The translations under genes and the position numbers were made by a program. A DNA stretch of 64,000 nt, taken from the NCBI RefSeq assembly GCF_001424945.1, contig NZ_LMCW01000004.1:1-64000 (forward strand), read 5' to 3'. The stretch comes from Rhizobium sp. Root1203. Lineage in GTDB: Bacteria; Pseudomonadota; Alphaproteobacteria; Rhizobiales; Rhizobiaceae. This document shows positions 1 through 64,000 of the stretch, piece after piece. Each line of letters starts with the position of its first letter. The stretch's first letter is position 1. The notes under the pieces are model-generated. The model was not told the origin of the DNA. It saw nothing but the letters and a program-made list of their open reading frames with translations, and searched no databases.

Positions 1-122
1 ACGGAGAGGTCGGGGTCGACCTGCTTCAGCCGGATCGCCGCCGACAGACCGGCAGGGCCGCCGCCGACGATCACCACGTCGAATTCCATGCTTTCGCGTT
101 CGGGACTATCCAAATCGGCCAT
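1..122 (-). CDS. Electron transfer flavoprotein:ubiquinone oxidoreductase, N-terminal fragment
   Basis: Only the first 40 or so codons lie in the window; the gene runs off the left edge. The peptide begins [20 protein letters not shown] and continues with a dinucleotide-binding [10 protein letters not shown] motif, the usual start of ETF-QO, which passes electrons from reduced ETF to ubiquinone at the inner membrane. I chose the ATG at 122 because an AAGGA lies about seven bases upstream; an in-frame ATG at 128 is possible. It is the last visible gene of the minus-strand run etfB, etfA, cupin, ETF-QO, with a 21-base gap to the cupin gene. Family assignment rests on the N-terminus and the etfBA context. 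Confidence 0.8.
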
Positions 123-143
123 TGCCATTCCTTAGGTGGGACA

Positions 144-836
144 CTACGGGCGCTCGGTATTGCACCAGAGCAGCAGGAGAGGCTTTGTCGTGCACCGTAT
201 TCCGACAAGTTCCCCTGCGCCGCTGTAGCAGACGGCACCAAAGCCCGCTTTTGTCCAGCTCTCGCTTTCCCTGCAGAACTCCAGCGGCGAGAGGGAGAGA
301 AACGCTCGCGCCTGATATTGCGTGTGATCGGGAAAGCGTGTGTAGGGAGCCATGATCGTCAAACCGATCCTGACATCGGTTCGTTCCTCAATTCCTCCGG
401 GTCCAACGATGACGGCGTGCGCATGGGAACTTTCGAAGTTTCGGCTCGCAAATGGCCCACTCCGGCCTTGCGCCCAAACGAGATGCCCGGCCAACATGCG
501 AAGATTGCGGGACAACTCGCCGAAGACGCCTTTCTGACGGTCGAGATTTCCAAGGGCGATATCCAGAATTCTCTGACTGTCTGGTGTCTGCGAACCCTCG
601 CCCAGCGCGACTTGACCTTGTCTTATCAGCTTCTCAAAGACCTGTGCGGCGACGCGCATCGGCATCAGCGGCGTGTCCGGTGCAAGCATTGCGCTGCACA
701 TCGCGTTCACCATAAACTGCAGCGAAATCGGCCGCGATCCAGCGCGGCCACCGCCTGAATGCGTGGTGTTTGCGTCGTAGTCGAGCAAAAGCAGATCGTC
801 ACTCCGCGTCGGCGCTCTCCGATTGACCTGAGGCAT
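144..836 (-). CDS. DMSP-lyase-family cupin with degenerate metal site
   Basis: A 230-residue protein whose second half fits the dimethylsulfoniopropionate lyase-like cupin family: a HAHAVIVGPGGIEER block near 138-152, then PYTRFPDH and a beta-barrel strand pattern to the C-terminus. Family members bind a metal with an HxH pair, a Glu a few residues later and a late His. Here only the first His (171) is kept: the second is Gln173, the Glu region reads QARAF, and the late His position reads ELVGIR. The protein is therefore unlikely to be a working metal-dependent lyase, though a binding or altered role is possible. It starts 15 bases after etfA ends, so it is probably co-transcribed with the ETF genes. 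Confidence 0.7.
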   Translation of the reverse strand: MPQVNRRAPTRSDDLLLLDYDANTTHSGGGRAGSRPISLQFMVNAMCSAMLAPDTPLMPMRVAAQVFEKLIRQGQVALGEGSQTPDSQRILDIALGNLDRQKGVFGELSRNLRMLAGHLVWAQGRSGPFASRNFESSHAHAVIVGPGGIEERTDVRIGLTIMAPYTRFPDHTQYQARAFLSLSPLEFCRESESWTKAGFGAVCYSGAGELVGIRCTTKPLLLLWCNTERP

Positions 837-851
837 TTGAGAGGCCCCCGC

Positions 852-1784
852 CTAAAGGCTCTTCTGCAGTTCGGGTAGAGCTTCGAAGATGTCGGCTACC
901 AGACCATAATCGGCGACCTGAAAGATCGGCGCTTCCTCATCCCTGTTGATGGCGACGATCACCTTGGAGTCTTTCATCCCTGCCAGGTGTTGGATCGCTC
1001 CCGAAATCCCGCAGGCAATGTAGAGATCGGGGGCCACCACCTTGCCGGTCTGTCCGATCTGCCAGTCGTTCGGTGCATAACCGGCGTCAACCGCGGCACG
1101 GCTCGCGCCCACGGCTGCACCAAATTTGTCGGCGAGCGGAAGGATGACGTCCTCGAATCTCTCTTTGGAGCCGAGTGCGCGGCCGCCGGAGACGATAATC
1201 TTTGCGGACGTCAGTTCAGGACGTTCAGAAACGGAGAGCGAGTCTGCGACAAACGACGAGAGATCAGAAGAAAGGGCTGCCGCCGCCTGTTCAACGGCAG
1301 CAGCAGTCTGGCCTTGGGAGGCAGGCAAGAACGATGCGGTACGGACGGTGATAACCTGTTTCGTATCCGTGGTTTGAACCGTCTGTATCGCGTTGCCTGC
1401 ATAAATCGGACGCTTGAAAGTATCGGGAGAAACCACCTCGATGATTTCCGAGACCTGCGCCACGTCCAAAAGGGCAGCTACGCGTGGCAAGACGTTTTTT
1501 CCGACGGAGGTCGCCGCAGCAATGATCGTGTCGTAAGGTTGAGCCAGCGACACAATCAATTCTGCCAGCGGTTCCGCCAGATTGTTCGCAAGCCGGTCGC
1601 TGTCGGCGAGGATAACTTTGGTCACGCCCGCAAGTCTGGCAGCCTGGTCGGCAACGGAGTTGACGTTCTGTCCCGCCACCAAGACATGTACATCGGGACC
1701 AATTCTCGCCGCAGCGCTCAACGCCTTCGCGGTCTGATCGGAAAGAGTTTGGTTGTCGTGTTCAGCCAAGAGGAGAATGGCCAT
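852..1784 (-). CDS. etfA: Electron transfer flavoprotein alpha subunit
   Basis: 310 residues, normal for EtfA. The C-terminal FAD-binding domain is clear: [11 protein letters not shown] at 200-210, [11 protein letters not shown] at 227-237, [20 protein letters not shown] at 242-261 and [10 protein letters not shown] at 279-288. With EtfB it forms the soluble heterodimer that takes electrons from acyl-CoA dehydrogenases and related flavoproteins and gives them to ETF-QO. It lies 32 bases after etfB on the same strand. The gene cluster also encodes an acyl-CoA dehydrogenase and an FAD oxidoreductase, so this may be a pathway-dedicated copy rather than the housekeeping ETF. Confidence 0.95.
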
Positions 1785-1816
1785 AAAGTTGAGCTCCTTG
1801 ATCCAGGCAGGTTGAT

Positions 1817-2566
1817 TTAGAGAACGCCGGCTTCGGTTTTAAGCTTCGCCACCAGGTCCGCGACAGATGACACTTTGACGCCTGCCTTGCGACCGCTCGG
1901 CTCCTCGGTGGCTACAATTTTGAGCCGCGGGCTCGTGTCGACACCAAAATCAGCGGGCGTCTTTTTATCGAGCGGCTTCTTTTTCGCTTTCATGATGTTG
2001 GGCAGCGACGCGTAGCGGGGCTCGTTGAGGCGGAGATCGGCGGTGATCACCGCTGGAAGCTTGACTGCAATCGTCTGCAGTCCGCCGTCGACCTCGCGGA
2101 CAACCTTTGCTTTGCCATCGCCGATCTCGATACTGGAGGCGAAGGTCGCCTGCGCTACACCCATCAGGGCTGCGAGCATCTGGCCGGTTTGATTCGAGTC
2201 GTCGTCGATCGCCTGCTTCCCGACGATGATCAGCCCGGGAGCTTCCGCGTCCGTCACGCCTTTCAAAATTTTAGCGACGGCGAGCGGTTCGACACTCTCT
2301 TCAGTTTCCACCAGGATAGCTCGATCCGCACCCATCGCCAGGGCGGTACGCAACGTCTCCTCAGCCTTTGGCGGCCCGATCGAGACGACAACCACTTCGG
2401 TTGCTTCGCCGCCTTCCTTCAGTCGAAGAGCCTCCTCGACGGAAATCTCGTCGAACGGGTTCATCGACATCTTTACATTTGCAAGCTCGACCCCGGACCC
2501 GTCAGCCTTGACGCGAATTTTCACGTTGTAGTCAACAACCCGCTTTACGGGCACGAGGATTTTCAT
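1817..2566 (-). CDS. etfB: Electron transfer flavoprotein beta subunit
   Basis: 249 residues, full length. The AMP-binding segment [10 protein letters not shown] is at 121-130, the ETF-beta signature [10 protein letters not shown] at 157-166, and the dehydrogenase-docking loop [14 protein letters not shown] at 184-197. It pairs with EtfA, the next gene. It is the first gene of a minus-strand operon whose promoter must lie in the 281-base spacer shared with ridA; a perfect TGACC-caaa-GGTCA palindrome at 2659-2672 sits about 93 bases upstream of its start, a likely operator. Confidence 0.95.
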
Positions 2567-2658
2567 CGATCCGACCTCACATATCTGGCTTCATCGCTGA
2601 CGGCTCGCCATCAAATTTGCACTGAGGCTATCAAAACATACTAATAAGTCAAATGAAA

Positions 2659-2672
2659 TGACCCAAAGGTCA
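2659..2672. promoter_or_regulatory. Candidate TetR operator, copy 1 (etfB side)
   Basis: TGACC-caaa-GGTCA is a perfect 5+5 inverted repeat with a 4-base centre. It matches the layout of four other sites in the cluster (2739-2752, 4993-5006, 12311-12324, 15561-15574), all fitting TNACY-N4-RGTNA. It lies in the divergent spacer nearer to etfB. Binding by the TetR protein at 11576-12223 is inferred. Confidence 0.55.
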
Positions 2673-2736
2673 GATTTAGTTTTTCTGGTGCCCGAGCGGT
2701 CCCAACGAGAGCGTTTCGAGACCGCGCCGGATAAAA

Positions 2737-2774
2737 ACTGACTGTGAAGTATTTTTATTTGTACATTCAGTCAG
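2737..2774. promoter_or_regulatory. Candidate TetR operator, copy 2 (ridA side)
   Basis: The core TGACT-gtga-AGTAT is at 2739-2752. A second CTGACTG half site occurs inverted at 2768-2774 (CAGTCAG), giving a wider inverted repeat with 30 bases between arm centres. The core is nearly identical to the site upstream of the importer operon (TGACT-ggtg-AGTAT at 15561-15574). It lies 75 to 110 bases before ridA and could control both arms of the divergent promoter. Confidence 0.55.
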
Positions 2775-2847
2775 ATTCGCTGTACACTTCAGGCCATAGG
2801 AATTATGGTCGGGTCACAATCGATTAGGCCCTTGAAGGAGTTGCAGA

Positions 2848-3234
2848 ATGTTGACAGCGGTAAACCCTCCCGGAAGCGCATGGCCGGGGGTCTCGCAGGG
2901 AATAATTCTGAGAGGCAGCGGTGTTTTCGTATCCACCGGCCATGTCGGGACCGATAGAGACGGGGAAGTCATCGTATCGTCCCCGGAGGACCAGGTTGTC
3001 GCTCTTTTCGAGAACCTGACCGCGACATTGGCGGCGGCAAATCTCGACTTCAGCCACGTTGCCAGAATGACGTGCTACGTGAGCAATCTTGACCCTGAGA
3101 CGCTGGCGGCTATCCGGACTGTCCGGGCCCGCTACTGGAGCCAGGAATGCCCTCCCTCAAGCGTCATAGTCCAAGCAGCCCTGTACGATCCGCGTCTGCT
3201 CGTTGAAGCGGAAGTGCTTGCGGTCGTCCCGTAA
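2848..3234 (+). CDS. RidA/YjgF-family protein lacking the canonical arginine
   Basis: 128 residues, the usual single Rid domain (trimeric beta-barrel fold). The conserved frame is visible: FVSTGHVG at 27-34, the N-terminal half, and VEAEVLAVV at the C-terminus. True RidA enamine/imine deaminases carry an Arg in a VARLP-like segment; the matching stretch here reads VQAALYDP (about 108-115), so that Arg appears to be Ala. This places it among the Rid subfamilies with other or unknown activity. It starts the plus-strand arm, 15 bases before an FAD oxidoreductase, and could act on an imine or enamine made by that enzyme. An AAGGAG lies upstream of the ATG. Confidence 0.85.
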   Translation: MLTAVNPPGSAWPGVSQGIILRGSGVFVSTGHVGTDRDGEVIVSSPEDQVVALFENLTATLAAANLDFSHVARMTCYVSNLDPETLAAIRTVRARYWSQECPPSSVIVQAALYDPRLLVEAEVLAVVP

Positions 3235-3249
3235 AGTTCCGAGGGTGCG

Positions 3250-4863
3250 ATGAAGAAATACGATGTCGTTATCATTGGTGGTGGCCACAACGGCCTGGTT
3301 TGCGCCTGTTATCTCGCCAAGGCAGGATTGAAGGTGTGCGTGGTGGAGAGGCAGCCATTCGTTGGTGGCGCGGCTATCTCACGCGAGGTCTGGCCCGGCT
3401 TTACCATCTCCGTGGCATCCTACTGGATGAGCATGCTGCAGCCGAAGATCATGCTCGACCTCGACCTGCAGAAGAATGGCGTCGAAGTCATTTCCGTCCC
3501 CCCGAGCTTCCATCCATTCGACAGCGGCAAGAGCATCATCTACTGGCCCGAGGAGCAGCGTTTCGTCGAAGAGCTGGCTCGGTTCTCGAGGAAGGACGCC
3601 GAGAACTATCCGAAATTCGCAGCTCACATGGCTGAGACCATACCGTATCTTCGGCGGCTGTTGTTCGAAACGCCAGTCGATCCGACGACGGGCAAGATTA
3701 AGGATATCGGGAAGGCGATGTCCCTCGCTTGGCGCATGCGCGACATCGGCGCACGCGTCTACGACGTATGGGATTTGCTTACGCTAAGCGCTGACGATTA
3801 CCTGCGGCGCTGGTTTGAAAGCGATGAAGTCCTGACAGCATTCGGTAGCTACGCGTCCGGTTCCGCGGGCTTGATCAGTCCGAAGACGCAAGGGTCGGCA
3901 TACGTGCTCGCTCGTCCTTACCTCCGTGACAACACGACGTCCGCCGGCGGCGGCGGCCTGATCAAGGGTGGAATGGGATCAATCTCCGAAGCTCTTTTGC
4001 GCGTCGCCAAAGGTCACGGTGTGGACGTCGTCACCGGGCAGATGGTCAAGAAAGTCGACATCAAAGACGGGAGGGCTGTCGGGATTGAACTTGCCGACGG
4101 CGAGCATATCGCTGCTCAGACGGTCGTTTCCAATGCCGGCGCGAAGATGACGTATTTTGACCTGATCGGCAAAGAGAACCTCTCCGAGGAGGTTAAGGGA
4201 CAGGTCGAGCGTCACCGCACCAAATCGATCGCATTCAAGATCAACCTTGCCTGCAGCGCGTTGCCCCGCTGGACCGCCTACGATTCCCGTCATCTCAACG
4301 AAGCCAACCCAGGCTCGGTCACGCTTGCCGAAAACTCAGATGAGCTGGAAGATGCATTTCATACCGCTCAGAACGGCGAAATGTCAAAGCATCCATATCT
4401 GTGGATCACGACACCCAGTGCGTTTGACAAGACGGTTGCTCCGGAAGGGCAGCATGTCGTCCAGATCATGGGTGGCCACGTGCCTTACAAGCTGAACGGC
4501 CGCGAGTGGAACGAGGAGACCAAGAAGGAGCTTCTCGATATCGTTGTTCGCCAGATATCCCGATATGCCCCCGGGTTCGACAGGGAAGTGCTTCATGCGC
4601 AAATCCTGACGCCCAAGGACATCGAGGAGATGTTCGCGATGGTTGATGGACATGTCCATCATGGCGAAATGAGCCTCGATCAGGTGTTCTTCCGTCGGCC
4701 AATTCAGCACTACGCGGACTACAGAACTCCGATCAAGGGAATGTACATGTGCGGCGCAGCCTGCCACCCGGGGGGCGGTGTGAACGGCGTTCCCGGGCAC
4801 AACGCAGCACGGGAAATCATTCACGATCTCGGAAAGAAATTTCCAGCTGCCGTTCGGCCCTGA
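3250..4863 (+). CDS. Phytoene-desaturase-like FAD-dependent oxidoreductase
   Basis: 537 residues with an N-terminal Rossmann FAD motif (VVIIGGGHNGLVCA at 6-19) followed by an Arg/Glu-containing second strand (VVERQPFVGGAA). The C-terminal FAD segment is GMYMCGAACHPGGGVNGVPG at about 497-516. This is the architecture of the phytoene dehydrogenase/PYROXD2-like branch of the amine-oxidase superfamily, found widely outside carotenoid synthesis. No phytoene synthase or other carotenoid gene is nearby, so a carotenoid role is unlikely. The Rid protein just upstream suggests oxidation of an amine or cyclic compound to an imine-type product. The substrate is unknown. Confidence 0.85.
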   Translation: MKKYDVVIIGGGHNGLVCACYLAKAGLKVCVVERQPFVGGAAISREVWPGFTISVASYWMSMLQPKIMLDLDLQKNGVEVISVPPSFHPFDSGKSIIYWPEEQRFVEELARFSRKDAENYPKFAAHMAETIPYLRRLLFETPVDPTTGKIKDIGKAMSLAWRMRDIGARVYDVWDLLTLSADDYLRRWFESDEVLTAFGSYASGSAGLISPKTQGSAYVLARPYLRDNTTSAGGGGLIKGGMGSISEALLRVAKGHGVDVVTGQMVKKVDIKDGRAVGIELADGEHIAAQTVVSNAGAKMTYFDLIGKENLSEEVKGQVERHRTKSIAFKINLACSALPRWTAYDSRHLNEANPGSVTLAENSDELEDAFHTAQNGEMSKHPYLWITTPSAFDKTVAPEGQHVVQIMGGHVPYKLNGREWNEETKKELLDIVVRQISRYAPGFDREVLHAQILTPKDIEEMFAMVDGHVHHGEMSLDQVFFRRPIQHYADYRTPIKGMYMCGAACHPGGGVNGVPGHNAAREIIHDLGKKFPAAVRP

Positions 4864-4870
4864 TTTCCGC

Positions 4871-4896
4871 CAGCGGCGGCCTGGAGGCCGCCGCTG
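4871..4896 (+). terminator. Strong hairpin after the FAD oxidoreductase gene
   Basis: An 11-base perfect stem (CAGCGGCGGCC / GGCCGCCGCTG) with a TGGA loop starts eight bases after the stop codon. There is no U-run, so it may end transcription weakly or protect the mRNA 3' end. It separates the ridA unit from the SDR operon. Confidence 0.55.
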
Positions 4897-4990
4897 CATA
4901 GCCTTTCGAAACGATTCACATGAAGCAGCTCAACCACTTTTATGTTGCTTGGAGACAGCTTCGTGATTATCGTACCGATAGTTCAAATTT

Positions 4991-5008
4991 GCATACTTTG
5001 TGGTATGC
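4991..5008. promoter_or_regulatory. Candidate TetR operator, copy 3 (SDR operon)
   Basis: GCATAC-TTTGTG-GTATGC is a perfect 6+6 inverted repeat. Its core, TACT-ttgt-GGTA at 4994-5005, has the same half-site spacing as the other four candidate operators, although the flanks differ. It lies 47 bases upstream of the SDR start and so is well placed to control the operon that follows. Confidence 0.5.
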
Positions 5009-5054
5009 GCGGGGCGAATAACGCACCTGGGCTGGCACAATGCGGGAGAATCGA

Positions 5055-5846
5055 ATGACCGATTTAAATGGCCAAGTCGTTGTAATCACGGGCGGTGAGA
5101 CAGGAATCGGTCGCGCTTCCGTAGAACTGATGGCGCGGAAAATGGCTACCATCGTGATCGGCGGCGTTCTCGATAGCGAAGGCGAAGCCACCGTTGCCGC
5201 GGTTAAGGCCAACGGCGGCAAGGCCAGATTTTTTCGCACGGACGTTCGGCAGCGGGAGCAGGTGGAAGCCTTGATCGACGGCGCAATCAGGGATCACGGA
5301 AAGGTGGATGCCCTGATCAACAATGCTGCCGTCTTCGATGGCTTCGTCAACGTTCTTGAGACGACCGACGGGCTTTGGGAGCAGATTATGAACGTGAACC
5401 TTCGGGGTCCGTTCTATGCCTGCCGCTCGGTAATTCCGCACATGCTGAAAGCCGGCAAGGGAAAGATCATCAACGTCTCTTCGATCGGCGGCATCGTGGG
5501 CTATGCCGACGGTCCTGCCTACACCGCATCCAAGCACGGCCTCATCGGCTTTACCAAGCAGATTGCCTGCGAATATGCGGACCGGGGCATCGCAGTGAAC
5601 GCGGTGTGCCCCGGCGCAATCGACACGAACGTTCGCGGAAATTCGGCGAAGCTCCTTGAAGAGCATGCTCCTGCAAAAATGAGCGGTGCAGGCTCCGACA
5701 ACAGCTGGCTTCAGCGCGTCGTCCCGGCCGGTCGCAAGGGAAAGCCAGAGGAAATCGCAGAGCTGATCGCTTTCCTGGTCTCCAATCAGGCAAGTTACAT
5801 CAATGGTCAGTCATTTGTCATCGACGGGGGTTGGACAGCGAAATGA
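5055..5846 (+). CDS. Short-chain dehydrogenase/reductase (SDR)
   Basis: 263 residues, a classical SDR. The cofactor motif TGGETGIG is at 12-19, NNAA at 89-92, and the catalytic Ser143, Tyr156 and Lys160 (YTASK) are all present. The C-terminus ends INGQSFVIDGGW, typical of the FabG-like branch. I chose the ATG at 5055, six bases after GGGAG, over the in-frame ATG at 5040. It heads an operon: its stop overlaps the acyl-CoA dehydrogenase start by four bases (ATGA). In context it probably oxidises a hydroxyacyl intermediate or a related alcohol. Confidence 0.9.
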   Translation: MTDLNGQVVVITGGETGIGRASVELMARKMATIVIGGVLDSEGEATVAAVKANGGKARFFRTDVRQREQVEALIDGAIRDHGKVDALINNAAVFDGFVNVLETTDGLWEQIMNVNLRGPFYACRSVIPHMLKAGKGKIINVSSIGGIVGYADGPAYTASKHGLIGFTKQIACEYADRGIAVNAVCPGAIDTNVRGNSAKLLEEHAPAKMSGAGSDNSWLQRVVPAGRKGKPEEIAELIAFLVSNQASYINGQSFVIDGGWTAK

Positions 5847-7024
5847 ACTACGAGCAATTCACACCCGAAGAAAACGAGATCGTTTCGACGGTCGAACGCT
5901 TCATCGAAGAGCGGGTCAGGCCCAATGTCGCGGCTCTCGAACGGGACGGAAATTATCCCCAGGCGATCGTCGATGGCATGCTCGAACTTGGACTCTTCGG
6001 CATTGCGGTTCCGGAAGAGTTCGGTGGTCTTGGCTTGCGCGTCCCGGTGTTTGCCGCCGTCATGGAAGTGGTTGCTCGCGGATGGACAACGCTTGCGGCC
6101 TACATCAACAGCCATTCGACGGTCGCCTATGCCATTTCGCACTACGGGACCGATGAGCAGAAGGAGGAGTATCTTCCCGGTCTGGCCGTCGGCGAGCATA
6201 GAGGCTCGCTATGCCTGACGGAACCGGGCTGCGGATCCGACCTTCAGGCAATTCGCGCCAATGCCGTCGGTCAAGGCGACAGCTATAACCTGACGGCGAG
6301 CAAGACGTACGTGACCAACGGCGACAAGGCGACGTTGCTTCTTACGCTGGTGAAGCATCCCAAGGAGAGCCCGGACGCCAAGCAGGCATTCAGTCTGCTG
6401 ATCGTCGAGAAGGCCTGGCCTGGGGTGAGCGTCACAACGACCTTCCATAAAATGGCGTTCGGACTCGTCGATACAGTGCAGATCGAAATGGACTCCGTTG
6501 CGGTGCCGAAGGCAAATCTTCTTGGCGGTGCGGAGGGCAAGGGCTTCCACCATCTGTTCGATTCCCTGGAAATTGGCCGGATCGCCATCGCCATCAGCGC
6601 GGTGGGTCTTGCCACGAACGCGCTATCCGAGGCGAAGCGGTATGCCTCTGAACGGGTGACCTTCGGCGTCACCATCGACAAACACCAGGCAATCCAGTTC
6701 AAGCTCGCGGATATGGCGACCAAACTCGTGACCGCGCGACTGCTGACGATGGAGGCGGCGTGGATGAAAGAGCGAGGCGGTCGTTGCGACATGATCAGTG
6801 CGATGGCGAAGATGTATGCCAGCGATGCGGCGGTTGAAATCGTCCACGAAGCCGTGAAAGTCCACGGTGGTGCAGGGTATATTCAAGAGTACGCCGTCGA
6901 AAGACTCTATCGTGAAGCTCTTCTCTATACGATTGGAGAAGGCACCAACGACATCAACAGGATCGTTATCTCGCGTCGTCTGAACGGCGATGAGGAGCAG
7001 GCCTATCTCGGATTGGTGTCATGA
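5843..7024 (+). CDS. Acyl-CoA dehydrogenase
   Basis: 393 residues, standard length. The FAD/substrate motif LCLTEPGCGSD is at 123-133, a helical C-terminal domain follows, and the catalytic-loop equivalent IGEGTNDINR near 364-373 keeps the glutamate that acts as base in most family members. It introduces a 2,3-double bond into an acyl-CoA and donates electrons to ETF, which is encoded 3 kb away. The ATG at 5843 overlaps the SDR stop; the following gene overlaps its own stop in the same way, so translation of all three is coupled. Confidence 0.93.
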   Translation: MNYEQFTPEENEIVSTVERFIEERVRPNVAALERDGNYPQAIVDGMLELGLFGIAVPEEFGGLGLRVPVFAAVMEVVARGWTTLAAYINSHSTVAYAISHYGTDEQKEEYLPGLAVGEHRGSLCLTEPGCGSDLQAIRANAVGQGDSYNLTASKTYVTNGDKATLLLTLVKHPKESPDAKQAFSLLIVEKAWPGVSVTTTFHKMAFGLVDTVQIEMDSVAVPKANLLGGAEGKGFHHLFDSLEIGRIAIAISAVGLATNALSEAKRYASERVTFGVTIDKHQAIQFKLADMATKLVTARLLTMEAAWMKERGGRCDMISAMAKMYASDAAVEIVHEAVKVHGGAGYIQEYAVERLYREALLYTIGEGTNDINRIVISRRLNGDEEQAYLGLVS

Positions 7025-7848
7025 CGACGGTTTGTCTCACCTTCGATTTCGACGCCGTATCGCTGTGGATCAGCTCCTTGAAGCAAACCACCGCAAATCC
7101 GATGTCTCGCGGCGAGTTTGCGCCTCGGGTGGGCCTCCCTCGCGTGCTTGAACTGCTCTCGGCGAAGGCCGTGAAGGCGACGTTTTTCGTCCCTGCCCAT
7201 ACCGCCGTCTCGTTCAACCGGGAGACACTGCGAATTCTCGAAGACGGTCACGAAATCGGCATGCACGGATACTGCCACGAGACGCCGGTCGGTTTGAGCA
7301 AGAGCGACGAAGCCTCCTTGCTTGACCGCGCGCTTGCCAAGCTGCGCAACGCGCTTGGGCAAGACTTCTCACCCGCAGGCTATCGATCCCCGGCGTGGGA
7401 TTTGTCCGAGAACTCCGTGGCGCTGCTCGAAGAGCGCGGCGTTCTCTACGACAGCAGCCTGATGGCAGACGACTACAGGCCTTATTGGGCTCCCAGGGGA
7501 TATCAGGTCTCCGAAGAGAGTTACCAGCCTGGCCCGCCGTCAAAGGTGGTCGAAATTCCGGTTGCGTGGGAGTTGGACGATTTCCCGCACTTCATGTTCC
7601 TGAACAAGCCGCTCTATCTCGGAATGAGGACGCCGGCGGAAGTCTATGAACTTTGGCGCGAGGAGTTCGACTTCTCGACGACAGTTTCGAACTCCGTATT
7701 CACGCTGACGATGCATCCCGAGATCATTGGTCGCGGACCACGCATTTCGATGCTGTCCCGGCTGATAGACCACATGAAGTCGGTACCGGGCACACAGTTT
7801 TCGACGGTCGCGGATGCCGCTCGCGCCTGGAACCACAAGACCGGTTGA
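7021..7848 (+). CDS. Polysaccharide-deacetylase-fold hydrolase
   Basis: 275 residues with the NodB-homology motifs: TFDFDA (7-12) with Asp9 and Asp11, the metal pair HGYCH (His82 and His86), and RSPAWD (Arg122). There is no signal peptide, so it acts in the cytoplasm. Its form, an N-terminal TFDFDA and a C-terminal region with TMHPEIIGRGPR, resembles the PuuE/HP0310-type branch, some members of which open cyclic amides or imides rather than deacetylating glycans. The start overlaps the acyl-CoA dehydrogenase stop by four bases. Placement among CoA-ester and amidase genes favours a small-molecule amide substrate. Confidence 0.85.
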   Translation: MTTVCLTFDFDAVSLWISSLKQTTANPMSRGEFAPRVGLPRVLELLSAKAVKATFFVPAHTAVSFNRETLRILEDGHEIGMHGYCHETPVGLSKSDEASLLDRALAKLRNALGQDFSPAGYRSPAWDLSENSVALLEERGVLYDSSLMADDYRPYWAPRGYQVSEESYQPGPPSKVVEIPVAWELDDFPHFMFLNKPLYLGMRTPAEVYELWREEFDFSTTVSNSVFTLTMHPEIIGRGPRISMLSRLIDHMKSVPGTQFSTVADAARAWNHKTG

Positions 7849-7906
7849 TGCCGGGGCATGAAACCGCGCGGAAGCGACACAACGACACGCAATAGAGGGT
7901 TCAGAC

Positions 7907-9430
7907 GTGACACAGACTTCCGAGACACCGTTTGCTTCGGTTTTTGCGGCCTTAGAGGCCTCGGTTCGGACGAACCCGGGAAAAGTTGCGATCGTATTCG
8001 AGAACGAACAGGTCGCCTACCAGCAGCTGCTCGAACGCATTGAAAATACGGCGCGGCATCTCCGGCTCAGGGGTATCGGCAAGGGGGATACCTTCGCGGC
8101 ATTTGCGCAGAACCGCCCAGAGTTGCTTTACTGCTACTACGCTGCGGCGATGCTCGGTGCGCTTTTTGTTCCGCTCAACCCGAATTTGACGCAGAGCGAG
8201 GTTGAGTACAGCTTCGGTCACAGCGGCGCGAAGGTGCTGTTTTACGATGACGTCGTTGCCCAAACTGCCAAGGGTGCGGTTGCGGACGATGCCCTGATTC
8301 CGATGGCACGACTGGCAGAAATCCTGCCCAAGACCGAGATCGTGCGTGAACCGGTTCAATCGGACGACGACTTCCTCATCATCTATACATCTGGCTCCAC
8401 GGGAACACCGAAGGCGATCGTTCTCGATCATGAAGCGCAGGTAGGCTGCCCGATCGCTTTGTCCAGGATGTGGGGCGTCACGGGAGCAGACAGAACATTG
8501 GTTGCGCTACCGCTCGGCTATCTCTACGGCCTGTCGACGGCGGCGGCTGCAGGCCTGCAGGCTGGCGGGACGGTCGTGATCCTGCGGCGCTTTCATCCAC
8601 GCGAGGTTCTTGAAGCGTTCATCGAGCACAAAGCTTCCGTTTTCCACGGCGTTCCGACGATGTTCTCGATGATGCTCGAATATTGTGAGCAGCGTGAGCT
8701 GCAGTTCGATCTCAGTGGAATGCGAAAGCTGATCTGTGCGGGTGCCCCGCTCTCGGAGGAGATGGCTCGCCGTTTTACTGGCAAGTTCAGCAAGGAACTC
8801 GAAAACTACTATGCGCTCACCGAGTGCACCCCGGTGTTCGGGCGCTATTTCGACGACACTCACGCGTTGCCTGAGGGGTCCATCGGGCGAGCGGCTCCGG
8901 GAGCTGCGGTCAAGGTTCTCCGTGTCGACGGTACGGAGTGCGATGTGAACGAAGACGGCGAGCTCTTGGTGCGCGCTGCCGCAACAATGAAGCGCTACCT
9001 GAAGAACCCGGAAATGACGGAGGCATCCATGATGGACGACCTGTTCCGAACCGGCGACCTCGTGAAGCGGGACGAGCACGGCTTCTTCTACATCACCGGC
9101 CGGATCAAGGAGATCATCATTCGGGGCGGCGCGAATATCTCGCCATCCGAAGTCGAGAAGGTGCTGATCTCTCATCCCGGCGTCCAGGATGCTGCCGTCA
9201 TCGGCATGGCAGACCGGATTTTCGGTGAAATACCGGTTGCTGTCGTTGTTCGCCGTCACGGATCCGACGTCACCCAGGAAGAACTCGTGGCGCACGTCGA
9301 GAGCCTGCTCTCCGACTTCAAAGTACCCCGCACGATCTTCTTCGAAACCGAACTGCCCCAGGGCAAGACCGGAAAGACCGACAAGCGGGTTCTCAGGGAA
9401 CGCTTCGAACCGCTTATGGCGGCAAGCTGA
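7907..9430 (+). CDS. AMP-forming acyl-CoA synthetase/ligase
   Basis: 507 residues of the ANL superfamily. The P-loop IIYTSGSTGTPKA is at 158-170, YYALTEC follows in the adenylate-binding region, RTGDLVKRDEHGFFYITGRI forms the hinge, and the C-terminal domain ends with the PQGKTGKTDKR lysine region. It activates a carboxylic acid with ATP and CoA to an acyl-CoA, the substrate for the acyl-CoA dehydrogenase upstream. The start is GTG with GAGGG about eight bases before it; the spacer to the preceding gene is 58 bases. The acid cannot be told from sequence. Confidence 0.92.
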   Translation: MTQTSETPFASVFAALEASVRTNPGKVAIVFENEQVAYQQLLERIENTARHLRLRGIGKGDTFAAFAQNRPELLYCYYAAAMLGALFVPLNPNLTQSEVEYSFGHSGAKVLFYDDVVAQTAKGAVADDALIPMARLAEILPKTEIVREPVQSDDDFLIIYTSGSTGTPKAIVLDHEAQVGCPIALSRMWGVTGADRTLVALPLGYLYGLSTAAAAGLQAGGTVVILRRFHPREVLEAFIEHKASVFHGVPTMFSMMLEYCEQRELQFDLSGMRKLICAGAPLSEEMARRFTGKFSKELENYYALTECTPVFGRYFDDTHALPEGSIGRAAPGAAVKVLRVDGTECDVNEDGELLVRAAATMKRYLKNPEMTEASMMDDLFRTGDLVKRDEHGFFYITGRIKEIIIRGGANISPSEVEKVLISHPGVQDAAVIGMADRIFGEIPVAVVVRRHGSDVTQEELVAHVESLLSDFKVPRTIFFETELPQGKTGKTDKRVLRERFEPLMAAS

Positions 9431-9451
9431 CCGATACGGGAAGGCATCGCG

Positions 9452-10891
9452 ATGGAACGTTCAGAATATCAAATGCTTGACGGCCTGAGTCTCGCAACAT
9501 TGCTTCGTTCGAAGCAGGTTTCGCCTGCTGAACTTATGCAGTGCGCCGTAGCCTTGGGAGAGGCGTCTGATTGCGAGTTCAATTCGCTCTGCTATGTGAG
9601 GGCGGACGAGGCATTGGCTCTCGCGGAGAAAGCGGAATTGAAGGGCCAGTTCGGCGCTTTGCCCTTCCTGTTGAAGGATTCCGGGCTTGCCTCGACCTAC
9701 CTGAGATCAAGCGTTGGATCGCGGCTATTTGCCGATCTCAAGTCTCCTGTCAACGCGACCCTCAATGAGCGCTTCATCGCCGACGGGTTTATTTCGTTCG
9801 GCCGCACAACGGTGCCCGAGTTCTGCATGGCGCCAACAACGGAAGCCGTCCAGAACAACGGTCCGACCCTCAATCCGTGGGACAAGACCAGGTCTGCCGG
9901 AGGGTCGAGCGGCGGAGCCGCCGTTGCCGTGAGCACCGGCGTCGTTCCGATCGCGCACGGCAGCGATGGCGGCGGCTCAATACGCATCCCGGCCGCCTGC
10001 TGCGGCGTCTATGGGTTGAAGCCTTCGCGTGGTCTGGTTCCCATGGGACCTTGGCGCGGGGAGGCCTGGGGAGGACTGGCGGCGGATGGCGTTTTAACCA
10101 GGACCGTCCGCGACACGGCCGCCGCCCTGGACGGCATCGTTGGCATGGAGCTAGGAGCGCCCTATGCCGCGCCTGAAATTCCGGGAAAGTACCTGGACCT
10201 GATCGACCGGCCGTTCACGCGACCCCTCAAGATCGCAAAATGGACAGGTGCTTTCGACGACATACCGGTCGCTGAAGAATGCGTTGCAGCGGTTGAAGCT
10301 ACCGCAAGGCTCCTGAAGGACATGGGGCATGACGTCGTCGAGGCTCCTCTACCCGAGATCAAATACAAGAGCTTCCTGAGGTCGCATCAAGACGTTCTTG
10401 CCGCGAGCGTGACGCTGACGGTCAACGGGAAGCTCCGCTCCAGCCCTGACGACGGCTGGCGCGAAAAGCTCGAGCCGGCAATGGTTGACGCGTACGACCT
10501 TGGAAAGGCACTGAGTGCAGAAACGTATGCACTGGCGATAAACCGCTTCCACACGATTGCACGCCAGATGGAACTCTACATTTCAGACTACGATTTTATC
10601 TTGTCGCCGACACTGACCCAAATGCCTGCAAAGCTCGGCACGCTGACCATGGCAAACGACTTCAGAACGTTCCGCAACAGGGTAGGCGACTATACGACTT
10701 TCCTTGCCATCATCAACGCATCGGGACAACCGGCAGCGAATGTTCCGGTCTACTGGACACGCGATGGTTTGCCTGTCGGTATCCAGCTGATCGGCCATTT
10801 TGGCAGGGAAGCCGACGTCTTGAGGCTGTCTGCCCGGCTCGAAGAAGCGTCGCCGTGGATCGAACGCTACAGGAGACGAGGCGAACAATAA
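9452..10891 (+). CDS. Amidase-signature family amidase
   Basis: 479 residues. The Ser-cisSer-Lys triad is readable as Lys75 (FLLKDSG), Ser152 in AGGSSGGA and nucleophile Ser176 in [10 protein letters not shown], with the expected 24-residue step between the two serines. Family members hydrolyse a carboxamide to acid and ammonia or amine. It follows the CoA ligase by 21 bases, so the acid it releases may be what the ligase activates. This is not GatA: no gatB or gatC is nearby, and it sits inside a catabolic operon. Confidence 0.9.
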
Positions 10892-10961
10892 TTACCACGA
10901 CACCGCCCTCACCATTCAGCCTAAAAAAAGACGAACAGGTATTCAAATCCAAGGAGACATC

Positions 10962-11432
10962 ATGAGCACCACCCTTAACGTAGGTCCAAACGCAAAGTTT
11001 TTCGACGATTTTGAGGTCGATCAAAGCTGGACGACCCCACGTCGCACGATCACCGAGACCGATATCGTGATGTTCGCTGGCATGACCGGCGATTTCAATC
11101 CGGTTCACACGGATGAAGAGTTTGCGAAGACGACCCCATTTGGCACCCGTATCCTCCACGGGCCTGCGGTGTTCGCAATCGCGACCGGCCTTGAATTCCG
11201 TCTCGGTCTGAAAGAGGGCACAGCGATTGCTTTTCTTGGAATGACCTGGGACCTGAAGGCTCCAGTCAAGATCGGTGACACCATCCATGTCTACCAGAAG
11301 GTTGCGGCTATCCGCCCGACGAAAAATCCGTCGCGCGGCATCGTCAATTTCTGGGTCGAAGTCCGGAACCAGGAAGGCACTGTATGCCAGGAAGGCGAAT
11401 GGAAGGTGATGTTCCATTCGCGGGCAGCATAA
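10962..11432 (+). CDS. MaoC-like (R)-specific enoyl-CoA hydratase
   Basis: 156 residues with a single hot-dog domain. The hydratase-2 motif is intact: AGMTGDFNPVHTDEEFA at 39-55, giving the Asp44/His49 catalytic pair. It would hydrate the enoyl-CoA made by the acyl-CoA dehydrogenase to a 3-hydroxyacyl-CoA, which an SDR could then oxidise. It lies 70 bases after the amidase with its own AAGGAG ribosome-binding site, and is the last gene of the plus-strand run before the convergent tetR gene. Confidence 0.9.
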   Translation: MSTTLNVGPNAKFFDDFEVDQSWTTPRRTITETDIVMFAGMTGDFNPVHTDEEFAKTTPFGTRILHGPAVFAIATGLEFRLGLKEGTAIAFLGMTWDLKAPVKIGDTIHVYQKVAAIRPTKNPSRGIVNFWVEVRNQEGTVCQEGEWKVMFHSRAA

Positions 11433-11459
11433 GATACGCATCACGAGATACGCATCACG
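11432..11459 (+). repeat. Tandem 14-base duplication
   Basis: AGATACGCATCACG occurs twice head to tail, starting at the stop region of the MaoC gene. A short CCACCG/CGGTGG hairpin (11465-11481) follows and could be part of a terminator for the operon, although no U-run is present. Confidence 0.6.
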
Positions 11460-11575
11460 CTCTGCCACCGGATGTCGGTGGTGGGGCGTTTGTCTGCCAT
11501 CGGCGGCCCGTGATCGCACGGGCTCAACGGCCGTAGACGGCCCAAATGTTCAATTCTTGATCTGTCTATGATCCG

Positions 11576-12223
11576 CTACGCGCGGCAGCCATTGAGAATA
11601 ATCTCGACGTAGTGATTTGCCACGTCCTCGGGAGACAGCGGTCCCTTGGGCTTGAACCACGCATGCGTGAAATTGCACATGCCGATGATCGAGCTGACGA
11701 TGAGGTACGTCGGGATGTCCCTGAAAATTCCAGCTTCGACGCCCCTAACATACGCATCTTTAAACAGCTGATCGTATTCGCGCTTGCGCTTCACAATGAT
11801 CTTCTGCTGATCGTCGGTAAGCTCGCCCTGGTCGCGGAAATAAATCGCGGTCCAGGCAGCACGGCCCATGACGTTGAGTGCGTGCTTCCTGATCATAGCT
11901 CCAAGGAGCTGGTCCGGCGGCTGATCCGCCTCGATGATGGCGGTCATGTCTTGCCACCAGGCTTCATGAATTCGCTGGAAGATTTCCCACAAGACCTGGT
12001 TTTTGTTCTTGAAGTAGTAGTAGACGACCGATTTGGTGTATCCGAGGCTCGATGCAATGTCGTCGATGGTAACGGCACGAATGCCCGTCTCGGCGAAAAG
12101 CGTTGCTGCGGCGGTCAGGATTTCCTCCTGCACATAGGCCTGCTTCTTCGCTTTCAGCTCTTCGCGCACCTTCAAATTCATTCTTGCCTCGTGCTCAGTT
12201 GTTTCAACGATGACGGCTGCCAA
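11576..12223 (-). CDS. TetR/AcrR-family transcriptional regulator
   Basis: 215 residues from the first ATG, or about 201 from the ATG at 12181. The N-terminal helix-turn-helix is typical: AAATLFAETGIRAVTIDDIA, SSLGYTKSVVYYYFKNKNQV, then an alpha-helical ligand domain in which AWWQDMTAII and the following helices resemble the KstR/fatty-acid-responsive type. It lies between the catabolic operon and the importer operon and points toward the former. A TGACC-ggac-AGTCA palindrome overlaps a TTGACT -35-like element upstream of it, suggesting autoregulation. The ligand is probably a CoA ester or the imported substrate; this is inference. Confidence 0.9.
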   Translation of the reverse strand: MAAVIVETTEHEARMNLKVREELKAKKQAYVQEEILTAAATLFAETGIRAVTIDDIASSLGYTKSVVYYYFKNKNQVLWEIFQRIHEAWWQDMTAIIEADQPPDQLLGAMIRKHALNVMGRAAWTAIYFRDQGELTDDQQKIIVKRKREYDQLFKDAYVRGVEAGIFRDIPTYLIVSSIIGMCNFTHAWFKPKGPLSPEDVANHYVEIILNGCRA

Positions 12224-12310
12224 GACGGTTCAGATTGGTTGGCTCGACCAGCGGTGGACCTCGACAATCGAATTAGCAACAACACGTACAAAGCAAACTT
12301 ACAAAATTTT

Positions 12311-12324
12311 TGACCGGACAGTCA
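12311..12324. promoter_or_regulatory. Candidate TetR operator, copy 4 (tetR promoter)
   Basis: TGACC-ggac-AGTCA is an imperfect inverted repeat (one mismatch) located 88 bases upstream of the tetR ATG at 12223. Read on the minus strand it contains TTGACT, a good -35 hexamer, so a bound repressor would block polymerase. It has the same spacing as the other four sites. Confidence 0.55.
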
Positions 12325-12466
12325 ATTGATTCGGCCGAAAGGAATGAGATAGTGGTGAGTGCGTGTGCAAATTGCATGTGAATACGCCAGTTTTCCGGAA
12401 GCGCCGGCATTCGCAGGCCTTCGGCTTTGAAGCCGCGCGTGGGGAACGCACGGCTTCCTGTCTGGT

Positions 12467-13279
12467 TTACTTGGTCAGGCGTGGCTCGCCTACGTCGCCA
12501 ACCTTCTTGTCGAAGCCGACTTTTTCCAAGGCCTCGACGATAGCATCATGCTGCTTGGCAACGCTTGCATCCAATGCTTTTCCCAGCGAGTCGTTGCCCT
12601 TGGTATAAAGCAGGCCCGCCTGCGGAGGCGTGATCGACGCCTGAACACGATCGTCGGGCTGTGCCAGCTTGATCGCAATGCCTTTGTAGCCCCCAGAAGT
12701 CTTCTGGACATACACGCCATAATTGTAAGCGTCAACACCGACGTCGATCCGGCCAGCTTCCAAGTCTTGTGCGAGCGCGACGGCGGTCGGGTAGAGCTTG
12801 AGCTTGCCGCCGAGAAGCGTCTGCAATTCAGGCACCCAGAGATAACCCTGAACCGTGCCGACGTTCTTGCCGATAAGCGCTTCGACCGTGTCGACGCCGT
12901 CCTTGGAGAACATTCCCATGGGGTCCAGATAGGTCGGAGCGGAGATGCCGAGAACCTTGGAACGCTTCTCCGTGCGGTTCCAGCTTCCAATCGCGACGTC
13001 TGCCTTACCTGCAACCACAGCCTGGATCGTCGCGGCAGGGTCCATCACCAGGGGAACAACTTCCAGGCAATTTTCCTTCGCTGCCTTTTCAATGATGTCC
13101 GGATCAATTCCGCTGATCTTCCCGTCGGAGGAAACCGCTGTAAACGGCGGATAGTCATAGGCCGCTACGGTCAGCTTCCCTTCCGTAATGGTCGTTACCG
13201 GGTTCGCGCAATCGGCCGCAAAGGACGAAGAAACACTTGCCATTAACGCGATTGCCAATGGAGCGAGCACCTTTTTCAT
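12467..13279 (-). CDS. ABC transporter substrate-binding protein (polar amino acid type)
   Basis: 270 residues from the ATG chosen at 13279, nine bases after GAGGG; longer in-frame starts exist at 13285 and 13321. It has a signal peptide (MKKVLAPLAIALMASVSSSF then AADC) and a type-3 solute-binding domain: KLTVAAYDYPPF, GIDPDIIEKAA, KADVAIGSWNRTEKRS and VGTVQGYLWVPEL. It captures the solute in the periplasm. It is the last gene of the importer operon, after two permeases and an ATPase. The family takes up amino acids, opines and similar zwitterions; the exact ligand is not readable. Confidence 0.9.
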   Translation of the reverse strand: MKKVLAPLAIALMASVSSSFAADCANPVTTITEGKLTVAAYDYPPFTAVSSDGKISGIDPDIIEKAAKENCLEVVPLVMDPAATIQAVVAGKADVAIGSWNRTEKRSKVLGISAPTYLDPMGMFSKDGVDTVEALIGKNVGTVQGYLWVPELQTLLGGKLKLYPTAVALAQDLEAGRIDVGVDAYNYGVYVQKTSGGYKGIAIKLAQPDDRVQASITPPQAGLLYTKGNDSLGKALDASVAKQHDAIVEALEKVGFDKKVGDVGEPRLTK

Positions 13280-13310
13280 GTTCATCTTCCCTCTGTAGGG
13301 TTGGTTCGGC

Positions 13311-13970
13311 TTAGGCAGCATGCCGGCCTAAGCGTCGTTCCAGAAATGCCACTGCAATTGTCGCGGGGATGCAGATGGCGGCGTAGAGTATGCCCGCGAG
13401 TAGAAGGATCGGGAGATACTGGAAGGTCGTCGTCCCAATCATGTATGCCTGCGAAAGCAGCTCGGGCAACGCAATTGCAAAGCAAAGGGAGGTTGCCTGA
13501 AGCATTAGAATTGAAAATCCGAGAAGGGCGGGCGCGGCAACACGGAGGCCTTGCGGCACGATCACGAATCGCAGCGCGTCCATGGGTGTGAACCCGACGG
13601 CTACGGCCGCTTCCTTCTGCCCGTGCGGCACTGCCTCCAGGCCCGCTCGGATGATCTCACTGGTGTAGGCTGCGGTCGTCCACGACAGAGCAGCAGCGGC
13701 AGCCCCGAATGACGAAAGGCTGATGCCGGCGTTGGGAAGGCCGAAGTAGGCAAACTGCAGGAGAATGAGCGCTGGCGCTCCGCGTCCGATTTCGACGATC
13801 GCCATCGAGATCGCGCGGACGGCAATCGACTTTCCCTGCACCCCGAGCGCCAGAAAGAGGCCTAACGGCATCCCGATAAAGAGAGCTAGCCCGGTGACCT
13901 GCAAGCTGACGATCAGGCCGTCAATCATGAGGGGAAGGTTCTCTTGCCAAAAAACAAGAAGGTCAGTCAT
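13311..13970 (-). CDS. Amino-acid-type ABC transporter permease 1
   Basis: 219 residues of the HisM/GlnP family with about five hydrophobic helices. The EAA coupling loop is clear: EAVPHGQKEAAVAVGFTP, near 112-129. The start overlaps the stop of permease 2 by four bases (ATGA), so the two are coupled and probably form a heterodimer in the inner membrane. Confidence 0.92.
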   Translation of the reverse strand: MTDLLVFWQENLPLMIDGLIVSLQVTGLALFIGMPLGLFLALGVQGKSIAVRAISMAIVEIGRGAPALILLQFAYFGLPNAGISLSSFGAAAAALSWTTAAYTSEIIRAGLEAVPHGQKEAAVAVGFTPMDALRFVIVPQGLRVAAPALLGFSILMLQATSLCFAIALPELLSQAYMIGTTTFQYLPILLLAGILYAAICIPATIAVAFLERRLGRHAA

Positions 13971-14611
13971 CGGGCCACCTTCGCTCTCATGACGCTGTCG
14001 CTATACCGTGCCAGTGCGGCAACCGGCAGGCTGATAAGAATGTAAAGAAGCCCAGCGACGGCGAAGACTTCCAACCCCTCGAATTGTCTTCGGGACACGA
14101 AGTTCGCCTGGAAGGCCACTTCAGCGACACCAACTGTCGAAGCGATGGCCGAGTCCTTGAGCAGACCGATAATGTAGCTCGTTGCCGACGGAAGGATAAC
14201 GCGAACCAGCTGCGGGGCCATGATGTCGAAGAAGACAGACCACCGGGGCATGTTCAGAGCGTGGGATGCCTCCCATTGGCCGACATGAATGCTTTTCAGG
14301 GCGCCCCGATAGATCTCGGCCATGTTGGCACCGGTGATGATTCCCAGTGCGACGATTGAAGCCTCGATTGGTCCAATCCGGAGGTATCCCGAGCCGATCC
14401 CGAAATAGAGGAAGAACAGGCACACGATCGGCGGTATGGAGCGGAACGTCAGGATGATGGCTGTCGCGAGATAGTGCAGGAGCCGAGACCGCGAGACGTT
14501 CATCGCGCACAAGGGAATGCCGAGGAGCGCACCGAACACAAAGGCACCTGCCGTGATGGCGAGCGTCCAGGGAATACCGCTCAGAATGATGAAGAGTGAT
14601 TCCGTGTTCAT
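13967..14611 (-). CDS. Amino-acid-type ABC transporter permease 2
   Basis: 214 residues, same family as the neighbouring permease. Hydrophobic helices flank an EAA loop ([20 protein letters not shown]). The start overlaps the ATPase stop by four bases and its stop overlaps the start of permease 1. The tight chain of overlaps shows a single translational unit. Confidence 0.92.
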
Positions 14612-15402
14612 CGATTTTTGACCGCCTGCAGGAAGCGTTGGGCACGTTCGCTTTGCGGATTGCGCATAATCGACGCACTCGGCCCTTCTTCGAGGATGCG
14701 ACCGTCCGCCATGATGATGACGCGGTCGGACACCGTCTCGGCAAAATGCATCTCGTGGGTGACGACGATCATCGTCATCCCGCCTTCTGCCAGCTCCTTC
14801 ATGACCGCGAGAACCTCAAGGCCGAGTTCCGGATCAAGCGCCGAGGTGGGCTCGTCAAACAGCATGATTTTGGGATCGAGGGCGAGGGCCCGGGCAATGG
14901 CGATACGCTGCTGCTGACCGCCGGAACACCGAACGGGGTATTGATCAGCCTTGTTCAGGAGTCCAACGCGTTCGAGAAGCGCAAGAGAGCGCTTGTCGGC
15001 TTCAGCCTTGCTGCGTCCAAGAACCCGTTGCTGAGGAAGGCTCACATTCGTCAGGACCGATAGATGTGGAAACAGGTTGAACGACTGAAATACCATGCCA
15101 GCGGCACGGCGCAGGTCGGTGAGCTGCTTCTTTGTTGCCTGCTTGCCGGCGTCCAGGGTTATGCCGGCTATGCTGATCGAACCGTTTGTCGGAGGTTCAA
15201 GCTGGTTGAGGCATCGAAGGAGCGTACTTTTGCCAGAGCCGCTCGGACCGATAATTGCAACAACCTCACCGGCCTTCATCGTGAAGTTGATATCTTCGAG
15301 CACCGTGTGGTTTCCAAAAGCTTTGGCCACGTTCGACACCCGGACAATCTCTTCGCGTTGTTCGGGTTGGTTGGTGTGGGATTGCTCGGTCATCAAGGAC
15401 AT
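14608..15402 (-). CDS. Amino-acid-type ABC transporter ATP-binding protein
   Basis: 264 residues from the ATG chosen at 15402 (MSLMTEQ); an in-frame ATG at 15489 would add 29 residues unlike the family. Walker [10 protein letters not shown] is at 52-60, the signature reads [10 protein letters not shown], Walker B is [14 protein letters not shown] and the switch is VVTHEM, all intact. It is the first gene of the importer operon, and the TGACT-ggtg-AGTAT site lies 160 bases upstream, over a TATACT -10-like hexamer on this strand. That links the importer to the TetR-controlled catabolic genes. Confidence 0.92.
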
Positions 15403-15559
15403 TCTTTCAACCTGCCTGCCGCCATGGGGCTTACTTGGGTTCGTACTACGCGACCGCGATCCGGCGTCGAGGCGTATGATTTCGGACAAAATCGACTCCC
15501 TTCAGTCTGCCGCTCCGGTCCGTCCCAGTTATTGTTTTCTGATCGGAGAGTTTTAAAAA

Positions 15560-15575
15560 CTGACTGGTGAGTATA
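15560..15575. promoter_or_regulatory. Candidate TetR operator, copy 5 (importer promoter)
   Basis: CTGACT-ggtg-AGTATA; the core spans 15561-15574. It is flanked by an AAAA run just like the ridA-side copy (2733-2752), so these two sites share about 14 of 18 positions. On the minus strand the right arm reads TATACT, a strong -10 hexamer, so binding would cover the promoter of the importer operon. Confidence 0.55.
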
Positions 15576-15963
15576 AAGACATATTCACCGTTCGAATGCA
15601 ACGACTTTGTTTCGCGGGCGCCAGCCGATCATCGCAGGGCGCAAACGTCCACGCCCAATGCCGCGATGGCCTGGAAGTCTATTCTGGCGCGATCAGCGCA
15701 AGCGCCTCGGCAGCGGCGGCGCAATTCAAGCTACTGGTCGAAAACGAAAAAGCGCCGCGAATTGCATCGCGACGCCGTTTCAGAGATCAGACATGTATTG
15801 GGGGGGGGCATCGATCCAGGGACGCTGCCGATGCATATGGAAAGGCGCTCGTTGGAAACACCAACCGGCAATGGCGGGATTGAGCTCTACGCCAGGCGGA
15901 GGCGATGTCTCGAGGTGACAGCCCGTAGACTGTCATAAATGCAGGATTTCGGCATCGACATGA
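15576..15963. other. Spacer with no recognised gene
   Basis: About 390 bases between the importer promoter and the gapR terminator. Several reading frames stay open here, but their products are Arg/Ser-rich and unlike any family I know, and none has a convincing ribosome-binding site. A run of nine G residues lies at 15800-15808. The stretch marks the change from the catabolic cluster to conserved core genes and may contain decayed sequence. Confidence 0.5.
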
Positions 15964-15990
15964 ATGAAAGAAGGCGGCTCCATCCGCCCT
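15964..15990 (-). terminator. Intrinsic terminator of gapR
   Basis: Read on the minus strand, a GGCGG/CCGCC stem with a six-base loop is followed by TTCTTTC. It lies 15 bases beyond the gapR stop codon. Confidence 0.65.
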
Positions 15991-16004
15991 CCTTCAGCTT
16001 GTCG

Positions 16005-16262
16005 TCATTCCATGCCGAGTGCGGCCATGTAGGTCTGGAGGATCGACTCTTCTTCGAGACGCTCGTTGGCGTCCTTCTTTCTGAGGCGAAGGATCGTCTT
16101 CATCGCCTTGGTGTCGTAGCCGCGGCCTTTCGCTTCGCCGAACACTTCCTTGATGTCGTCGGCGATGGTCTGCTTTTCTTCCTCCAGTCGCTCAATGCGT
16201 TCGATGAAGGCTCGCAGTTCGGCTGCTGCTACCGTCTCGGTTCCGGTCGCTATCTCGTCCAT
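16005..16262 (-). CDS. gapR: GapR-family nucleoid protein (DUF2312)
   Basis: 85 residues, matching Caulobacter GapR in length and pattern: an N-terminal dimerising helix ([18 protein letters not shown]), then [20 protein letters not shown] and [15 protein letters not shown] with a basic face. GapR clamps overtwisted DNA ahead of forks and polymerases and helps topoisomerases. The ribosome-binding site is AAGGAC nine bases before the ATG. A 17-codon ORF with a strong ribosome-binding site ends 17 bases upstream. The gene has its own terminator. Confidence 0.92.
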
Positions 16263-16278
16263 GGTCTAAGTCCTTTCG

Positions 16279-16332
16279 TCAGCGGCGGCGAAAACGACGC
16301 TGGGCACCGGCAATGCCGCGAGCATCAGACAT
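16279..16332 (-). CDS. Putative 17-residue peptide upstream of gapR
   Basis: An ATG with AGGAG six bases upstream opens a frame encoding MSDARGIAGAQRRFRRR, ending in a very basic tail. It ends 17 bases before the gapR start, so it would lie in the gapR leader. No known function. It could be a real microprotein or a leader ORF affecting gapR translation. The well-placed ribosome-binding site is the main support; conservation in related genomes would decide. Confidence 0.4.
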   Translation of the reverse strand: MSDARGIAGAQRRFRRR

Positions 16333-16415
16333 CGTGTTCTCCTGAGTGTGGAATTCGGATGGCGTTGACTGCCGTGAAGCGTGGTCGCGGTCAAGCCGAT
16401 TCGAGGAGGAGGGCT

Positions 16416-16736
16416 CTATTTGTGCGGTTTGTTCAGCTCAAATGCGGCTTTTTGATCGACGGAGGCTTCGTTCTGGTGAAGGTCCTTCCACTCCCCGTAG
16501 GGCATGCCGTAGACGATCTCGCGCGACTCGTCCCTGGAGATTGCGACGCCGTCGGCCTCGGCCGCCTCGCGGTACCAGTTGGACAGGCAATTGCGGCAGA
16601 AGCCGGCGAGATTCATCAGGTCGATGTTCTGGACGTCGGAGCGTTCGCGCAGGTGCGCAACGAGCCTGCGGAACGCCGCGGCTTCGAATTCGGTCTGCTG
16701 TTCCTTGCTGAGTGCGGTCACGTCGCTCTCCGTCAT
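16416..16736 (-). CDS. DUF1244 family protein
   Basis: 106 residues from the ATG chosen at 16736. It matches DUF1244, a small alphaproteobacterial family: AAAFRRLVAHLRERSDVQNI, then DLMNLAGFCRNCLSNWYREA with a CxxC pair, and EIVYGMPYGEWKDLHQ. A longer frame to 16832 runs into the amidohydrolase gene and is unlikely. Function is unknown; the CRNC motif hints at metal or redox chemistry. It lies 10 bases after the amidohydrolase and is probably co-transcribed. Confidence 0.88.
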   Translation of the reverse strand: MTESDVTALSKEQQTEFEAAAFRRLVAHLRERSDVQNIDLMNLAGFCRNCLSNWYREAAEADGVAISRDESREIVYGMPYGEWKDLHQNEASVDQKAAFELNKPHK

Positions 16737-16746
16737 CGTAGGTTCT

Positions 16747-17538
16747 TCATTCGTAGGGACCGGTCCGCGATACATGCACATTATAGACGTGCAATGCCGG
16801 ATCGGCATTGATTGTTTCGAAGATCGGCGCAAGCCGGCCGGTCCAGGCCGCGACGCCGATATCGTCGCCGATCAGGTCCTGGCGCACCTCGAGCAAGGCA
16901 TGGGGGATGCCGGTCAGCATGCAGTGCCGGTACATCGTATCGCCTTTCAGGGCGCCGTCGTAGGGTTCGTTGTCGCCGACGATCAGATCGGAATCGCCGC
17001 GGAGCAAGTCGAGCAGCGGTGTGACCGCGCGTCGATCGCTGTCCCAGAGCACCGCTGCATGCCACGGGCGAGGCACGCCCTTCCAGGCCGGCGTGTAGGA
17101 ATGCAGCGAAAACACGAGCGGCGCCTTGCCGGTCCGGTTCGCCACCTCGTCGATCGTCCGGCTGACAGCATTGTGATAGGGGCGATGGAACGCCTCGATG
17201 CGGCCATTCCACTCCTCGGCGCTGATCGGATGGTTGCCCGGAACGATAGCGCCGTCGGAGATCTTCATGATCAGCGTCGGATCGTCCTCGCCGCGGTTCG
17301 GATCGATCAGCAACCGTGAAAAGCCGCCAAGAACGGCAGGCACGCCAAGCCTTGCGGAGAGTGCGCGCACCAGCGCCTCAATGCCGATGTCATAGGCTAT
17401 ATGGCGGGCAAAGGCGCTTTCCGGAAGCCCGAGCCTGCCGTAGTGCTGCGGCAGGCGGTTCATGGCGTGATCGCCCAGGAGCACCATTCCCCTGTCATGA
17501 TTTCCGGCTAGGATTTCGAAGGATTTGAAGGCGGTCAT
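16747..17538 (-). CDS. N-formylglutamate amidohydrolase family protein
   Basis: 263 residues from the ATG at 17538. The FGase fold is recognisable: GNHDRGMVLLGDHA near the start, then RLLIDPNRG, SLHSYTPAW and GDNEPYDG, holding the Glu/His/Asp residues expected of this zinc hydrolase family. Family members hydrolyse N-formylglutamate (HutG) or related N-acyl amino acids; with no hut genes nearby the substrate is uncertain. It is divergent from the DUF1036-pykA unit and followed closely by the DUF1244 gene. The ribosome-binding site is weak, so a start further upstream cannot be excluded. Confidence 0.88.
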   Translation of the reverse strand: MTAFKSFEILAGNHDRGMVLLGDHAMNRLPQHYGRLGLPESAFARHIAYDIGIEALVRALSARLGVPAVLGGFSRLLIDPNRGEDDPTLIMKISDGAIVPGNHPISAEEWNGRIEAFHRPYHNAVSRTIDEVANRTGKAPLVFSLHSYTPAWKGVPRPWHAAVLWDSDRRAVTPLLDLLRGDSDLIVGDNEPYDGALKGDTMYRHCMLTGIPHALLEVRQDLIGDDIGVAAWTGRLAPIFETINADPALHVYNVHVSRTGPYE

Positions 17539-17746
17539 AGAGGAAATTGCCGATCGAGGTTTGCAAGCATGTCTCTGATCGCACGGGCAAAGGAGAGGTT
17601 CAAGCGTACTCGGCAATCAATCATTGCGGCAATGGTTGCGGCAGGGTCGGCAAAGCGGAATATAATCGATTAGCATTGCGTTGACTTTCGCCGGGAGGCA
17701 GCGCAAGAAGGCACAACAACTGATAACCGGGAGCCAATTGGAAGTC

Positions 17747-18223
17747 GTGTTGATCCAGACCGCGCCAAGTTTCCTTACGCGTTCCGGGCCGCTTGCCCGT
17801 TTTGCCCTTTTCATTCTTGCGGCGTTTTCGCCGTTCTTTATTGCCGATGTGGCCCGCGCCGATTTTCGCGTGTGCAATGGGACGCAGAATCTGGTGGGCG
17901 TGGCGATCGGGTATCGAGCCAAGGACGGCTGGATGACGGAAGGCTGGTGGCAGGTGCCGGCAACGACCTGCGCGACACTGATCGAGGGGGAGCTGCAGTC
18001 CCGATATTACTACCTCTACGCAGAAGACGCCGCCCGGGGAGGCCGATGGACGGGTGACGTGCAGATGTGCGTGGCGGAGAACGAGTTCAAGATCACGGGT
18101 GTCAACGATTGTTACGCCCGTGGCTATCAGAAGATGGGTTTCAAGGAATATGACACGGGCCGCCAGGGTAGCTGGATGGTCCAACTCTCCGATACCCCAG
18201 GCACGCAAGAAAGCCCGAATTGA
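17747..18223 (+). CDS. Exported DUF1036 protein
   Basis: About 158 residues. The N-terminus is a signal peptide (FALFILAAFSPFFIADVARA then DFRVCN), so it is exported. The mature part is the DUF1036 domain with four Cys (FRVCNGT, ATTCATL, VQMCVAE, VNDCYAR), likely two disulfides. The start is uncertain: GTG at 17747 or TTG at 17738, the latter closer to GGGAG at 17729. The stop TGA overlaps the pykA ATG by one base (TGATG), implying coupled translation with pyruvate kinase. Function unknown. Confidence 0.85.
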   Translation: MLIQTAPSFLTRSGPLARFALFILAAFSPFFIADVARADFRVCNGTQNLVGVAIGYRAKDGWMTEGWWQVPATTCATLIEGELQSRYYYLYAEDAARGGRWTGDVQMCVAENEFKITGVNDCYARGYQKMGFKEYDTGRQGSWMVQLSDTPGTQESPN

Positions 18224-19662
18224 TGAAGCGCAACCGCAAAGTTAAAATCCTCGCCACCCTCGGACCGGCCTCCTCCGAGGAATCGATGATCGAGAAGCTG
18301 CACCAGGCCGGTGCCGACGTTTTCCGCATCAACATGAGCCATGCCAGCCATGACGTGATGCGGTCGCTGATCAAGCGCATCCGCTCCGTCGAGGCGCGAT
18401 CCGGCCGTCCGATCGGCATTCTCGCCGACCTTCAGGGGCCGAAGCTGCGCGTCGGCAAGTTTGCCGAAGGCAAGGTCGATCTGAAGCCGGGCGATACCTT
18501 TACGCTCGACAACAAGGACATCCCCGGCGACGCCACCCGCGTTTACCTGCCGCATCCAGAGATCCTGGAATCCGTGAAGCCCGGCCACCGCCTGCTGATC
18601 GACGACGGCAAGCTGGCGCTGCGCGCCGACAAGTGCGACGGCAAGAGCATCGTCACGACCGTCATTTCGGGCACCAAGATTTCCGACCGCAAGGGCGTGA
18701 GCCTTCCCGACACCCTGCTCACCGTCGGCGTGCTGACGGACAAGGATCGTGTCGACCTTGCTGCCGTCCTCGAGACCGACGATGTCGACTGGGTGGCGCT
18801 TTCGTTCGTACAGCGTCCGGAAGATCTGGCCGAAGTGCGCAAGATCGCGCGCGGCCGCGTCGGCATCATGTCGAAGATCGAAAAGCCGCAGGCGATCGAG
18901 CGGATCGAGGAGATCATAGAGCTATCCGACGCGCTGATGGTCGCCCGTGGCGATCTCGGCGTCGAAATGCCGCTCGAATCCGTCCCAGGGATCCAGAAGC
19001 AGCTGATCCGCGCCTGCCGCCGTTCGGGCAAGCCGGTCGTCGTTGCCACACAGATGCTGGAATCGATGATCACGGCGCCGGTGCCGACGCGCGCCGAAGT
19101 GTCCGACGTTGCGACTGCCGTATTCGAAGGTGCTGACGCCGTGATGCTGTCGGCCGAATCCGCGTCCGGCGACTATCCGGTCGAAGCCGTTTCGACGATG
19201 GCGTCGATCGCCAGCGCCATCGAGCGCGAGCCGCACTATCCGGGCATCATCTACGCGCAGCGCGCCCAACCCGAGGCAACCGGAGCAGATGCGATTTCGC
19301 TTGCTGCCCGCCAGATCGCCGAAACGCTGCGGCTGTCGGCCATCGTCTGTTACACCTCGTCCGGCACGACCGGTCTGCGCGCCTCGCGCGAGCGTCCGCA
19401 GGTGCCGATCCTGGCACTGTCGCCGGTCATCCAGACCGCGCGCCGCCTGGCAATCGTCTGGGGCCTGCACTGCGTCGTCACGCATGATGCGACGGATCTC
19501 GACGACATGGTGAACCGTGCCTGCCGCATCGTGGCCGACGAAGGCTTCGGCAAGCCGGGCGACCGGATCATCATCTCGGCCGGCGTACCGCTCGGAACGC
19601 CCGGTGCCACCAACATGCTCCGCATCGCCTATATCGGCTCCGACGGCCAGAGCGGTATCTGA
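18223..19662 (+). CDS. pykA: Pyruvate kinase
   Basis: 479 residues, full length. Visible motifs are FRINMSHASHD (34-44), the divalent-metal/phosphate site IMSKIEKPQAIERI (215-228) with Lys218 and Glu220, and ARGDLGVEMP (241-250). It converts phosphoenolpyruvate and ADP to pyruvate and ATP in the cytoplasm. The start was set at the ATG overlapping the DUF1036 stop. A clear intrinsic terminator follows at 19685. Confidence 0.96.
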   Translation: MKRNRKVKILATLGPASSEESMIEKLHQAGADVFRINMSHASHDVMRSLIKRIRSVEARSGRPIGILADLQGPKLRVGKFAEGKVDLKPGDTFTLDNKDIPGDATRVYLPHPEILESVKPGHRLLIDDGKLALRADKCDGKSIVTTVISGTKISDRKGVSLPDTLLTVGVLTDKDRVDLAAVLETDDVDWVALSFVQRPEDLAEVRKIARGRVGIMSKIEKPQAIERIEEIIELSDALMVARGDLGVEMPLESVPGIQKQLIRACRRSGKPVVVATQMLESMITAPVPTRAEVSDVATAVFEGADAVMLSAESASGDYPVEAVSTMASIASAIEREPHYPGIIYAQRAQPEATGADAISLAARQIAETLRLSAIVCYTSSGTTGLRASRERPQVPILALSPVIQTARRLAIVWGLHCVVTHDATDLDDMVNRACRIVADEGFGKPGDRIIISAGVPLGTPGATNMLRIAYIGSDGQSGI

Positions 19663-19684
19663 GATCGTCGCTATCGATTGAAGC

Positions 19685-19721
19685 ATAGCCCGCGGCCTGA
19701 GAAGGCGGCGGGCTATTTTCT
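19685..19721 (+). terminator. Intrinsic terminator of pykA
   Basis: A nine-base perfect stem, ATAGCCCGC/GCGGGCTAT, with a 14-base loop, followed by TTTTCTT, 22 bases after the pykA stop. Confidence 0.85.
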
Positions 19722-19793
19722 TGTGAACTCCCCTGATGTTGCGGGCTGCGGCTGCATATGCAAGGTTCTGTTATCAACGCCGGGGAGGGCATC

Positions 19794-20429
19794 ATGCATA
19801 TACTCACGCTTCTCGCATTCGCGGCCGTTTCCTTTGTCGCCATTGCGACGCCGGGGCCGACGGTGCTTCTGGCGCTGACCAACGGCTCGCGCTTCGGCGT
19901 GCGCCGCGCGAGCGCCGGGCTGGTGGGCGCGGTCCTTTCAGACTTCGTGCTGATCGGCGCCGTCGCAGTCGGACTGGGTGCATTGCTGGCCGCCTCGGAA
20001 TTCTGGTTCGCGATGCTGAAATACGTCGGCGCTGCCTATCTCGCCTTCCTCGGCATCATGATGTTGCGTTCGAAAGGGACGTTCGATGCGGCTTTGAAAC
20101 CGGGCGGACAGGCAGGCGGCGGATCGTTGCTATCGATCGGCCTGAAGAGCTTCATGGTCGCTGTCACCAATCCCAAGGGATACCTTTTCTTCTCCGCCTT
20201 CCTGCCGCAGTTCATCGATCCGATCATGCCGCAGGCGACACAATATGCGCTGCTGGCGCTGACCTTCGCTTCGCTCGATTTCCTCATCATGCTCGGCTAC
20301 GCGATCTTCGGCTCGCAGGCCGTCCGGTTGCTGAAGACGGCAGGGGCGGTTTGGATCGAGCGCGCCTGTGGTGGCGCGCTGCTCGCCTTGGCCGGATCGC
20401 TTGCGCTGTATCGCCGGGCGACGGTCTGA
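19794..20429 (+). CDS. LysE/RhtB-family amino acid exporter
   Basis: 211 residues with six likely membrane helices. The family's first-helix motif is present (FAAVSFVAIATPGPTVLLAL near 8-27), and VTNPKGYLFFSAFLPQFID matches the conserved central helix. Such proteins export amino acids or their analogues, driven by the proton gradient. Start chosen at ATG 19794, four bases after GGGGAGGG. It is a stand-alone gene after the pykA terminator. Substrate unknown. Confidence 0.9.
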   Translation: MHILTLLAFAAVSFVAIATPGPTVLLALTNGSRFGVRRASAGLVGAVLSDFVLIGAVAVGLGALLAASEFWFAMLKYVGAAYLAFLGIMMLRSKGTFDAALKPGGQAGGGSLLSIGLKSFMVAVTNPKGYLFFSAFLPQFIDPIMPQATQYALLALTFASLDFLIMLGYAIFGSQAVRLLKTAGAVWIERACGGALLALAGSLALYRRATV

Positions 20430-20799
20430 TCCAGGCGTCCCGCGACATGACCCCGTCCTATGCAATTCTTTAGGTTTCACGGCGGGTTTCAATTAAGTCG
20501 GGAGCACTACACCAATCTCCGGAGCGGGGAGGGAAACCTGACTAACGCCGAATCCAGAACTGGCCGCACAAGAATTTGTGCCTCCTTGGGCGGCTAGTCT
20601 CGTTGTGCCCTCGGCGATTGTGCACGCATACTGCGACGAGTATTTTTGAAAAGTATGATTTAATCTTAAGGTATATTAAAAATACCGAATATAATTCTTG
20701 ATTTATAGCTTTGGCGATGCGCTTCGGGGAAAAAGCGTTCGTTGGAAACCGTCGCACGCCGCAGACTGGGGTTGATCGCGACCCGCTCTTCGACGGGTC
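20430..20799. other. Spacer, partly AT-rich, no gene seen
   Basis: 370 bases between the LysE gene and the DUF4865 operon end. From about 20638 to 20710 the DNA is strikingly AT-rich for this genome and holds GGTAT-attaaaa-ATACC, a small inverted repeat, and three TTAA words, none at the N7 spacing of a CtrA box. A frame of 71 codons on the minus strand has no family resemblance and I do not call it. Confidence 0.5.
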
Positions 20800-21351
20800 C
20801 TAGGGCGTGGACACGTGGCCGACGCGATAGATCTGGCCGTTGCCGGCAATCAGCGGTGCGGCCCGGTGAAGGCTGAAGCGAACGATTGTCCAGGTCGTCG
20901 GCTCGAAGGCCGAAACGGTGGCCAGGACGTCGTTCTGTCGCGCCTCACCCTGCGCGCGCTTGCTCTCCGCTTCCCTGAGTTGCGCGAGCGACGCATAGGG
21001 TTCGATTGGGAAGACCTCCCGGGTGGCGAATTTTGCATCGGTGACGTCAGGCGCCGTTTCGGCGTGCCAGACGATCCAGGTCACGACTCGCGGCCAGCCG
21101 AAGGATTGCGTCAATGCCTCGAAACCGGAGCCGGCGAGGAAATCGCTGGCGCCATCCGGCTGCTGCCAGAGATAGAACGGCGCATAGAGATTTTCGAGCG
21201 AACCGAACTCGCCCCTGCGGGCGCTGAGATAGGCCTTGAAGCCAAGGTTCGGAAAGCCGTCGAGCATTGGACCCTTGTCGCGGATGCGGCGGTCGACGAT
21301 CGACATGTCGTAGTCGGCAGGCAGGGTGAAGCTGTACTGCATGGCGATCAT
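20800..21351 (-). CDS. DUF4865 family protein
   Basis: 183 residues from the ATG at 21351, which overlaps the cupin stop by four bases. The sequence (MIAMQYSFTLPADYDM, then GPMLDGFPNLGFKAYLSARR and FYLWQQPDGASDFLAGSGF) fits DUF4865, a family of uncharacterised proteins that look like dimeric alpha+beta barrel or heme-monooxygenase-like folds. It is last in a three-gene operon with a tautomerase and a cupin under a divergent LysR regulator, which suggests a role in modifying a small aromatic or keto compound. Confidence 0.75.
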   Translation of the reverse strand: MIAMQYSFTLPADYDMSIVDRRIRDKGPMLDGFPNLGFKAYLSARRGEFGSLENLYAPFYLWQQPDGASDFLAGSGFEALTQSFGWPRVVTWIVWHAETAPDVTDAKFATREVFPIEPYASLAQLREAESKRAQGEARQNDVLATVSAFEPTTWTIVRFSLHRAAPLIAGNGQIYRVGHVSTP

Positions 21352-21749
21352 CGCGGGGCCTCCACCGGTTCCAGCCAATCGACGAAGCGGCCGGCTTCGG
21401 CCGCCTGGATGCTGACGTAGCTGAAGGGGCTGTCTGCAGCGGCGCCATGCCAGTGCTTTTCGCCGGCGGCAAACCAGACGGCGTCGCCGGTGCGCAGTTC
21501 CTCGACGTGGGCGCCGTCGCGCTGGGCGAGACCCTTGCCGGCGAGAACATAGAGCAGCTGACCGCGCGGATGTGTGTGCCAGCTGGTGATCGTGCCGGGC
21601 TCGAGGCTGGCGCGCATGGCGGTGTTCTCGCCGTCTGCACTGCCCTCCAGCAGCATCTCCACCCAGAACGGCGCTGTCCCGGCGCCCTGCGGCGAACGGA
21701 CGGCGTTGCCGGGGCGGCGGATTGTCATGCGATCGGGATTGCCGTTCAT
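21348..21749 (-). CDS. Single-domain cupin protein
   Basis: 133 residues. The cupin metal-binding motifs are intact: SWHTHPRGQLLYVLAGKG with His58, His60 and Gln64 (Gln in place of the usual Glu), and GEKHWHGA with His101. It is probably a small metal-dependent enzyme, perhaps decarboxylating or isomerising. Both ends overlap their neighbours by four bases, so translation is coupled through the operon. Confidence 0.85.
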   Translation of the reverse strand: MNGNPDRMTIRRPGNAVRSPQGAGTAPFWVEMLLEGSADGENTAMRASLEPGTITSWHTHPRGQLLYVLAGKGLAQRDGAHVEELRTGDAVWFAAGEKHWHGAAADSPFSYVSIQAAEAGRFVDWLEPVEAPR

Positions 21750-22165
21750 ACCGCCGCCTCCATTGCACGGATCTCCCAGCCGGGCTCGGTCATCTGCTGT
21801 TCGCCGTTGCCGAACGACCACTCGTCCGGTGACGTCGTCGTCACGACGATCATGACGTCCTCCGGTCTGAGGCCGGGGGACTGTCCGAGCAGTTCGACGG
21901 CGCGCTTGAAGAATGCCTTGCGCGTTTCCGTCGAACGCGGCTTGCCGGCGGTAATGGCGAAGAGCACGAAGTCGTCTGAGCGCGGACCGGCGAGATAGTT
22001 CCGGTCGAAGATCAACTCGGCGGGTTCGTGCTGATGGAAAACCTGGAAGCGGTCGGCGGGCGGCACGTTGAACGCCTCGACCATGGCGCGGTGGATACTG
22101 TCCGAAATTGCCCTCAGATGCTCGGGCGACTTGCCTTTCAGAAGCGAGATACGAACGAAGGGCAT
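21746..22165 (-). CDS. Tautomerase (4-oxalocrotonate tautomerase superfamily)
   Basis: 139 residues beginning MPFVRISLLKGKSPEHLRAI, which leaves Pro at the N-terminus after Met removal, the general acid/base of this superfamily. The remainder (FQVFHQHEPAELIFDRNY, SDDFVLFAITAGKPRSTETR) matches the longer tautomerase_2-like proteins. It is first in the operon with the cupin and the DUF4865 gene. An AGGAGGC lies before the ATG. Confidence 0.88.
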   Translation of the reverse strand: MPFVRISLLKGKSPEHLRAISDSIHRAMVEAFNVPPADRFQVFHQHEPAELIFDRNYLAGPRSDDFVLFAITAGKPRSTETRKAFFKRAVELLGQSPGLRPEDVMIVVTTTSPDEWSFGNGEQQMTEPGWEIRAMEAAV

Positions 22166-22221
22166 GGAAGCCTCCTTGATTTGAACTCTTGACAGCAGGA
22201 GGATCGCACGACACGTTAATA

Positions 22222-22249
22222 CATAAAATCAGAATTTTTTGAATTTATG
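22222..22249. promoter_or_regulatory. Inverted repeat in the LysR/tautomerase spacer
   Basis: CATAAA at 22222-22227 and TTTATG at 22244-22249 flank an A/T-rich centre that includes AGAATTTTTTGAATT. The spacer is only about 100 bases and serves both divergent genes, so this is a good candidate for a LysR-type binding site with overlapping promoters. Confidence 0.45.
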
Positions 22250-22269
22250 ATCCTGAAAATGTGGACGAT

Positions 22270-23205
22270 ATGATGCGCCGGACAATCTTCGATCTTGATG
22301 TGCTGCGAACCTTCGCGACCGGTATAGAACTCGGCAATTTCGCAAGGGCTGCGGACCGGCTTGGCCGCTCGACCTCGGCAGTCAGCGCGCAACTGAAGAA
22401 GCTTGAGGAGCAGGCAGGCACGCCGATCTTCCGCAAGGCGGGGCGCGGGCTTGCGCTGACGGAAGCGGGCGAGACGATGCTGACCTATGCGCGGCGACTG
22501 TTGGAATTGAACGACGAGGCCGCGGCTGCCGTTTACAATGTCGAGCTGGAAGGCTGGGTACGGCTCGGCCTGCAGGAGGACTTCGGCGAGAACCTGCTGC
22601 CCGAGGTGCTCGGCCGTTTTGCGCGGGCCCATCCGAAGGTGAGGATCGAGGCGCGTGTCGTGCGCAATGCGGAGCTGATGGAACGCGTAAGATCGGGCAA
22701 GCTGGACCTCGCGCTGGCCTGGAGCGACGGCAGCCTGACGCCGCATTGCATGCCGATCGCCGAAGTGCCGATGTGTTGGATCGGCCCGGCCTCCGGGCCG
22801 TCCGAATGGAGCGCCGAGAGCGGCGAGCCGTTGCCGCTCGCATCGCTCGAAGCGCCATGCCTGTTGCGGACGGCCGCGATCAAGGCGCTCGACGCGGCTG
22901 GAATCTCCTGGCGGCTTGCTTTTGTCAGCCCAAGCCTTGGTGGGCTTTGGGCCGCCGCCGCCGCAGGCCTCGGCGTGACGATCCGCACGCCGATCGGCCT
23001 GCCCGATAAGGTCAAGCCGCTGATACCAGATGAAGCCGGTCTGCCGGCGCTGCCACGGCTCGGCCTCGTGTTGCATCGCGCCGAAGCCGAGCCCGGTCCG
23101 GCGACGGCGCGACTGGCGGAGCTCGTCCTGCAGTCGGTACGGGGAGCACTTGGCAACGCCCTCCCTACTCCGCTCGTGGAGCAGGGAACTCGAAGAGTCG
23201 GGTGA
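22270..23205 (+). CDS. LysR-family transcriptional regulator
   Basis: About 311 residues. The N-terminal winged helix-turn-helix is standard (LDVLRTFATGIELGNFARAA, then TSAVSAQLKKLEEQAGTPIF), followed by a substrate-binding domain. The start is uncertain: GTG at 22261 or ATG at 22270 or 22273. It is divergent from the tautomerase-cupin-DUF4865 operon and is the likely regulator of that operon. Confidence 0.88.
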   Translation: MMRRTIFDLDVLRTFATGIELGNFARAADRLGRSTSAVSAQLKKLEEQAGTPIFRKAGRGLALTEAGETMLTYARRLLELNDEAAAAVYNVELEGWVRLGLQEDFGENLLPEVLGRFARAHPKVRIEARVVRNAELMERVRSGKLDLALAWSDGSLTPHCMPIAEVPMCWIGPASGPSEWSAESGEPLPLASLEAPCLLRTAAIKALDAAGISWRLAFVSPSLGGLWAAAAAGLGVTIRTPIGLPDKVKPLIPDEAGLPALPRLGLVLHRAEAEPGPATARLAELVLQSVRGALGNALPTPLVEQGTRRVG

Positions 23206-23283
23206 GGGGCGTGGCAACACCGTTGACGCTCGGTTGCGTTCCTTCTCGCTGAGACGAGATGAAGCTGCCCGCCGGGCGGGCGC

Positions 23284-24228
23284 TCATTTCTGGAACTCTC
23301 GCTGCGCATTGCGGCGGATTGCCTGTGGGGGCTGGCCGAAGGCGCGGACGAAGGCGCGGCGCATGCGCTCGCGATCGGCAAAGCCGGTTTCCGTGGCGAC
23401 GACATCGATCGGGTGCCGACCCTGTTCCATCATCAGCCGCGCGGCCTCCAGACGCAGGTTCTCGACAGCCTTGGCCGGCGATTGTCCGGTCTCGGAGCGA
23501 AAGGCACGGCTGAACTGGCGGGGGCTCAGATGCACCTCCTCGGCAAGCTCTTCGACGGAAAGGATGTTCTTCAGATTGCCCCGCGCGTAGGCGAGTGCCT
23601 TCTGGATGCGATCCGACTTCGGCTCCAGTTCCAGCAGGGTCGAAAACTGCGATTGGCCGCCGGCGCGGCGGTGATAGACGACCAGCTTGCGGGCAACGGA
23701 GCGGGCGACGTCGGGTCCTTGATCCTTTTCGACCATGGCGAGCGCAAGATCGACGCCCGCCGTCATGCCGGCGGATGTCCAGACCGAACCGTCGATGATG
23801 AAGATGCGGTCTTCCTCGATCTTGATCCTGGGATAGCGGACCTGCAGCTCGCGGGCGAGAAGCCAGTGGGTCGTTGCGCGGCGGCCGTCCAAGATGCCGG
23901 CCTCGGCCAGGAAAAAGGCGCCAGTGCAGATCGAGGCAACGCGGCGGGAACTGCCGAGCGCCGCGCGAATGAAATTGCTCTCGGCCTCGGTCGGCAGCAT
24001 GATGCCGGGGGCGCCTGAGATCATCAGCGTGTCGAACGCCGGATCGCCGAACGGCTCTGTGTCGATGGACATTCCGAAGGAGCTGGGCACCTGGCCGCCG
24101 GTCCTGGAGAGATAGCGGATCCCGTATGCTTCGCCCCCAAGGTCGATATTGGCGAATTCGAAGACGGAGACGGCAGCCAGGCTCATAACCTGGAAGCCGG
24201 GGAAGAGGAGAATGGCGATCGTCTGCAT
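23284..24228 (-). CDS. DJ-1/PfpI-AraC transcriptional regulator (GlxA/FtrA type)
   Basis: 314 residues from the ATG at 24228. The N-terminal half is a DJ-1/PfpI-like domain with a nucleophile-elbow Cys101 (SICTGAF) and nearby His121 (TTHW); the C-terminal 100 residues form an AraC pair of helix-turn-helices (LSVEELAEEVHLSPRQFSRA, then IDVVATETGFADRERMRRAF). Such regulators sense small metabolites. It is divergent from the SDR gene at 24348 and so probably controls it. Confidence 0.9.
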   Translation of the reverse strand: MQTIAILLFPGFQVMSLAAVSVFEFANIDLGGEAYGIRYLSRTGGQVPSSFGMSIDTEPFGDPAFDTLMISGAPGIMLPTEAESNFIRAALGSSRRVASICTGAFFLAEAGILDGRRATTHWLLARELQVRYPRIKIEEDRIFIIDGSVWTSAGMTAGVDLALAMVEKDQGPDVARSVARKLVVYHRRAGGQSQFSTLLELEPKSDRIQKALAYARGNLKNILSVEELAEEVHLSPRQFSRAFRSETGQSPAKAVENLRLEAARLMMEQGRHPIDVVATETGFADRERMRRAFVRAFGQPPQAIRRNAQREFQK

Positions 24229-24347
24229 AGACGTAAACTCTCGTTGTCCTAAAAGGTGGTATATATGACATTTAGGCCGCCGGCAATTCAGCGTAGAGTC
24301 TTCCCACGTGAACGGCAGGGGCCGGCGCAAACAGAAGGAAGAAAGCG

Positions 24348-25175
24348 ATGACACAGATATCCCAGACGGGAGCATCCCAGTTACTGGCATCCAAGGGCAC
24401 GGCGCTGATCACCGGTGCCTCGTCGGGCATTGGCGCGGTTTACGCGCAGAGGCTCGCCACGCGCGGCTACGACCTCATACTTGTCGCGCGCAATGCGGAA
24501 CGGCTCTCGGCGCTTGCGAGCCGCCTGACCGAAGAGACCGGCCGTACGATCGAAACGGTCACGGCCGATCTCGGCGACCAGGCCGATCTGCTTCGTGTCG
24601 AAGCGGTGCTCAAGACCGACCGGAGCATTACGCTGCTGGTTAACAATGCAGGCGTCGGCGGAACGGCACCGCTGCTTTCCTCCGACGTCGACAAGATGCA
24701 GGCGATGATCGAGCTCAACGTCACGGCGCTGACGCGGCTGACCTATGCCGCCGTACCCGGGTTCGTTGCCCGCGGCGGCGGATCGATCGTCAACGTTGCC
24801 TCGGTCGTCGCCATCGCGCCCGAAAGGCTGAATGGCGTCTACGGCGCCAGCAAGGCCTTCGTGCTTGCTTTCAGTCAGTCTCTCAAACACGAGCTGGCGG
24901 ACAAGAACATCCGTGTGCAGGCGGTGCTTCCGGGCGCGACCGCGACCGAATTCTGGGCAATCGCGGGCACCCCCGTCGAACATCTGCCCTCCGAGATCGT
25001 CATGTCGGCCGAGGACATGGTCGACGCCGCGCTGGCAGGTCTCGATCAAGGCGAATTCGCAACGATCCCGGCCCTGGAAGACGCGGGATTGCTGGAAGCC
25101 TATGAAGACGCGCGTCAGGCATTGGTTCCACACCTGTCACGCTCCGCGGCTGCGCGGCGTTACACGTCAGCCTGA
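24348..25175 (+). CDS. Short-chain dehydrogenase/reductase
   Basis: 275 residues. Motifs are complete: TGASSGIG (22-29), NNAG (99-102), Ser152, Tyr165 and Lys169 (YGASK). It resembles the DltE/YqjQ branch of SDRs acting on unknown carbonyl substrates. An AAGGAAGAAAG ribosome-binding region precedes the ATG. It is divergent from the DJ-1/AraC regulator and convergent with the dehydratase gene. Confidence 0.88.
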   Translation: MTQISQTGASQLLASKGTALITGASSGIGAVYAQRLATRGYDLILVARNAERLSALASRLTEETGRTIETVTADLGDQADLLRVEAVLKTDRSITLLVNNAGVGGTAPLLSSDVDKMQAMIELNVTALTRLTYAAVPGFVARGGGSIVNVASVVAIAPERLNGVYGASKAFVLAFSQSLKHELADKNIRVQAVLPGATATEFWAIAGTPVEHLPSEIVMSAEDMVDAALAGLDQGEFATIPALEDAGLLEAYEDARQALVPHLSRSAAARRYTSA

Positions 25176-25210
25176 TGCAATCGTGGTGGAGAGCGGGCTT
25201 CGGTCCGCTC

Positions 25211-26185
25211 TTATCCGTGCAGCGCGAGCGCCTTGGCGAAGACGTCGGCATCGACGTTGCCGCCCGAGGTGACGACGATGGCGTCTTCTTCGTCCAGTTG
25301 CTCGCCATGGAAGAGGGCTGCGGCAAGCGCCACGGCACCGCCCGGTTCGACGACGATCTTCAGCCGCGTGAATGCAACTGCCATGGCGCGCAGTGCCTCG
25401 TCGTCGCTGACCACGATGCCGGCACCGGAAAGCCGCCTCAGGATCGGGAAGGTGATGTTGCCGGGCTGCGGCGTGATGATCGCATCGCAGATCGAGCCGG
25501 TCAGCGTGGCATTGCGTTCGATCTGGCCCGAGGCAAGCGAGCGCGCCGTATCGTCGAAGCCGTAGGGCTCACAGGGGCGCACGCGGAAGGTCGGAGCGCT
25601 TGCTTCGAGCGCCAGCGCGATGCCGGAGCTCAGGCCGCCTCCACCGCAGGGTACCAGAACCTCGGCGGCCCTTACGCCTTCTTCCTCGGCCTGCTCGGCA
25701 ATTTCAAGACCCGTCGTTCCCTGTCCGGCAATCACCTGTGGTTCGTCGAAGGGCTTGATCAGCGTCAGCTTGCGCTCAGCCGACAGCTCGGCGCCCAGGG
25801 CGTCGCGGTCCTGGGTTGCGCGGTCGAAGAGAACGACCTCGGCACCCAGCGCACGGGTGTTGGCGATCTTCAGCTTGGGAGCGTCCGAGGGCATGATGAT
25901 GACGGAGGGGACTCCGTGCAGCTTGGCAGCAAGGGCGACGCCCTGCGCGTGGTTACCCGATGAGAAGGCGATGACGCCGCGGGCGCGGACAGCCGGATCG
26001 AGCGAGGAGACCGCTGCCCACCCGCCGCGGAATTTGAAGGAGCCCGTATGCTGAAGGCATTCGGCCTTCACAAAGATGCGCCGTCCGGCAATGTCGTTGA
26101 GGAACGGGGACGAGAGAAGCGGCGTGCGGCGTGCGTGTCCGCGCAGGCGGGCGCGGGCTGCGACGATCATTTCAATGCTGGCCAT
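25211..26185 (-). CDS. Threonine/serine dehydratase-like PLP enzyme
   Basis: 324 residues from ATG 26185 (GAAAGAG five bases before); an in-frame ATG at 26215 is possible. Fold-type II PLP enzyme: the Schiff-base Lys51 is in GSFKFRGG, the phosphate-binding glycine loop reads PCGGGGLSSG, and SSGNHAQGVA is the third conserved block. The single catalytic domain, with no ACT-like regulatory domain, points to a catabolic threonine/serine dehydratase or a racemase of the same family rather than biosynthetic IlvA. Confidence 0.88.
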   Translation of the reverse strand: MASIEMIVAARARLRGHARRTPLLSSPFLNDIAGRRIFVKAECLQHTGSFKFRGGWAAVSSLDPAVRARGVIAFSSGNHAQGVALAAKLHGVPSVIIMPSDAPKLKIANTRALGAEVVLFDRATQDRDALGAELSAERKLTLIKPFDEPQVIAGQGTTGLEIAEQAEEEGVRAAEVLVPCGGGGLSSGIALALEASAPTFRVRPCEPYGFDDTARSLASGQIERNATLTGSICDAIITPQPGNITFPILRRLSGAGIVVSDDEALRAMAVAFTRLKIVVEPGGAVALAAALFHGEQLDEEDAIVVTSGGNVDADVFAKALALHG

Positions 26186-26254
26186 GGAAGCTCTTTCAGA
26201 TGATGGTTCGCTCATGCTTAGGGCGGCATGCGGACGTTGTGAACGGCGACTTTG

Positions 26255-27328
26255 TCACGGTGACACGAAAAGCGTCTTTTTTGCAGGCGGGGCAAGCGCA
26301 ACGAGGTTGTCGCGGTTACGGCGCCTGAATTCCGTGGGACTGGTGCCGCTCACGCGCAGGAATTCGCGATTGAAATTCGATTTGCTGATGAAGCCGCAGT
26401 CGAACATCAGGCGCGTTACGGGCTCATCGGTCTGCGCCAACAGCTCGCAGGCGGCGCGAATTCGGAAATCGTTGACATATTGGGACACACTCATTCCGTG
26501 GACGCGGTTGACGGCAATCGAGACGCGGCGGGCGGACAGGTTCATCCGGCGGGCAATGCGGCTGAGGTTGAGATCGGGATCACGGTAGAGCTGGCGCGTC
26601 TGCATGAGGCCGTCGAGGGCCGCTGCGACGGTGGCGTCTTCTGCCGTGGGCACGGAAGCGGCGGGAAGCTGCGGCTCGGAAGACGTCGTTTCCAGCGACT
26701 GGCTGCCACTTGCAACGGCGGCGGCCGTGCCGAGGACGAGCAGCGTCAAGCCGTTTCCGACAGCGACGATGGCGCCGGAATGAATGCCGCCCGTCTGCGT
26801 GAAATCCAGGCTGATGGCGATGTCGGCGATGGCCGACGCGATCAGCGCGGCGGCGGTGATCAGCAGGGAGCGGTAAGACAGCAGGGCGCCGTCGAGCCGT
26901 GAGGCGACGAGCGCATCGGGGCCGTGACGCGCAAGCCAGAGGAGTGCTGCGCCGTAGGCGAGAAAGATGACGGTCAGAACCGGACCGACCGGTTCGCGCC
27001 AGAACGCCAGGAGGCAGGCGATCAGCAAGGCAGGCAACAGATGGAGCCGGAAGCGAACAAGCGAGACGGGTCCTTCCAGCGTAAGGCTTCGGAAGCTGAT
27101 CCACGCGAGGCTGGCGATCAGTGCGGCAACGATCGCCTGAGCCGGAACGATATCGATGACGTCATAGCCCCAGCGGATGCCGATCAGTACCGATTGCAGC
27201 GCGTAGACGCTGATCAGGAGGAGGAAAGGCCGCTTTTCCGGCGTGTTCCAGTCGCCCTGCCGGACCATGCGGATCAGCAGAATGGCAAGCAAAAGCGCGA
27301 TGACGAAGGGTAGCGGAACGAAGATCAT
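26255..27328 (-). CDS. Membrane-anchored AraC-family regulator
   Basis: 357 residues. The first 220 hold about seven hydrophobic segments (FVIALLLAILLIRMV; FLLLISVYALQSVLIGI; AIVAALIASLAWISF and others). The last 100 form the AraC DNA-binding domain (LSRIARRMNLSARRVSIAVN, then EPVTRLMFDCGFISKSNFNR). A transcription factor held in the inner membrane implies it senses an envelope or extracellular signal. It is divergent from a gene for an exported protein, a plausible target. Confidence 0.88.
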   Translation of the reverse strand: MIFVPLPFVIALLLAILLIRMVRQGDWNTPEKRPFLLLISVYALQSVLIGIRWGYDVIDIVPAQAIVAALIASLAWISFRSLTLEGPVSLVRFRLHLLPALLIACLLAFWREPVGPVLTVIFLAYGAALLWLARHGPDALVASRLDGALLSYRSLLITAAALIASAIADIAISLDFTQTGGIHSGAIVAVGNGLTLLVLGTAAAVASGSQSLETTSSEPQLPAASVPTAEDATVAAALDGLMQTRQLYRDPDLNLSRIARRMNLSARRVSIAVNRVHGMSVSQYVNDFRIRAACELLAQTDEPVTRLMFDCGFISKSNFNREFLRVSGTSPTEFRRRNRDNLVALAPPAKKTLFVSP

Positions 27329-27489
27329 GACGGCGGATCCGGTGTTGCGTGCGTGGATATCAGCACGAGAGTGACCCTGATCGCAATCGCGGGCGACCCG
27401 AATTGCGTTTCAGGTCTCGATAAATTTCCCGCACCGCCACCTTGGCTCAGCCGCCACGTTCAGGGGCGGCTTTCTCAGGGAGACAGGCG

Positions 27490-28197
27490 ATGACATTATT
27501 TCTATTCATACCCGCATTCTTCATGACGCTGGTTGCGGCCTTTGCCGATTCCGGATCGTCCGGCGAGGCACTCGACGTTTCATCCGTCCGCACCATCGTC
27601 GTCAGCGGAGATGCCAGCGATATCAGGATCACCACCAAAGCCGACGAGCCATACCGGGCGGAAACGAGCGCCCGGCGCGACGGGTGGTTCTCCTCGTGGT
27701 ATTCTAGCTGGTTCTTCGACGGTTGCCCGGATCGCAGCCACATGCAGGTCGACGGTACGATGTTGCGGGTCGAGGTCATGCCGACCTCGTGGACGGATTT
27801 GTCCGACTGCACGCCAGAAGTGCTCGCGAATGTCCCTCCGGGAAGCGCCATCCGCATCGACCAACAGGCGGTCAAAGCGCGGCTCGAGGGGGATTTCGCA
27901 AGCCTTGAAGTTTCCAGCAAGGCGGCCGATATCGCGTTCGAAGGCCATGCCTCTACCATCGATATTCTGGGTGCGGCCGTGCGGGCACAGTTGAATTACG
28001 ATGCGATCCGGCGGGACGAGCGGATCGACATCTCCGCGCAATCGCTGGAGGCGGAGTTCGGTTTCGGCAGGGATGTGCCGGTCGACTATACCGTCACCGC
28101 CAGGGCCTCCTATGTCGATAGTCCGGCCCCAAGCGTGCCCGGCGCGAAGCCGCAGGTGACGATCAAGGGCGATTACGTTCGCGCGCGCATCCGCTGA
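27490..28197 (+). CDS. Exported protein of unknown function
   Basis: 235 residues from ATG 27490, seven bases after GGGAGA. A short signal peptide (MTLFLFIPAFFMTLVAAFAD) leads into a beta-rich domain with repeated strand patterns (IVVSGDASDIRITTKADEPY, later LEGDFASLEVSSKAADIAF), like the stacked-strand DUF4097/toastrack-type proteins. It has an aromatic WFSSWYSSWFFDGC segment. No enzyme motif seen. It is divergent from the membrane AraC regulator and ends exactly where ggt ends on the other strand (TGATCA shared junction). Confidence 0.7.
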   Translation: MTLFLFIPAFFMTLVAAFADSGSSGEALDVSSVRTIVVSGDASDIRITTKADEPYRAETSARRDGWFSSWYSSWFFDGCPDRSHMQVDGTMLRVEVMPTSWTDLSDCTPEVLANVPPGSAIRIDQQAVKARLEGDFASLEVSSKAADIAFEGHASTIDILGAAVRAQLNYDAIRRDERIDISAQSLEAEFGFGRDVPVDYTVTARASYVDSPAPSVPGAKPQVTIKGDYVRARIR

Positions 28198-29943
28198 TCA
28201 ATAGCCGCCGGCCGAGCCCTCGGCCGAGCGGCTATCCATGGCGCCGTAGTAGCGCGCGCCGCCGCCCTTTTCGATATCGGCGAGACTCTTGCCGCCGACG
28301 AGGATGCCGGCGGCCTGGCCCCATTGCGGCGGTCCGCTGCCGTCGTCCAGCGTGTGGCCCATGGCGACAAGCGTGCGGATCGTATCGGGGGAGAGGGTAT
28401 AGGGTTCGAGATAGACCTTGTCGGGCTGCCACTGATGATGAATGCGCGGCGCGTTGACGGCCTGGCTGATGTCCATGCCGAAATCGACGACGTTCAGGAT
28501 CGTTTCGAGCGTGATGGTGATGATGCGCGAGCCCCCGGGGCTGCCGATCACCATGAACGGCTTGCCATCCCTTGTGACGATCGTGGGGCTCATGGACGAG
28601 AGCGGCGTCTTCTTCGGCGCGATGGCATTGGCCTCGCCTTGAATCAGGCCGTAGAGGTTCGGCACCCCTGGCTTGGAGGTGAAGTCGTCCATCTCGTTGT
28701 TGAGCAGGATGCCGGTACCGGGCGCCACCACGCCGGCACCGAAGGAGCCGTTCAGCGTATAGGTGACGGCCACCGCGTTGCCCTCGTCGTCTATGATCGA
28801 ATAGTGCGTGGTCTCGACGCTTTCCTTCGCCCCGAGCGGTTTCAGGTTGGCCGAAGTGCCCGCCTTGTAGGTGTCGATCTTGGCGCGGATATCCCTGGCG
28901 TAGTTCTTATCCAGCAGCTTGGAGACCGGATTTTCGACGAAATCGGGATCGCCGAGTGCAATGTTGCGATCGACATAGGCGTAGCGCATCGCCTCGACCA
29001 TCAGATGCACCGTCTCGGCGGAGCCATAACCGAGAAAGGAGAGCGGATAGCCTTCCAGCACGTTCAGGATTTCGCATATGATGACGCCGCCGGAGGAGGG
29101 TGGGGGCGAGGAGACGATGTCGTAGCCGCGATAATTGCATTCGACCGGCTTCAGCTCGCGCACCGCATACCGTTCGAAATCCTCTTTTGCGAGGATGCCG
29201 CCCTTGGTCTGGCTCGCCTTGACGATCGCGTCTGCCGGAGCGCCCTTATAAAAGGCGTCGGGGCCGTTTTCGGCGATGCCCGAAAGCACGGCGGCAAGGT
29301 CGGGCTGCAGCAGCCTCTCGCCGGCGGTGTAGATCTTGCCGTCCGATTTCAGGAATATCTTCGCGGCGGCCTCGTCCTTGACCAGGCGCTTGGCGCTGCC
29401 GGCGAGGCTGGCGGCGTCACCCGGCTCAAGCGTGAAGCCTTCCTGTGCGTAGCGGATGGCGGGTCCCAGCAGCTCTTCACGCGATTTGGTGCCGTATTTC
29501 TCGCGCGCGGTCTCAAAGCCCATGACGGAACCGGGCACGCCGACCGCGAGGTAGCCATCGAGGCTGGCGCGCGGGACGACATCTCCCTTGGCATCGAGAT
29601 ACATCGTCTTGGTGGCGGCAAGCGGCGCGCGCTCGCGGAAGTCGAGGAAGGTGGTCCGGCCATCTTTCAGGCGAATGGTCATGAAGCCACCGCCGCCGAT
29701 GTTGCCGGCAGTCGGGTAGACGACTGCCAGCGCATAGCCGACCGCGACCGCCGCATCCACCGCGTTGCCGCCGCTCTTCAGGACGTCGATACCGACATCG
29801 GTCGCCAGATGCTGGGCGGTAACGACCATGCCATGCTCGGCCTCAGCGGGCGCGGGCGATGCGGCGAATGCCGGTGTCAGCGGCGCGAGAGCGAACGACA
29901 GCGCGGCGACCAGGGCGAACGATTTCATGCAAAGGCGATCCAT
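28198..29943 (-). CDS. ggt: Gamma-glutamyltransferase
   Basis: 581 residues from ATG 29943, which follows GAGGGGAA. There is a signal peptide (SFALVAALSFALAPLTPAFA), so it is periplasmic. Family hallmarks are DAAVAVGYALAVVYPTAGNI, the autoprocessing site VETTHYSIIDDEGN, whose second Thr becomes the nucleophile of the small subunit, then LNNEMDDF, and PLSSMSPTIV and GSPGGSRIIT in the small subunit. It cleaves gamma-glutamyl bonds of glutathione and related peptides. A longer open frame upstream is antisense to the next gene and is not part of it. Confidence 0.95.
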   Translation of the reverse strand: MDRLCMKSFALVAALSFALAPLTPAFAASPAPAEAEHGMVVTAQHLATDVGIDVLKSGGNAVDAAVAVGYALAVVYPTAGNIGGGGFMTIRLKDGRTTFLDFRERAPLAATKTMYLDAKGDVVPRASLDGYLAVGVPGSVMGFETAREKYGTKSREELLGPAIRYAQEGFTLEPGDAASLAGSAKRLVKDEAAAKIFLKSDGKIYTAGERLLQPDLAAVLSGIAENGPDAFYKGAPADAIVKASQTKGGILAKEDFERYAVRELKPVECNYRGYDIVSSPPPSSGGVIICEILNVLEGYPLSFLGYGSAETVHLMVEAMRYAYVDRNIALGDPDFVENPVSKLLDKNYARDIRAKIDTYKAGTSANLKPLGAKESVETTHYSIIDDEGNAVAVTYTLNGSFGAGVVAPGTGILLNNEMDDFTSKPGVPNLYGLIQGEANAIAPKKTPLSSMSPTIVTRDGKPFMVIGSPGGSRIITITLETILNVVDFGMDISQAVNAPRIHHQWQPDKVYLEPYTLSPDTIRTLVAMGHTLDDGSGPPQWGQAAGILVGGKSLADIEKGGGARYYGAMDSRSAEGSAGGY

Positions 29944-30023
29944 GACTTCCCCTCGAAGGACGGTGATGGAAGAGATATGGGATGCTGGTGGCGCGAGGCA
30001 ATGACGCGCGGTACCGCGGGGGA

Positions 30024-31034
30024 CTAAGCCCCGTCCGCACTCTGACGTGCAAGGCGCTCTTCCGCCGTGCGCGCCGCCGCCTGGAGATCGCGGGGTCGCC
30101 CTGCGATCTTTTCCAATGCGGCGATGGCGACGTCGGTCGCCAGATAGTCCGGCTTGTGTCCGACGCCGCAGATCCTCACGAGCTCCGAACCGGCGATATC
30201 GCGGGCAAGTCCCTGCGAGTGGAGATGCTCCAAGACGATATCGTCGCTGTCGCCTGTAATGATGACTGTCGGTGCGGCGATCCGAGCATAGAAAGGCGAC
30301 TGTGCCTTCACGTAGTCGAGCAGCCGGGTGAGATCGGAGGCATTGTTGCAGAAGGTCTTCGGGCGCAGCACGAGGGCAGGGCCGGTACGCGCGATATAAT
30401 CCGCAGGGCGCGGATTGGGGCGGAAGACGCCTCGCGTTCCCTGTTCCATCCTGTGAAGTCCGAGCGGCACCACGAGCGCGTGCGTAAAGAGCCAGCCGAT
30501 CAGCGGCACCGTCGCGACATGGTAGTACCAGTCCACCCCGCCCGGCCACGGATGTGTCGCCGGCGCGAGGAAAAGAAGGCCGCTGGTCCTTTCAGGATGG
30601 CGCACGCCGAAGGCCGCGGCAATGGCGCCGCCAAAGGAATGCCCGACGACGATCGCCTTTTCTATGCCGCGCTTTTCCATGAGGTGCGCGAGGGCATCCG
30701 CCTGCCCGGAGGGAAGAGCGTTTTCCGGACCGCCGCGCTCGGAATAGCCATGGCCCGGTCGGTCGACGAACAACATTTCGGCGCGGCCGGCGAGCGGCGC
30801 AAGAAAGGCCTCGCGCTGGTCGAGGAGATTGCCGCTGGCGCCGTGGATGAACACGATGGCCGGCAGGTCGGCGGTTTCAGGACGCGGAACGTGAACCGCA
30901 TTCATGCGATAACCGCCGATATCGGTCAGTTCCCCGATATTGGGGTAGGCCCGCTCGATCTGGCGCGCTTTGTACGAGGAGTAGCCGATGGCGGCTGCCA
31001 GGGGCGCGAGGAGCGTTGAGACTTCGGCAAACAT
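30024..31034 (-). CDS. Alpha/beta hydrolase
   Basis: 336 residues. An N-terminal hydrophobic stretch (STLLAPLAAAIGYSSY) may anchor it to the membrane. The core is classical: oxyanion HG at 64-65, nucleophile Ser133 in GHSFGG, acid in TGDSDDIV and His in GVGHKPDY. Substrate unknown; epoxide-hydrolase-like and haloperoxidase-like families share this pattern. It is upstream of ggt on the same strand with an 80-base gap and may be co-transcribed. Confidence 0.85.
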   Translation of the reverse strand: MFAEVSTLLAPLAAAIGYSSYKARQIERAYPNIGELTDIGGYRMNAVHVPRPETADLPAIVFIHGASGNLLDQREAFLAPLAGRAEMLFVDRPGHGYSERGGPENALPSGQADALAHLMEKRGIEKAIVVGHSFGGAIAAAFGVRHPERTSGLLFLAPATHPWPGGVDWYYHVATVPLIGWLFTHALVVPLGLHRMEQGTRGVFRPNPRPADYIARTGPALVLRPKTFCNNASDLTRLLDYVKAQSPFYARIAAPTVIITGDSDDIVLEHLHSQGLARDIAGSELVRICGVGHKPDYLATDVAIAALEKIAGRPRDLQAAARTAEERLARQSADGA

Positions 31035-31099
31035 GAAGCGACCCGAACACGTACAGACACAATACGCAAGACGGGCTGCACCCGATTCACCCTCAGCGA

Positions 31100-31714
31100 T
31101 CAGGTGCGGTCGCCGGCCAGTTTTTCGGCGAGTGTGTTCAACTGTTCCTGCGCGGTGCGATTGGCGGGGTACACGTCGAGAAATCGCTCCCAGGCCTTGA
31201 GCGCAAGCTGGTCGTTGCCGGATTCGGTGAGAATCGCAGCCATGCCTGACAGCGCGCCGAAATGACGAGGCTCGATATCGAGTACGCGTTCGATGTCGGA
31301 CATGGATTTGCGCATGCTGCCGTTGGCATAGTTCAAGGTGGCGCGGCGGTTCCAGCTCTCGGCGTAGTTCGGCTTCAATGCGATCGCCTGGTCGAGGAAG
31401 TCGAGGGCTGCGGCATTGCGCTTGTCCTGGATCGCCTTGTCGGCCCATTGCATCAGCAGGTTGACCGTGGCGCTGCCGGAATCGTTCCATTCCGTGCGAA
31501 TCTCATTGGCGATATCGCTGGCCTTGTCGGCGTCACGCTCGCGTTTCAGCTCTGTATAAAGCTGGTCGAGATGCTGCTTGGGGGAGAGGTTCGCATCCGG
31601 CTGCTCGACGATCGTTTCCTTGTCCTGCGCGGCGGCAGGCGGCACAGAAGCCAGCAAGGCGAAAGCAAGCGGCAGTACCGCTGATGTCATGGCTAAAAAA
31701 CGCATGGCGGGCAT
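31100..31714 (-). CDS. Exported TPR-repeat protein
   Basis: 204 residues from ATG 31714 (or 201 from ATG 31705). A signal peptide (FLAMTSAVLPLAFALLASVP, then PAAAQ) precedes three or four tetratricopeptide repeats (AALDFLDQAIALKPNYAESW; SMSDIERVLDIEPRHFGALS; LALKAWERFLDVYPANRTAQ). It is probably a periplasmic scaffold. The start lies in or next to a 7-base-pair GC hairpin (31706-31725), which may limit translation. Confidence 0.85.
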   Translation of the reverse strand: MPAMRFLAMTSAVLPLAFALLASVPPAAAQDKETIVEQPDANLSPKQHLDQLYTELKRERDADKASDIANEIRTEWNDSGSATVNLLMQWADKAIQDKRNAAALDFLDQAIALKPNYAESWNRRATLNYANGSMRKSMSDIERVLDIEPRHFGALSGMAAILTESGNDQLALKAWERFLDVYPANRTAQEQLNTLAEKLAGDRT

Positions 31715-31725
31715 ATTAGCCCGCC
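31706..31725 (-). promoter_or_regulatory. Hairpin over the TPR gene start
   Basis: GGCGGGC and GCCCGCC form a perfect seven-base stem around a six-base AT loop. One candidate ATG (31714-31712) is inside it and the other (31705-31703) follows at once. Such a structure could hide the translation start. Confidence 0.4.
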
Positions 31726-31818
31726 AACGCAGAAGATCAAAGCGATTTAACGGGATCACCTCGGCAATCCCCCGAACAGGCTCAGCGCCAAGGCGTCGAG
31801 CCATTCGGCCGTGCGATA

Positions 31819-31944
31819 TCAGCCCTGACGAGCCTTGAAGCGCGGGTTCAGCTTGTTGATGATGTAGACGCGGCCCTTGCGGCGAACCAGGCGGTTGTCA
31901 CGGTGACGAGCCTTGAGCGACTTGAGCGAATTCTTGATCTTCAT
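31819..31944 (-). CDS. rpmJ: 50S ribosomal protein L36, zinc-free type
   Basis: 41 residues, [20 protein letters not shown] through [13 protein letters not shown]. This is the longer L36 form found in alphaproteobacteria; the Cys/His zinc ribbon of the standard 37-residue form is missing, so it needs no zinc. It is a single gene, convergent with nothing, downstream of purK on the same strand, with its own upstream spacer of about 160 bases. Confidence 0.95.
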
Positions 31945-32106
31945 TGTTTTGATCCGCGATGTTTGGGGGAATTCACATTCGCCCGTATATATGACATTCA
32001 AAAGCGCGCTCAGGGCGCGCTCTTCAGGTTGGGCGAGCAGATAACCCGGGGACTTGTCTGTGTCAACCACATGAAGGTGTTTTTCCCGTGGCAGAGAGGG
32101 GTTCTG

Positions 32107-33183
32107 TCAGGGAGAAACCGATGATTTTGCCGTCAGCGTGGTGACGTGACCCATCTTGCGTCCGGGCCGGGATTCCGTCTTTCCGTAGAGATGGACGAGT
32201 GTGTCGCGGCGCCTAAGCCAGTCCGGCAGCGCGAGGATATCATCGCCGACCAGGTTCTGCATGACGCAGTCGGAGTGACGGTCGGCGTTGCCGAGCGGCA
32301 TGCCGGCGACGGCACGGATGTGCTGCTCGAACTGCGAGACGACGCACGCTGCTTCCGTCCAATGGCCGGAGTTGTGAACCCGCGGCGCCATCTCGTTGGC
32401 GATCAGGCTGCCGTCCGGGAGCACAAAGAACTCGATGCCGATGACGCCGACGTAGTCGAGCGCCGCAAGGATCGTCTCAGCAGCCCCGCGGGCGGCGACA
32501 GCCGTCGCGTCTGTAATTGAGGCGGGTACGGTCGAGGTGTGGAGAATGCCGTTGCGGTGGATGTTTTCGGCCGGATCGAAGCAGACGACGATGCCGTCGG
32601 TGGCGCGCGCAGCAATGATCGAAATCTCGCGCTCGAAGGAAACGAAGCTCTCGAGGATCAGGGGCACGCCGCCAAGGGCAGCATAGGCGCCGTCAGCGCT
32701 GTCGGCGCCGGAGCGGAAGACCTTCTGGCCCTTGCCGTCATAGCCGAGCCGGCGGGTCTTCAGGACGCCCTGTCCGCCGAAGTCCCGCAGTGCCGCCTCA
32801 AGGTCTGACTGGCTGTCCACGGCACGAAAGTCGGCTGTCGGTATGCCGCAGCCGTTAATGAAACGCTTCTCGACCAAGCGGTCCTGTGCCGCTTCGAGAG
32901 CCATGGGCGGCGGATAGACGGGAATGCTGCCGGCGAGCGCTTGCGCGGCGGAAACGGGGACGTTCTCGAATTCATAGGTCACCACGTCGCAAGCTCCGGC
33001 AAGTTCGGCGAGCGCCGCCGGATCGTCATATGCAGCAACGATCTGGCCATTGGCCACCTGTGCTGCGGGACAATCGACCTGCGGCTCGAGAACGATGGTG
33101 CGGAAATTCAGTCGCGCCGCCGCCATGGCCATCATGCGGCCCAGTTGGCCGCCGCCGATGATGCCGATCGTCGTGACGGTCAT
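32107..33183 (-). CDS. purK: 5-(carboxyamino)imidazole ribonucleotide synthase
   Basis: 358 residues of the ATP-grasp superfamily: the N-terminal Rossmann part [33 protein letters not shown] in the ATP domain, and [12 protein letters not shown] and [13 protein letters not shown] in the catalytic part. It makes N5-CAIR from AIR, bicarbonate and ATP in purine synthesis. The ATG at 33183 overlaps the purE stop by four bases. Confidence 0.95.
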
Positions 33184-33680
33184 AGGTCGTCCATCGGGTA
33201 TTCTGCGACAGAAGCGCTCTGGCGTTCGCGCCATTCGTCAAGGCGGTCGGCGATTTCCTCGTCCGACAGTGCAAGGACGGCGGCAGCCAGGAGGGCGGCG
33301 TTGATCGCGCCCGCCTTGCCGATCGCCAGCGTGCCGACCGGAATGCCGCCCGGCATCTGAACGATGGAAAGAAGGCTGTCCTGACCCGACAGCGCCTTGG
33401 ACTGAACAGGAACGCCGAACACGGGAAGCGGCGTCATGGCTGCCGCCATGCCCGGCAGATGCGCAGCGCCGCCCGCGCCTGCAATGATGACCTTGAAACC
33501 TTCGTCGCGCGCCGTCTTGGCGAAATTTACCAGGCGATCAGGCGTGCGGTGAGCCGAGATGATGCGCGCGTCGTACGGGATTTCCAGCGCTTCCAGCGTG
33601 TCGGCGGCGTTCTTCATGGTCTCCCAATCCGACTGGCTGCCCATGATGATGGCTACGGGTGGTCTGTCTGTCATCGTCAC
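33180..33680 (-). CDS. purE: N5-CAIR mutase
   Basis: 166 residues of class I PurE: GSQSDWE at 14-20, SAHRTPDR with His44, and [20 protein letters not shown]. It converts N5-CAIR to CAIR for purine synthesis, working with PurK. The start is GTG at 33680, five bases after GAGGAAA; an ATG two codons later is less well spaced. It is first in a two-gene operon with purK. Confidence 0.95.
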
Positions 33681-33690
33681 GACAATTTCC

Positions 33691-33894
33691 TCAGGCGATG
33701 ATATCCGGGATGATCTGGTCCTCGAGCTTCGTCAGCTTATCCTTGATGACCAGCTTCTTCTTTTTCATGCGTTGAATGCGCAGCGCGTCGCATCCGGTGG
33801 CAATCATGGCGTTGATGGCGACATCGTAGTCTTCGTGCTCCTGACGCATGCGCGCCACGATGAGCCTGACTTCCGCCTGTTCCTGATCCGGCAT
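33691..33894 (-). CDS. DUF465 (YdcH-like) small coiled-coil protein, copy A
   Basis: 67 residues. The DUF465 pattern is clear: [20 protein letters not shown], then [20 protein letters not shown] and TKLEDQI. It is a short helical hairpin protein of unknown function. It lies 10 bases upstream of purE on the same strand and has GGGGAA before its ATG. A second DUF465 gene points the other way 230 bases off. Confidence 0.9.
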
Positions 33895-34123
33895 TTGTAT
33901 TCCCCACGATCGTCTTCGGACGCTGTCCGGCCTGGCGATGATTTTTGCATGCTCCTATCATCAAATAGCGGTAACGGCTAGTTGGTGATGATCATGAATT
34001 TGCCACGTAGTCTCCTTGTTTTCGCCTTCGACAACCTTTCAAAAATGTGTCACACTTTAAAGGTTGACGCCTTGGATCTCCGGCGGTGTTGGCCGGAGAG
34101 AGGTAAGAGGAAGGAAGGGTCAA

Positions 34124-34297
34124 ATGACTGTTCAAGCTCATCTTGAATCACTCCAGAAAAAGCATGGCGCTCTTGAGGACGAGCTTCATCTGCTTATGGT
34201 ATCCCCCTCGAGAGACGACCGTGAGGTTGCCGAGTGCAAGCGCAGAAAATTGCGCATCAAGGACGAGATTGAGCGTCTCAAATCATCCGTACATTGA
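34124..34297 (+). CDS. DUF465 (YdcH-like) small coiled-coil protein, copy B
   Basis: 57 residues from ATG 34124, which follows AAGGAAGGG. It has the same two-helix pattern as its divergent neighbour: LESLQKKHGALEDELHLLMV, then REVAECKRRKLRIKDEIERL. It lacks the long internal loop of copy A. The two likely arose by duplication and may form homo- or hetero-oligomers. Confidence 0.9.
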   Translation: MTVQAHLESLQKKHGALEDELHLLMVSPSRDDREVAECKRRKLRIKDEIERLKSSVH

Positions 34298-34450
34298 CAG
34301 GATAGCCTGAGCCTGGCGTGGGCCACGCGACAATGGAAGGCGATATCGCAAGATTCCCAACAATTTAGCAGGATTTGCGTCAGGTAGGATTTCCTGAGCG
34401 TCGGTTGCGGATATACGTCCCAATCGGCGCTCTTTCATTTTGGGCAGGTG

Positions 34451-34711
34451 TCAGGCCCAGAATTGATCCAGCCACAGATTGAGCCTGTCGAAGCCGCGAT
34501 TGTTGACCGCATAGATGCGCTTGGTGCCATTTGCGGTTACCGAAACCAGGTTGCAATCGAGCAGCGCCTTGAGGTGCTGCGAGACGGCGGGGCGGCTTAT
34601 CGGGAGGCCCTCGGCGAGTTCGTTGACGGTGCGCGGCGCTCGTCGAAGCTCCTCCAGCAGGAAGCGCCGGTGAGGGTCGGCTATCGCAGTGAAGGCGTCC
34701 GCGTTCGACAT
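34451..34711 (-). CDS. ArsR-family regulator
   Basis: 86 residues: a compact winged helix-turn-helix (PHRRFLLEELRRAPRTVNEL, AEGLPISRPAVSQHLKALLD, then RIYAVNN in the wing). No ArsR-type metal Cys motif is present, so it probably senses something other than arsenite. It follows the TSUP permease gene by 69 bases on the same strand and may regulate it. Confidence 0.88.
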   Translation of the reverse strand: MSNADAFTAIADPHRRFLLEELRRAPRTVNELAEGLPISRPAVSQHLKALLDCNLVSVTANGTKRIYAVNNRGFDRLNLWLDQFWA

Positions 34712-34780
34712 GGCGGAAAGCTACGTCAAACGAGGCAGTTCGGCAAGGACATTGTGCGTCGCAGCGAAAGCGCCGGATTG

Positions 34781-35545
34781 CTAGTATCCCAGGCCTTCGC
34801 GCGCGATCAGGATGGCCGCGATCAGCGCCATTCCATACATGAAGGGATAAAAGATTGCCGGCTTCATCCGGCGCACGCACCAGGCCCCGGCGAAGGTCGC
34901 AAGCGGCGCCAGGGGCAGAAGCGTGGCCGCGGCCGCAAGATTCCGTGTGTCGAGCTGCCCGAGGGCAAAGTAGGGGACGAGCTTTATCGCGTTGAGAATG
35001 GCGAAGAAACGGACGCTGGTGCCGATGTATTCTCGCGGCTGCAGCTGCAGCGGCAGGGCGTAGATCTGAAACGGGGCACCTCCCGCATGCGCCACGAAGC
35101 TGCCGTAGCCGGACAGGCTTCCCCAGAGCGTTGCGAGACGCGGACGCTGTTTGTGCGGCGTCATCGCCCGCCCCGCGCCCGGGCCGAAATTGTTCCAGAA
35201 ATAGCGCAGGCAGAAGAGTACGGTGACGCCGCCGATGACGACGCGCAGCACGTTGCCTGGGACCAGTGCCGAGGTCGCCCAGCCGAGCGCGATGCCGAAG
35301 ATGGCACCCGGCAGCATGATCTTCAGCGTCGTCCAGTCGCCGTGCTTGCGCCAGATGACCAGCGAGATCATGTCCATGCAGACAAGGATCGGCAGAAGGA
35401 TCGCGGCGGCCTGAACCGGAGAGACGACAAGGGCCAGAAAGGGCAGCCCGATCAGCGACAGCGCGTCGCCCATGCCGCCTTTTGCCAGGCCGACGAGAAT
35501 GACGGCCGGAATGGCGGCGTAGTAAAATGAAAGGTCCATCGGCAT
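34781..35545 (-). CDS. TauE/SafE (TSUP) family permease
   Basis: 254 residues from ATG 35545, with seven or eight hydrophobic segments and the family's glycine-rich first loop (ILVGLAKGGMGDALSLIGLP). TSUP proteins move sulfite, sulfonates or other organic anions across the inner membrane. It is divergent from the ThiE-like gene and upstream of an ArsR-type regulator. The substrate cannot be read from sequence. Confidence 0.88.
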   Translation of the reverse strand: MPMDLSFYYAAIPAVILVGLAKGGMGDALSLIGLPFLALVVSPVQAAAILLPILVCMDMISLVIWRKHGDWTTLKIMLPGAIFGIALGWATSALVPGNVLRVVIGGVTVLFCLRYFWNNFGPGAGRAMTPHKQRPRLATLWGSLSGYGSFVAHAGGAPFQIYALPLQLQPREYIGTSVRFFAILNAIKLVPYFALGQLDTRNLAAAATLLPLAPLATFAGAWCVRRMKPAIFYPFMYGMALIAAILIAREGLGY

Positions 35546-35652
35546 GCTTTTGAAAGTCCTCCCTTGCCAGTCCCCTCTAACGGAATTACTCACACAGGAC
35601 GAGTGCGGATGGGCCAGGAAACTGTGAAATCCGCTGCAAATGGAAAGAGTTC

Positions 35653-36306
35653 ATGACCGAACCGCAAAATCGCTGCCGCCTAGTTCTGATCGTTCCCGAT
35701 ATTGCCGATGCCGATGAGCAGGCGAAGATCGTCGGCGATGCTCTCAAGGGCGGCGATGTCGCCTCGGTAATCGTGCCGCAATATGCATTGAACGACGGCG
35801 AGTTTCAGAAGCACGCCGAGAAGCTGGTTCCGATCATCCAGGACGCCGGCGCGGCAGCTTTGCTCGCGGGCGACAGCCGGGTCGTCGGGCGCACGAAGGC
35901 CGACGGATTGCATCTGACCGGTCCGGCCAGCGAAATCTCAGAAGCGATCGACAAGTATGCCGACAAGCTGATCGTCGGTGGCGGCAACGCCGCCGACAGG
36001 CACCATGCGCTCGAAATCGGCGAGGAACGCCCCGACTACATCTTCTTCGGCAAGCTCGAGGGCGACATCAAGCCGGAGGCGCATCCGAAAAACGTCGCCC
36101 TTGGCGAATGGTGGGCCTCGATGATCGAAATCCCCTGCATCGTCATGGGCGGCACGGATCCGGCCTCGGCCCTTGTGGTGGCGGAGAGCGGCGCCGAATT
36201 CGTCGCCTTGCGGCTTGCCGTATTCGCGGACCCGGCTCGAGCGCCGTCCGTCGTGGCCGAAGTCAACGCGCTGTTGGACGAAAAAGCGCCACGGTTTGAG
36301 GGTTGA
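35653..36306 (+). CDS. Thiamine phosphate synthase-like protein
   Basis: 217 residues of the ThiE TIM-barrel family: RLVLIVPDIADADEQ at the start, GRTKADGLHLTG in the diphosphate-binding region, and CIVMGGTDPASALVVAESGA near the C-terminus. True ThiE carries GxDGVHLGQxD; here it reads ADGLHLTGPAS, so residues that bind pyrophosphate differ and the protein may be a ThiE-like relative rather than the biosynthetic enzyme. No thi gene is next to it. It is followed after 10 bases by a Sel1 protein. Confidence 0.75.
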   Translation: MTEPQNRCRLVLIVPDIADADEQAKIVGDALKGGDVASVIVPQYALNDGEFQKHAEKLVPIIQDAGAAALLAGDSRVVGRTKADGLHLTGPASEISEAIDKYADKLIVGGGNAADRHHALEIGEERPDYIFFGKLEGDIKPEAHPKNVALGEWWASMIEIPCIVMGGTDPASALVVAESGAEFVALRLAVFADPARAPSVVAEVNALLDEKAPRFEG

Positions 36307-36316
36307 TATCGCGCTC

Positions 36317-37399
36317 ATGCCGATCCTGACCCGCCATTTGCGCCTTTCTCTCATCGCGACCGCCACGATTGTGGCAGCGCTTGCGCATAACGCATCGGCG
36401 CAAACGGTCGATAATGTCGTCACGCGTCCACTCGCCGGAGCGCCAGAAGCGCTCAAGTCGGGACGCCCTCAGACGGACGGTGCCGAACCATCGGCAGGTG
36501 TCGGCGTCTTTGAACGGATGGGTGCGAAGCTGCCCGACCTGCCTGCCGAGAAGGACTACAAGGGACCGGTCGACCAGGCCTATGGCGCCTACCAGCGCGG
36601 CTACTATCTGACGGCGATGGATATGGCATTGCCGCGTGCGCAGCTGGGCGACCCGGCGGCACAGACTCTCGTTGCCGAAATGCTTGCGTCCGGCCTTGGC
36701 GTCAAGCGCGATCCCAAGAATGCCGCCTTCTGGTACGGCAAGGCGGCGGAAGGCGGCGACGCGGCTGCCATGTTCAAGTACTCCCTGATCCTGATCGAGG
36801 GCAGGCTCGTCAAACGCGACAAGGCCAAGGCGGACGAGTACATGCGGAAGTCGGCCGATGCCGGCAATTCGTCGGCGCAGTTCAACTGGGCGCAGATCCT
36901 GACGGCTGACAATCCGGGCGACAAGGGATTGAAGCTGGCGCTGCCTTACTATGAAAAGTCCGCCGAGCAGGGGGTCGCCGACGCGCAATATGCCGTGGCC
37001 GAGATCTATTCGGCGCTTCCCGATCTGCCGGCTGAGAAAAAGCAGCTGGCGCGAGAGTGGATGGCGCGCGCCGCGCATGCTGGATTCGACACTGCTCAGG
37101 TCGATCTCGGTGTCTGGTTCGTCAACGGCACGAACGGCCCGCGCGATTTCGTCAGAGGTTTCCAATGGCTGCGCATAGCTGCCAACAGCGGCAACGTGGT
37201 GGCGCAGAACAAGCTGGCGCACCTCTACATCAATGCGCTCGGCACCAAGCCGGACCCGATCGAGGCCGCGAAATGGTATGTGCTGTCGCGCCGCGCCGGT
37301 CTACCGGATCCGGCGCTCGAGGATTTCTATCTCGGCATCGATGAACAACAGCAGAAGGCGGCAATCGATGCCGCCAACAAGTTCCGCCGGACGCGCTAG
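36317..37399 (+). CDS. Exported Sel1-repeat protein
   Basis: 360 residues with a signal peptide (LSLIATATIVAALAHNASAQ) and then several Sel1-like repeats with the AAxxGxxxAQ pattern, such as AAFWYGKAAEGGDAAAMFKY, DEYMRKSADAGNSSAQFNWA, LPYYEKSAEQGVADAQYAVA and FQWLRIAANSGNVVAQNKLA. These alpha-solenoids mediate protein contacts, often in cell-envelope or exopolysaccharide regulation. It starts 10 bases after the ThiE-like gene, so the two are probably co-transcribed. Confidence 0.88.
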   Translation: MPILTRHLRLSLIATATIVAALAHNASAQTVDNVVTRPLAGAPEALKSGRPQTDGAEPSAGVGVFERMGAKLPDLPAEKDYKGPVDQAYGAYQRGYYLTAMDMALPRAQLGDPAAQTLVAEMLASGLGVKRDPKNAAFWYGKAAEGGDAAAMFKYSLILIEGRLVKRDKAKADEYMRKSADAGNSSAQFNWAQILTADNPGDKGLKLALPYYEKSAEQGVADAQYAVAEIYSALPDLPAEKKQLAREWMARAAHAGFDTAQVDLGVWFVNGTNGPRDFVRGFQWLRIAANSGNVVAQNKLAHLYINALGTKPDPIEAAKWYVLSRRAGLPDPALEDFYLGIDEQQQKAAIDAANKFRRTR

Positions 37400-37408
37400 T
37401 CCTGGCGC

Positions 37409-39106
37409 TCAGGCCACGGCGCGTGCCGTTTTCACCGGCGCCGCCGTTTGGATTGCGGGAACGATGTCGCGGTGGACGGTTCGTTCCTGCGCCAGGGTGT
37501 AGAGCTTGAAGATCCTGCGATCGAGCGGCGCGACGATGTCGGCGAGATCGGAAATGTCGGCAATCTGCGCGCCGGCCATGTCTTCCAGCATGTCGGCACA
37601 GCCCGCGAGTGCGTCGCCGACGTCGCGCTGGATATCCAGCTTGCCGATCAGCAGGCCGATCTTTCCGGCCACCTCGCGGCCGTGCTCCGACAGAACCTTC
37701 AGTTCATTCCCGATGGTATCGGCCGTGGCCCTGATGTCCGCGACAGCGCCGGTGAGGTTCTCGCCGAGTCCGCCGGACATGACGCCTGTCGAAAGCGTCA
37801 CATTGCCGGCTGCGGCTTCCAGGGCCGGAAGACCGTTGACGATCGCGTCGGCGGACTCATCCAGCTTGCCTGCGAAAATGCGCAGCTCGGCGGTGACGAC
37901 GTTGATCGATTTGCCTTCCTCGCCGAGCCGGCTGCAGCGCAGGTTGGTGTTCAGTGCCATATAATGGATGTCGGTCTTGACGGCGCGAATGTTGCCGATC
38001 GATTCCAGCAGCTTGGCAGCGGTGTCGTGCGTCGCCTGACTGACCTGATCGACCTGCTGCGTCGCGCCGTCGACCTGCTGGGCGATCTCGTGGGCGGATG
38101 AAACGCTGGACTCCAAGGTGCCCAAGACGTTGCCTTCGCCTGGCCCCTTCATCTGGTCGCGGAGCCGCAGGATCTCCTGCGCGTCCTGATCGATGCTCGC
38201 GATTGTCGTGATGACGGTCTGCGAATCCCGGCGGAAATCCTTGCACATGTCGCTCATCTGCGCGGCTGTGAGATGATGGATGACGTTTTCCAGTCGCTTG
38301 CGTGCCTCGGCATCGAGGTTGCCGCCTTCCGGGCCGTCCAGAAAATCCTCCAACAGGGCAAACGTGCCTTGGACATGCGCGATGCGCTGGCGGGCGACGT
38401 CGCCGATCTGCAATGCCGTGAGCGTCGAGGCCAATTTGCCCTGGATGCCGCGAGCAATGTCGGAAACGTCGCGGACCATCGTTGCCAGGTGCTGACGGTG
38501 TTCGGCGATCTTGCGGGCTTCGTCCTGCAGGGCGCGTGCCACTTCCGGCACGGTCTCGGCGCAGCTTTTCGCCAGATTGGTGCCCGACGTCAGCGCCATC
38601 TTCACTTTTTTCTCCAGCCTGTCGAGATGGGCGGCGAATCCGTTGACTTCCTCGGTGCCGGAATAGATGCGCTCGAGGATTTCCTGCGCGAAGCCGGCAA
38701 ACTCGGGGAGCCCCGCTCCGGTGATCTTCACGGTCACTGCAAAGGTGCGCAGATAGCGCATCGTCTCCTGCATGTCGGCAACATGCTTGCGCAGCGAATA
38801 GCCGGTGCTGGCAAGCGACATCAGCGCGTCATGGCGCGCTTTCTCGGCACTCGGGAGATCGGCCAGGCTCTTGGCGGTCGAGCGCAGATCCGCGGCGGCG
38901 TCGCTGCCTTCGCCGATGCCCAGCGTGTTCGTGACATTGTCCAGCGAACTCAATAGCCGGTTGAGTCCGTCCGTCACAGAAAGCAGCGCCGTGCTGCCGT
39001 CCTGAAAACGCTGCTCCACCCGGCTGCGTGCAGCCTCCAATGTCTGTGCAATGGCCGATCCGGACGTCTGGAATGCGGTTGGTGCCGATGTCGCCCCGTT
39101 TTTCAC
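37409..39106 (-). CDS. Cytoplasmic chemoreceptor-like coiled-coil protein
   Basis: 565 residues from GTG 39106, five to six bases after AAGGAAA. There is no membrane segment or signal peptide. Long helical heptads run through the protein. A segment at about 430-460 (YMALNTNLRCSRLGEEGKSI, then NVVTAELRIFAGK) resembles the signalling hairpin of methyl-accepting chemotaxis proteins (ALNAAIEAARAGE then FAVVADEVR), but the glutamates used for methylation and CheA contact are largely changed. It may be a soluble receptor, a scaffold or a divergent remnant. No che gene is adjacent; a stator-like gene pair lies 1.3 kb away. Confidence 0.7.
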   Translation of the reverse strand: MKNGATSAPTAFQTSGSAIAQTLEAARSRVEQRFQDGSTALLSVTDGLNRLLSSLDNVTNTLGIGEGSDAAADLRSTAKSLADLPSAEKARHDALMSLASTGYSLRKHVADMQETMRYLRTFAVTVKITGAGLPEFAGFAQEILERIYSGTEEVNGFAAHLDRLEKKVKMALTSGTNLAKSCAETVPEVARALQDEARKIAEHRQHLATMVRDVSDIARGIQGKLASTLTALQIGDVARQRIAHVQGTFALLEDFLDGPEGGNLDAEARKRLENVIHHLTAAQMSDMCKDFRRDSQTVITTIASIDQDAQEILRLRDQMKGPGEGNVLGTLESSVSSAHEIAQQVDGATQQVDQVSQATHDTAAKLLESIGNIRAVKTDIHYMALNTNLRCSRLGEEGKSINVVTAELRIFAGKLDESADAIVNGLPALEAAAGNVTLSTGVMSGGLGENLTGAVADIRATADTIGNELKVLSEHGREVAGKIGLLIGKLDIQRDVGDALAGCADMLEDMAGAQIADISDLADIVAPLDRRIFKLYTLAQERTVHRDIVPAIQTAAPVKTARAVA

Positions 39107-39149
39107 GTTATTTCCTTTGTTTATAACATTGGCAGTTTCGGCTCTCGTT

Positions 39150-39452
39150 TTAGGGCGGCGTTGGAAACGACAGGTAAACGCGGACAGACTCGCCAATGTT
39201 GTCCTTAACGGAGCATGAAATTCCGAGCTCCGTCTGCGATATCGGCTTGTTGAGCAGGACGCGGCTCGATACAACTTTTGCGGGGCAGAGTTCAGGGAGA
39301 CTGGGATCGCCGCAATCGTATTTGGCGGCAGTTGTGACGAAGGTCGGCTTGGCATGCATAACCGTGACAGGAGCGACTTTGTCGCGGTCATCTCCCTGAC
39401 CTGCGGCAGCGCTCTTGAAATTTCCCTGATTTTGTGGTCTTGAAGCCGCCAA
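39150..39452 (-). CDS. Small protein of unknown function, possibly PilZ-like
   Basis: Up to 100 residues; the first codon is TTG and the true start may be the ATG at 39359. The composition (TFVTTAAKYDCGDPSLPELC, then AKVVSSRVLLNKPISQTELG, ending ESVRVYLSF) is protein-like. The last part recalls the closing strands of PilZ domains, but the RxxxR motif for cyclic di-GMP is absent. A competing frame in the same DNA gives an Arg/Ser-rich product and is less likely. Low confidence. Confidence 0.4.
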   Translation of the reverse strand: MAASRPQNQGNFKSAAAGQGDDRDKVAPVTVMHAKPTFVTTAAKYDCGDPSLPELCPAKVVSSRVLLNKPISQTELGISCSVKDNIGESVRVYLSFPTPP

Positions 39453-39542
39453 TCTTTATAGAGCGCTGCCTTCTTCGGCGATCAGGGACCTTCCCCGCCC
39501 TGACAGCGCATTCCGTTTACCCGTTCAAGGATAAGTGCCCAC

Positions 39543-40343
39543 ATGGCCCGTTCAGCTCTTCTCAATGTCATGGTTCAGGCTGCCATCAAGGCAGGAAAAT
39601 CGCTGGGGCGTGATTTCGGCGAAGTGCAGAACCTGCAGGTTTCCGTCAAGGGACCGGGCGATTTCGTCTCCAATGCCGATCGCAAGGCCGAGAAAATCGT
39701 CAAGGACGAGCTTCTGAAGGCACGTCCGACCTACGGCTTCCTCGGCGAGGAAGGCGAAGAGATCAAGGGCACCGATGGCGCGCATCGCTGGATCGTCGAC
39801 CCGCTCGACGGCACGACGAACTTCCTGCACGGCATTCCGCAGTTTGCGGTCTCGATCGCGCTTGAGCGCAACAACGAGATCGTCGCCGGCGTCGTGTTCA
39901 ACCCGGCCACCGACGAACTCTACACCGCCGAGCGCGGCGGCGGCGCTTTTCTCAACGACCGCCGTCTGCGCGTCGGGGCGCGTCGCGTTCTCTCGGATTC
40001 CGTGGTCGCCTGCGGCGTGCCGCATCTCGGGCGCGGCAATCACGGAAAGTTCCTCGTCGAGCTTCGCCACGTCATGGGTGAAGTGGCGGGCATTCGCCGC
40101 ATGGGCGCGGCGTCTCTGGACCTGGCTTACGTCGCTGCCGGCCGGTTCGACGGCTTCTGGGAAACGGGGCTCTCTGCCTGGGATATCGCTGCCGGCATCC
40201 TGCTGATCCGCGAAGCCGGCGGCTATGTGTCCGATTGGGATGGCGGCACCTCCATCCTCGAAACCGGCGGCGTCGTTGCCGGCAATGAGTACATTCAGAA
40301 GGCATTGCTGGAAGTGGCGAAACGCCCGGTTCCCAGCCGCTAA
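39543..40343 (+). CDS. suhB: Inositol monophosphatase family protein
   Basis: 266 residues. The metal-binding motifs are complete: GEEGEE (about 69-74), WIVDPLDGTTNFLHGI, and WETGLSAWDIAAG. It hydrolyses inositol-1-phosphate or related sugar phosphates; the SuhB type may also act in rRNA processing. Single gene, divergent from the small protein at 39150. Confidence 0.93.
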   Translation: MARSALLNVMVQAAIKAGKSLGRDFGEVQNLQVSVKGPGDFVSNADRKAEKIVKDELLKARPTYGFLGEEGEEIKGTDGAHRWIVDPLDGTTNFLHGIPQFAVSIALERNNEIVAGVVFNPATDELYTAERGGGAFLNDRRLRVGARRVLSDSVVACGVPHLGRGNHGKFLVELRHVMGEVAGIRRMGAASLDLAYVAAGRFDGFWETGLSAWDIAAGILLIREAGGYVSDWDGGTSILETGGVVAGNEYIQKALLEVAKRPVPSR

Positions 40344-40419
40344 ATCGCTGTTGTAAAGACACGGTTTTCTGTTCGATGTACTTCAATTCGGCGCAATGAT
40401 GCTCTAGTCTCCGGAGGCG

Positions 40420-41544
40420 ATGAAGCCGGAGGCTGCGGAATCTATGGAAAACGTGAATGTGGCGGAGTTCGGCTCGACCGAAAAACCCACGGGCAACTAT
40501 ACTTACAAACTCTCCAGTCCGATGCCGTTCCTGTGGACGATGGTCATGTTCCTGGTCATCGTCGGATTTATCGCCGCGATCCTGTTCCGGCAGGCACAGA
40601 CCGCCTTCATGCACAATCCGGGCCTCAACGGCCTTATTCTCGGCGTCCTCGGCGTCGGTATCATTCTCGTCTTCACGCATGTGCTGGCGCTTCGCCCCGA
40701 AGTGCGCTGGTTCAATTCCTTCCGCGCCGCAGGCAGCGCCGACAAGGTCAGTCGCGATCCCAAGCTGCTGGCGCCGATGCGCACCCTGCTCGGCAGCCGC
40801 AAGGCATCTGCCGGGCTTTCGACCGCGGCGTTCCGGTCCATCCTGGATTCGATCGCCAACCGGCTCGATGAATCGCGCGATGTCTCGCGCTACCTCATCG
40901 GACTCCTGGTGTTCCTCGGCCTGCTCGGCACGTTTTGGGGTCTCATCGGCACGATCAGCTCGATCAGCACAGTCATTCAGTCGCTCGATGCCGGTACAAA
41001 TGGCTCCTCCGATGTGCTCAGCGCCTTGAAGGAAGGACTGTCGACTCCGCTATCCGGCATGGGGCAGGCATTCTCGTCCTCGCTGCTCGGCCTTTCCGGC
41101 TCGCTTATTCTTGGCTTTCTCGATCTGCAGGCCGGCCGCGCCCAGAATCGCTTCTACGTTGAACTGGAGAACTGGCTCTCGTCGGTCACCGATCTCGGTT
41201 CCGATACGTCGGTCCCGGCAATCGGCTCAGGCTCCGGCATTTCGCCTGAAGAAATCCGTGCGCTCTCCGACTATCTGCGCAAGTCCGCGGAAGACGGCGG
41301 GGCGGGCAGCCAGCGGTCGGTGGCGGCCATGGCAAACCTTGCCGAGGGCATTCAGGGTCTCGTCAAGAACATGCGCAACGAACAGCAGATGCTGCGCGAC
41401 TGGATCGAAGCGCAGCAGGACGAGGCCAAGGCAATGCGTCGCACGCTCGACCGGCTTGCCGAGCGGGTCGGATCGCAGGAACGGCAAGCATCGGCCGAAC
41501 GCAGCCAACGCGTGCCGCAGACCGAGAAGAGCGAGGGCAAGTAA
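40420..41544 (+). CDS. MotA/ExbB-like stator subunit, non-flagellar
   Basis: 374 residues. Four hydrophobic segments: about 36-58 (FLWTMVMFLVIVGFIAAILF), 69-91 (LILGVLGVGIILVFTHVLAL), 160-183 (YLIGLLVFLGLLGTFWGLIG) and 215-236 (GQAFSSSLLGLSGSLILGFL). The third holds the GTFWGLIGT motif seen in MotA/TolQ/ExbB pores. A long coiled-coil tail (about 275-374) follows. No flagellar genes are near. The next gene begins three bases after this one ends and encodes a MotB-like partner, so together they should form an ion-driven motor or force-transducing complex in the inner membrane. Confidence 0.82.
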   Translation: MKPEAAESMENVNVAEFGSTEKPTGNYTYKLSSPMPFLWTMVMFLVIVGFIAAILFRQAQTAFMHNPGLNGLILGVLGVGIILVFTHVLALRPEVRWFNSFRAAGSADKVSRDPKLLAPMRTLLGSRKASAGLSTAAFRSILDSIANRLDESRDVSRYLIGLLVFLGLLGTFWGLIGTISSISTVIQSLDAGTNGSSDVLSALKEGLSTPLSGMGQAFSSSLLGLSGSLILGFLDLQAGRAQNRFYVELENWLSSVTDLGSDTSVPAIGSGSGISPEEIRALSDYLRKSAEDGGAGSQRSVAAMANLAEGIQGLVKNMRNEQQMLRDWIEAQQDEAKAMRRTLDRLAERVGSQERQASAERSQRVPQTEKSEGK

Positions 41545-41547
41545 GCC

Positions 41548-42579
41548 ATGGCTCTTGGCCGCAACCGTCGCCGCGAACGCGCGGTGGACTATTGGCCGGG
41601 TTTCGTCGACGCCCTGTCGACGCTCCTGATCGCCGTCATGTTCCTGCTCACGGTCTTCGTTGTCGGGCAGTTCATCCTCAGCCGAGAGATTACCGGTCGC
41701 GACGAGGTGCTGACGCGACTGAACAGCCAGATCAACGAACTGACGCAGCTCCTTGCGCTCGAGAAGGGAAGCAAGCAGGACCTTGAGGACAGCGTCGCCA
41801 ACCTGCAGGCGTCGCTGGCGTCCGCCGAAAGCGAACGCTCCCGCCTGCAATCGCTTCTGTCCGCCGGATCGGGCGGCCAGGATCTGGCACAGCAGCGGAT
41901 CGGCAGCCTGTCGAAGGAACTCGACGAGCAGAAACAGACGAGCGAGCGGGCGATGAGCCAGGTCGAACTGCTGAACCAGCAGATTGCCGCCCTGCGCAGC
42001 CAGATCGCCGCGATCGAAGTCGCTCTCCAGGCCTCGGAGCAGAAGGATCAGACGTCGCAGACGAAGATCGCCGATCTGGGTCGGCGTCTCAACGTCGCGC
42101 TGGCGCAGCGGGTGCAGGAGCTGAACCGCTATCGTTCGGACTTCTTCGGAAGGCTGCGCGAGATCCTCTCCGACCGCGAAAACATTCGCATCGTCGGCGA
42201 CCGGTTCGTCTTCCAGTCCGAAGTGCTGTTCCCATCCGGCGGGGCTGATCTCAATCCGGACGGGCAAACCGAGATGGCGAAGCTCGCCGCCGCTCTTCTC
42301 GACGTTGCCAAGGAAATCCCGCCGGAAATCAACTGGGTGCTCCGCGTCGACGGCCATACCGACAACGTGCCGCTCGCCGGAACCGGGAAATTTTCTGACA
42401 ACTGGCAGCTTTCGTCGGCTCGCGCGATCTCGGTGGTGAAGTTCCTGATTTCTCAGGGCGTGCCTGCCGATCGTCTGGTGGCTGCCGGTTTCGGCGAGTT
42501 TCAGCCGATCGCGCCGGGCGAGACGCCCGAGGCACGTGCAACGAACCGGCGTATCGAACTCAAGCTGACCGAGAAGTGA
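41548..42579 (+). CDS. MotB/OmpA-like stator subunit, non-flagellar
   Basis: 343 residues. A single membrane helix (VDALSTLLIAVMFLLTVFVV at 19-38) carries Asp20, at the position of the ion-binding Asp of MotB. Then comes a long coiled coil (about 45-190; far longer than in MotB) and an OmpA-like peptidoglycan-binding domain (VDGHTDNVPL, NWQLSSARA, RATNRRIEL). The geometry suggests a complex anchored to the cell wall across a large periplasmic gap. It pairs with the gene just upstream. Confidence 0.85.
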   Translation: MALGRNRRRERAVDYWPGFVDALSTLLIAVMFLLTVFVVGQFILSREITGRDEVLTRLNSQINELTQLLALEKGSKQDLEDSVANLQASLASAESERSRLQSLLSAGSGGQDLAQQRIGSLSKELDEQKQTSERAMSQVELLNQQIAALRSQIAAIEVALQASEQKDQTSQTKIADLGRRLNVALAQRVQELNRYRSDFFGRLREILSDRENIRIVGDRFVFQSEVLFPSGGADLNPDGQTEMAKLAAALLDVAKEIPPEINWVLRVDGHTDNVPLAGTGKFSDNWQLSSARAISVVKFLISQGVPADRLVAAGFGEFQPIAPGETPEARATNRRIELKLTEK

Positions 42580-42696
42580 TCGGGCGCATCGTGCGCCGGT
42601 GAATTTCCAGGCCACGCCTTGGGCCGGCTGGCAGGTGCCGGTTAGCGCAGTGAATCCGGCCGACGGCAGAGCAGCGCGACCCAGGTTCGATTGGCG

Positions 42697-42719
42697 AGGC
42701 GGCGCTCGAGGCGCCGCCT
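42697..42719. terminator. Bidirectional hairpin between the stator pair and the DUF1508 gene
   Basis: AGGCGGCGC and GCGCCGCCT form a nine-base perfect stem with a five-base loop, in the convergent gap between genes at 42579 and 42728. A short ATCCTTTTC follows on the plus side. Confidence 0.6.
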
Positions 42720-42727
42720 GATCCTTT

Positions 42728-42916
42728 TCAGGAGGATGCCTTCGTCGTGTCGTCGACTTCTGCACCGGGAGCGTTCTTCTTGATGGATTCGATTGCGCTC
42801 AGAGCCGATGCCTTGGCCTTGTAGCCTTCGGAGCTGAACATCGTTTCGCCGTTCGAGGCTTTGAAACGGAATCGGAACTCGCTTGCCTTGTCCTTATAAA
42901 CTTCGAACTTATACAT
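42728..42916 (-). CDS. DUF1508 (YegP-like) small protein
   Basis: 62 residues: YKFEVYKDKASEFRFRFKAS, NGETMFSSEGYKAKASALSA, IESIKKNAP. One copy of the DUF1508 repeat (members have one or two). It is a small beta-alpha protein of unknown function, often stress-linked. Standalone gene between convergent and divergent neighbours. Confidence 0.9.
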   Translation of the reverse strand: MYKFEVYKDKASEFRFRFKASNGETMFSSEGYKAKASALSAIESIKKNAPGAEVDDTTKASS

Positions 42917-43081
42917 CGATTTTGTCTCCCGGAATCAGGATGTTGATCAATCAGCAAGCGCAGCCTAAAACAAAAAACACAACTATTCCATCGGGATATT
43001 TAAGTCTTTTGCAACCCACCGTCAGGGCGCGACCGGCTGTGGGGGCTTGCGGCTCCGGCAGACATCAGCCATGCGGCCGCG

Positions 43082-44962
43082 CTATTTTGCGATCGCGAGG
43101 AACTCTTCGGCGCCCGTCTCGAATTGGAGCTTTGCCAGCTTGGCATATATACCGCCATGGCGGACGAGCGACTGGTGCGTGCCCTCTTCGACGACCCGCC
43201 CCTGGTCCAGGACAAGGATGCGGTCTGCCTTCAATACCGTCGCCAGGCGATGGGCGATGATGAGGGTGGTGCGCCCTTGCATCAGGCCATCGAGCGCTCT
43301 TTGCACAAGCGTCTCGCTCTCAGCGTCGAGCGCCGAGGTTGCCTCGTCGAGAAGCAGCAGCGGTGCGTCCTTCAGGATGGCGCGGGCAATCGCGATGCGC
43401 TGCCGCTGACCGCCGGAAAGTGTAATGCCACGCTCGCCGACTTCGGTGTCGTAGCCGTTCTCCAGCCTCGTGATGAATTCGTCGGCCTGGGCTGCAATGG
43501 CTGCTGCACGCACCGCCTCGCGGCTGGCATCGGGGCGGCCGAATGCAATATTTTCGTGGATCGACGTGGCAAAGATCGTGACGTCCTGGGGCACGATCGC
43601 CATGCGCCGGCGCAGCGCGTCGGGATCGACCGTGCGGGCATCGACGCCGTCGATCAGTACGGCGCCCTGCTGCGGGTCATAGAAGCGGAGGAGCAGCGAG
43701 AACACGGTTGTTTTCCCGGCGCCCGAAGGACCGACGATGGCAACGGTTTCGCCGGGCGCGATGCGGAAGTTCAAACCGTGCAGCGCGGACCGGCCGGGGC
43801 GCGACGGATAGGCGAAGTGGACGTCGGAGAATTCCACCTGGCCAAGGGCCGGATCAGGCAGCGACGCCGGGTTTGCGGGCGCGCCGATCGGGGACACCTC
43901 GTCCAGCAGCTCCGTCAGGCGGTCGGCGGCGCCGGCTGCCTGCGACAGTTCTCCCCAGACTTCGGAGAGGGCGCCAAGCGAACCCGCGGAGATGACGGAA
44001 TAGAGCAGAAACTGCCCAAGCGTCCCCGGAGAGAGCGTCCCCGCAAGAACATTGTGGGCGCCGACCCAGAGGACGGCGACGACGCTCCCGAAGATCAGCG
44101 TGATGGCAATGCCGGTCAACAGCGAGCGCGAGCGGATGGCGGCGCGGGCGGCATCGTAAGCCGTTTCGACGGCGGCTCCGTAGCGCCCGGCGGCTGCGGC
44201 CTCGCCGCCGAAGGCCTGCACCGTGCGTGTCGCCGAAATGGTCTCGTTGGCGAAGGCGGATGCGTCTGCGAGCGTATCCTGCGCTGCGCGAGAGCGTTTG
44301 CGCACGGAGCGGCCAAACCCGACCAGCGGAAAGACGATCAGCGGAATTGCGCCGAGCACCAGGCTGGAGAGCTTGGGCGAGGTGACGATCATCATGCCCA
44401 TGGCGCCGAAGCAGAGGATGAGGTTGCGGAGCGCAACAGACGCGGTGGCTCCGACCGCCGACTTGATCTGTGTCGTATCCGCCGTCAGGCGGGAAACGAT
44501 CTCGCCTGACTGGTTCACGTCGAAGAAGGAGGGAGACAGCCGCGTGACATGGGCGAAGACATCGCGACGGAGGTCCGAAACGATGCGCTCGCCGAGCGTG
44601 ATGACGAAATAGTAGCGGAGCGCACTGGCGACAGCCAGCACCACGGCCATCACCATCAGCATGAGGAAGTAGCTGTTGATGAAGCGGCCGTCCGCCTGGG
44701 TGAAGCCGTGGTCGATCATGCGGCGAACGGCAAGCGGCAAGGTCAGCGACGTGACCGCGGCCAGAGCCAGCGAGAAGAGGGCGCCGGCGACCATGCCGCG
44801 GTAGCGCATCACATAGGGCGCCAACCTGCCGAGTGGCCTCAGAGAACGCGACTTCTTCTCCCCGGTCTGCACTGCGTCTGTCAATTCATCTCCGATCGCC
44901 TTCAACACCGTGCAAGACGGTTGAGGGCTCTTGTTATCCCAGTGGCCTTCATGTATAGGCAC
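43082..44962 (-). CDS. ABC exporter, fused permease-ATPase (MsbA-like)
   Basis: Up to 626 residues: six membrane helices in the first 340 (MVAGALFSLALAAVTSLTLP; FLMLMVMAVVLAVASALRYY and others), then the ATPase with Walker A GPSGAGKTT, signature LSGGQRQR, Walker B LLLDEATSALD and switch IIAHRLAT. It belongs to the lipid A/lipopolysaccharide and drug exporter group and works as a homodimer. The frame opens with GTG at 44962, but a start near 44884 (TTG with GGAG five bases upstream) removes a poor N-terminus and may be right. Divergent from rpmE. Confidence 0.92.
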   Translation of the reverse strand: MPIHEGHWDNKSPQPSCTVLKAIGDELTDAVQTGEKKSRSLRPLGRLAPYVMRYRGMVAGALFSLALAAVTSLTLPLAVRRMIDHGFTQADGRFINSYFLMLMVMAVVLAVASALRYYFVITLGERIVSDLRRDVFAHVTRLSPSFFDVNQSGEIVSRLTADTTQIKSAVGATASVALRNLILCFGAMGMMIVTSPKLSSLVLGAIPLIVFPLVGFGRSVRKRSRAAQDTLADASAFANETISATRTVQAFGGEAAAAGRYGAAVETAYDAARAAIRSRSLLTGIAITLIFGSVVAVLWVGAHNVLAGTLSPGTLGQFLLYSVISAGSLGALSEVWGELSQAAGAADRLTELLDEVSPIGAPANPASLPDPALGQVEFSDVHFAYPSRPGRSALHGLNFRIAPGETVAIVGPSGAGKTTVFSLLLRFYDPQQGAVLIDGVDARTVDPDALRRRMAIVPQDVTIFATSIHENIAFGRPDASREAVRAAAIAAQADEFITRLENGYDTEVGERGITLSGGQRQRIAIARAILKDAPLLLLDEATSALDAESETLVQRALDGLMQGRTTLIIAHRLATVLKADRILVLDQGRVVEEGTHQSLVRHGGIYAKLAKLQFETGAEEFLAIAK

Positions 44963-45074
44963 CGCATCCTAATGGGAAGCCGTAGCCTTAAACGCCTGCG
45001 GCTTCATTTATTCAATCGGTCCTCTTGTCGCAACGTGATGCGTCAAATTGGACGTTCGTGGCAGGAAGATTGTT

Positions 45075-45296
45075 ATGAAGGCACAGATTCATCCCGACTA
45101 TCACACGATCAAGGTGGTCATGACCGACGGCACCGAGTACGAGACCCGCTCGACCTGGGGCTCTGAAGGCGCTGTCATGAACCTTGAAATCGACTCCAAG
45201 TCGCACCCGGCCTGGACGGGCGGCAACCAGCAGCTCATGGACCGCGGCGGCCGCGTTTCCAAGTTCAACAAGCGTTTCGGCGGCCTCGGCCTCTAA
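45075..45296 (+). CDS. rpmE: 50S ribosomal protein L31, cysteine-free type
   Basis: 73 residues: [20 protein letters not shown], then [11 protein letters not shown]. The four Cys that bind zinc in the C-plus form are absent (VVMTDGTEY where CSCG stands; IDSKSHP where CSKCHP stands). It is therefore the zinc-independent form, as is the L36 in this window. AGGAAG precedes the ATG, and a strong terminator follows. Confidence 0.95.
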
Positions 45297-45318
45297 TCGC
45301 TGCCGGTTGGCAGAATTT

Positions 45319-45349
45319 GAAAAAGCTCCGCTGCGGCGGGGCTTTTTTT
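45319..45349 (+). terminator. Intrinsic terminator of rpmE
   Basis: AAAAGCTCCGC and GCGGGGCTTTT form a stem with a short loop, followed by seven T. It begins 23 bases after the stop codon. Confidence 0.9.
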
Positions 45350-45457
45350 GTTTTCGCCGACGGTGATCAAAGCGCTACTCCGGGTGAGTGGCCGACAACG
45401 AAAAACCGGCCGCGCACAAGCCGCAGCCGGTTTTAAATATGCCAGCGATCTGGACGA

Positions 45458-45973
45458 TCAGTTGTTGCCGAAAGCCGTCTGCAGGAGGCTCAACTGAGCC
45501 TGAACGCTGTTCTGGTTGTCAGGCACAATCGGCGCCTCGTTCGGCCGGTAGATTTCGCGGTCGAGCAGGGCGACACGGTTCTGAAGGCGCAGCGAGCGTT
45601 CGATCAGGTCGCGGAACGATTCCGGCAGATCGCCCCAGCCGGGAGCGTTGCGGTCGACATTGAAGCCGTCGAGGCGAACCTTGTTCTTTTCGGCAAGCAC
45701 CTGATCGCGCGACATCTCGCCGTTGTTGACGGCACGCTGCAGCAGCAGCCAGGAGGCCATTTGCATCAGGCGGGTGGTGAGGCGCATCGATTCAGCAGCG
45801 TAGAGAACAGACGCCATGCGCGGCAGAACCTTGGAGGCCGCGCGGCCATTGCCGTCGAGGTAGGCGGCGGTCTCTTCGACCAGCGACATTCCCTCCGAAT
45901 ACAGTGCCTTGAACTGCGAAGATGCGGCGGCGCGACCTGCAAAACTGATCGTATTCAATCCAAGCTCTGACAT
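45458..45973 (-). CDS. rcdA: RcdA family proteolysis adaptor (DUF1465)
   Basis: 171 residues of the DUF1465/RcdA family: EGMSLVEETAAYLDGNGR, then RMASVLYAAESMRLTTRLMQ and MASWLLLQRAVNNGEMSRDQ, ending DLIERSLRLQNRVALLDREI. In Caulobacter RcdA, with CpdR and PopA, delivers CtrA and other substrates to ClpXP at the G1-S transition. The spacer upstream of this gene holds an exact CtrA box (46099-46114), suggesting feedback from CtrA onto its own removal pathway. Confidence 0.9.
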   Translation of the reverse strand: MSELGLNTISFAGRAAASSQFKALYSEGMSLVEETAAYLDGNGRAASKVLPRMASVLYAAESMRLTTRLMQMASWLLLQRAVNNGEMSRDQVLAEKNKVRLDGFNVDRNAPGWGDLPESFRDLIERSLRLQNRVALLDREIYRPNEAPIVPDNQNSVQAQLSLLQTAFGNN

Positions 45974-46098
45974 TTAAACAGTCCCTGTTGCACGCATCTA
46001 CTTATGGTCAGGTAACGCCGGCCAAAGGCAAAAGTTTCCTCAGACGGCCTTTTATGCTTTTAAGATGGTAGCTTTAGCCCAATTGCGCAAGGCGTTTC

Positions 46099-46114
46099 TT
46101 AAGAAAGGGTTAAC
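46099..46114. promoter_or_regulatory. CtrA-binding site upstream of rcdA
   Basis: TTAA-gaaaggg-TTAAC, an exact match to the CtrA consensus TTAA-N7-TTAA(C). The centre is about 133 bases upstream of the rcdA ATG. It is flanked by a TTTCTTAAGAAA palindrome. Binding is inferred from the match. Confidence 0.65.
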
Positions 46115-46150
46115 TTCCACAGTTTCATGGAACTAGTCCCCAACGCAGGC

Positions 46151-46177
46151 AAAAAAGAAGAGCCGCAAAAGCGGCTC
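46151..46177 (-). terminator. Intrinsic terminator on the minus strand
   Basis: GAGCCGC-aaaa-GCGGCTC is a perfect stem; on the minus strand it is followed by TTCTTTTTT. It ends transcription coming from the DUF1192 side, or of the small transcript proposed between 46178 and about 46262. Confidence 0.9.
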
Positions 46178-46262
46178 TCAAGGTAAAACAGGGAGAAAAA
46201 TCAGACCAATTCACCGCATGGGAAACTGTCTGAAATCCAGAGCAAGTCCGGATGCGTAGAGT
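46151..46262 (-). ncRNA. Candidate small RNA upstream of rcdA
   Basis: A stretch with no ORF begins downstream of a TTAA-N7-TTAA box (46278-46292) and a TTATAA/GGTATT -10-like region (about 46264-46275, minus strand) and ends in a strong terminator (46151-46177). That is promoter, roughly 110 bases, terminator: the layout of an independent small RNA, possibly under CtrA control. The alternative is that it is only the 3' untranslated region of the DUF1192 gene. The 5' end is a guess. Confidence 0.4.
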
Positions 46263-46277
46263 AATACCTTATAAAGC

Positions 46278-46292
46278 TTAACGTCTCATTAA
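46278..46292. promoter_or_regulatory. Second CtrA-binding site
   Basis: TTAA-cgtctca-TTAA, an exact N7 match. It lies 60 bases downstream of the DUF1192 stop and just upstream of the candidate small RNA, with a TATAAG/GGTATT -10-like element at about the right spacing on the minus strand. Two exact boxes within 200 bases are unlikely by chance in a GC-rich genome. Confidence 0.6.
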
Positions 46293-46351
46293 GTCTGTGC
46301 CGAATTAACACTTGCGTGGCCGCTATAATTGGATTCCGGCCAATGGCGGGG

Positions 46352-46543
46352 TCAGGATCGGAACAGATTTTCTGCCGCCAATCTTCCGGAGGCCTTTCTA
46401 GCCGCTTCGGCCTCGATGCGGGCGATTTCGGTTTTCAGCAGCTCGATCCTGGAATTCAGCTCGTCGACAGACATCATGGAAAGTTCCATGCCGATTTCGT
46501 GAGTCGGCTTCTTCTGGGGGCGGTCGTCATCGATAAAGGTCAT
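46352..46543 (-). CDS. DUF1192 family small protein
   Basis: 63 residues: GMELSMMSVDELNSRIELLK, then TEIARIEAEAARKASGRLAA. The DUF1192 family is a short acidic-headed helix specific to alphaproteobacteria, function unknown. It lies 21 bases downstream of the MFS gene end on the other side and is read on the minus strand with it. Confidence 0.88.
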   Translation of the reverse strand: MTFIDDDRPQKKPTHEIGMELSMMSVDELNSRIELLKTEIARIEAEAARKASGRLAAENLFRS

Positions 46544-46564
46544 ACTCGGTCCTCCATCCTTGCA

Positions 46565-47848
46565 TCAGTTGTACTTTACCGCAGGATCGCCCGGTTCGGG
46601 AGCCTTGTTGGGGGGATTGCGATCCGCCAGCGACATGCTTTCGGGCGTCAGCATCTGCGACGTCGCGGTCGGCAAGGTCGTGTAGGCGTCGCGGTCGCCC
46701 GCGGGAATGGCGGCGCGCATGCGGCTGCGCATGATCGCGTAAGCGGTGATCAGGACATGGGCGACGGCGGTGACCAGGAACAGCGCGTGCGGATTGATCA
46801 TCGACATGACGGGGCCGCCGATCGTCGGACCGATGATGGTGCCGATGCCGTAGAGCAGCAGCAGGCCGCCGGAAACCTTTACGAAATCCTCCGACGAGGC
46901 ATAGTCGTTCGCATGCGCGACGGCGATCGGATAGAGCGTGTTGGCGACCGCGCCGTAGAGTATGACGAGACCGATGATGAAGGTCGGCGACGAGGGGTGC
47001 AGGACGGCAAGCAGCAGACCGGCAAAGGCGGCGACCGCCGACATGGCTGCCAGCACGTAGCGCCGGTCGATGCGGTCCGAGAGGCGGCCGGCGGGAAGCT
47101 GCATCAGGGCGCCGGCAAAGATGGTGGAGCTCATCATGATGGCGATGCTGGTATCGGAGAGGCCGGCGCCGGCGCCGAAGACGGCGCCCAGCGTGCCGTA
47201 GGCGCCGTTGGCAATTCCGACGAGCAAGATGCCGAAGCATGAAACCGGCGAGTTGCGATAGAGAGCGGGGAGGTCGAGCTTGACCGCCTTCAGCGGCTGC
47301 GGCGAGGCTGCGGTGGACAGCGTCGTCGGCAGCATGGCGATGCAATAGAAGATGCCGCAAATCATGAAGAGAACAGGGGTGCGAACATCCTCGAGCGGTA
47401 TCATCATCTGTCCGGCGACGACGCCGAAAAGGGTGATGGCGATGTAGAGGGAGAAGATCGCGCCACGGCTTTCATTTGTGGCGCGCTCGTTCAGCCAGCT
47501 CTCGATGATCATCGAGGTTCCGGCAGTGGCAAAGCCGGTGACGGCGCGTAGCAGCACCCACCAGACCGGGTGGATGACGATGCCGCTGACCAGCGCAATG
47601 ATGGCGATGATGGCGATGAACCCGGAAAACGCGCGCACATGGCCGACGCGTCGCACCATTTTAGGAGCTACCAGGCAGCCGATGACGAAGCCTGCCGCCC
47701 ATGAGGTACCAAGCAGGCCGAGCGTCGTTGTCGCGTAGCCCTCGATATTGCCGCGGACGGGAAGCAGAATGCCTTGCAGGCCGTTGCCCATGAAGAGGAA
47801 AAGTGTGCCAAAGAGAAGTGCGGCGACGGACAGCAGGTTTCTTTTCAT
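46565..47848 (-). CDS. Major facilitator superfamily transporter
   Basis: 427 residues from ATG 47848, with 12 likely membrane helices. The family loop motifs are visible: PKMVRRVGHVRAFSGFIAII after helix 2 and GRLSDRIDRRYVLAAMSAVA after helix 8. It resembles the YcaD/UMF2 branch of predicted small-molecule efflux carriers. The substrate is unknown. A divergent spacer of about 175 bases separates it from the small membrane protein at 48023. Confidence 0.9.
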   Translation of the reverse strand: MKRNLLSVAALLFGTLFLFMGNGLQGILLPVRGNIEGYATTTLGLLGTSWAAGFVIGCLVAPKMVRRVGHVRAFSGFIAIIAIIALVSGIVIHPVWWVLLRAVTGFATAGTSMIIESWLNERATNESRGAIFSLYIAITLFGVVAGQMMIPLEDVRTPVLFMICGIFYCIAMLPTTLSTAASPQPLKAVKLDLPALYRNSPVSCFGILLVGIANGAYGTLGAVFGAGAGLSDTSIAIMMSSTIFAGALMQLPAGRLSDRIDRRYVLAAMSAVAAFAGLLLAVLHPSSPTFIIGLVILYGAVANTLYPIAVAHANDYASSEDFVKVSGGLLLLYGIGTIIGPTIGGPVMSMINPHALFLVTAVAHVLITAYAIMRSRMRAAIPAGDRDAYTTLPTATSQMLTPESMSLADRNPPNKAPEPGDPAVKYN

Positions 47849-48022
47849 TTTCCACAGACTCTGCACATTGGTTGTCGAACGGACATATGGCGACGCGGCG
47901 TGTCGCCCAGTCTCAAGAATGTTGATTGTGCCCCCGAATGCCTTTACGGCATGAATAAATGCAGTCGTTGCGCGAAATAATGTCGGTCCTGTGACATTAA
48001 TAACAGTTGGAAAAATAAAGAC

Positions 48023-48187
48023 ATGACGAAGCTGATCGCGCTGCTGCTCATCCTGGCGATGGCAATACAGGTGATCAAACCGCTCGGGTTGCCCGGGCTG
48101 CGGCGGCGGGCGGATTTCTGGAAGATAGCCCTTATCGCATTTGCGATATGGGCGGTCGCGCTGCTCGGCCGCGACCTGTTCGCCTAG
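48023..48187 (+). CDS. 54-residue two-helix membrane protein
   Basis: An ATG at 48023 opens a 54-codon frame ending TAG at 48185-48187. The product begins MTKLIALLLILAMAIQVIKP and has a second hydrophobic helix, FWKIALIAFAIWAVALLG, with a basic LRRRADF loop between them. Codon use fits the genome and the pattern of helix-loop-helix is too regular to be chance. Function unknown. It ends five bases from the end of the convergent PhzF gene. Confidence 0.65.
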   Translation: MTKLIALLLILAMAIQVIKPLGLPGLRRRADFWKIALIAFAIWAVALLGRDLFA

Positions 48188-48191
48188 CTGG

Positions 48192-49109
48192 CTAGCATTC
48201 GATTTCGCCGTGCATGACGGGCACACAGGAACCGGAGATGGTCACATCGGTGACGATGCCGTCCTGCTTTACAACGTCTATCCCGATGATGCTGCGCCGA
48301 CCCATTTCCACGCCCTGCTCGATGGTCAGCGAGACGGTCATGTTCGCATCCGGCACGAGCGATACGAGGTAGGCGCCGAGTGCCGCCGAGGCACTGCCGG
48401 TTGCCGGGTCTTCCGGGACGTTGTCGAGTGGTGCGAACATGCGCGCGCGGATGTTCCACGGCTGGTCGGGCGAGCGGACGTAGACGAACAGCGAGAAGTC
48501 GTGGCTGCCTTCCGGCGTGGGCCCGGCAGCCTCCTGGAAGTAGGCAAGGTTCGGTCGGGCGAGGGCGAGTGCCGGCAGATCCGCCAGTTCGGCAACGACA
48601 AAGCTCAGCCCGACGGAGGCAAGCACCGGCCTGTGAGCCGTCGTGCGCACTGCGTCGGCGCCGATCGAGAGGCAGCGGGCGACTGTTTCCGCCATGATCG
48701 TCCGGCCGACAATGAGCGGTTTCGGCGCACGTATCGCGGCGGACGAGACCCGATCACCGTCACGCTTCAAGTCGACCTTGACGAGGCCGGCCTTTTCTTC
48801 GAAGCGCAAGCTGCTGCCGACCGCGCGTCCGAAGACCTCGGCCTGCTGGCCGAGGACATAGGCCGTTCCGACATTCGGATGCCCGGCAAAGGGCACTTCC
48901 ATGGTCGGGGTGAAGATGCGGACCCGGGCGGTATTCTCCGGATTTTCCGGCGGCAGCACGAAGGTCACTTCGGAATAGCCGAACTCGGCCGCGATCTTCT
49001 GCATGTCGGTATCGCTCAGGCCGCGCGCGTCGGTCATCACCGCCAGCGGATTTCCCTCGAAGCGCGTGGAGGTGAAGACGTCGACGGTCGTGAAGGACAC
49101 TTTGCTCAT
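48192..49109 (-). CDS. PhzF family isomerase
   Basis: 305 residues with the PhzF diaminopimelate-epimerase-like fold: [19 protein letters not shown] at the N-terminus, GYSEVTFV with the catalytic Glu46, [13 protein letters not shown] and [20 protein letters not shown]. It probably isomerises a small carbon-carbon double-bond substrate. No phenazine genes are nearby, so it is one of the many general PhzF-like proteins. Confidence 0.9.
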
Positions 49110-49189
49110 GGGGGCTCCAACCTATCATGCGATACCGATTCCTAGCGATGATCGGTTGGAGGCAGAAGCGCAAATTTGTCGCCGCGACA

Positions 49190-49222
49190 ATGAAAAACCC
49201 GGCCGCTTGCGCGACCGGGTTC
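49190..49222 (-). terminator. Intrinsic terminator of the aldolase gene
   Basis: Read on the minus strand, AACCCGG...CCGGGTT is a seven-base stem with a long loop that can itself pair, followed by TTTTCATT. It starts 23 bases after the aldolase stop. Confidence 0.85.
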
Positions 49223-49244
49223 CTGAATTGCGGCGAGCTTGATC

Positions 49245-50270
49245 TCAAGCAGCCTTTTCGAGGTCTTTCTTCCAGCTGCCTTTGGCGGCAAGGCTGTTCA
49301 TCTCGGCGCGATGGCTGAAGGCACGCTGGCCCGCAGCGACGTTCTCCGGCTTGCCGCCCCAGGCCTTGAGGGCCGTGTCCTGCAGCGCGCGGCCATAGGA
49401 GAAAGTAACGGACCAAGGCAGGTCGTAGCCGGAGTTGATGGCGGAGAGGTGTGCGGTCGCTTCTTCGGTGGACTGGCCGCCGGAGAGGAAGGCGATGCCG
49501 GGCACGGCCGATGGGACGGTGCGCTTCAGCACCTGGACGGTGCGCTCGGCCACTTCCGACACCGATGCCTTGCGGGCGTTCTTGCCGTCGATGACCATGT
49601 TGGGCTTGAGGACGATGCCTTCCAGCCTGACGCGGGCGTCGGCGAGCTCTTCGAAGACGGTGCGAATCGTCCATTCCGTCACTTCGGCGCAGCGGTCGAT
49701 GTTGTGGTCGCCGGGCTTGCCGTCCATCAGGCACTCCGGCTCGACGATCGGGACGATGCCGGCCTGCTGGCAAAGCGCCGCGTAGCGCGCAAGCGCATGG
49801 GCATTGGCGCGCATCGACCCCCAGGTCGGCAGAGAGGAGGAGATCGCGATCACACCGCGCCATTTGGCAAAACGCGCGCCGGCTTCGTAGTACTTCGCCA
49901 GACGGTCCGCGAGACCGTCGAGGCCTTCGGTGATCGTCTCGCCGGGATAGTTGACCATCGGCTTTGCGCCGGTGTCGACCTTGATGCCGGGGATGCTGCC
50001 GGCGGCGCGGATGATGTCCACGAACGGGGTGCCGTCTGCGGCTTTCTGAAAGAGGGTTTCGTCATAGAGGATGACGCCGGAGATATACTCTTTCATCGCG
50101 CTGTCTGAGCGGAAGAGCATTTCGCGGTAGTCGCGGCGGCTTGTTTCCGTCGATTCCAGGCCGATCGTGTCGAACCGCTTACCGATCGTGGCAGTCGATT
50201 CATCCGCTGCCAGCAACCCCCGGCCGCCCGTGACCATACGCAGGGCAATGTCTTCCAAACGTTCGCTCAT
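49245..50270 (-). CDS. Fructose-bisphosphate aldolase, class I
   Basis: 341 residues from ATG 50270. It has the eukaryote-like class I sequence: RGLLAADESTATIGKRF near the start, IVPIVEPECLMDG, and the Schiff-base lysine in GIVLKPNMV. It cleaves or makes fructose-1,6-bisphosphate without a metal. It is placed among pgk, gap and tkt, with spacing and terminators showing separate transcripts. Confidence 0.95.
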   Translation of the reverse strand: MSERLEDIALRMVTGGRGLLAADESTATIGKRFDTIGLESTETSRRDYREMLFRSDSAMKEYISGVILYDETLFQKAADGTPFVDIIRAAGSIPGIKVDTGAKPMVNYPGETITEGLDGLADRLAKYYEAGARFAKWRGVIAISSSLPTWGSMRANAHALARYAALCQQAGIVPIVEPECLMDGKPGDHNIDRCAEVTEWTIRTVFEELADARVRLEGIVLKPNMVIDGKNARKASVSEVAERTVQVLKRTVPSAVPGIAFLSGGQSTEEATAHLSAINSGYDLPWSVTFSYGRALQDTALKAWGGKPENVAAGQRAFSHRAEMNSLAAKGSWKKDLEKAA

Positions 50271-50423
50271 ATCGCTCTCTCCACAGCAAGAAAAACTAGT
50301 CAACTGATGAATATAGGTCGGCGATACCAGAAGTTTATAGACGGGAATACGGCGGGCAAAAAGACTGAAACGATTGAAATTCTTTCAATCGTTTGAAAGT
50401 CTGAACTTTTGTTTTTGCCCTGA

Positions 50424-50457
50424 GCAAAAGACCGCGGACACTTGCGTGCCGCGGTCT
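50424..50457 (-). terminator. Intrinsic terminator of pgk
   Basis: GACCGCGG/CCGCGGTC, an eight-base stem with an 11-base loop, followed on the minus strand by TTTTGC. It lies 38 bases after the pgk stop. Confidence 0.85.
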
Positions 50458-50494
50458 ATGTACATGGAAAATTTGTCGAATCGGGTTCTGGCGT

Positions 50495-51697
50495 CTACTT
50501 CGCCGCGTTCAACACGGCGACGCCCGGAAGGACCTTGCCTTCCATCCACTCGAGGAAAGCGCCACCTGCCGTCGACACATAGCTGAAGTCGTCGGCAACG
50601 CCTGCGTGGTTCAGGGCAGAAACCGTGTCGCCGCCGCCGGCAACCGAGGTGAGCTTGCCGGCCCTGGTGCGTTCGGCCGCATATTTTGCAGCAGCCACCG
50701 TCGCCGTATCGAAGGGCTCGATCTCGAACGCGCCGAGCGGGCCATTCCAGACCAGCGTGTTGGCACGCCCGATCCATGCCTTGATGGCTTCGACCGACTT
50801 CGGGCCGACGTCGAGCACCATGGCGTCGGATGGAATGGCGTCGATCGCCACCGTCTCGTTGGCAGCGCCCGCCTTGAACTCGCGCGCGATCACGCCGTCT
50901 TCCGGCAGGACGATGGCGCAGCCAGCCGTCGCGGCTTCGATCATGATCTGGCGCGCGGTATCGGCAAGGTCGTGCTCGCAGAGCGACTTTCCGACATTTG
51001 TGCCGCGGGCAGCAAGGAAGGTGTTGGCCATGCCGCCGCCGATCACCAGCGCATCGACCTTCTTGACGAGGTTCATGAGCAGGTCGATCTTGGTCGAAAC
51101 CTTTGCGCCGCCGACGATGGCGACGACGGGGCGGGTCGGATTGCCGAGGCCCTTCTCGAGCGCCTCCAGTTCGGCCTGCATGGTGCGGCCGGCGTGGGCC
51201 GGAAGATGATGCGCGAGGCCCTCCGTGGAGGCGTGTGCGCGGTGGGCCGCCGAGAAGGCGTCGTTGACATAGATGTCGCCGTTGGCCGCCAGCGCCTTGA
51301 CGAATTCCGGATCGTTCTTTTCCTCGCCCTTGTGGAAGCGGGTGTTCTCCAGCAGGAGGATATCGCCGTTCTTCATCGCCGCAATCGCGGCCGTCGCGGC
51401 GTTGCCGATCGCGTCGCTGGCAGTCTGTACCGGATGGTCCAGGACCTCTTCGACAGAGGGCGCAATCAAGGAGAGAGACAGATCAGGCGAGGGGCCGTCC
51501 TTAGGCCGGCCAAAGTGCGCGAGCAGGATGACCTTGGCGCCTTTTTGCGACAGTTCGAGGATCGTCGGGGCAACGCGCTCGATGCGCGTGACATCGGTTA
51601 CTTTGCCGTCTTTTACCGGGACGTTGAGGTCGACGCGGACGAGAACGCGCTTCCCGGCAATGTCGTTGAGGTCGTCGAGGGTCTTGAAGGAAGGCAT
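50495..51697 (-). CDS. pgk: Phosphoglycerate kinase
   Basis: 400 residues, complete. Hallmarks are [11 protein letters not shown] (18-28), [12 protein letters not shown] (about 57-68), the substrate-binding [27 protein letters not shown] and [11 protein letters not shown]. It transfers phosphate between 1,3-bisphosphoglycerate and ADP in the cytoplasm. Its own terminator follows at 50424-50457, and an unrelated antiporter gene lies upstream. Confidence 0.97.
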
Positions 51698-51768
51698 GGA
51701 AGGATCCGTTCGTTATTGCCCAAAAAGATGCGGGGACCATAGCAAGGATCATCACGGACGCAAGGCGT

Positions 51769-53619
51769 TCACCGTGGGTTTTCATCACCTTTGGCAGCAG
51801 CTGCGGCGGCCGCCACCTCCTTGTTCTTTCTCCCTTTCAGCCGGTCGCGTACGCGGTCGATGATGTCGCGCATGTTGATGAAGATCGGCAGCGTGATGGC
51901 CGGTTCGACGGCTTCGAGCGACATGCCGACGGAGCTGATATGATATTGGTCGTCGAGGTCGCGGACGATCAGGATGATCGAGCCCAGGCGGACACGGTCG
52001 GCATAATCAGCCTTGCCGCCAAGCCGCTGCTTCATCAACTCGGCGATCGTCAGCGCCTTCTCCGATTCATTCAGCAGGCCCGGGCCATAGGCTGCATCAA
52101 GGTCGGCGGCGGGGCGCGACGGTGAGAGAGCGAAGGCGCCAAAGAAATCGGCATCGTCTTCGTCCACGGGTGCGCGGCTGGCAAAGAGCTTGTCGAGCAG
52201 ACGCGAATAGGAGGGAACGACGAAGAGATAGACGAGATCGTTTTCCCTCAGGCGTCCGGCATACTGGTAGCGCATCGACTTGCCGTCGCGGATGATGAGC
52301 GACGGAGTTGCCCAGCGCGGGATCCGCTCGCCGCGAAGGACAGGGCTGTCCTTGATGACGCGGTAGGACAGCAGTTCATGGTTTGCCGCTCCCGGCAGGT
52401 CGACCTCGACCTTGTCGACGGCGCCGATGCGGGGCGGAATGATAAGGCCCAGCTTCTTGGCAACGGGCTTGATGGTCCACCCCTGCAGCAGCAGCGAGAC
52501 CAGCACAATGATGAAGGCGGTGTTGAAATAGACCTGCCCGTTTTCGAGGCCGCCGAGGATCGGCATGATGGCGAGCAGGATCGAGACCGCGCCGCGCAGG
52601 CCGACCCAGGCCACGAAGCCTATTTCCTGCTGTGTGTAGTCGTAGGGCAGCAGCGAGAGCCAGATCGCCAGCGGGCGTGCAATGAAAATCAGGAAGAGGG
52701 CGAGGAGTACGGCCGGGACCGCAATCGCCGGAAACTGCGAGGGGGTCGCCAGGAGGCCGAGCACGAGGAACATGATGATCTGCGCGAGCCAGGTCATGCC
52801 GTCCTGAAAGCGCTTGACGGAGGCATAGCCGGGCAGCTTGCGATTGCCGGCGTAAATGCCGGCAACGTAGACCGCGAGGAAGCCGCTGCCGCCGACGGCG
52901 CCCGTTGCCGAGAAGACGAGCAGTGCCAGCGCGAGAACGAAGATCGGCGTCAGCCCGCGGTCGGTCTCGAGCTTGCCGACGATCAGAACGATCATCATGC
53001 CGCCGAGCAGGCCAAGGATGACGCCGAGGCCCATCTGCTGCACGAACATGGCCAGCATGCCGATATTGATGCCGTGGTAGCGTTCCCCGCTTGCCAGCAC
53101 CTCGACGAGCGCGATGGTCAGGAAGATCGCCATCGGGTCGTTGGTGCCGGATTCGACTTCCAGCGTCGAGCGAACCTTGTCACGGATGTTGATGCCACCG
53201 ATGCGCAGCAGGAAGAAGACGGCGGCCGCGTCGGTCGAGGCGACGATGGAGCCAAGCAGCATGCCTTCCAGCCATTTGAAATTCAGCAGCCACATGGAGG
53301 CAACGGCGACGAGCGCCGCCGTCATCAACACGCCGATGGAGGCAAGCGTCAGCGACGGGATGGCGGCGAGCTTGAACGCCTGAACCGGCGTTCCGAAGCC
53401 GGAGTCGAACAGGATGACCGCGAGGGCGATGGAGCCGAGAATATAGGCGAGATAGTTGTTGGTGAACTCGATGCCGAGCCCATCGGTGCCGGCGAGCAGG
53501 CCAATTCCGAGGAAGAGCAGGAGAAGAGGAGCACCGAAGCGAAACGCAAGCAGGCTCGAAAACGCAGCAAGGAGCACCAGCGTCGTCGATACCAATACGA
53601 CGATGTAGAATGCTTCCAT
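51769..53619 (-). CDS. K+/H+ antiporter (NhaP2/CvrA-like, CPA1 family)
   Basis: 616 residues. The first 390 hold about 12 membrane helices of a cation/proton antiporter, with SIVASTDAAAVFFLL and ESGTNDPMAIFLTIAL carrying the conserved Asp residues of the ion site. The C-terminal 230 residues contain a TrkA-C-like regulatory part (about 410-480) and a final soluble domain like CorC/HlyC. It exports K+ in exchange for H+ to guard against alkaline or low-osmotic stress. Its C-terminus is very Ala-rich. Confidence 0.92.
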   Translation of the reverse strand: MEAFYIVVLVSTTLVLLAAFSSLLAFRFGAPLLLLFLGIGLLAGTDGLGIEFTNNYLAYILGSIALAVILFDSGFGTPVQAFKLAAIPSLTLASIGVLMTAALVAVASMWLLNFKWLEGMLLGSIVASTDAAAVFFLLRIGGINIRDKVRSTLEVESGTNDPMAIFLTIALVEVLASGERYHGINIGMLAMFVQQMGLGVILGLLGGMMIVLIVGKLETDRGLTPIFVLALALLVFSATGAVGGSGFLAVYVAGIYAGNRKLPGYASVKRFQDGMTWLAQIIMFLVLGLLATPSQFPAIAVPAVLLALFLIFIARPLAIWLSLLPYDYTQQEIGFVAWVGLRGAVSILLAIMPILGGLENGQVYFNTAFIIVLVSLLLQGWTIKPVAKKLGLIIPPRIGAVDKVEVDLPGAANHELLSYRVIKDSPVLRGERIPRWATPSLIIRDGKSMRYQYAGRLRENDLVYLFVVPSYSRLLDKLFASRAPVDEDDADFFGAFALSPSRPAADLDAAYGPGLLNESEKALTIAELMKQRLGGKADYADRVRLGSIILIVRDLDDQYHISSVGMSLEAVEPAITLPIFINMRDIIDRVRDRLKGRKNKEVAAAAAAAKGDENPR

Positions 53620-53970
53620 GCCGATCCCCTTATCCGCCGATCAAACTGCAGCATCGCCCCCGTCTGCTGCAGCTGCTTCTGTCATCTCTCCAAACCGTAC
53701 CCGATGCCTGCCAGTTAACGGCAAAATCCACTCGAAGGGTAGACCCTGAGGGCTAGCCTTTCCGTGCTGCGGCGTCATGCTGCTGATTGCTATGCCGAAC
53801 GGCAAATCGGGCGAACGGCTTACGTGAGCCTATCGGAAGTGTAGGGCGAAATCAGGCAGGAACAGGGCAGAAAGAGACGCCTTGTATTTTTCTTGGACAT
53901 TCGCAGAATCACGGAAGCCGCCGAGCGACCGATGTCGCCGTTGGATCGCGACATCAGCCGACCGGGAAGA
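53620..53970. other. Spacer, no gene seen
   Basis: 350 bases holding the promoter side of the antiporter gene and the 3' side of the small acidic protein gene. No ORF has a sensible product. A TTGTATTTTTCTT run (53882-53894) is the most AT-rich part. No clear terminator hairpin was found. Confidence 0.45.
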
Positions 53971-54285
53971 CTACGCTTCGGCGTCGTCTTCCTCATCCGC
54001 CGCATCGGAGATCGGAATCAGGAAGACGACGAATTCGTCGTCGATGGTTCTCTCGGGATCGTCGTCGAATTCATAGGCATGCTCGACTTCGCTTGCCTCT
54101 TCGGCCGTTGCCTTGCGCAAGTTCAGCTTGGCGACGCCGTCCCATACCGGCTTGCCCTGGGATTGCAGGATCGTCAGATCTTCCCTGAAATCCTCCGCCT
54201 GGAAGAAATGCTTCGCGTCTTCGTCGTTTTCCGATCGGAAACTCGCGATGGCCTGTCCACCGATTTCAATCGTAAAGTAATCCAT
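53971..54285 (-). CDS. Hypothetical acidic protein
   Basis: 104 residues from ATG 54285, which has GAGAGA upstream. Sequence: MDYFTIEIGGQAIASFRSEN, DEDAKHFFQAEDFREDLTIL, ending in an acidic DAADEEDDAEA tail. It has the look of a small alpha/beta domain but matches no family I know. It is probably soluble and cytoplasmic. Confidence 0.7.
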   Translation of the reverse strand: MDYFTIEIGGQAIASFRSENDEDAKHFFQAEDFREDLTILQSQGKPVWDGVAKLNLRKATAEEASEVEHAYEFDDDPERTIDDEFVVFLIPISDAADEEDDAEA

Positions 54286-54376
54286 CAAATTCTCTCTCGC
54301 TTCTGCGCGGGCCGCGCCAAATCGACAGTAAGGCGATAGGGTTCGCGGCGCCAGCACTATCCGCGCAGAGTGCCTG

Positions 54377-54517
54377 TCACCGTGGGCCCATTGCGCGCGC
54401 CGATTCCATCAGCGGCTGCCCCTTCGCGATCTGCCTCGAACTGCGCCCGCCAACGAGGCTCATGCTCAGCACGCTGGCGATCATGACGAGAAGGATGGCC
54501 ACCATCAGAATTCTCAT
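54377..54517 (-). CDS. 46-residue membrane peptide, tentative
   Basis: From ATG 54517: MRILMVAILLVMIASVLSMS followed by a polar tail, RSSRQIAKGQPLMESARAMG. One membrane helix or signal anchor. The ribosome-binding site is weak. It lies 90 bases upstream of the acidic protein gene on the same strand. Weakly supported. Confidence 0.35.
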   Translation of the reverse strand: MRILMVAILLVMIASVLSMSLVGGRSSRQIAKGQPLMESARAMGPR

Positions 54518-54760
54518 GGGTGAATCCGCCAGCTGCATTACTTGCGCAGTGTCTGTTCCACAGACTGCGAGGCTAGTCAGTTTGGCCGCGCAGGGCAAGC
54601 GCCCGAGGGCGCGCGACCAAGGGATATCGGCGGTTTTGCAGCTCTTGGACGGGCGCCATCTTCAGGGCGATGTGTTGACGGCGGCACCGGCGATGTGGCA
54701 GCGTTGGCGGCTGTCGCGGCGTTTAAACGTTGCACTGCTTTGCCCCTTTCCCAGTTCGGC

Positions 54761-55705
54761 ATGTCGATGCATCCCAGATTACTCAGGACATTCCTCGCGG
54801 TCGCCCGGCATCGCAATATCACGCGGGCAGCCGAGGAGGTTCACCTCGCGCAATCGAGCGTCAGCGACCAGATTCAATCCCTTGAAAGCGAACTTGGCGC
54901 GGAGCTCTTCACCCGCTCGAAGCCCGGCCTGGAACTGACGCAAGCGGGGCAAACGCTGAGCCCCTACGCCGAAGAAATCCTGATGCTGGAAGACGAGGCG
55001 CGCGCGGCGGTTGCGACAACCGTCGGACACCGGGCTGGATCGGTGGGGATTGGAGCCCTGGAAACAATTGCGGCAATCAAGCTCCCGACATTGTTGTCCG
55101 GGTTTCGGACCGACCGCCCCGATATCGACATCCGGCTGACGGTGGCAGGCAGCGGCGATCTGCTCCGAAAACTAGACAGCGGCGAGATCGATGTCGCCAT
55201 CTGCTTCGACCAGGGTTGGCCCGACGAACGTTTCGTCCGACGGACGATCGCGACGGAGCCTTTGATCGTCGCCACGCCTCCCGGTGGCGCGTTTGCATCG
55301 AGGAAACCGGATCTGGCCGAGCTTGCCTCGATGAACTTCATAACGACCGAAGTCGGCTGCGTGTATCGCGGCTTGTCCGACAAGGCATTTGCCGAGGCGC
55401 ACGTCGATGCACCAAAGCCCGCCGCTGAAGTCGGCAGCATCGGCACCATTGCGCGGCTGGTTGCTGCCGGTGCAGGCATAAGTCTCGTTCCACGGCTTGC
55501 GGTGGCGGACGCCCTCGACCGCGGAGAGATTGGCGAGATGACTTGGCCGGGGCCGACGCGGACCGCGTCGCTGGTGATGATCTGGCGGCGCAGGCGTGTT
55601 CAGCCGCCAGCTCTCAGAGTGTGGCTGGCGGCCGCAAGCGATCATTTCGCGCCGGCTAGATCAGTCGATGGCCGCCCTCGACGTGCAACACCGTCCCCGT
55701 CGTGA
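54761..55705 (+). CDS. LysR-family transcriptional regulator
   Basis: 314 residues from ATG 54761. It has an N-terminal helix-turn-helix (LLRTFLAVARHRNITRAAEE, then SSVSDQIQSLESELGAELF) and a ligand-binding domain. The last 16 codons overlap the 3' end of the convergent SDR gene by 50 bases; the Arg/Pro-rich tail (GRPRRATPSPS) looks like read-through rather than a conserved part of the fold. Confidence 0.88.
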   Translation: MSMHPRLLRTFLAVARHRNITRAAEEVHLAQSSVSDQIQSLESELGAELFTRSKPGLELTQAGQTLSPYAEEILMLEDEARAAVATTVGHRAGSVGIGALETIAAIKLPTLLSGFRTDRPDIDIRLTVAGSGDLLRKLDSGEIDVAICFDQGWPDERFVRRTIATEPLIVATPPGGAFASRKPDLAELASMNFITTEVGCVYRGLSDKAFAEAHVDAPKPAAEVGSIGTIARLVAAGAGISLVPRLAVADALDRGEIGEMTWPGPTRTASLVMIWRRRRVQPPALRVWLAAASDHFAPARSVDGRPRRATPSPS

Positions 55706-56387
55706 AGCCATTGCCCATGAGGAAGCCGATGGCGTCGGCGATATCGTCCGGTTGTCCCACGCGTCCGACCGGCAGGCGCTCTGCAATCGCCTTCAGCGTA
55801 TCGTCCTTCTTGTCGCCGGCAACGAACGCCCAGATCGGCGTGTCGACCCAACCCGGCGAGACGGCATTCACGCGTATCGGTGCCAATTCGACCGCGAGCG
55901 CTCGGACCAGTCCTTCCAGGGCGGCATTGACAGCGGCGACGACCGATCCCCGCGCCGATGGACGGTAGGCAGCGATGCCGGATGTGAACGTCATCGAACC
56001 GGACGCGGAGAGTGCGGGCGCGCCGTACTTCGCCAACAGGAGCGGTCCGTAGAATTTGCTTTCCACGACCCGCTGCGCGGCCCGCAAGTCGAGGGAGGGC
56101 AGCAGCTCGTAGGCACCCTCGATATCGGCGGCAGTGCTGACGATATGGTCGAGGTCGCCGATACGCTTGAACAGATCGGATACCTGGCTCTCCTTGGCGA
56201 TATCGACCGCGACTGTCTGGAAAGCTGCCGGACTGCGAAGCTCCTCGCCGACGCGCGCCAGCGTTTCCTCGTTGCGTCCGGCAATCGTGACCTGCGCCCC
56301 TGCTGCCAGACAGCGTTTCGCCAGCGCCAGGCCCATTCCTGAACTGCCGCCGACGATCAGAATCCTTGAATTCGTTATTTCACCCAT
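55656..56387 (-). CDS. SDR-family protein with altered active site
   Basis: 243 residues from ATG 56387, seven bases after GGAAG. The cofactor motif GGSSGMG (13-19) and the SDR frame are kept, including Ser136. But the YxxxK motif is gone: aligning KAALEGL with NAALEGL puts Val at the Tyr position (150) and Asn at the Lys position (154). It could be a non-catalytic NAD(P)-binding sensor, or an enzyme with another mechanism. It is convergent with the LysR gene and overlaps its 3' end by 50 bases. Confidence 0.82.
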   Translation of the reverse strand: MGEITNSRILIVGGSSGMGLALAKRCLAAGAQVTIAGRNEETLARVGEELRSPAAFQTVAVDIAKESQVSDLFKRIGDLDHIVSTAADIEGAYELLPSLDLRAAQRVVESKFYGPLLLAKYGAPALSASGSMTFTSGIAAYRPSARGSVVAAVNAALEGLVRALAVELAPIRVNAVSPGWVDTPIWAFVAGDKKDDTLKAIAERLPVGRVGQPDDIADAIGFLMGNGFTTGTVLHVEGGHRLI

Positions 56388-56520
56388 TTCCACGTCTTCC
56401 ATTCCTGAAGTGATCATTGCGAGGGCGATCATTGGCAGGGGAGTGCATGGAGAGGAAACGGAGAAAGCCGATGGTGCCATCGGAAAATCCGATGGAGCGG
56501 CCAATCCGTGTACGCATCGC

Positions 56521-56555
56521 AAAACAAAAGCGGCCCGGTTTCCCGAGCCGCTTTC
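56521..56555 (-). terminator. Intrinsic terminator of gap
   Basis: On the minus strand, AAAGCGGCTCGG pairs with CCGGGCCGCTTTT around a short loop, with a T-rich TTTTGTTTT following. It lies 20 bases after the gap stop. Confidence 0.9.
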
Positions 56556-56574
56556 AATCATTGTCCGCCGAACC

Positions 56575-57585
56575 TTAGATGGTCTTGGCGAAGGCGACGG
56601 CGGTGTCCGACATGCGGCTGGAGAAGCCCCACTCGTTGTCGTACCAGGTGAGGATACGAACGAACTTGCCTTCGAGAACCTTGGTCTGGTCGAGCGCGAA
56701 GATCGAGGAGTGGCTGTCGTGGTTGAAGTCGCGGGAAACCAGCGGCTCGTCGGTGTAGCCGAGGATGCCCTTCAGTTTGCCGTTGGCGGCAGACTTGATG
56801 GCTTCGTTGATTTCCTCGATGCTGGTGTCGCGCTTGGCGACGAACTTGAAGTCGACGACGGAAACGTTCGGCGTCGGGACGCGGATCGAGGTACCGTCGA
56901 GCTTGCCCTTCAGATGCGGCAGGACGAGGCCAACGGCCTTGGCCGCGCCCGTCGAGGTCGGGATCATCGACAGAGCCGCAGCGCGGGCGCGATAGAGATC
57001 CTTGTGCATCGTGTCGAGGGTCGGCTGGTCGCCGGTGTAGGAGTGGATGGTGGTCATGAAGCCGTGGTCGATGCCGACGGCGTCATCGAGAACCTTCACG
57101 ACCGGAACCAGGCAGTTCGTCGTGCAGGATGCGTTGGAGATGACCAGGTGGTCCTTGGACAGCTGATCATGGTTGACGCCGAAGACGACGGTCAGGTCGG
57201 CGCCGTCGGCAGGAGCCGAGACGATGACGCGCTTGGCGCCAGCCGTCAGATGGGCTGCAGCCTTGTCGCGCGACGTGAAGATGCCGGTGCACTCCATCGC
57301 GATGTCGACGCCGAGTTCCTTGTGCGGCAGCGTTGCCGGGTCCTTGATCGCGGTGACCTTGATCGGCTTGCCGTTGCCGACCGTGATGGTGTCGCCTTCG
57401 ACCTTGACGGTCGCCGGGAACTTGCCGTGGATCGAATCGTAGCGCAGCAGGTGGGCGTTGGTTTCGACAGGGCCGAGGTCGTTGATGGCGACGACTTCGA
57501 TGTCGGTGCGGCCGGATTCGACGATGGCACGGAGAACGTTGCGGCCGATGCGGCCGAAACCGTTGATGGCAACCTTTACAGTCAT
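56575..57585 (-). CDS. gap: Glyceraldehyde-3-phosphate dehydrogenase
   Basis: 336 residues from ATG 57585, six bases after GGGAGTG. The catalytic Cys154 (ASCTTNC at 152-158) and His181 ([10 protein letters not shown]) are present, as is the Rossmann GFGRIGRN (9-16). [20 protein letters not shown] is the form seen in the CbbG/GapB-like branch of alphaproteobacteria. It follows tkt by 65 bases with an intercistronic hairpin between them. Confidence 0.97.
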
Positions 57586-57625
57586 GTGATTCACTCCCGA
57601 TAAATAGGGCTTGCGTTATGGAATG

Positions 57626-57647
57626 GGGAGCGCCCGGAGGCGCTCCC
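57626..57647 (-). promoter_or_regulatory. Intercistronic hairpin between tkt and gap
   Basis: GGGAGCGCC-tccg-GGCGCTCCC on the minus strand: a nine-base perfect stem with a four-base loop, directly after the tkt stop and before gap. No T-run follows, so it is not a full terminator; it could act in mRNA processing or partial attenuation. Confidence 0.6.
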
Positions 57648-57650
57648 TGA

Positions 57651-59624
<1,974 letters not shown>

Positions 59625-59959
59625 CACTATTCCGCTGGTTCCGGGTGTCGGGGGATGGCCTCAAGCCTGTGGAGACCATCAATGAGAGCGGCTGACACAT
59701 AGCAGTTGGAACGGCCAAGTCAATAAAACGAGGGCCAATTACGAGGCTGTTGAATCGATTTTAGACATTTGACCAGCGATTTTTACAAAAGTTGAAAGGT
59801 CTGTGATGCGGGCATTCATCAGCGTCATCCACAGATAAGGGTACCCGCCGCCCTGTGACCTTTATTGACGGGCTGTTGGCGAGCTGCATATCCTTTTTTA
59901 TACATTGGATCGGATTCAGGCGCCGATTCGCGGGTCTTGAGCGGGGAACCGGAAGAGAC
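59625..59959. other. Divergent promoter spacer tkt / DUF4164
   Basis: 335 bases with no convincing gene. The right part has TTGACGGGCTG (59863) and CATATCC / TATACAT A/T-rich words that could serve the plus-strand DUF4164-zapA unit. The left part, before tkt, has no obvious operator. Confidence 0.45.
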
Positions 59960-60235
59960 ATGACGCCCACAGGCAATACCATCGAGGCAGCGCTTACCGA
60001 GCTGCGACAGGCGATTTCGGGTCTCGAGAACGCCGTGGACATGCGCATCGAGCGCCAGCGCGAGCATGGCGAGATCGAAGGCGAGGTACGCCGGGTTCAT
60101 GCGGATCGCTCGAAACTCGCACAGGAACTCGATCAGGCGGAGTTCCGCGCGAACCGTCTGGAGGAGGTCAATCGCGAGGTGTCGCGACGGCTGGTGACGG
60201 CGATGGAGACGATCCGCGCGGTCCTCGACCGATAG
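59960..60235 (+). CDS. DUF4164 coiled-coil protein
   Basis: 91 residues: TIEAALTELRQAISGLENAV, then HGEIEGEVRRVHADRSKLAQ and ELDQAEFRANRLEEVNREVS. Almost wholly alpha-helical heptads. DUF4164 proteins sit before zapA across Rhizobiales and may be ZapB-like partners at the division ring; that role is inference. Gap to zapA is 15 bases. Confidence 0.88.
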   Translation: MTPTGNTIEAALTELRQAISGLENAVDMRIERQREHGEIEGEVRRVHADRSKLAQELDQAEFRANRLEEVNREVSRRLVTAMETIRAVLDR

Positions 60236-60250
60236 TGAAGGACAGATGAG

Positions 60251-60628
60251 ATGGCTCAGGTAACGGTAACGATCGACGGCAAGGCCTACCGGATGGCCTG
60301 CGAGGAAGGGCAGGAAGATCACCTGACCGATCTTGCGACTCGTTTCGACCGTTATGTCGGCCACCTCAAGGAACAGTTCGGCGAAATCGGCGACCTCAGG
60401 ATCACCGTGATGGCCGGGATCATGATCATGGACGAGATTTCGGAACTGACGCGGCGCGTCGCCGGGCTTGAATCCGAGCTCGATACGCTGCGCGGCAACC
60501 GGGATACCGTTCTGGCGGCGACCGCACGGACGGAGGAGAGTTTCGCCGCAGCGCTTGTCGAGGTCACCAGCCACATCCGCGGCATTACCGACAAGTTGAA
60601 CGGCCGCGCGCCTGCAGAGCTCAATTAG
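60251..60628 (+). CDS. zapA: Cell division protein ZapA
   Basis: 125 residues: VTVTIDGKAYRMACEEGQED, HLTDLATRFDRYVGHLKEQF, then MAGIMIMDEISELTRRVAGL. ZapA binds FtsZ and bundles protofilaments at mid-cell. It is co-transcribed with the DUF4164 gene. As in many bacteria, the 6S RNA gene lies directly downstream. Confidence 0.93.
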   Translation: MAQVTVTIDGKAYRMACEEGQEDHLTDLATRFDRYVGHLKEQFGEIGDLRITVMAGIMIMDEISELTRRVAGLESELDTLRGNRDTVLAATARTEESFAAALVEVTSHIRGITDKLNGRAPAELN

Positions 60629-60692
60629 ATAATAAATCCAAGGCGCGCCTGCGGAACCTCTGGCGCCGCCTCGCGATCGGCCTTATATAGGC

Positions 60693-60855
60693 AATGCGAT
60701 CTGCGCCTCTCGACAGGAACCACAATCCCTGGGGCCATACTCGATCCAAAGGGAGCTGTCCCTGACCAGGCCCGTGGGCCTGGACATATGGCGCCCACCT
60801 ACGTTTGTAGGCACCCAGGATCGTAAACATCCACCGGTTGCCGCGGATCGCACTC
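60693..60855 (+). ncRNA. ssrS: 6S RNA
   Basis: About 160 bases after zapA with no ORF and strong secondary structure: TGCGATCTGC at 60694-60703 pairs with GCGGATCGCA at 60843-60852 (terminal stem); ATCCCTGGG near 60725 pairs with CCCAGGAT at 60814-60821; inner hairpins are CCAGGC/GCCTGG (about 60775-60783) and CCTAC/GTAGG. This is the closing-stem, bulge and hairpin plan of alphaproteobacterial 6S RNA, which binds RNA polymerase holoenzyme. A TTATAT -10 box lies at 60683-60688. Position after zapA supports it. Confidence 0.82.
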
Positions 60856-60916
60856 ATTTCTTTCTTGATGGATTTTGCAGTCAGGCAAAGGTTTTGCCGG
60901 CCGCAGGTGCGCTGGC

Positions 60917-61375
60917 CTATTCCGCCCCTTCGTCTTGCATGCAGGCGAGCAGATCGGTGAAAGCCTTTTCAGTCCCCGCCAGAGGAAACGTTCCCTTTAC
61001 GCCGTTTGCCTTGACGCGCAGCTCCTTGCCCGAGGTCAGCGCCGCGACGGCTTCGGTCGTGTTCGGCACGTCGATCGTCGCCGTGTGCGCGCTGTCGGCG
61101 GTCGATGAGAATTCCGTTTCGTCGCCATCGTCGATGGCCCAGCTTCCTTTCACCTCATCGCCCTTTTCGATCGGAAACCTGGCGGTGTTCGCAAACAGCG
61201 CGACCTTGTCGTCGACAGCCAGAAAGCCGATGCCGGACGGCGTGTTCTGCGCCAGGCAGCCAATGAATGCCTCGCCGTCCTTCAAAGGTTCCACCGAGAA
61301 ATCGGCAGCATTCGCCAGCGTGTCGGAGAGCAGCGCAGTGGTGAAGATGAGCGCCACGACAGTGGTCTTGTTCAT
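60917..61375 (-). CDS. Exported hypothetical protein
   Basis: 152 residues with a signal peptide (TTVVALIFTTALLSDTLANA then ADFS). The mature part has two Cys (GCLAQN and LLACMQ), a likely disulfide, and beta-rich segments (IGFLAVDDKVALFANTARF). Unknown function, probably periplasmic. It is convergent with the 6S RNA gene. Confidence 0.75.
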   Translation of the reverse strand: MNKTTVVALIFTTALLSDTLANAADFSVEPLKDGEAFIGCLAQNTPSGIGFLAVDDKVALFANTARFPIEKGDEVKGSWAIDDGDETEFSSTADSAHTATIDVPNTTEAVAALTSGKELRVKANGVKGTFPLAGTEKAFTDLLACMQDEGAE

Positions 61376-61708
61376 GTCAGATGTCCTGTTGAGAGAAGTC
61401 GGTTTGAAAACTGCTGCGCATTGTCTGATATAGCGCGCGTCTTGACGCGTGACATCGGTGGTGACAATGCGGTTGTCGTCTATGCCGAACCATTAGTGGG
61501 CGGAATGGCGACGATGGGACGACGGCACGTCGCGGATGTAGCGACCAAATAATGTGCACTCCTGTCGTAGTTATGCGTCTTATGCATTGGTGGCCTGATG
61601 CCTTAGCGCTGTTCGACATGTCGGTGCGGACGTATATTCACCTCAACAGAAAGACACCGGCGGCAAGAGCGCTGCCGAACGCTGACAGCCCTAGGAAAGG
61701 GGATCATC
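61376..61708. other. Spacer, no gene seen
   Basis: 333 bases between the exported protein gene and the DUF1127 gene. Frames are open in part but yield Arg/His-rich products of no family. It must contain the promoters for both neighbours. AAAGGGGAT (61697-61705) is the ribosome-binding site of the DUF1127 gene. Confidence 0.5.
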
Positions 61709-61855
61709 ATGAACGTAGCACGCTCCTTCAACAACTGGCGCAAGTACCGTCAGACGGTTTCCGAACTCGGCCGCATGTCCAACCGCGCCCTGCACGACCT
61801 TGGCATCGACCGCGCCGACATCCAGCGTGTCGCACGCGATGCGGCGGTTCGCTAA
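61709..61855 (+). CDS. DUF1127 small arginine-rich protein
   Basis: 48 residues: NVARSFNNWRKYRQTVSELG, then RMSNRALHDLGIDRADIQRV and ARDAAVR. This is the DUF1127/YjiS-like domain, a small basic helix-turn-helix-like peptide; some relatives act in RNA turnover and phosphate metabolism. AAAGGGG precedes the ATG, and a terminator follows. Confidence 0.88.
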   Translation: MNVARSFNNWRKYRQTVSELGRMSNRALHDLGIDRADIQRVARDAAVR

Positions 61856-61893
61856 CAGGCAAGATTGCCGCTCTTCCCGAGCGGCCGATATGT

Positions 61894-61926
61894 GAAACGC
61901 CCGTTGCCCTGCAGCGGGCGTTTTGC
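61894..61926 (+). terminator. Intrinsic terminator of the DUF1127 gene
   Basis: AAACGCCCG/CGGGCGTTT, nine-base stem with an 11-base loop and a TTTT tail, 39 bases after the stop. Confidence 0.85.
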
Positions 61927-62015
61927 GTCCGAGGTTCTCGGCGCCCGGCACTCCTCACCGGCTTCTCCGACAGTTTCACTTGCGAAACGCTTCGCGCAGG
62001 CGATATGCCACCTCC

Positions 62016-62603
62016 ATGTTTTCACTAGAACGCATCGAGACATTCGAGCAGATCGTCAAGAAGAGCCGGTTTCGGGCCGTCGCAAGCCCCATCGCAGGCG
62101 AGCAGGATGCCAAGGATTTGCTGGCGGCACATGCCGATCCCGGCGCCAATCACCATTGCTGGGCTTGGCGGATCGGCCAAAGCTATCGGTTCAACGACGA
62201 TGGCGAGCCGAGCGGCACGGCGGGAAAGCCAATTCTGCAAGCGATCGACGGGCAATCGCTCGACAATGTCATGGTGATCGTGACGCGCTGGTTTGGCGGC
62301 GTCCTGCTTGGAACCGGCGGTCTCATCCGCGCCTACGGCGGAACGGCGTCAGCCTGCCTGCGGGCGTCCAGGACCATCGAATTGATTCCCATGGCCGAGA
62401 CAACGGTAAATGTCGGCTTCTCGGACCTCGCGCTGGTCAAGGCACGGCTCGGTGCTGCGGCGGGCGTGCGCATCACGGACGAGGCCTTTCTAGGCACGGG
62501 AGCGCAGCTGACGCTCGCGATACCTCAGGCCGTCGCCGACGATATCGCGCGAATGATCGCGGATGCAACGAGCGGCCGGGTCGTCATCGCGTTTCAGCCA
62601 TGA
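62016..62603 (+). CDS. YigZ/IMPACT family protein
   Basis: 195 residues. The UPF0029 signature is clear: VTRWFGGVLLGTGGLIRAYG at about 89-108, and FNDDGEPSGTAGKPIL in the same domain. Bacterial YigZ proteins have this N-terminal fold plus a ferredoxin-like C-terminal part. The function is not settled; eukaryotic IMPACT regulates the kinase Gcn2. Confidence 0.9.
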   Translation: MFSLERIETFEQIVKKSRFRAVASPIAGEQDAKDLLAAHADPGANHHCWAWRIGQSYRFNDDGEPSGTAGKPILQAIDGQSLDNVMVIVTRWFGGVLLGTGGLIRAYGGTASACLRASRTIELIPMAETTVNVGFSDLALVKARLGAAAGVRITDEAFLGTGAQLTLAIPQAVADDIARMIADATSGRVVIAFQP

Positions 62604-62722
62604 CGACACTGCGCACCAGCTATGATGCCATGACTGGAATGTGACGCAGACTTCGCTTGCCTGCCGCCATGCGAGTGCTAGTTTCCGCAATCATATCGAT
62701 TAAATTATCCAGGAGACTTGAG

Positions 62723-63742
62723 ATGCAGCTTGGCATGGTTGGTTTGGGCCGTATGGGCAACTACATGGTCCAACGCTTGATGCGCGATGGCCATGAATGC
62801 GTCGTTTACGATGCGAGGCCGGAAAGCGTTGCCGATCTTGCGGACAAGGGCGCCGTCGGCAGTGCTTCACTGGAAGAGTTCGTCTCGAAGCTTTCGCGAC
62901 CGCGCGCGGTGTGGCTGATGCTTCCCGCAGCCATCACCGACAAGGTGATCGCCCAGCTCCTGCCGCTGCTGCACGACGACGACATCATCATCGACGGCGG
63001 CAACTCCTACTACCACGACGACATCCGCCGTGGCGCCGAGTTGATCACCAAGGGCATCCACTACGTCGACGTCGGCACCAGCGGCGGCGTTTTCGGCCTC
63101 GAGCGAGGCTATTGCCTGATGATCGGCGGCGAGAAGGGCATCGTGCAGTCGCTCTCGCCGATCTTCGCATCGCTGGCGCCGGGGCAGGGTTCGGTCGCGC
63201 CCTCTGAAAACCGGCCGGTCACTCCAGGCAGCACGGCCGAGCAGGGATATCTCCATTGCGGTCCGCACGGCGCCGGTCATTTCGTCAAGATGGTGCACAA
63301 CGGCATCGAGTACGGCCTTATGGCCGCCTATGCCGAGGGGCTCAACATTCTGAAGCGCGCGAACATCGGTTCGGACAGCCATGAGGCGGATGCCGAGACG
63401 GCGCCGCTCGCTCACCCCGAATTCTACCGCTACGATTTCAACCTGCAGGACGTCGCCGAAGTGTGGCGCCGCGGCAGCGTCATTACGTCGTGGCTGCTCG
63501 ACCTGACGTCCGATGCGCTCCATGCCGATCCGGCGCTTGCGCAATATGCCGGCCGCGTTTCCGATTCCGGCGAAGGGCGCTGGACGATCATGGCGGCCAT
63601 CGACGAAAGCGTGCCGACGCCGGTCCTGAGCGCTGCGCTCTATGGCCGCTTTTCCTCGCGCGACAACGACGAGTTCGCCAACAAGGTATTGTCGGCGATG
63701 CGCGCGGGCTTCGGCGGCCACGTCGAGAAGCCCAAGGAATAA
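62723..63742 (+). CDS. 6-phosphogluconate dehydrogenase, short type
   Basis: 339 residues from ATG 62723 with AGGAGA six bases before it. The Rossmann motif is GLGRMG (7-12); the acidic Asp30 follows in VVYDARPE, which favours NAD+ over NADP+. Substrate site: DGGNSYYHDD (91-100), catalytic Lys189 and Asn193 in GHFVKMVHNGIEYGLM. Enteric Gnd has about 470 residues; this short form lacks the long C-terminal extension and is the kind found in Gram-positives and alphaproteobacteria. It decarboxylates 6-phosphogluconate to ribulose-5-phosphate. Confidence 0.93.
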   Translation: MQLGMVGLGRMGNYMVQRLMRDGHECVVYDARPESVADLADKGAVGSASLEEFVSKLSRPRAVWLMLPAAITDKVIAQLLPLLHDDDIIIDGGNSYYHDDIRRGAELITKGIHYVDVGTSGGVFGLERGYCLMIGGEKGIVQSLSPIFASLAPGQGSVAPSENRPVTPGSTAEQGYLHCGPHGAGHFVKMVHNGIEYGLMAAYAEGLNILKRANIGSDSHEADAETAPLAHPEFYRYDFNLQDVAEVWRRGSVITSWLLDLTSDALHADPALAQYAGRVSDSGEGRWTIMAAIDESVPTPVLSAALYGRFSSRDNDEFANKVLSAMRAGFGGHVEKPKE

Positions 63743-63767
63743 GCTATTCCGCACAAACGGATACCCG

Positions 63768-63800
63768 GCCCGTGCAGCGCAAGCTGCGCGGGCTTTTCTT
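63768..63800 (+). terminator. Intrinsic terminator of the 6-phosphogluconate dehydrogenase gene
   Basis: GCCCGTGCAGC pairs with GCTGCGCGGGC around a GCAA tetraloop (one mismatch), followed by TTTTCTTT, 25 bases after the stop. Confidence 0.9.
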
Positions 63801-63849
63801 TCGCACGGCGCGATATAAGGTGGACGAAAGATATCGGAGGGGCTGGCGA

Positions 63850-64000
63850 ATGGGTGTGGGAATTGGCGCGCGGAGCTTGCTGCGGTTTCTGCTGCTGATT
63901 GTGGCTATTACGATGGCAGCAAGCGCCGGTGCGCAGACACCCGCGACAACAGCCGCGCCGGGGCCGGCCGGGGCGCCCGCGGAGGTGCGGCAGATGCTGC
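63850..64000 (+). CDS. Exported or membrane protein, N-terminal fragment
   Basis: About 50 codons before the right edge. A signal peptide or first membrane helix (RSLLRFLLLIVAITMAASAG) is followed by a Pro/Ala/Thr-rich linker and the beginning of a helix (AEVRQML). The pattern would suit a mechanosensitive channel of the MscS type with a periplasmic leader, but the visible part does not prove it. Start ATG at 63850, with GGAGG 14 bases before. Confidence 0.5.
   Translation, partial: MGVGIGARSLLRFLLLIVAITMAASAGAQTPATTAAPGPAGAPAEVRQML

Follow-up and report, generated by a model that had tools for sequence, protein, structure and literature searches.

A widely conserved stator-like gene pair of Alphaproteobacteria, distinct from the flagellar and Tol stators of its own genome

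When a gene pair resembling an ion-driven stator is considered, several described systems serve as a reference. According to the available text of PMC12505986, flagellar MotA has a large torque-generating interface, formed by 4-5 short helices that separate TM2 from TM3; the B subunits of the generic ion transporters (GIT) have neither OmpA homology nor an extended linker; and in non-flagellar stators the B subunit typically has no plug, no linker and no homology to OmpA, the linker being seen as a flagellar innovation. ZorAB, in the portion of PMC11890865 at hand, is a 5:2 motor with a wall-binding B subunit and a cytoplasmic tail on A. Here we describe two adjacent genes, A and B, in a 64,000-nucleotide stretch of Rhizobium sp. 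Root1203 (contig NZ_LMCW01000004.1, positions 1 to 64,000; hereafter, the window). The original prediction, made from the letters of the DNA, held the pair to be stator-like, neither flagellar nor Tol, and this view is supported by the separate flagellar MotA/MotB and TolQ/TolR/Pal-like genes of the genome.

The gene pair and the predicted structure of its products

The two genes lie on the same strand with the three-base gap originally described (Table 1), although for A the alternative start at M9 (40444) is as plausible as 40420. The terminator-like stem downstream of B is a weak feature because 5 such sites were seen against 3.5 expected by chance.

Table 1. Features of the A/B locus (positions in the window)
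Feature	Position	Strand	Basis
Sel1-repeat protein with N-terminal signal-peptide-like stretch, probable RgsF ortholog	36317..37399	+	PF08238; S. meliloti gene count
Inositol monophosphatase family (imp), 76 bp upstream of A	39543..40343	+	PF00459
A subunit, MotA/TolQ/ExbB-type pore protein, 374 aa	40420..41544	+	ORF; PF01618 (close to the cut-off); fold nearest ExbB/TolQ
Codon of T171 of A, predicted polar ring, TM3 (LGLLGTFWGL)	40930..40932	+	invariant; aligns with T169 of own TolQ
Codon of S221 of A, predicted polar ring, TM4	41080..41082	+	invariant; aligns with T202 of own TolQ
C-terminal helix of A (297-363), presumed cytoplasmic, heptad-like	41308..41508	+	AF2 helix
B subunit, MotB-like protein, 343 aa	41548..42579	+	NCBIfam PRK09039 (NF006544)
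Codon of D21 of B, predicted ion-binding Asp (WPGFVDA)	41608..41610	+	invariant
Helical periplasmic linker of B (residues 46-208)	41683..42171	+	AF2 helices
OmpA domain of B, peptidoglycan-binding type	42226..42549	+	PF00691 residues 227-334
Terminator-like stem 3' of B	42697..42719	+	10-pair stem, 8 G-C

The A protein carries LGLLGTFWGLIGT. Hydropathy alone flags its first three membrane stretches; in the AF2 model, with a pLDDT of just 72, helices occupy residues 35-54, 56-63, 67-104, 135-188 and 196-263, followed by the C-terminal helix 297-363, so that four membrane-size helical stretches are obtained, as expected for the four-helix ExbB/MotA-like pore that had been proposed. Within residues 297-355, the 3.5-residue hydrophobic moment exceeds all 2000 shuffles. 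PF01618 matches A with 21.7 bits in hmmscan and 24.3 bits in the genome search, the gathering cut-off being 22.9. Since the complete A alignment, searched against PDB profiles, returned mainly coiled-coil and other helical chains, a fold search was used; there, members of the MotA/TolQ/ExbB family hold ranks 1-18 (VIA Z of 11.9 for ExbB, 11.6 for TolQ, 10.6 for ZorA and 9.3 for MotA), but an unrelated helical protein scores 10.4, a Z that a helical bundle can reach by chance. Foldseek with the same model gave no match below E 0.001. In profile comparisons by hhalign, A aligns with TolQ, including the TM3 Thr (E 2.9e-5, probability 74%), and matches MotA poorly (E 0.0044, probability 8%). By fold, TolQ profile and the residues themselves, A has the conserved TM3 Thr and TM4 polar residue of the pore fold: T171 and S221 are each invariant in all 34 rows of alignment A2 (the window and 33 of 44 loci; L052, L057 and L058 were omitted owing to a stop within the frame) and in all 32 rows of alignment A4 (the window and 31 of 80 named loci).

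The B protein matches NF006544 (PRK09039) over its entire length (residues 1-343 of 343) with 699 bits against a cut-off of 362. It has a single hydrophobic stretch, 16-48, which includes WPGFVDA; the predicted ion-binding Asp thus does sit in the only membrane helix, as foreseen, but is residue 21 if Met is 1, rather than 20. This Asp is found in 30 of 30 rows of alignment A3 (the window and 29 of 44 loci), in 32 of 32 rows of alignment A5 (composed like A4), and in 79 of the 80 named loci, the 80th being unreadable because of a run of N. The AF2 model of B shows helices 15-105 and 111-208 and then an OmpA fold. Of the 140-residue coiled coil first envisaged, the long helical linker stands, but its length is nearer 160, with a break at 106-110, and heptad periodicity shows only weakly (p 0.03 and 0.05). 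The linker spacing equals 169 residues in 75 of 76 measured named loci; the remaining 4 of 80 gave no value, namely L158 (masked) and L160, L161 and L168 (WPAFVD, outside the search pattern). Among the order rows of alignment A3, 15 of 18 have 169 and the others 168, 171 and 320, the last in a reduced 1.4 Mb genome of the order (L043). The linker length is nearly fixed within the order, an observation that is new here. The OmpA domain, also part of the original prediction, is borne out by PF00691 (63.8 bits; cut-off 27.2), by a fold that matches MotB/OmpA-type domains, and by D272 and R292, which are invariant in the aligned rows. The Pfam scan of B returned OmpA and a weak leucine-repeat model only, and no TolR/ExbD domain.

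Conservation, own stators and neighbouring genes

The A/B pair is distinct from the flagellar and Tol stators of the same organism. The flagellar motA/motB genes reside on another contig (C1; MotB at C1:159582), MotA next to ORFs that we take from their sequence to be FliM-like and FlgF-like. The tol genes are found on the same contig as A/B, ~53 kb beyond the pair (C4:95715-99692), and comprise TolQ, a TolR-like ORF and a Pal-sized OmpA match. A search of the genome with MotB_plug (PF13677) matched only the MotB on C1, so that B is without a plug match. Within the window, the genome searches with PF01618, MotB_plug and OmpA matched only A/B, which agrees with the claim that flagellar, Tol and Ton genes are not near; the possibility that A/B are themselves the flagellar or Tol stators, named at the outset as fatal to the prediction, is not the case, those genes being elsewhere. 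Nor is A a TolQ beside TolR/TolA/TolB/Pal: in a tree of 66 rows, where 28 of 30 TolQ/MotA-like loci gave a row and rows were cut before alignment to ~330 residues (480 for the DUF802 group), A stands apart from MotA-like and TolQ-like proteins, the split from the TolQ-like rows having support of 100/97. The DUF802 group and the A family are not separated in this tree.

The pair is widely conserved in Alphaproteobacteria. A is present in 97 of 100 relatives searched and in 190 of 289 genomes of the class, some of just 0.7-0.9 Mb. It is, however, not indispensable, since it is missing in the other 99 of the 289, and one genome of the same family, 1.5 Mb in size and with a completeness rating of 100%, lacks it too. 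Of 45 fetched loci, all 45 have B directly after A, and the two are neighbours in all 80 named loci; next to the A of L209, from a genome of 0.7 Mb, B was not detected. Because relatives occur across the class and the key residues are invariant in the aligned rows, the observation of the pair is real and not due to chance.

As to the neighbourhood, the 80 named loci share imp (77), a Sel1-repeat gene (67) and thiE (64). Among 40 loci hand-picked from the match lists, not at random, imp lies within 9 kb of A in 15 of 20 from the order and 16 of 20 from other orders, and the Sel1 gene in 10 of 20 and 3 of 20, respectively. The likely start of the Sel1 gene in the window is 36317 (the ORF tool gives 36173). 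A search of the genome with Sel1 found three proteins, including this neighbour, while weaker Sel1 proteins may escape it; the other two are presumably ExoR and PodJ.

From sequence and gene order, the Sel1 neighbour is probably rgsF, an assignment that is also new here. It is placed at SMc03995 = RgsF on account of its Sel1 repeats and of a gene count from tkt2 (SMc03978) to RgsC (SMc04010), a count that requires two unlisted genes. RgsF, which has been described with six Sel1 repeats, is essential for polar growth in Sinorhizobium, where its knock-out gave no growth (available text of PMC5929573). In PMC9611204, SMc03994 is named ribosomal protein S21, in conflict with our count. The Sinorhizobium record has two S21 genes, both far from the pair; a pattern search for S21 in the fetched loci, run without a positive control, gave no match. 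Two other candidates were discarded: the TPR gene beside rpsU, which the S21 naming in PMC9611204 suggested as RgsF, has no Sel1 match, the gene of our locus having five Sel1 stretches; and the Rhizobium leguminosarum gene RL0936, described as TPR in the accessible part of PMC5118466 and considered as the Sel1 neighbour, was dropped as the tags of its neighbours were not found. The partners named in the available text of PMC7327166 do not include A/B. The neighbourhood of the pair nevertheless points to envelope growth, although the evidence from gene order is circumstantial.

A possible wall-coupled motor and the alternatives

The two proteins likely form a motor. The reading that we favour, albeit by a modest degree of confidence, is a proton-driven 5:2 motor that acts on the wall, or senses it, during envelope growth. 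Specifically, five A subunits would make a ring with two B helices inside; ions, most likely protons, would pass between D21 of B and the ring residues T171 and S221 of A, and their passage would turn or shift A against B. With B held to peptidoglycan by the OmpA domain at the end of the linker, the output could be mechanical work on the cell wall, or a reading of its tension, as the envelope grows. In Hyphomicrobiales, the periplasmic partner may be the Sel1 protein, which is probably RgsF; in many orders besides, it may be a secreted Pro-rich OmpA-like protein encoded just upstream of A. For A/B we thus infer the 5:2 stoichiometry, proton use, rotation, wall binding, the partners and the envelope-growth role; pulling on the wall or the outer membrane, as initially suggested, is something the pair may do. 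A bolder version, which we put forward tentatively and consider more doubtful than probable, would place A/B at the heart of a third ion-driven machine of the envelope, inherited by Alphaproteobacteria alongside Tol and the flagellum. This machine would couple proton flow to wall growth via the near-constant coil; its partner would be RgsF in polar growers, whereas many other orders would use a secreted Pro-rich OmpA-like transmitter.

The pair could also be a housekeeping cousin of ZorAB that generates no force, B feeling wall damage by phage or stress and the A ring and C-terminal helix passing the signal to the cytoplasm. The PADLOC matches (ZorA3 8.7e-14, ZorB3 1.8e-27) and the C-terminal helix of A are in line with such a sensor, as is the finding that a DUF802 protein, which has a very long tail and lies beside an OmpA protein, is the closest to A of three outside profiles compared (hhalign E 3e-11). 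A ChvI binding screen, in the portion of PMC3687685 available, points the same way with a DNA fragment inside SMc03993, which by our count of genes is the A of S. meliloti. Yet the tail of A is short in the order; among the class-genome matches listed, the PADLOC match mostly spans TM3-TM4 only; A has no NCBIfam ZorA match at E 0.001; 10 neighbouring proteins scanned include no ZorC/D/E; and the distribution is widespread and usually single-copy, unlike that of a defence island. With the curated ZorA models unmatched and ZorC/D/E missing from those neighbours, we rejected the reading of the PADLOC matches as Zorya, and the sensor itself appears unlikely. A search of the genome with NF033914 gave no match, nor did its control.

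A second Tol-Pal-like machine, in which a secreted Pro-rich OmpA-like protein (and substitutes) would relay force to the outer membrane and aid constriction or outer-membrane tethering, is quite improbable. The fold of A is nearest to TolQ/ExbB, and immediately upstream of A in 14 of the 20 chosen loci outside the order there is a gene for a secreted protein with a signal-peptide-like start, a Pro/Ala-rich linker and an OmpA-like end, which scores above the cut-off in the two proteins scanned; this arrangement, too, is new here. The OmpA end, however, lacks the GHTD motif in the seven proteins aligned (alignment A1, 7 of 14), and the pair persists without this third gene: the 20 order loci lack it next to A, apart from one generic OmpA match (L046), and it was not found in the genome of the window, which has a Tol system as well. 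The occurrence of the third gene is not strictly tied to that of the tail motif of A. A still more distant prospect, to which we attach very little weight, is an accessory of secretion or adhesin release; SiiAB is such an accessory, of type I secretion. A relative pair (L207) does lie beside RTX repeats, HlyD, an ABC exporter and PilZ, but it is only distantly related (32% identity), no RTX or HlyD match was obtained for the window proteins scanned in the vicinity of A/B, and the named loci share imp, Sel1 and thiE instead.

Comparison with known systems

The exact A/B pair is annotated in the Sinorhizobium record, B being a full-length member of PRK09039 ('peptidoglycan -binding protein') and A a 'MotA/TolQ/ExbB proton channel family protein'; PRK09039 is an annotation name only, and the linker length and the third gene are outside it. 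A full-text literature search found no study of the pair or functional data on it, and term searches of the accessible text of PMC9275681, PMC10470753, PMC9812332, PMC2241609 and PMC9731502 yielded nothing on it. The original description as a machine of unknown purpose is to be qualified in that the genes are already annotated and widely conserved and their neighbourhood points to envelope growth. Should that role be true, the class of Rhizobium, Agrobacterium, Brucella and Caulobacter would own an annotated wall-coupled motor.

In the pairs of DUF802 and OmpA proteins of other Pseudomonadota (L196-L202), the A-type gene also adjoins an OmpA-type gene (7 of 7; alignment A8 holds 6 of the 7). 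There, however, the A-type protein ranges from 675 to 1074 aa and is long-tailed (the three scanned are DUF802), and the B-type protein has 214-227 aa (one ORF 444) and no long coil (PRK09040 in the two scanned). ZorAB shares with our pair the fold (Z 10.6, as qualified above), a B of the wall-binding type and the tail on A, whereas A/B are widespread in the class, fall below the curated ZorA models and have no ZorC/D/E among 10 neighbours. TolQR/ExbBD resemble A in pore fold and polar residues, but B differs in having an OmpA domain together with a coil and no TolR/ExbD match, and the genome's TolQR is separate. With flagellar MotAB the pair has in common the Asp in the single B helix and the OmpA-type wall anchor. 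Unlike MotA, A leaves no room for a large torque-generating interface, its TM2-TM3 gap (105-134) spanning ~30 residues in which a single short helix is modelled at 118-125 (AF2; pLDDT 59-69 over much of the gap), and B has no MotB plug match. B does not conform to the GIT type either, given its OmpA domain of 63.8 bits and its helical linker of ~160 residues. Since the A/B family is non-flagellar and widespread and nevertheless has a long linker and an OmpA domain, it bears on the origin of the flagellar stators.

The gene pair and its predicted architecture

The original prediction of two adjacent reading frames, a MotA/TolQ/ExbB-type pore subunit (A, 374 aa) followed by a MotB-like partner (B, 343 aa), was borne out by reading the open frames of the window (see the table). 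B is an ordinary member of PRK09039 ("peptidoglycan -binding protein"), the NCBIfam family that takes it in at 699 bits against a cut-off of 362; this family is already named, and our literature search turned up no study of it. In Pfam, the OmpA domain of B scores 63.8 bits (cut-off 27.2) and MotA_ExbB in A 21.7 bits, slightly under the cut-off of 22.9 (24.3 at the same site in the genome search); A has no NCBIfam match at E 0.001.

Features of the gene pair, its neighbours and compared loci (C1, C4 and C12, contigs of the genome of the window, G000; L207, a class genome; L255, Sinorhizobium meliloti Ak57)
Feature	Location	Strand	Characteristics
A, polytopic membrane protein	window 40420-41544	+	TM3 motif LGLLGTFWGL
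B	window 41548-42579	+	single membrane helix with WPGFVDA, long helical stretch, C-terminal OmpA domain
660-aa protein	window 37409-39391	-	between the Sel1-repeat gene and imp; sub-threshold MCP-signalling match
ORF that we take to be YegP-like, small	window about 42728-42916	-	just 3' of B, on the opposite strand
TolQ-type gene	C4:95715		PF01618 match; followed by a TolR-like ORF
Flagellar MotA-type gene	C1:131075		PF01618 match
MotB_plug match	C1:159582		sole match in the genome
Pal-sized frame	C4:99426		OmpA match, 197 codons
2088-aa frame	G000:C12:237913-242469		repeated helical matches
rgsB and rgsC candidates	L255:41956-46009		DUF1036, Peptidase_M15_2
Distant relative pair	L207:42-11687		B ahead of A

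All rows of the two alignments of B (30/30 and 32/32) have D21, D272 and R292, and all rows of the two alignments of A (34/34 and 32/32) have T171 and S221; D21 was seen in 79 of the 80 named loci used for neighbourhood and linker counts, the 80th having a run of N there. We equate T171/S221 with the polar ring of TolQ/ExbB, and D272/R292 with the wall-binding pair of OmpA domains. A aligned with the TolQ profile (E 2.9e-5, probability 74%), which pairs T171 and S221 with T169 and T202, respectively, of the TolQ of this genome; its match to the MotA-like set was poor (probability 8%). The model of A (pLDDT 72, pTM 0.52) comprises the pore helices followed by a C-terminal helix; membrane helices 2 and 3 are just ~30 residues apart. 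Foldseek placed TolQ and ExbB at the top, with nothing under E 0.001, and VIA-align gave 11.9 for ExbB, 11.6 for TolQ, 10.6 for ZorA and 9.3 for MotA, an unrelated helical protein scoring 10.4.

In the model of B (pLDDT 71, pTM 0.43), two helices (15-105 and 111-208) precede an OmpA fold, which matches MotB and OmpA-type domains. Of the 76 named loci measured, 75 have 169 residues between the membrane helix and the OmpA domain, as do 15 of the 18 Hyphomicrobiales rows of the first B alignment; the other three rows have 168, 171 and 320 (the last in a 1.4 Mb genome, L043). The extremes across the full 30 rows are 165 and 320, and B itself is 338 to 728 residues long over 44 loci. The usual periplasm is narrower than the longest of these linkers would be as one straight helix, so that, we infer, they must fold back. 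In 9 of the 34 aligned rows, all from other orders (e.g. L061-L064, L066, L070), A is extended at its C-terminus by a tail bearing an LRN-D type motif; no Hyphomicrobiales row has it.

The pair is an unusual stator: non-flagellar, non-Tol, anchored by an OmpA domain and with a coil length nearly constant within the order. It is likely to be a motor, and our best guess for its use is wall-coupled envelope growth.

Distribution and gene neighbourhood

A was present in 97 of 100 relatives (91/92 among high-quality genomes) and in 190 of 289 class genomes, being absent from the other 99; most Alphaproteobacteria examined carry the pair. At E 0.001, 105/299 genomes of the phylum sample matched, and other families probably account for many of the weaker matches. 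A is kept in some class genomes of 0.7-0.9 Mb; in the two inspected, B adjoins A at one locus (L208) and was not detected beside it at the other (L209). A is not universal in the sampled genomes: among the phylum-sample genomes listed, it was absent from nine of family f54 and from a 1.5 Mb genome (G452) in the same family as the window, all rated 100% complete. A precedes B in 45/45 fetched loci, at most 154 bases apart in the frames read, and B lies beside A in all 80 named loci; the two matches are cleanly separated in 70 of them and overlap or are partial in the remaining 10.

Outside Hyphomicrobiales, 14 of 20 chosen loci have a third gene directly upstream of A on the same strand; its product runs from a signal-peptide-like stretch through a Pro/Ala-rich linker to an OmpA-like end, PF00691 being above cut-off in both of the proteins scanned. 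This end, in the seven aligned, retains the RR.SL.RAL.VR stretch without the GHTD motif. Beside A in 20 chosen loci of the order, the third gene was absent except for one generic OmpA match (L046); its profile did not find it in the genome of the window and strongly matched 5/8 class genomes searched. Up to 9 kb from A, efp occurs in 12/20 loci of the order and 14/20 of other orders, the inositol monophosphatase family gene imp in 15/20 and 16/20, thiE in 10/20 and 11/20, and Sel1 in 10/20 and 3/20. The ancestral order seems to have been thiE - Sel1 - efp - imp - third gene - A - B. Proteins similar to the 660-aa product were found in only 2 of the 80 named loci, and the YegP-like ORF was matched in 14.

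The Sel1 neighbour and candidate polar growth genes

In S. meliloti Ak57 the genes run thiE, sel1, imp, A, B. The transketolase tkt2 is given as SMc03978 (PMC9611204), and RgsC, whose M15 domain is described in PMC7327166, is SMc04010; the RgsC candidate of Ak57 matches PF05951. From the transketolase to the M15 peptidase gene there are 31 listed genes for 33 tags, hence two genes are unlisted; one transposase is left out of the count. Between thiE and arsR the numbering passes over a single locus tag; the other gene we place between pgk (SMc03981) and fba (SMc03983), whose tags call for it and between which there is a 764-base gap. By this count, Sel1 would be SMc03995, the tag of RgsF, while A would be SMc03993 and B SMc03992.

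The Sel1 neighbour, the sole Sel1-annotated gene in the counted stretch, is the probable RgsF, whose knock-out is reported not to have grown (PMC5929573). Against this identity, PMC9611204 names SMc03994 as S21; the S21 genes of Ak57 are located elsewhere than the pair, and a TPR gene beside one of them, considered as RgsF, has no Sel1 match. A ChvI DNA-binding screen reports a fragment inside SMc03993 (PMC3687685). The rgsB and rgsC candidates lie ~11-15 kb from the pair, so that three rgs genes may cluster with A/B in Ak57. The 2088-aa frame probably encodes this genome's RgsE/GPR, a polar growth ring protein, with which it agrees in size (PMC7327166).

Comparison with known ion-driven stators

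The pair differs from the flagellar and Tol stators of its own genome: separate MotA-type, MotB_plug and TolQ-type genes lie elsewhere. Apart from A, PF01618 has only two matches in the genome, the TolQ-type gene and the MotA-type gene, which adjoins ORFs that we take to be FliM-like and FlgF-like; the tol genes lie ~53 kb past the pair. In a tree of 66 A-type proteins, which includes no true ZorA and has flagged long branches that may join falsely, a branch with support 100/97 splits the A family, DUF802 proteins and a third group from the TolQ-like and MotA-like rows; the A family and the DUF802 group are not resolved from each other.

DUF802 is the closest of three outside profiles compared with A (E 3e-11). 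In other Pseudomonadota (L196-L202), DUF802-type proteins are encoded beside short OmpA proteins in 7/7 loci, DUF802 itself being shown in three of them and PRK09040 in two of the partners. These pairs appear to form another, little-studied stator family; the one paper found to mention DUF802 is a domain survey of 2005. The L207 pair has RTX repeats, HlyD and an ABC exporter to one side of it, PilZ and efp to the other, and resembles a SiiAB-type secretion stator.

Membership in Zorya was considered, since the PADLOC ZorA/ZorB models cross-react with A/B, in class genomes mostly across TM3-TM4, and was rejected: the curated ZorA models are unmatched, and there is no Zorya partner among 10 neighbours. 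As described in PMC11890865, ZorAB is a 5:2 motor in which B binds the wall and A has a cytoplasmic tail, an architecture that makes it a good mechanical model for A/B, although the pair falls outside that family. According to a 2025 survey (PMC12505986), the B subunits of non-flagellar stators as a rule have neither plug nor linker and no homology to OmpA; the A/B family runs counter to this statement.
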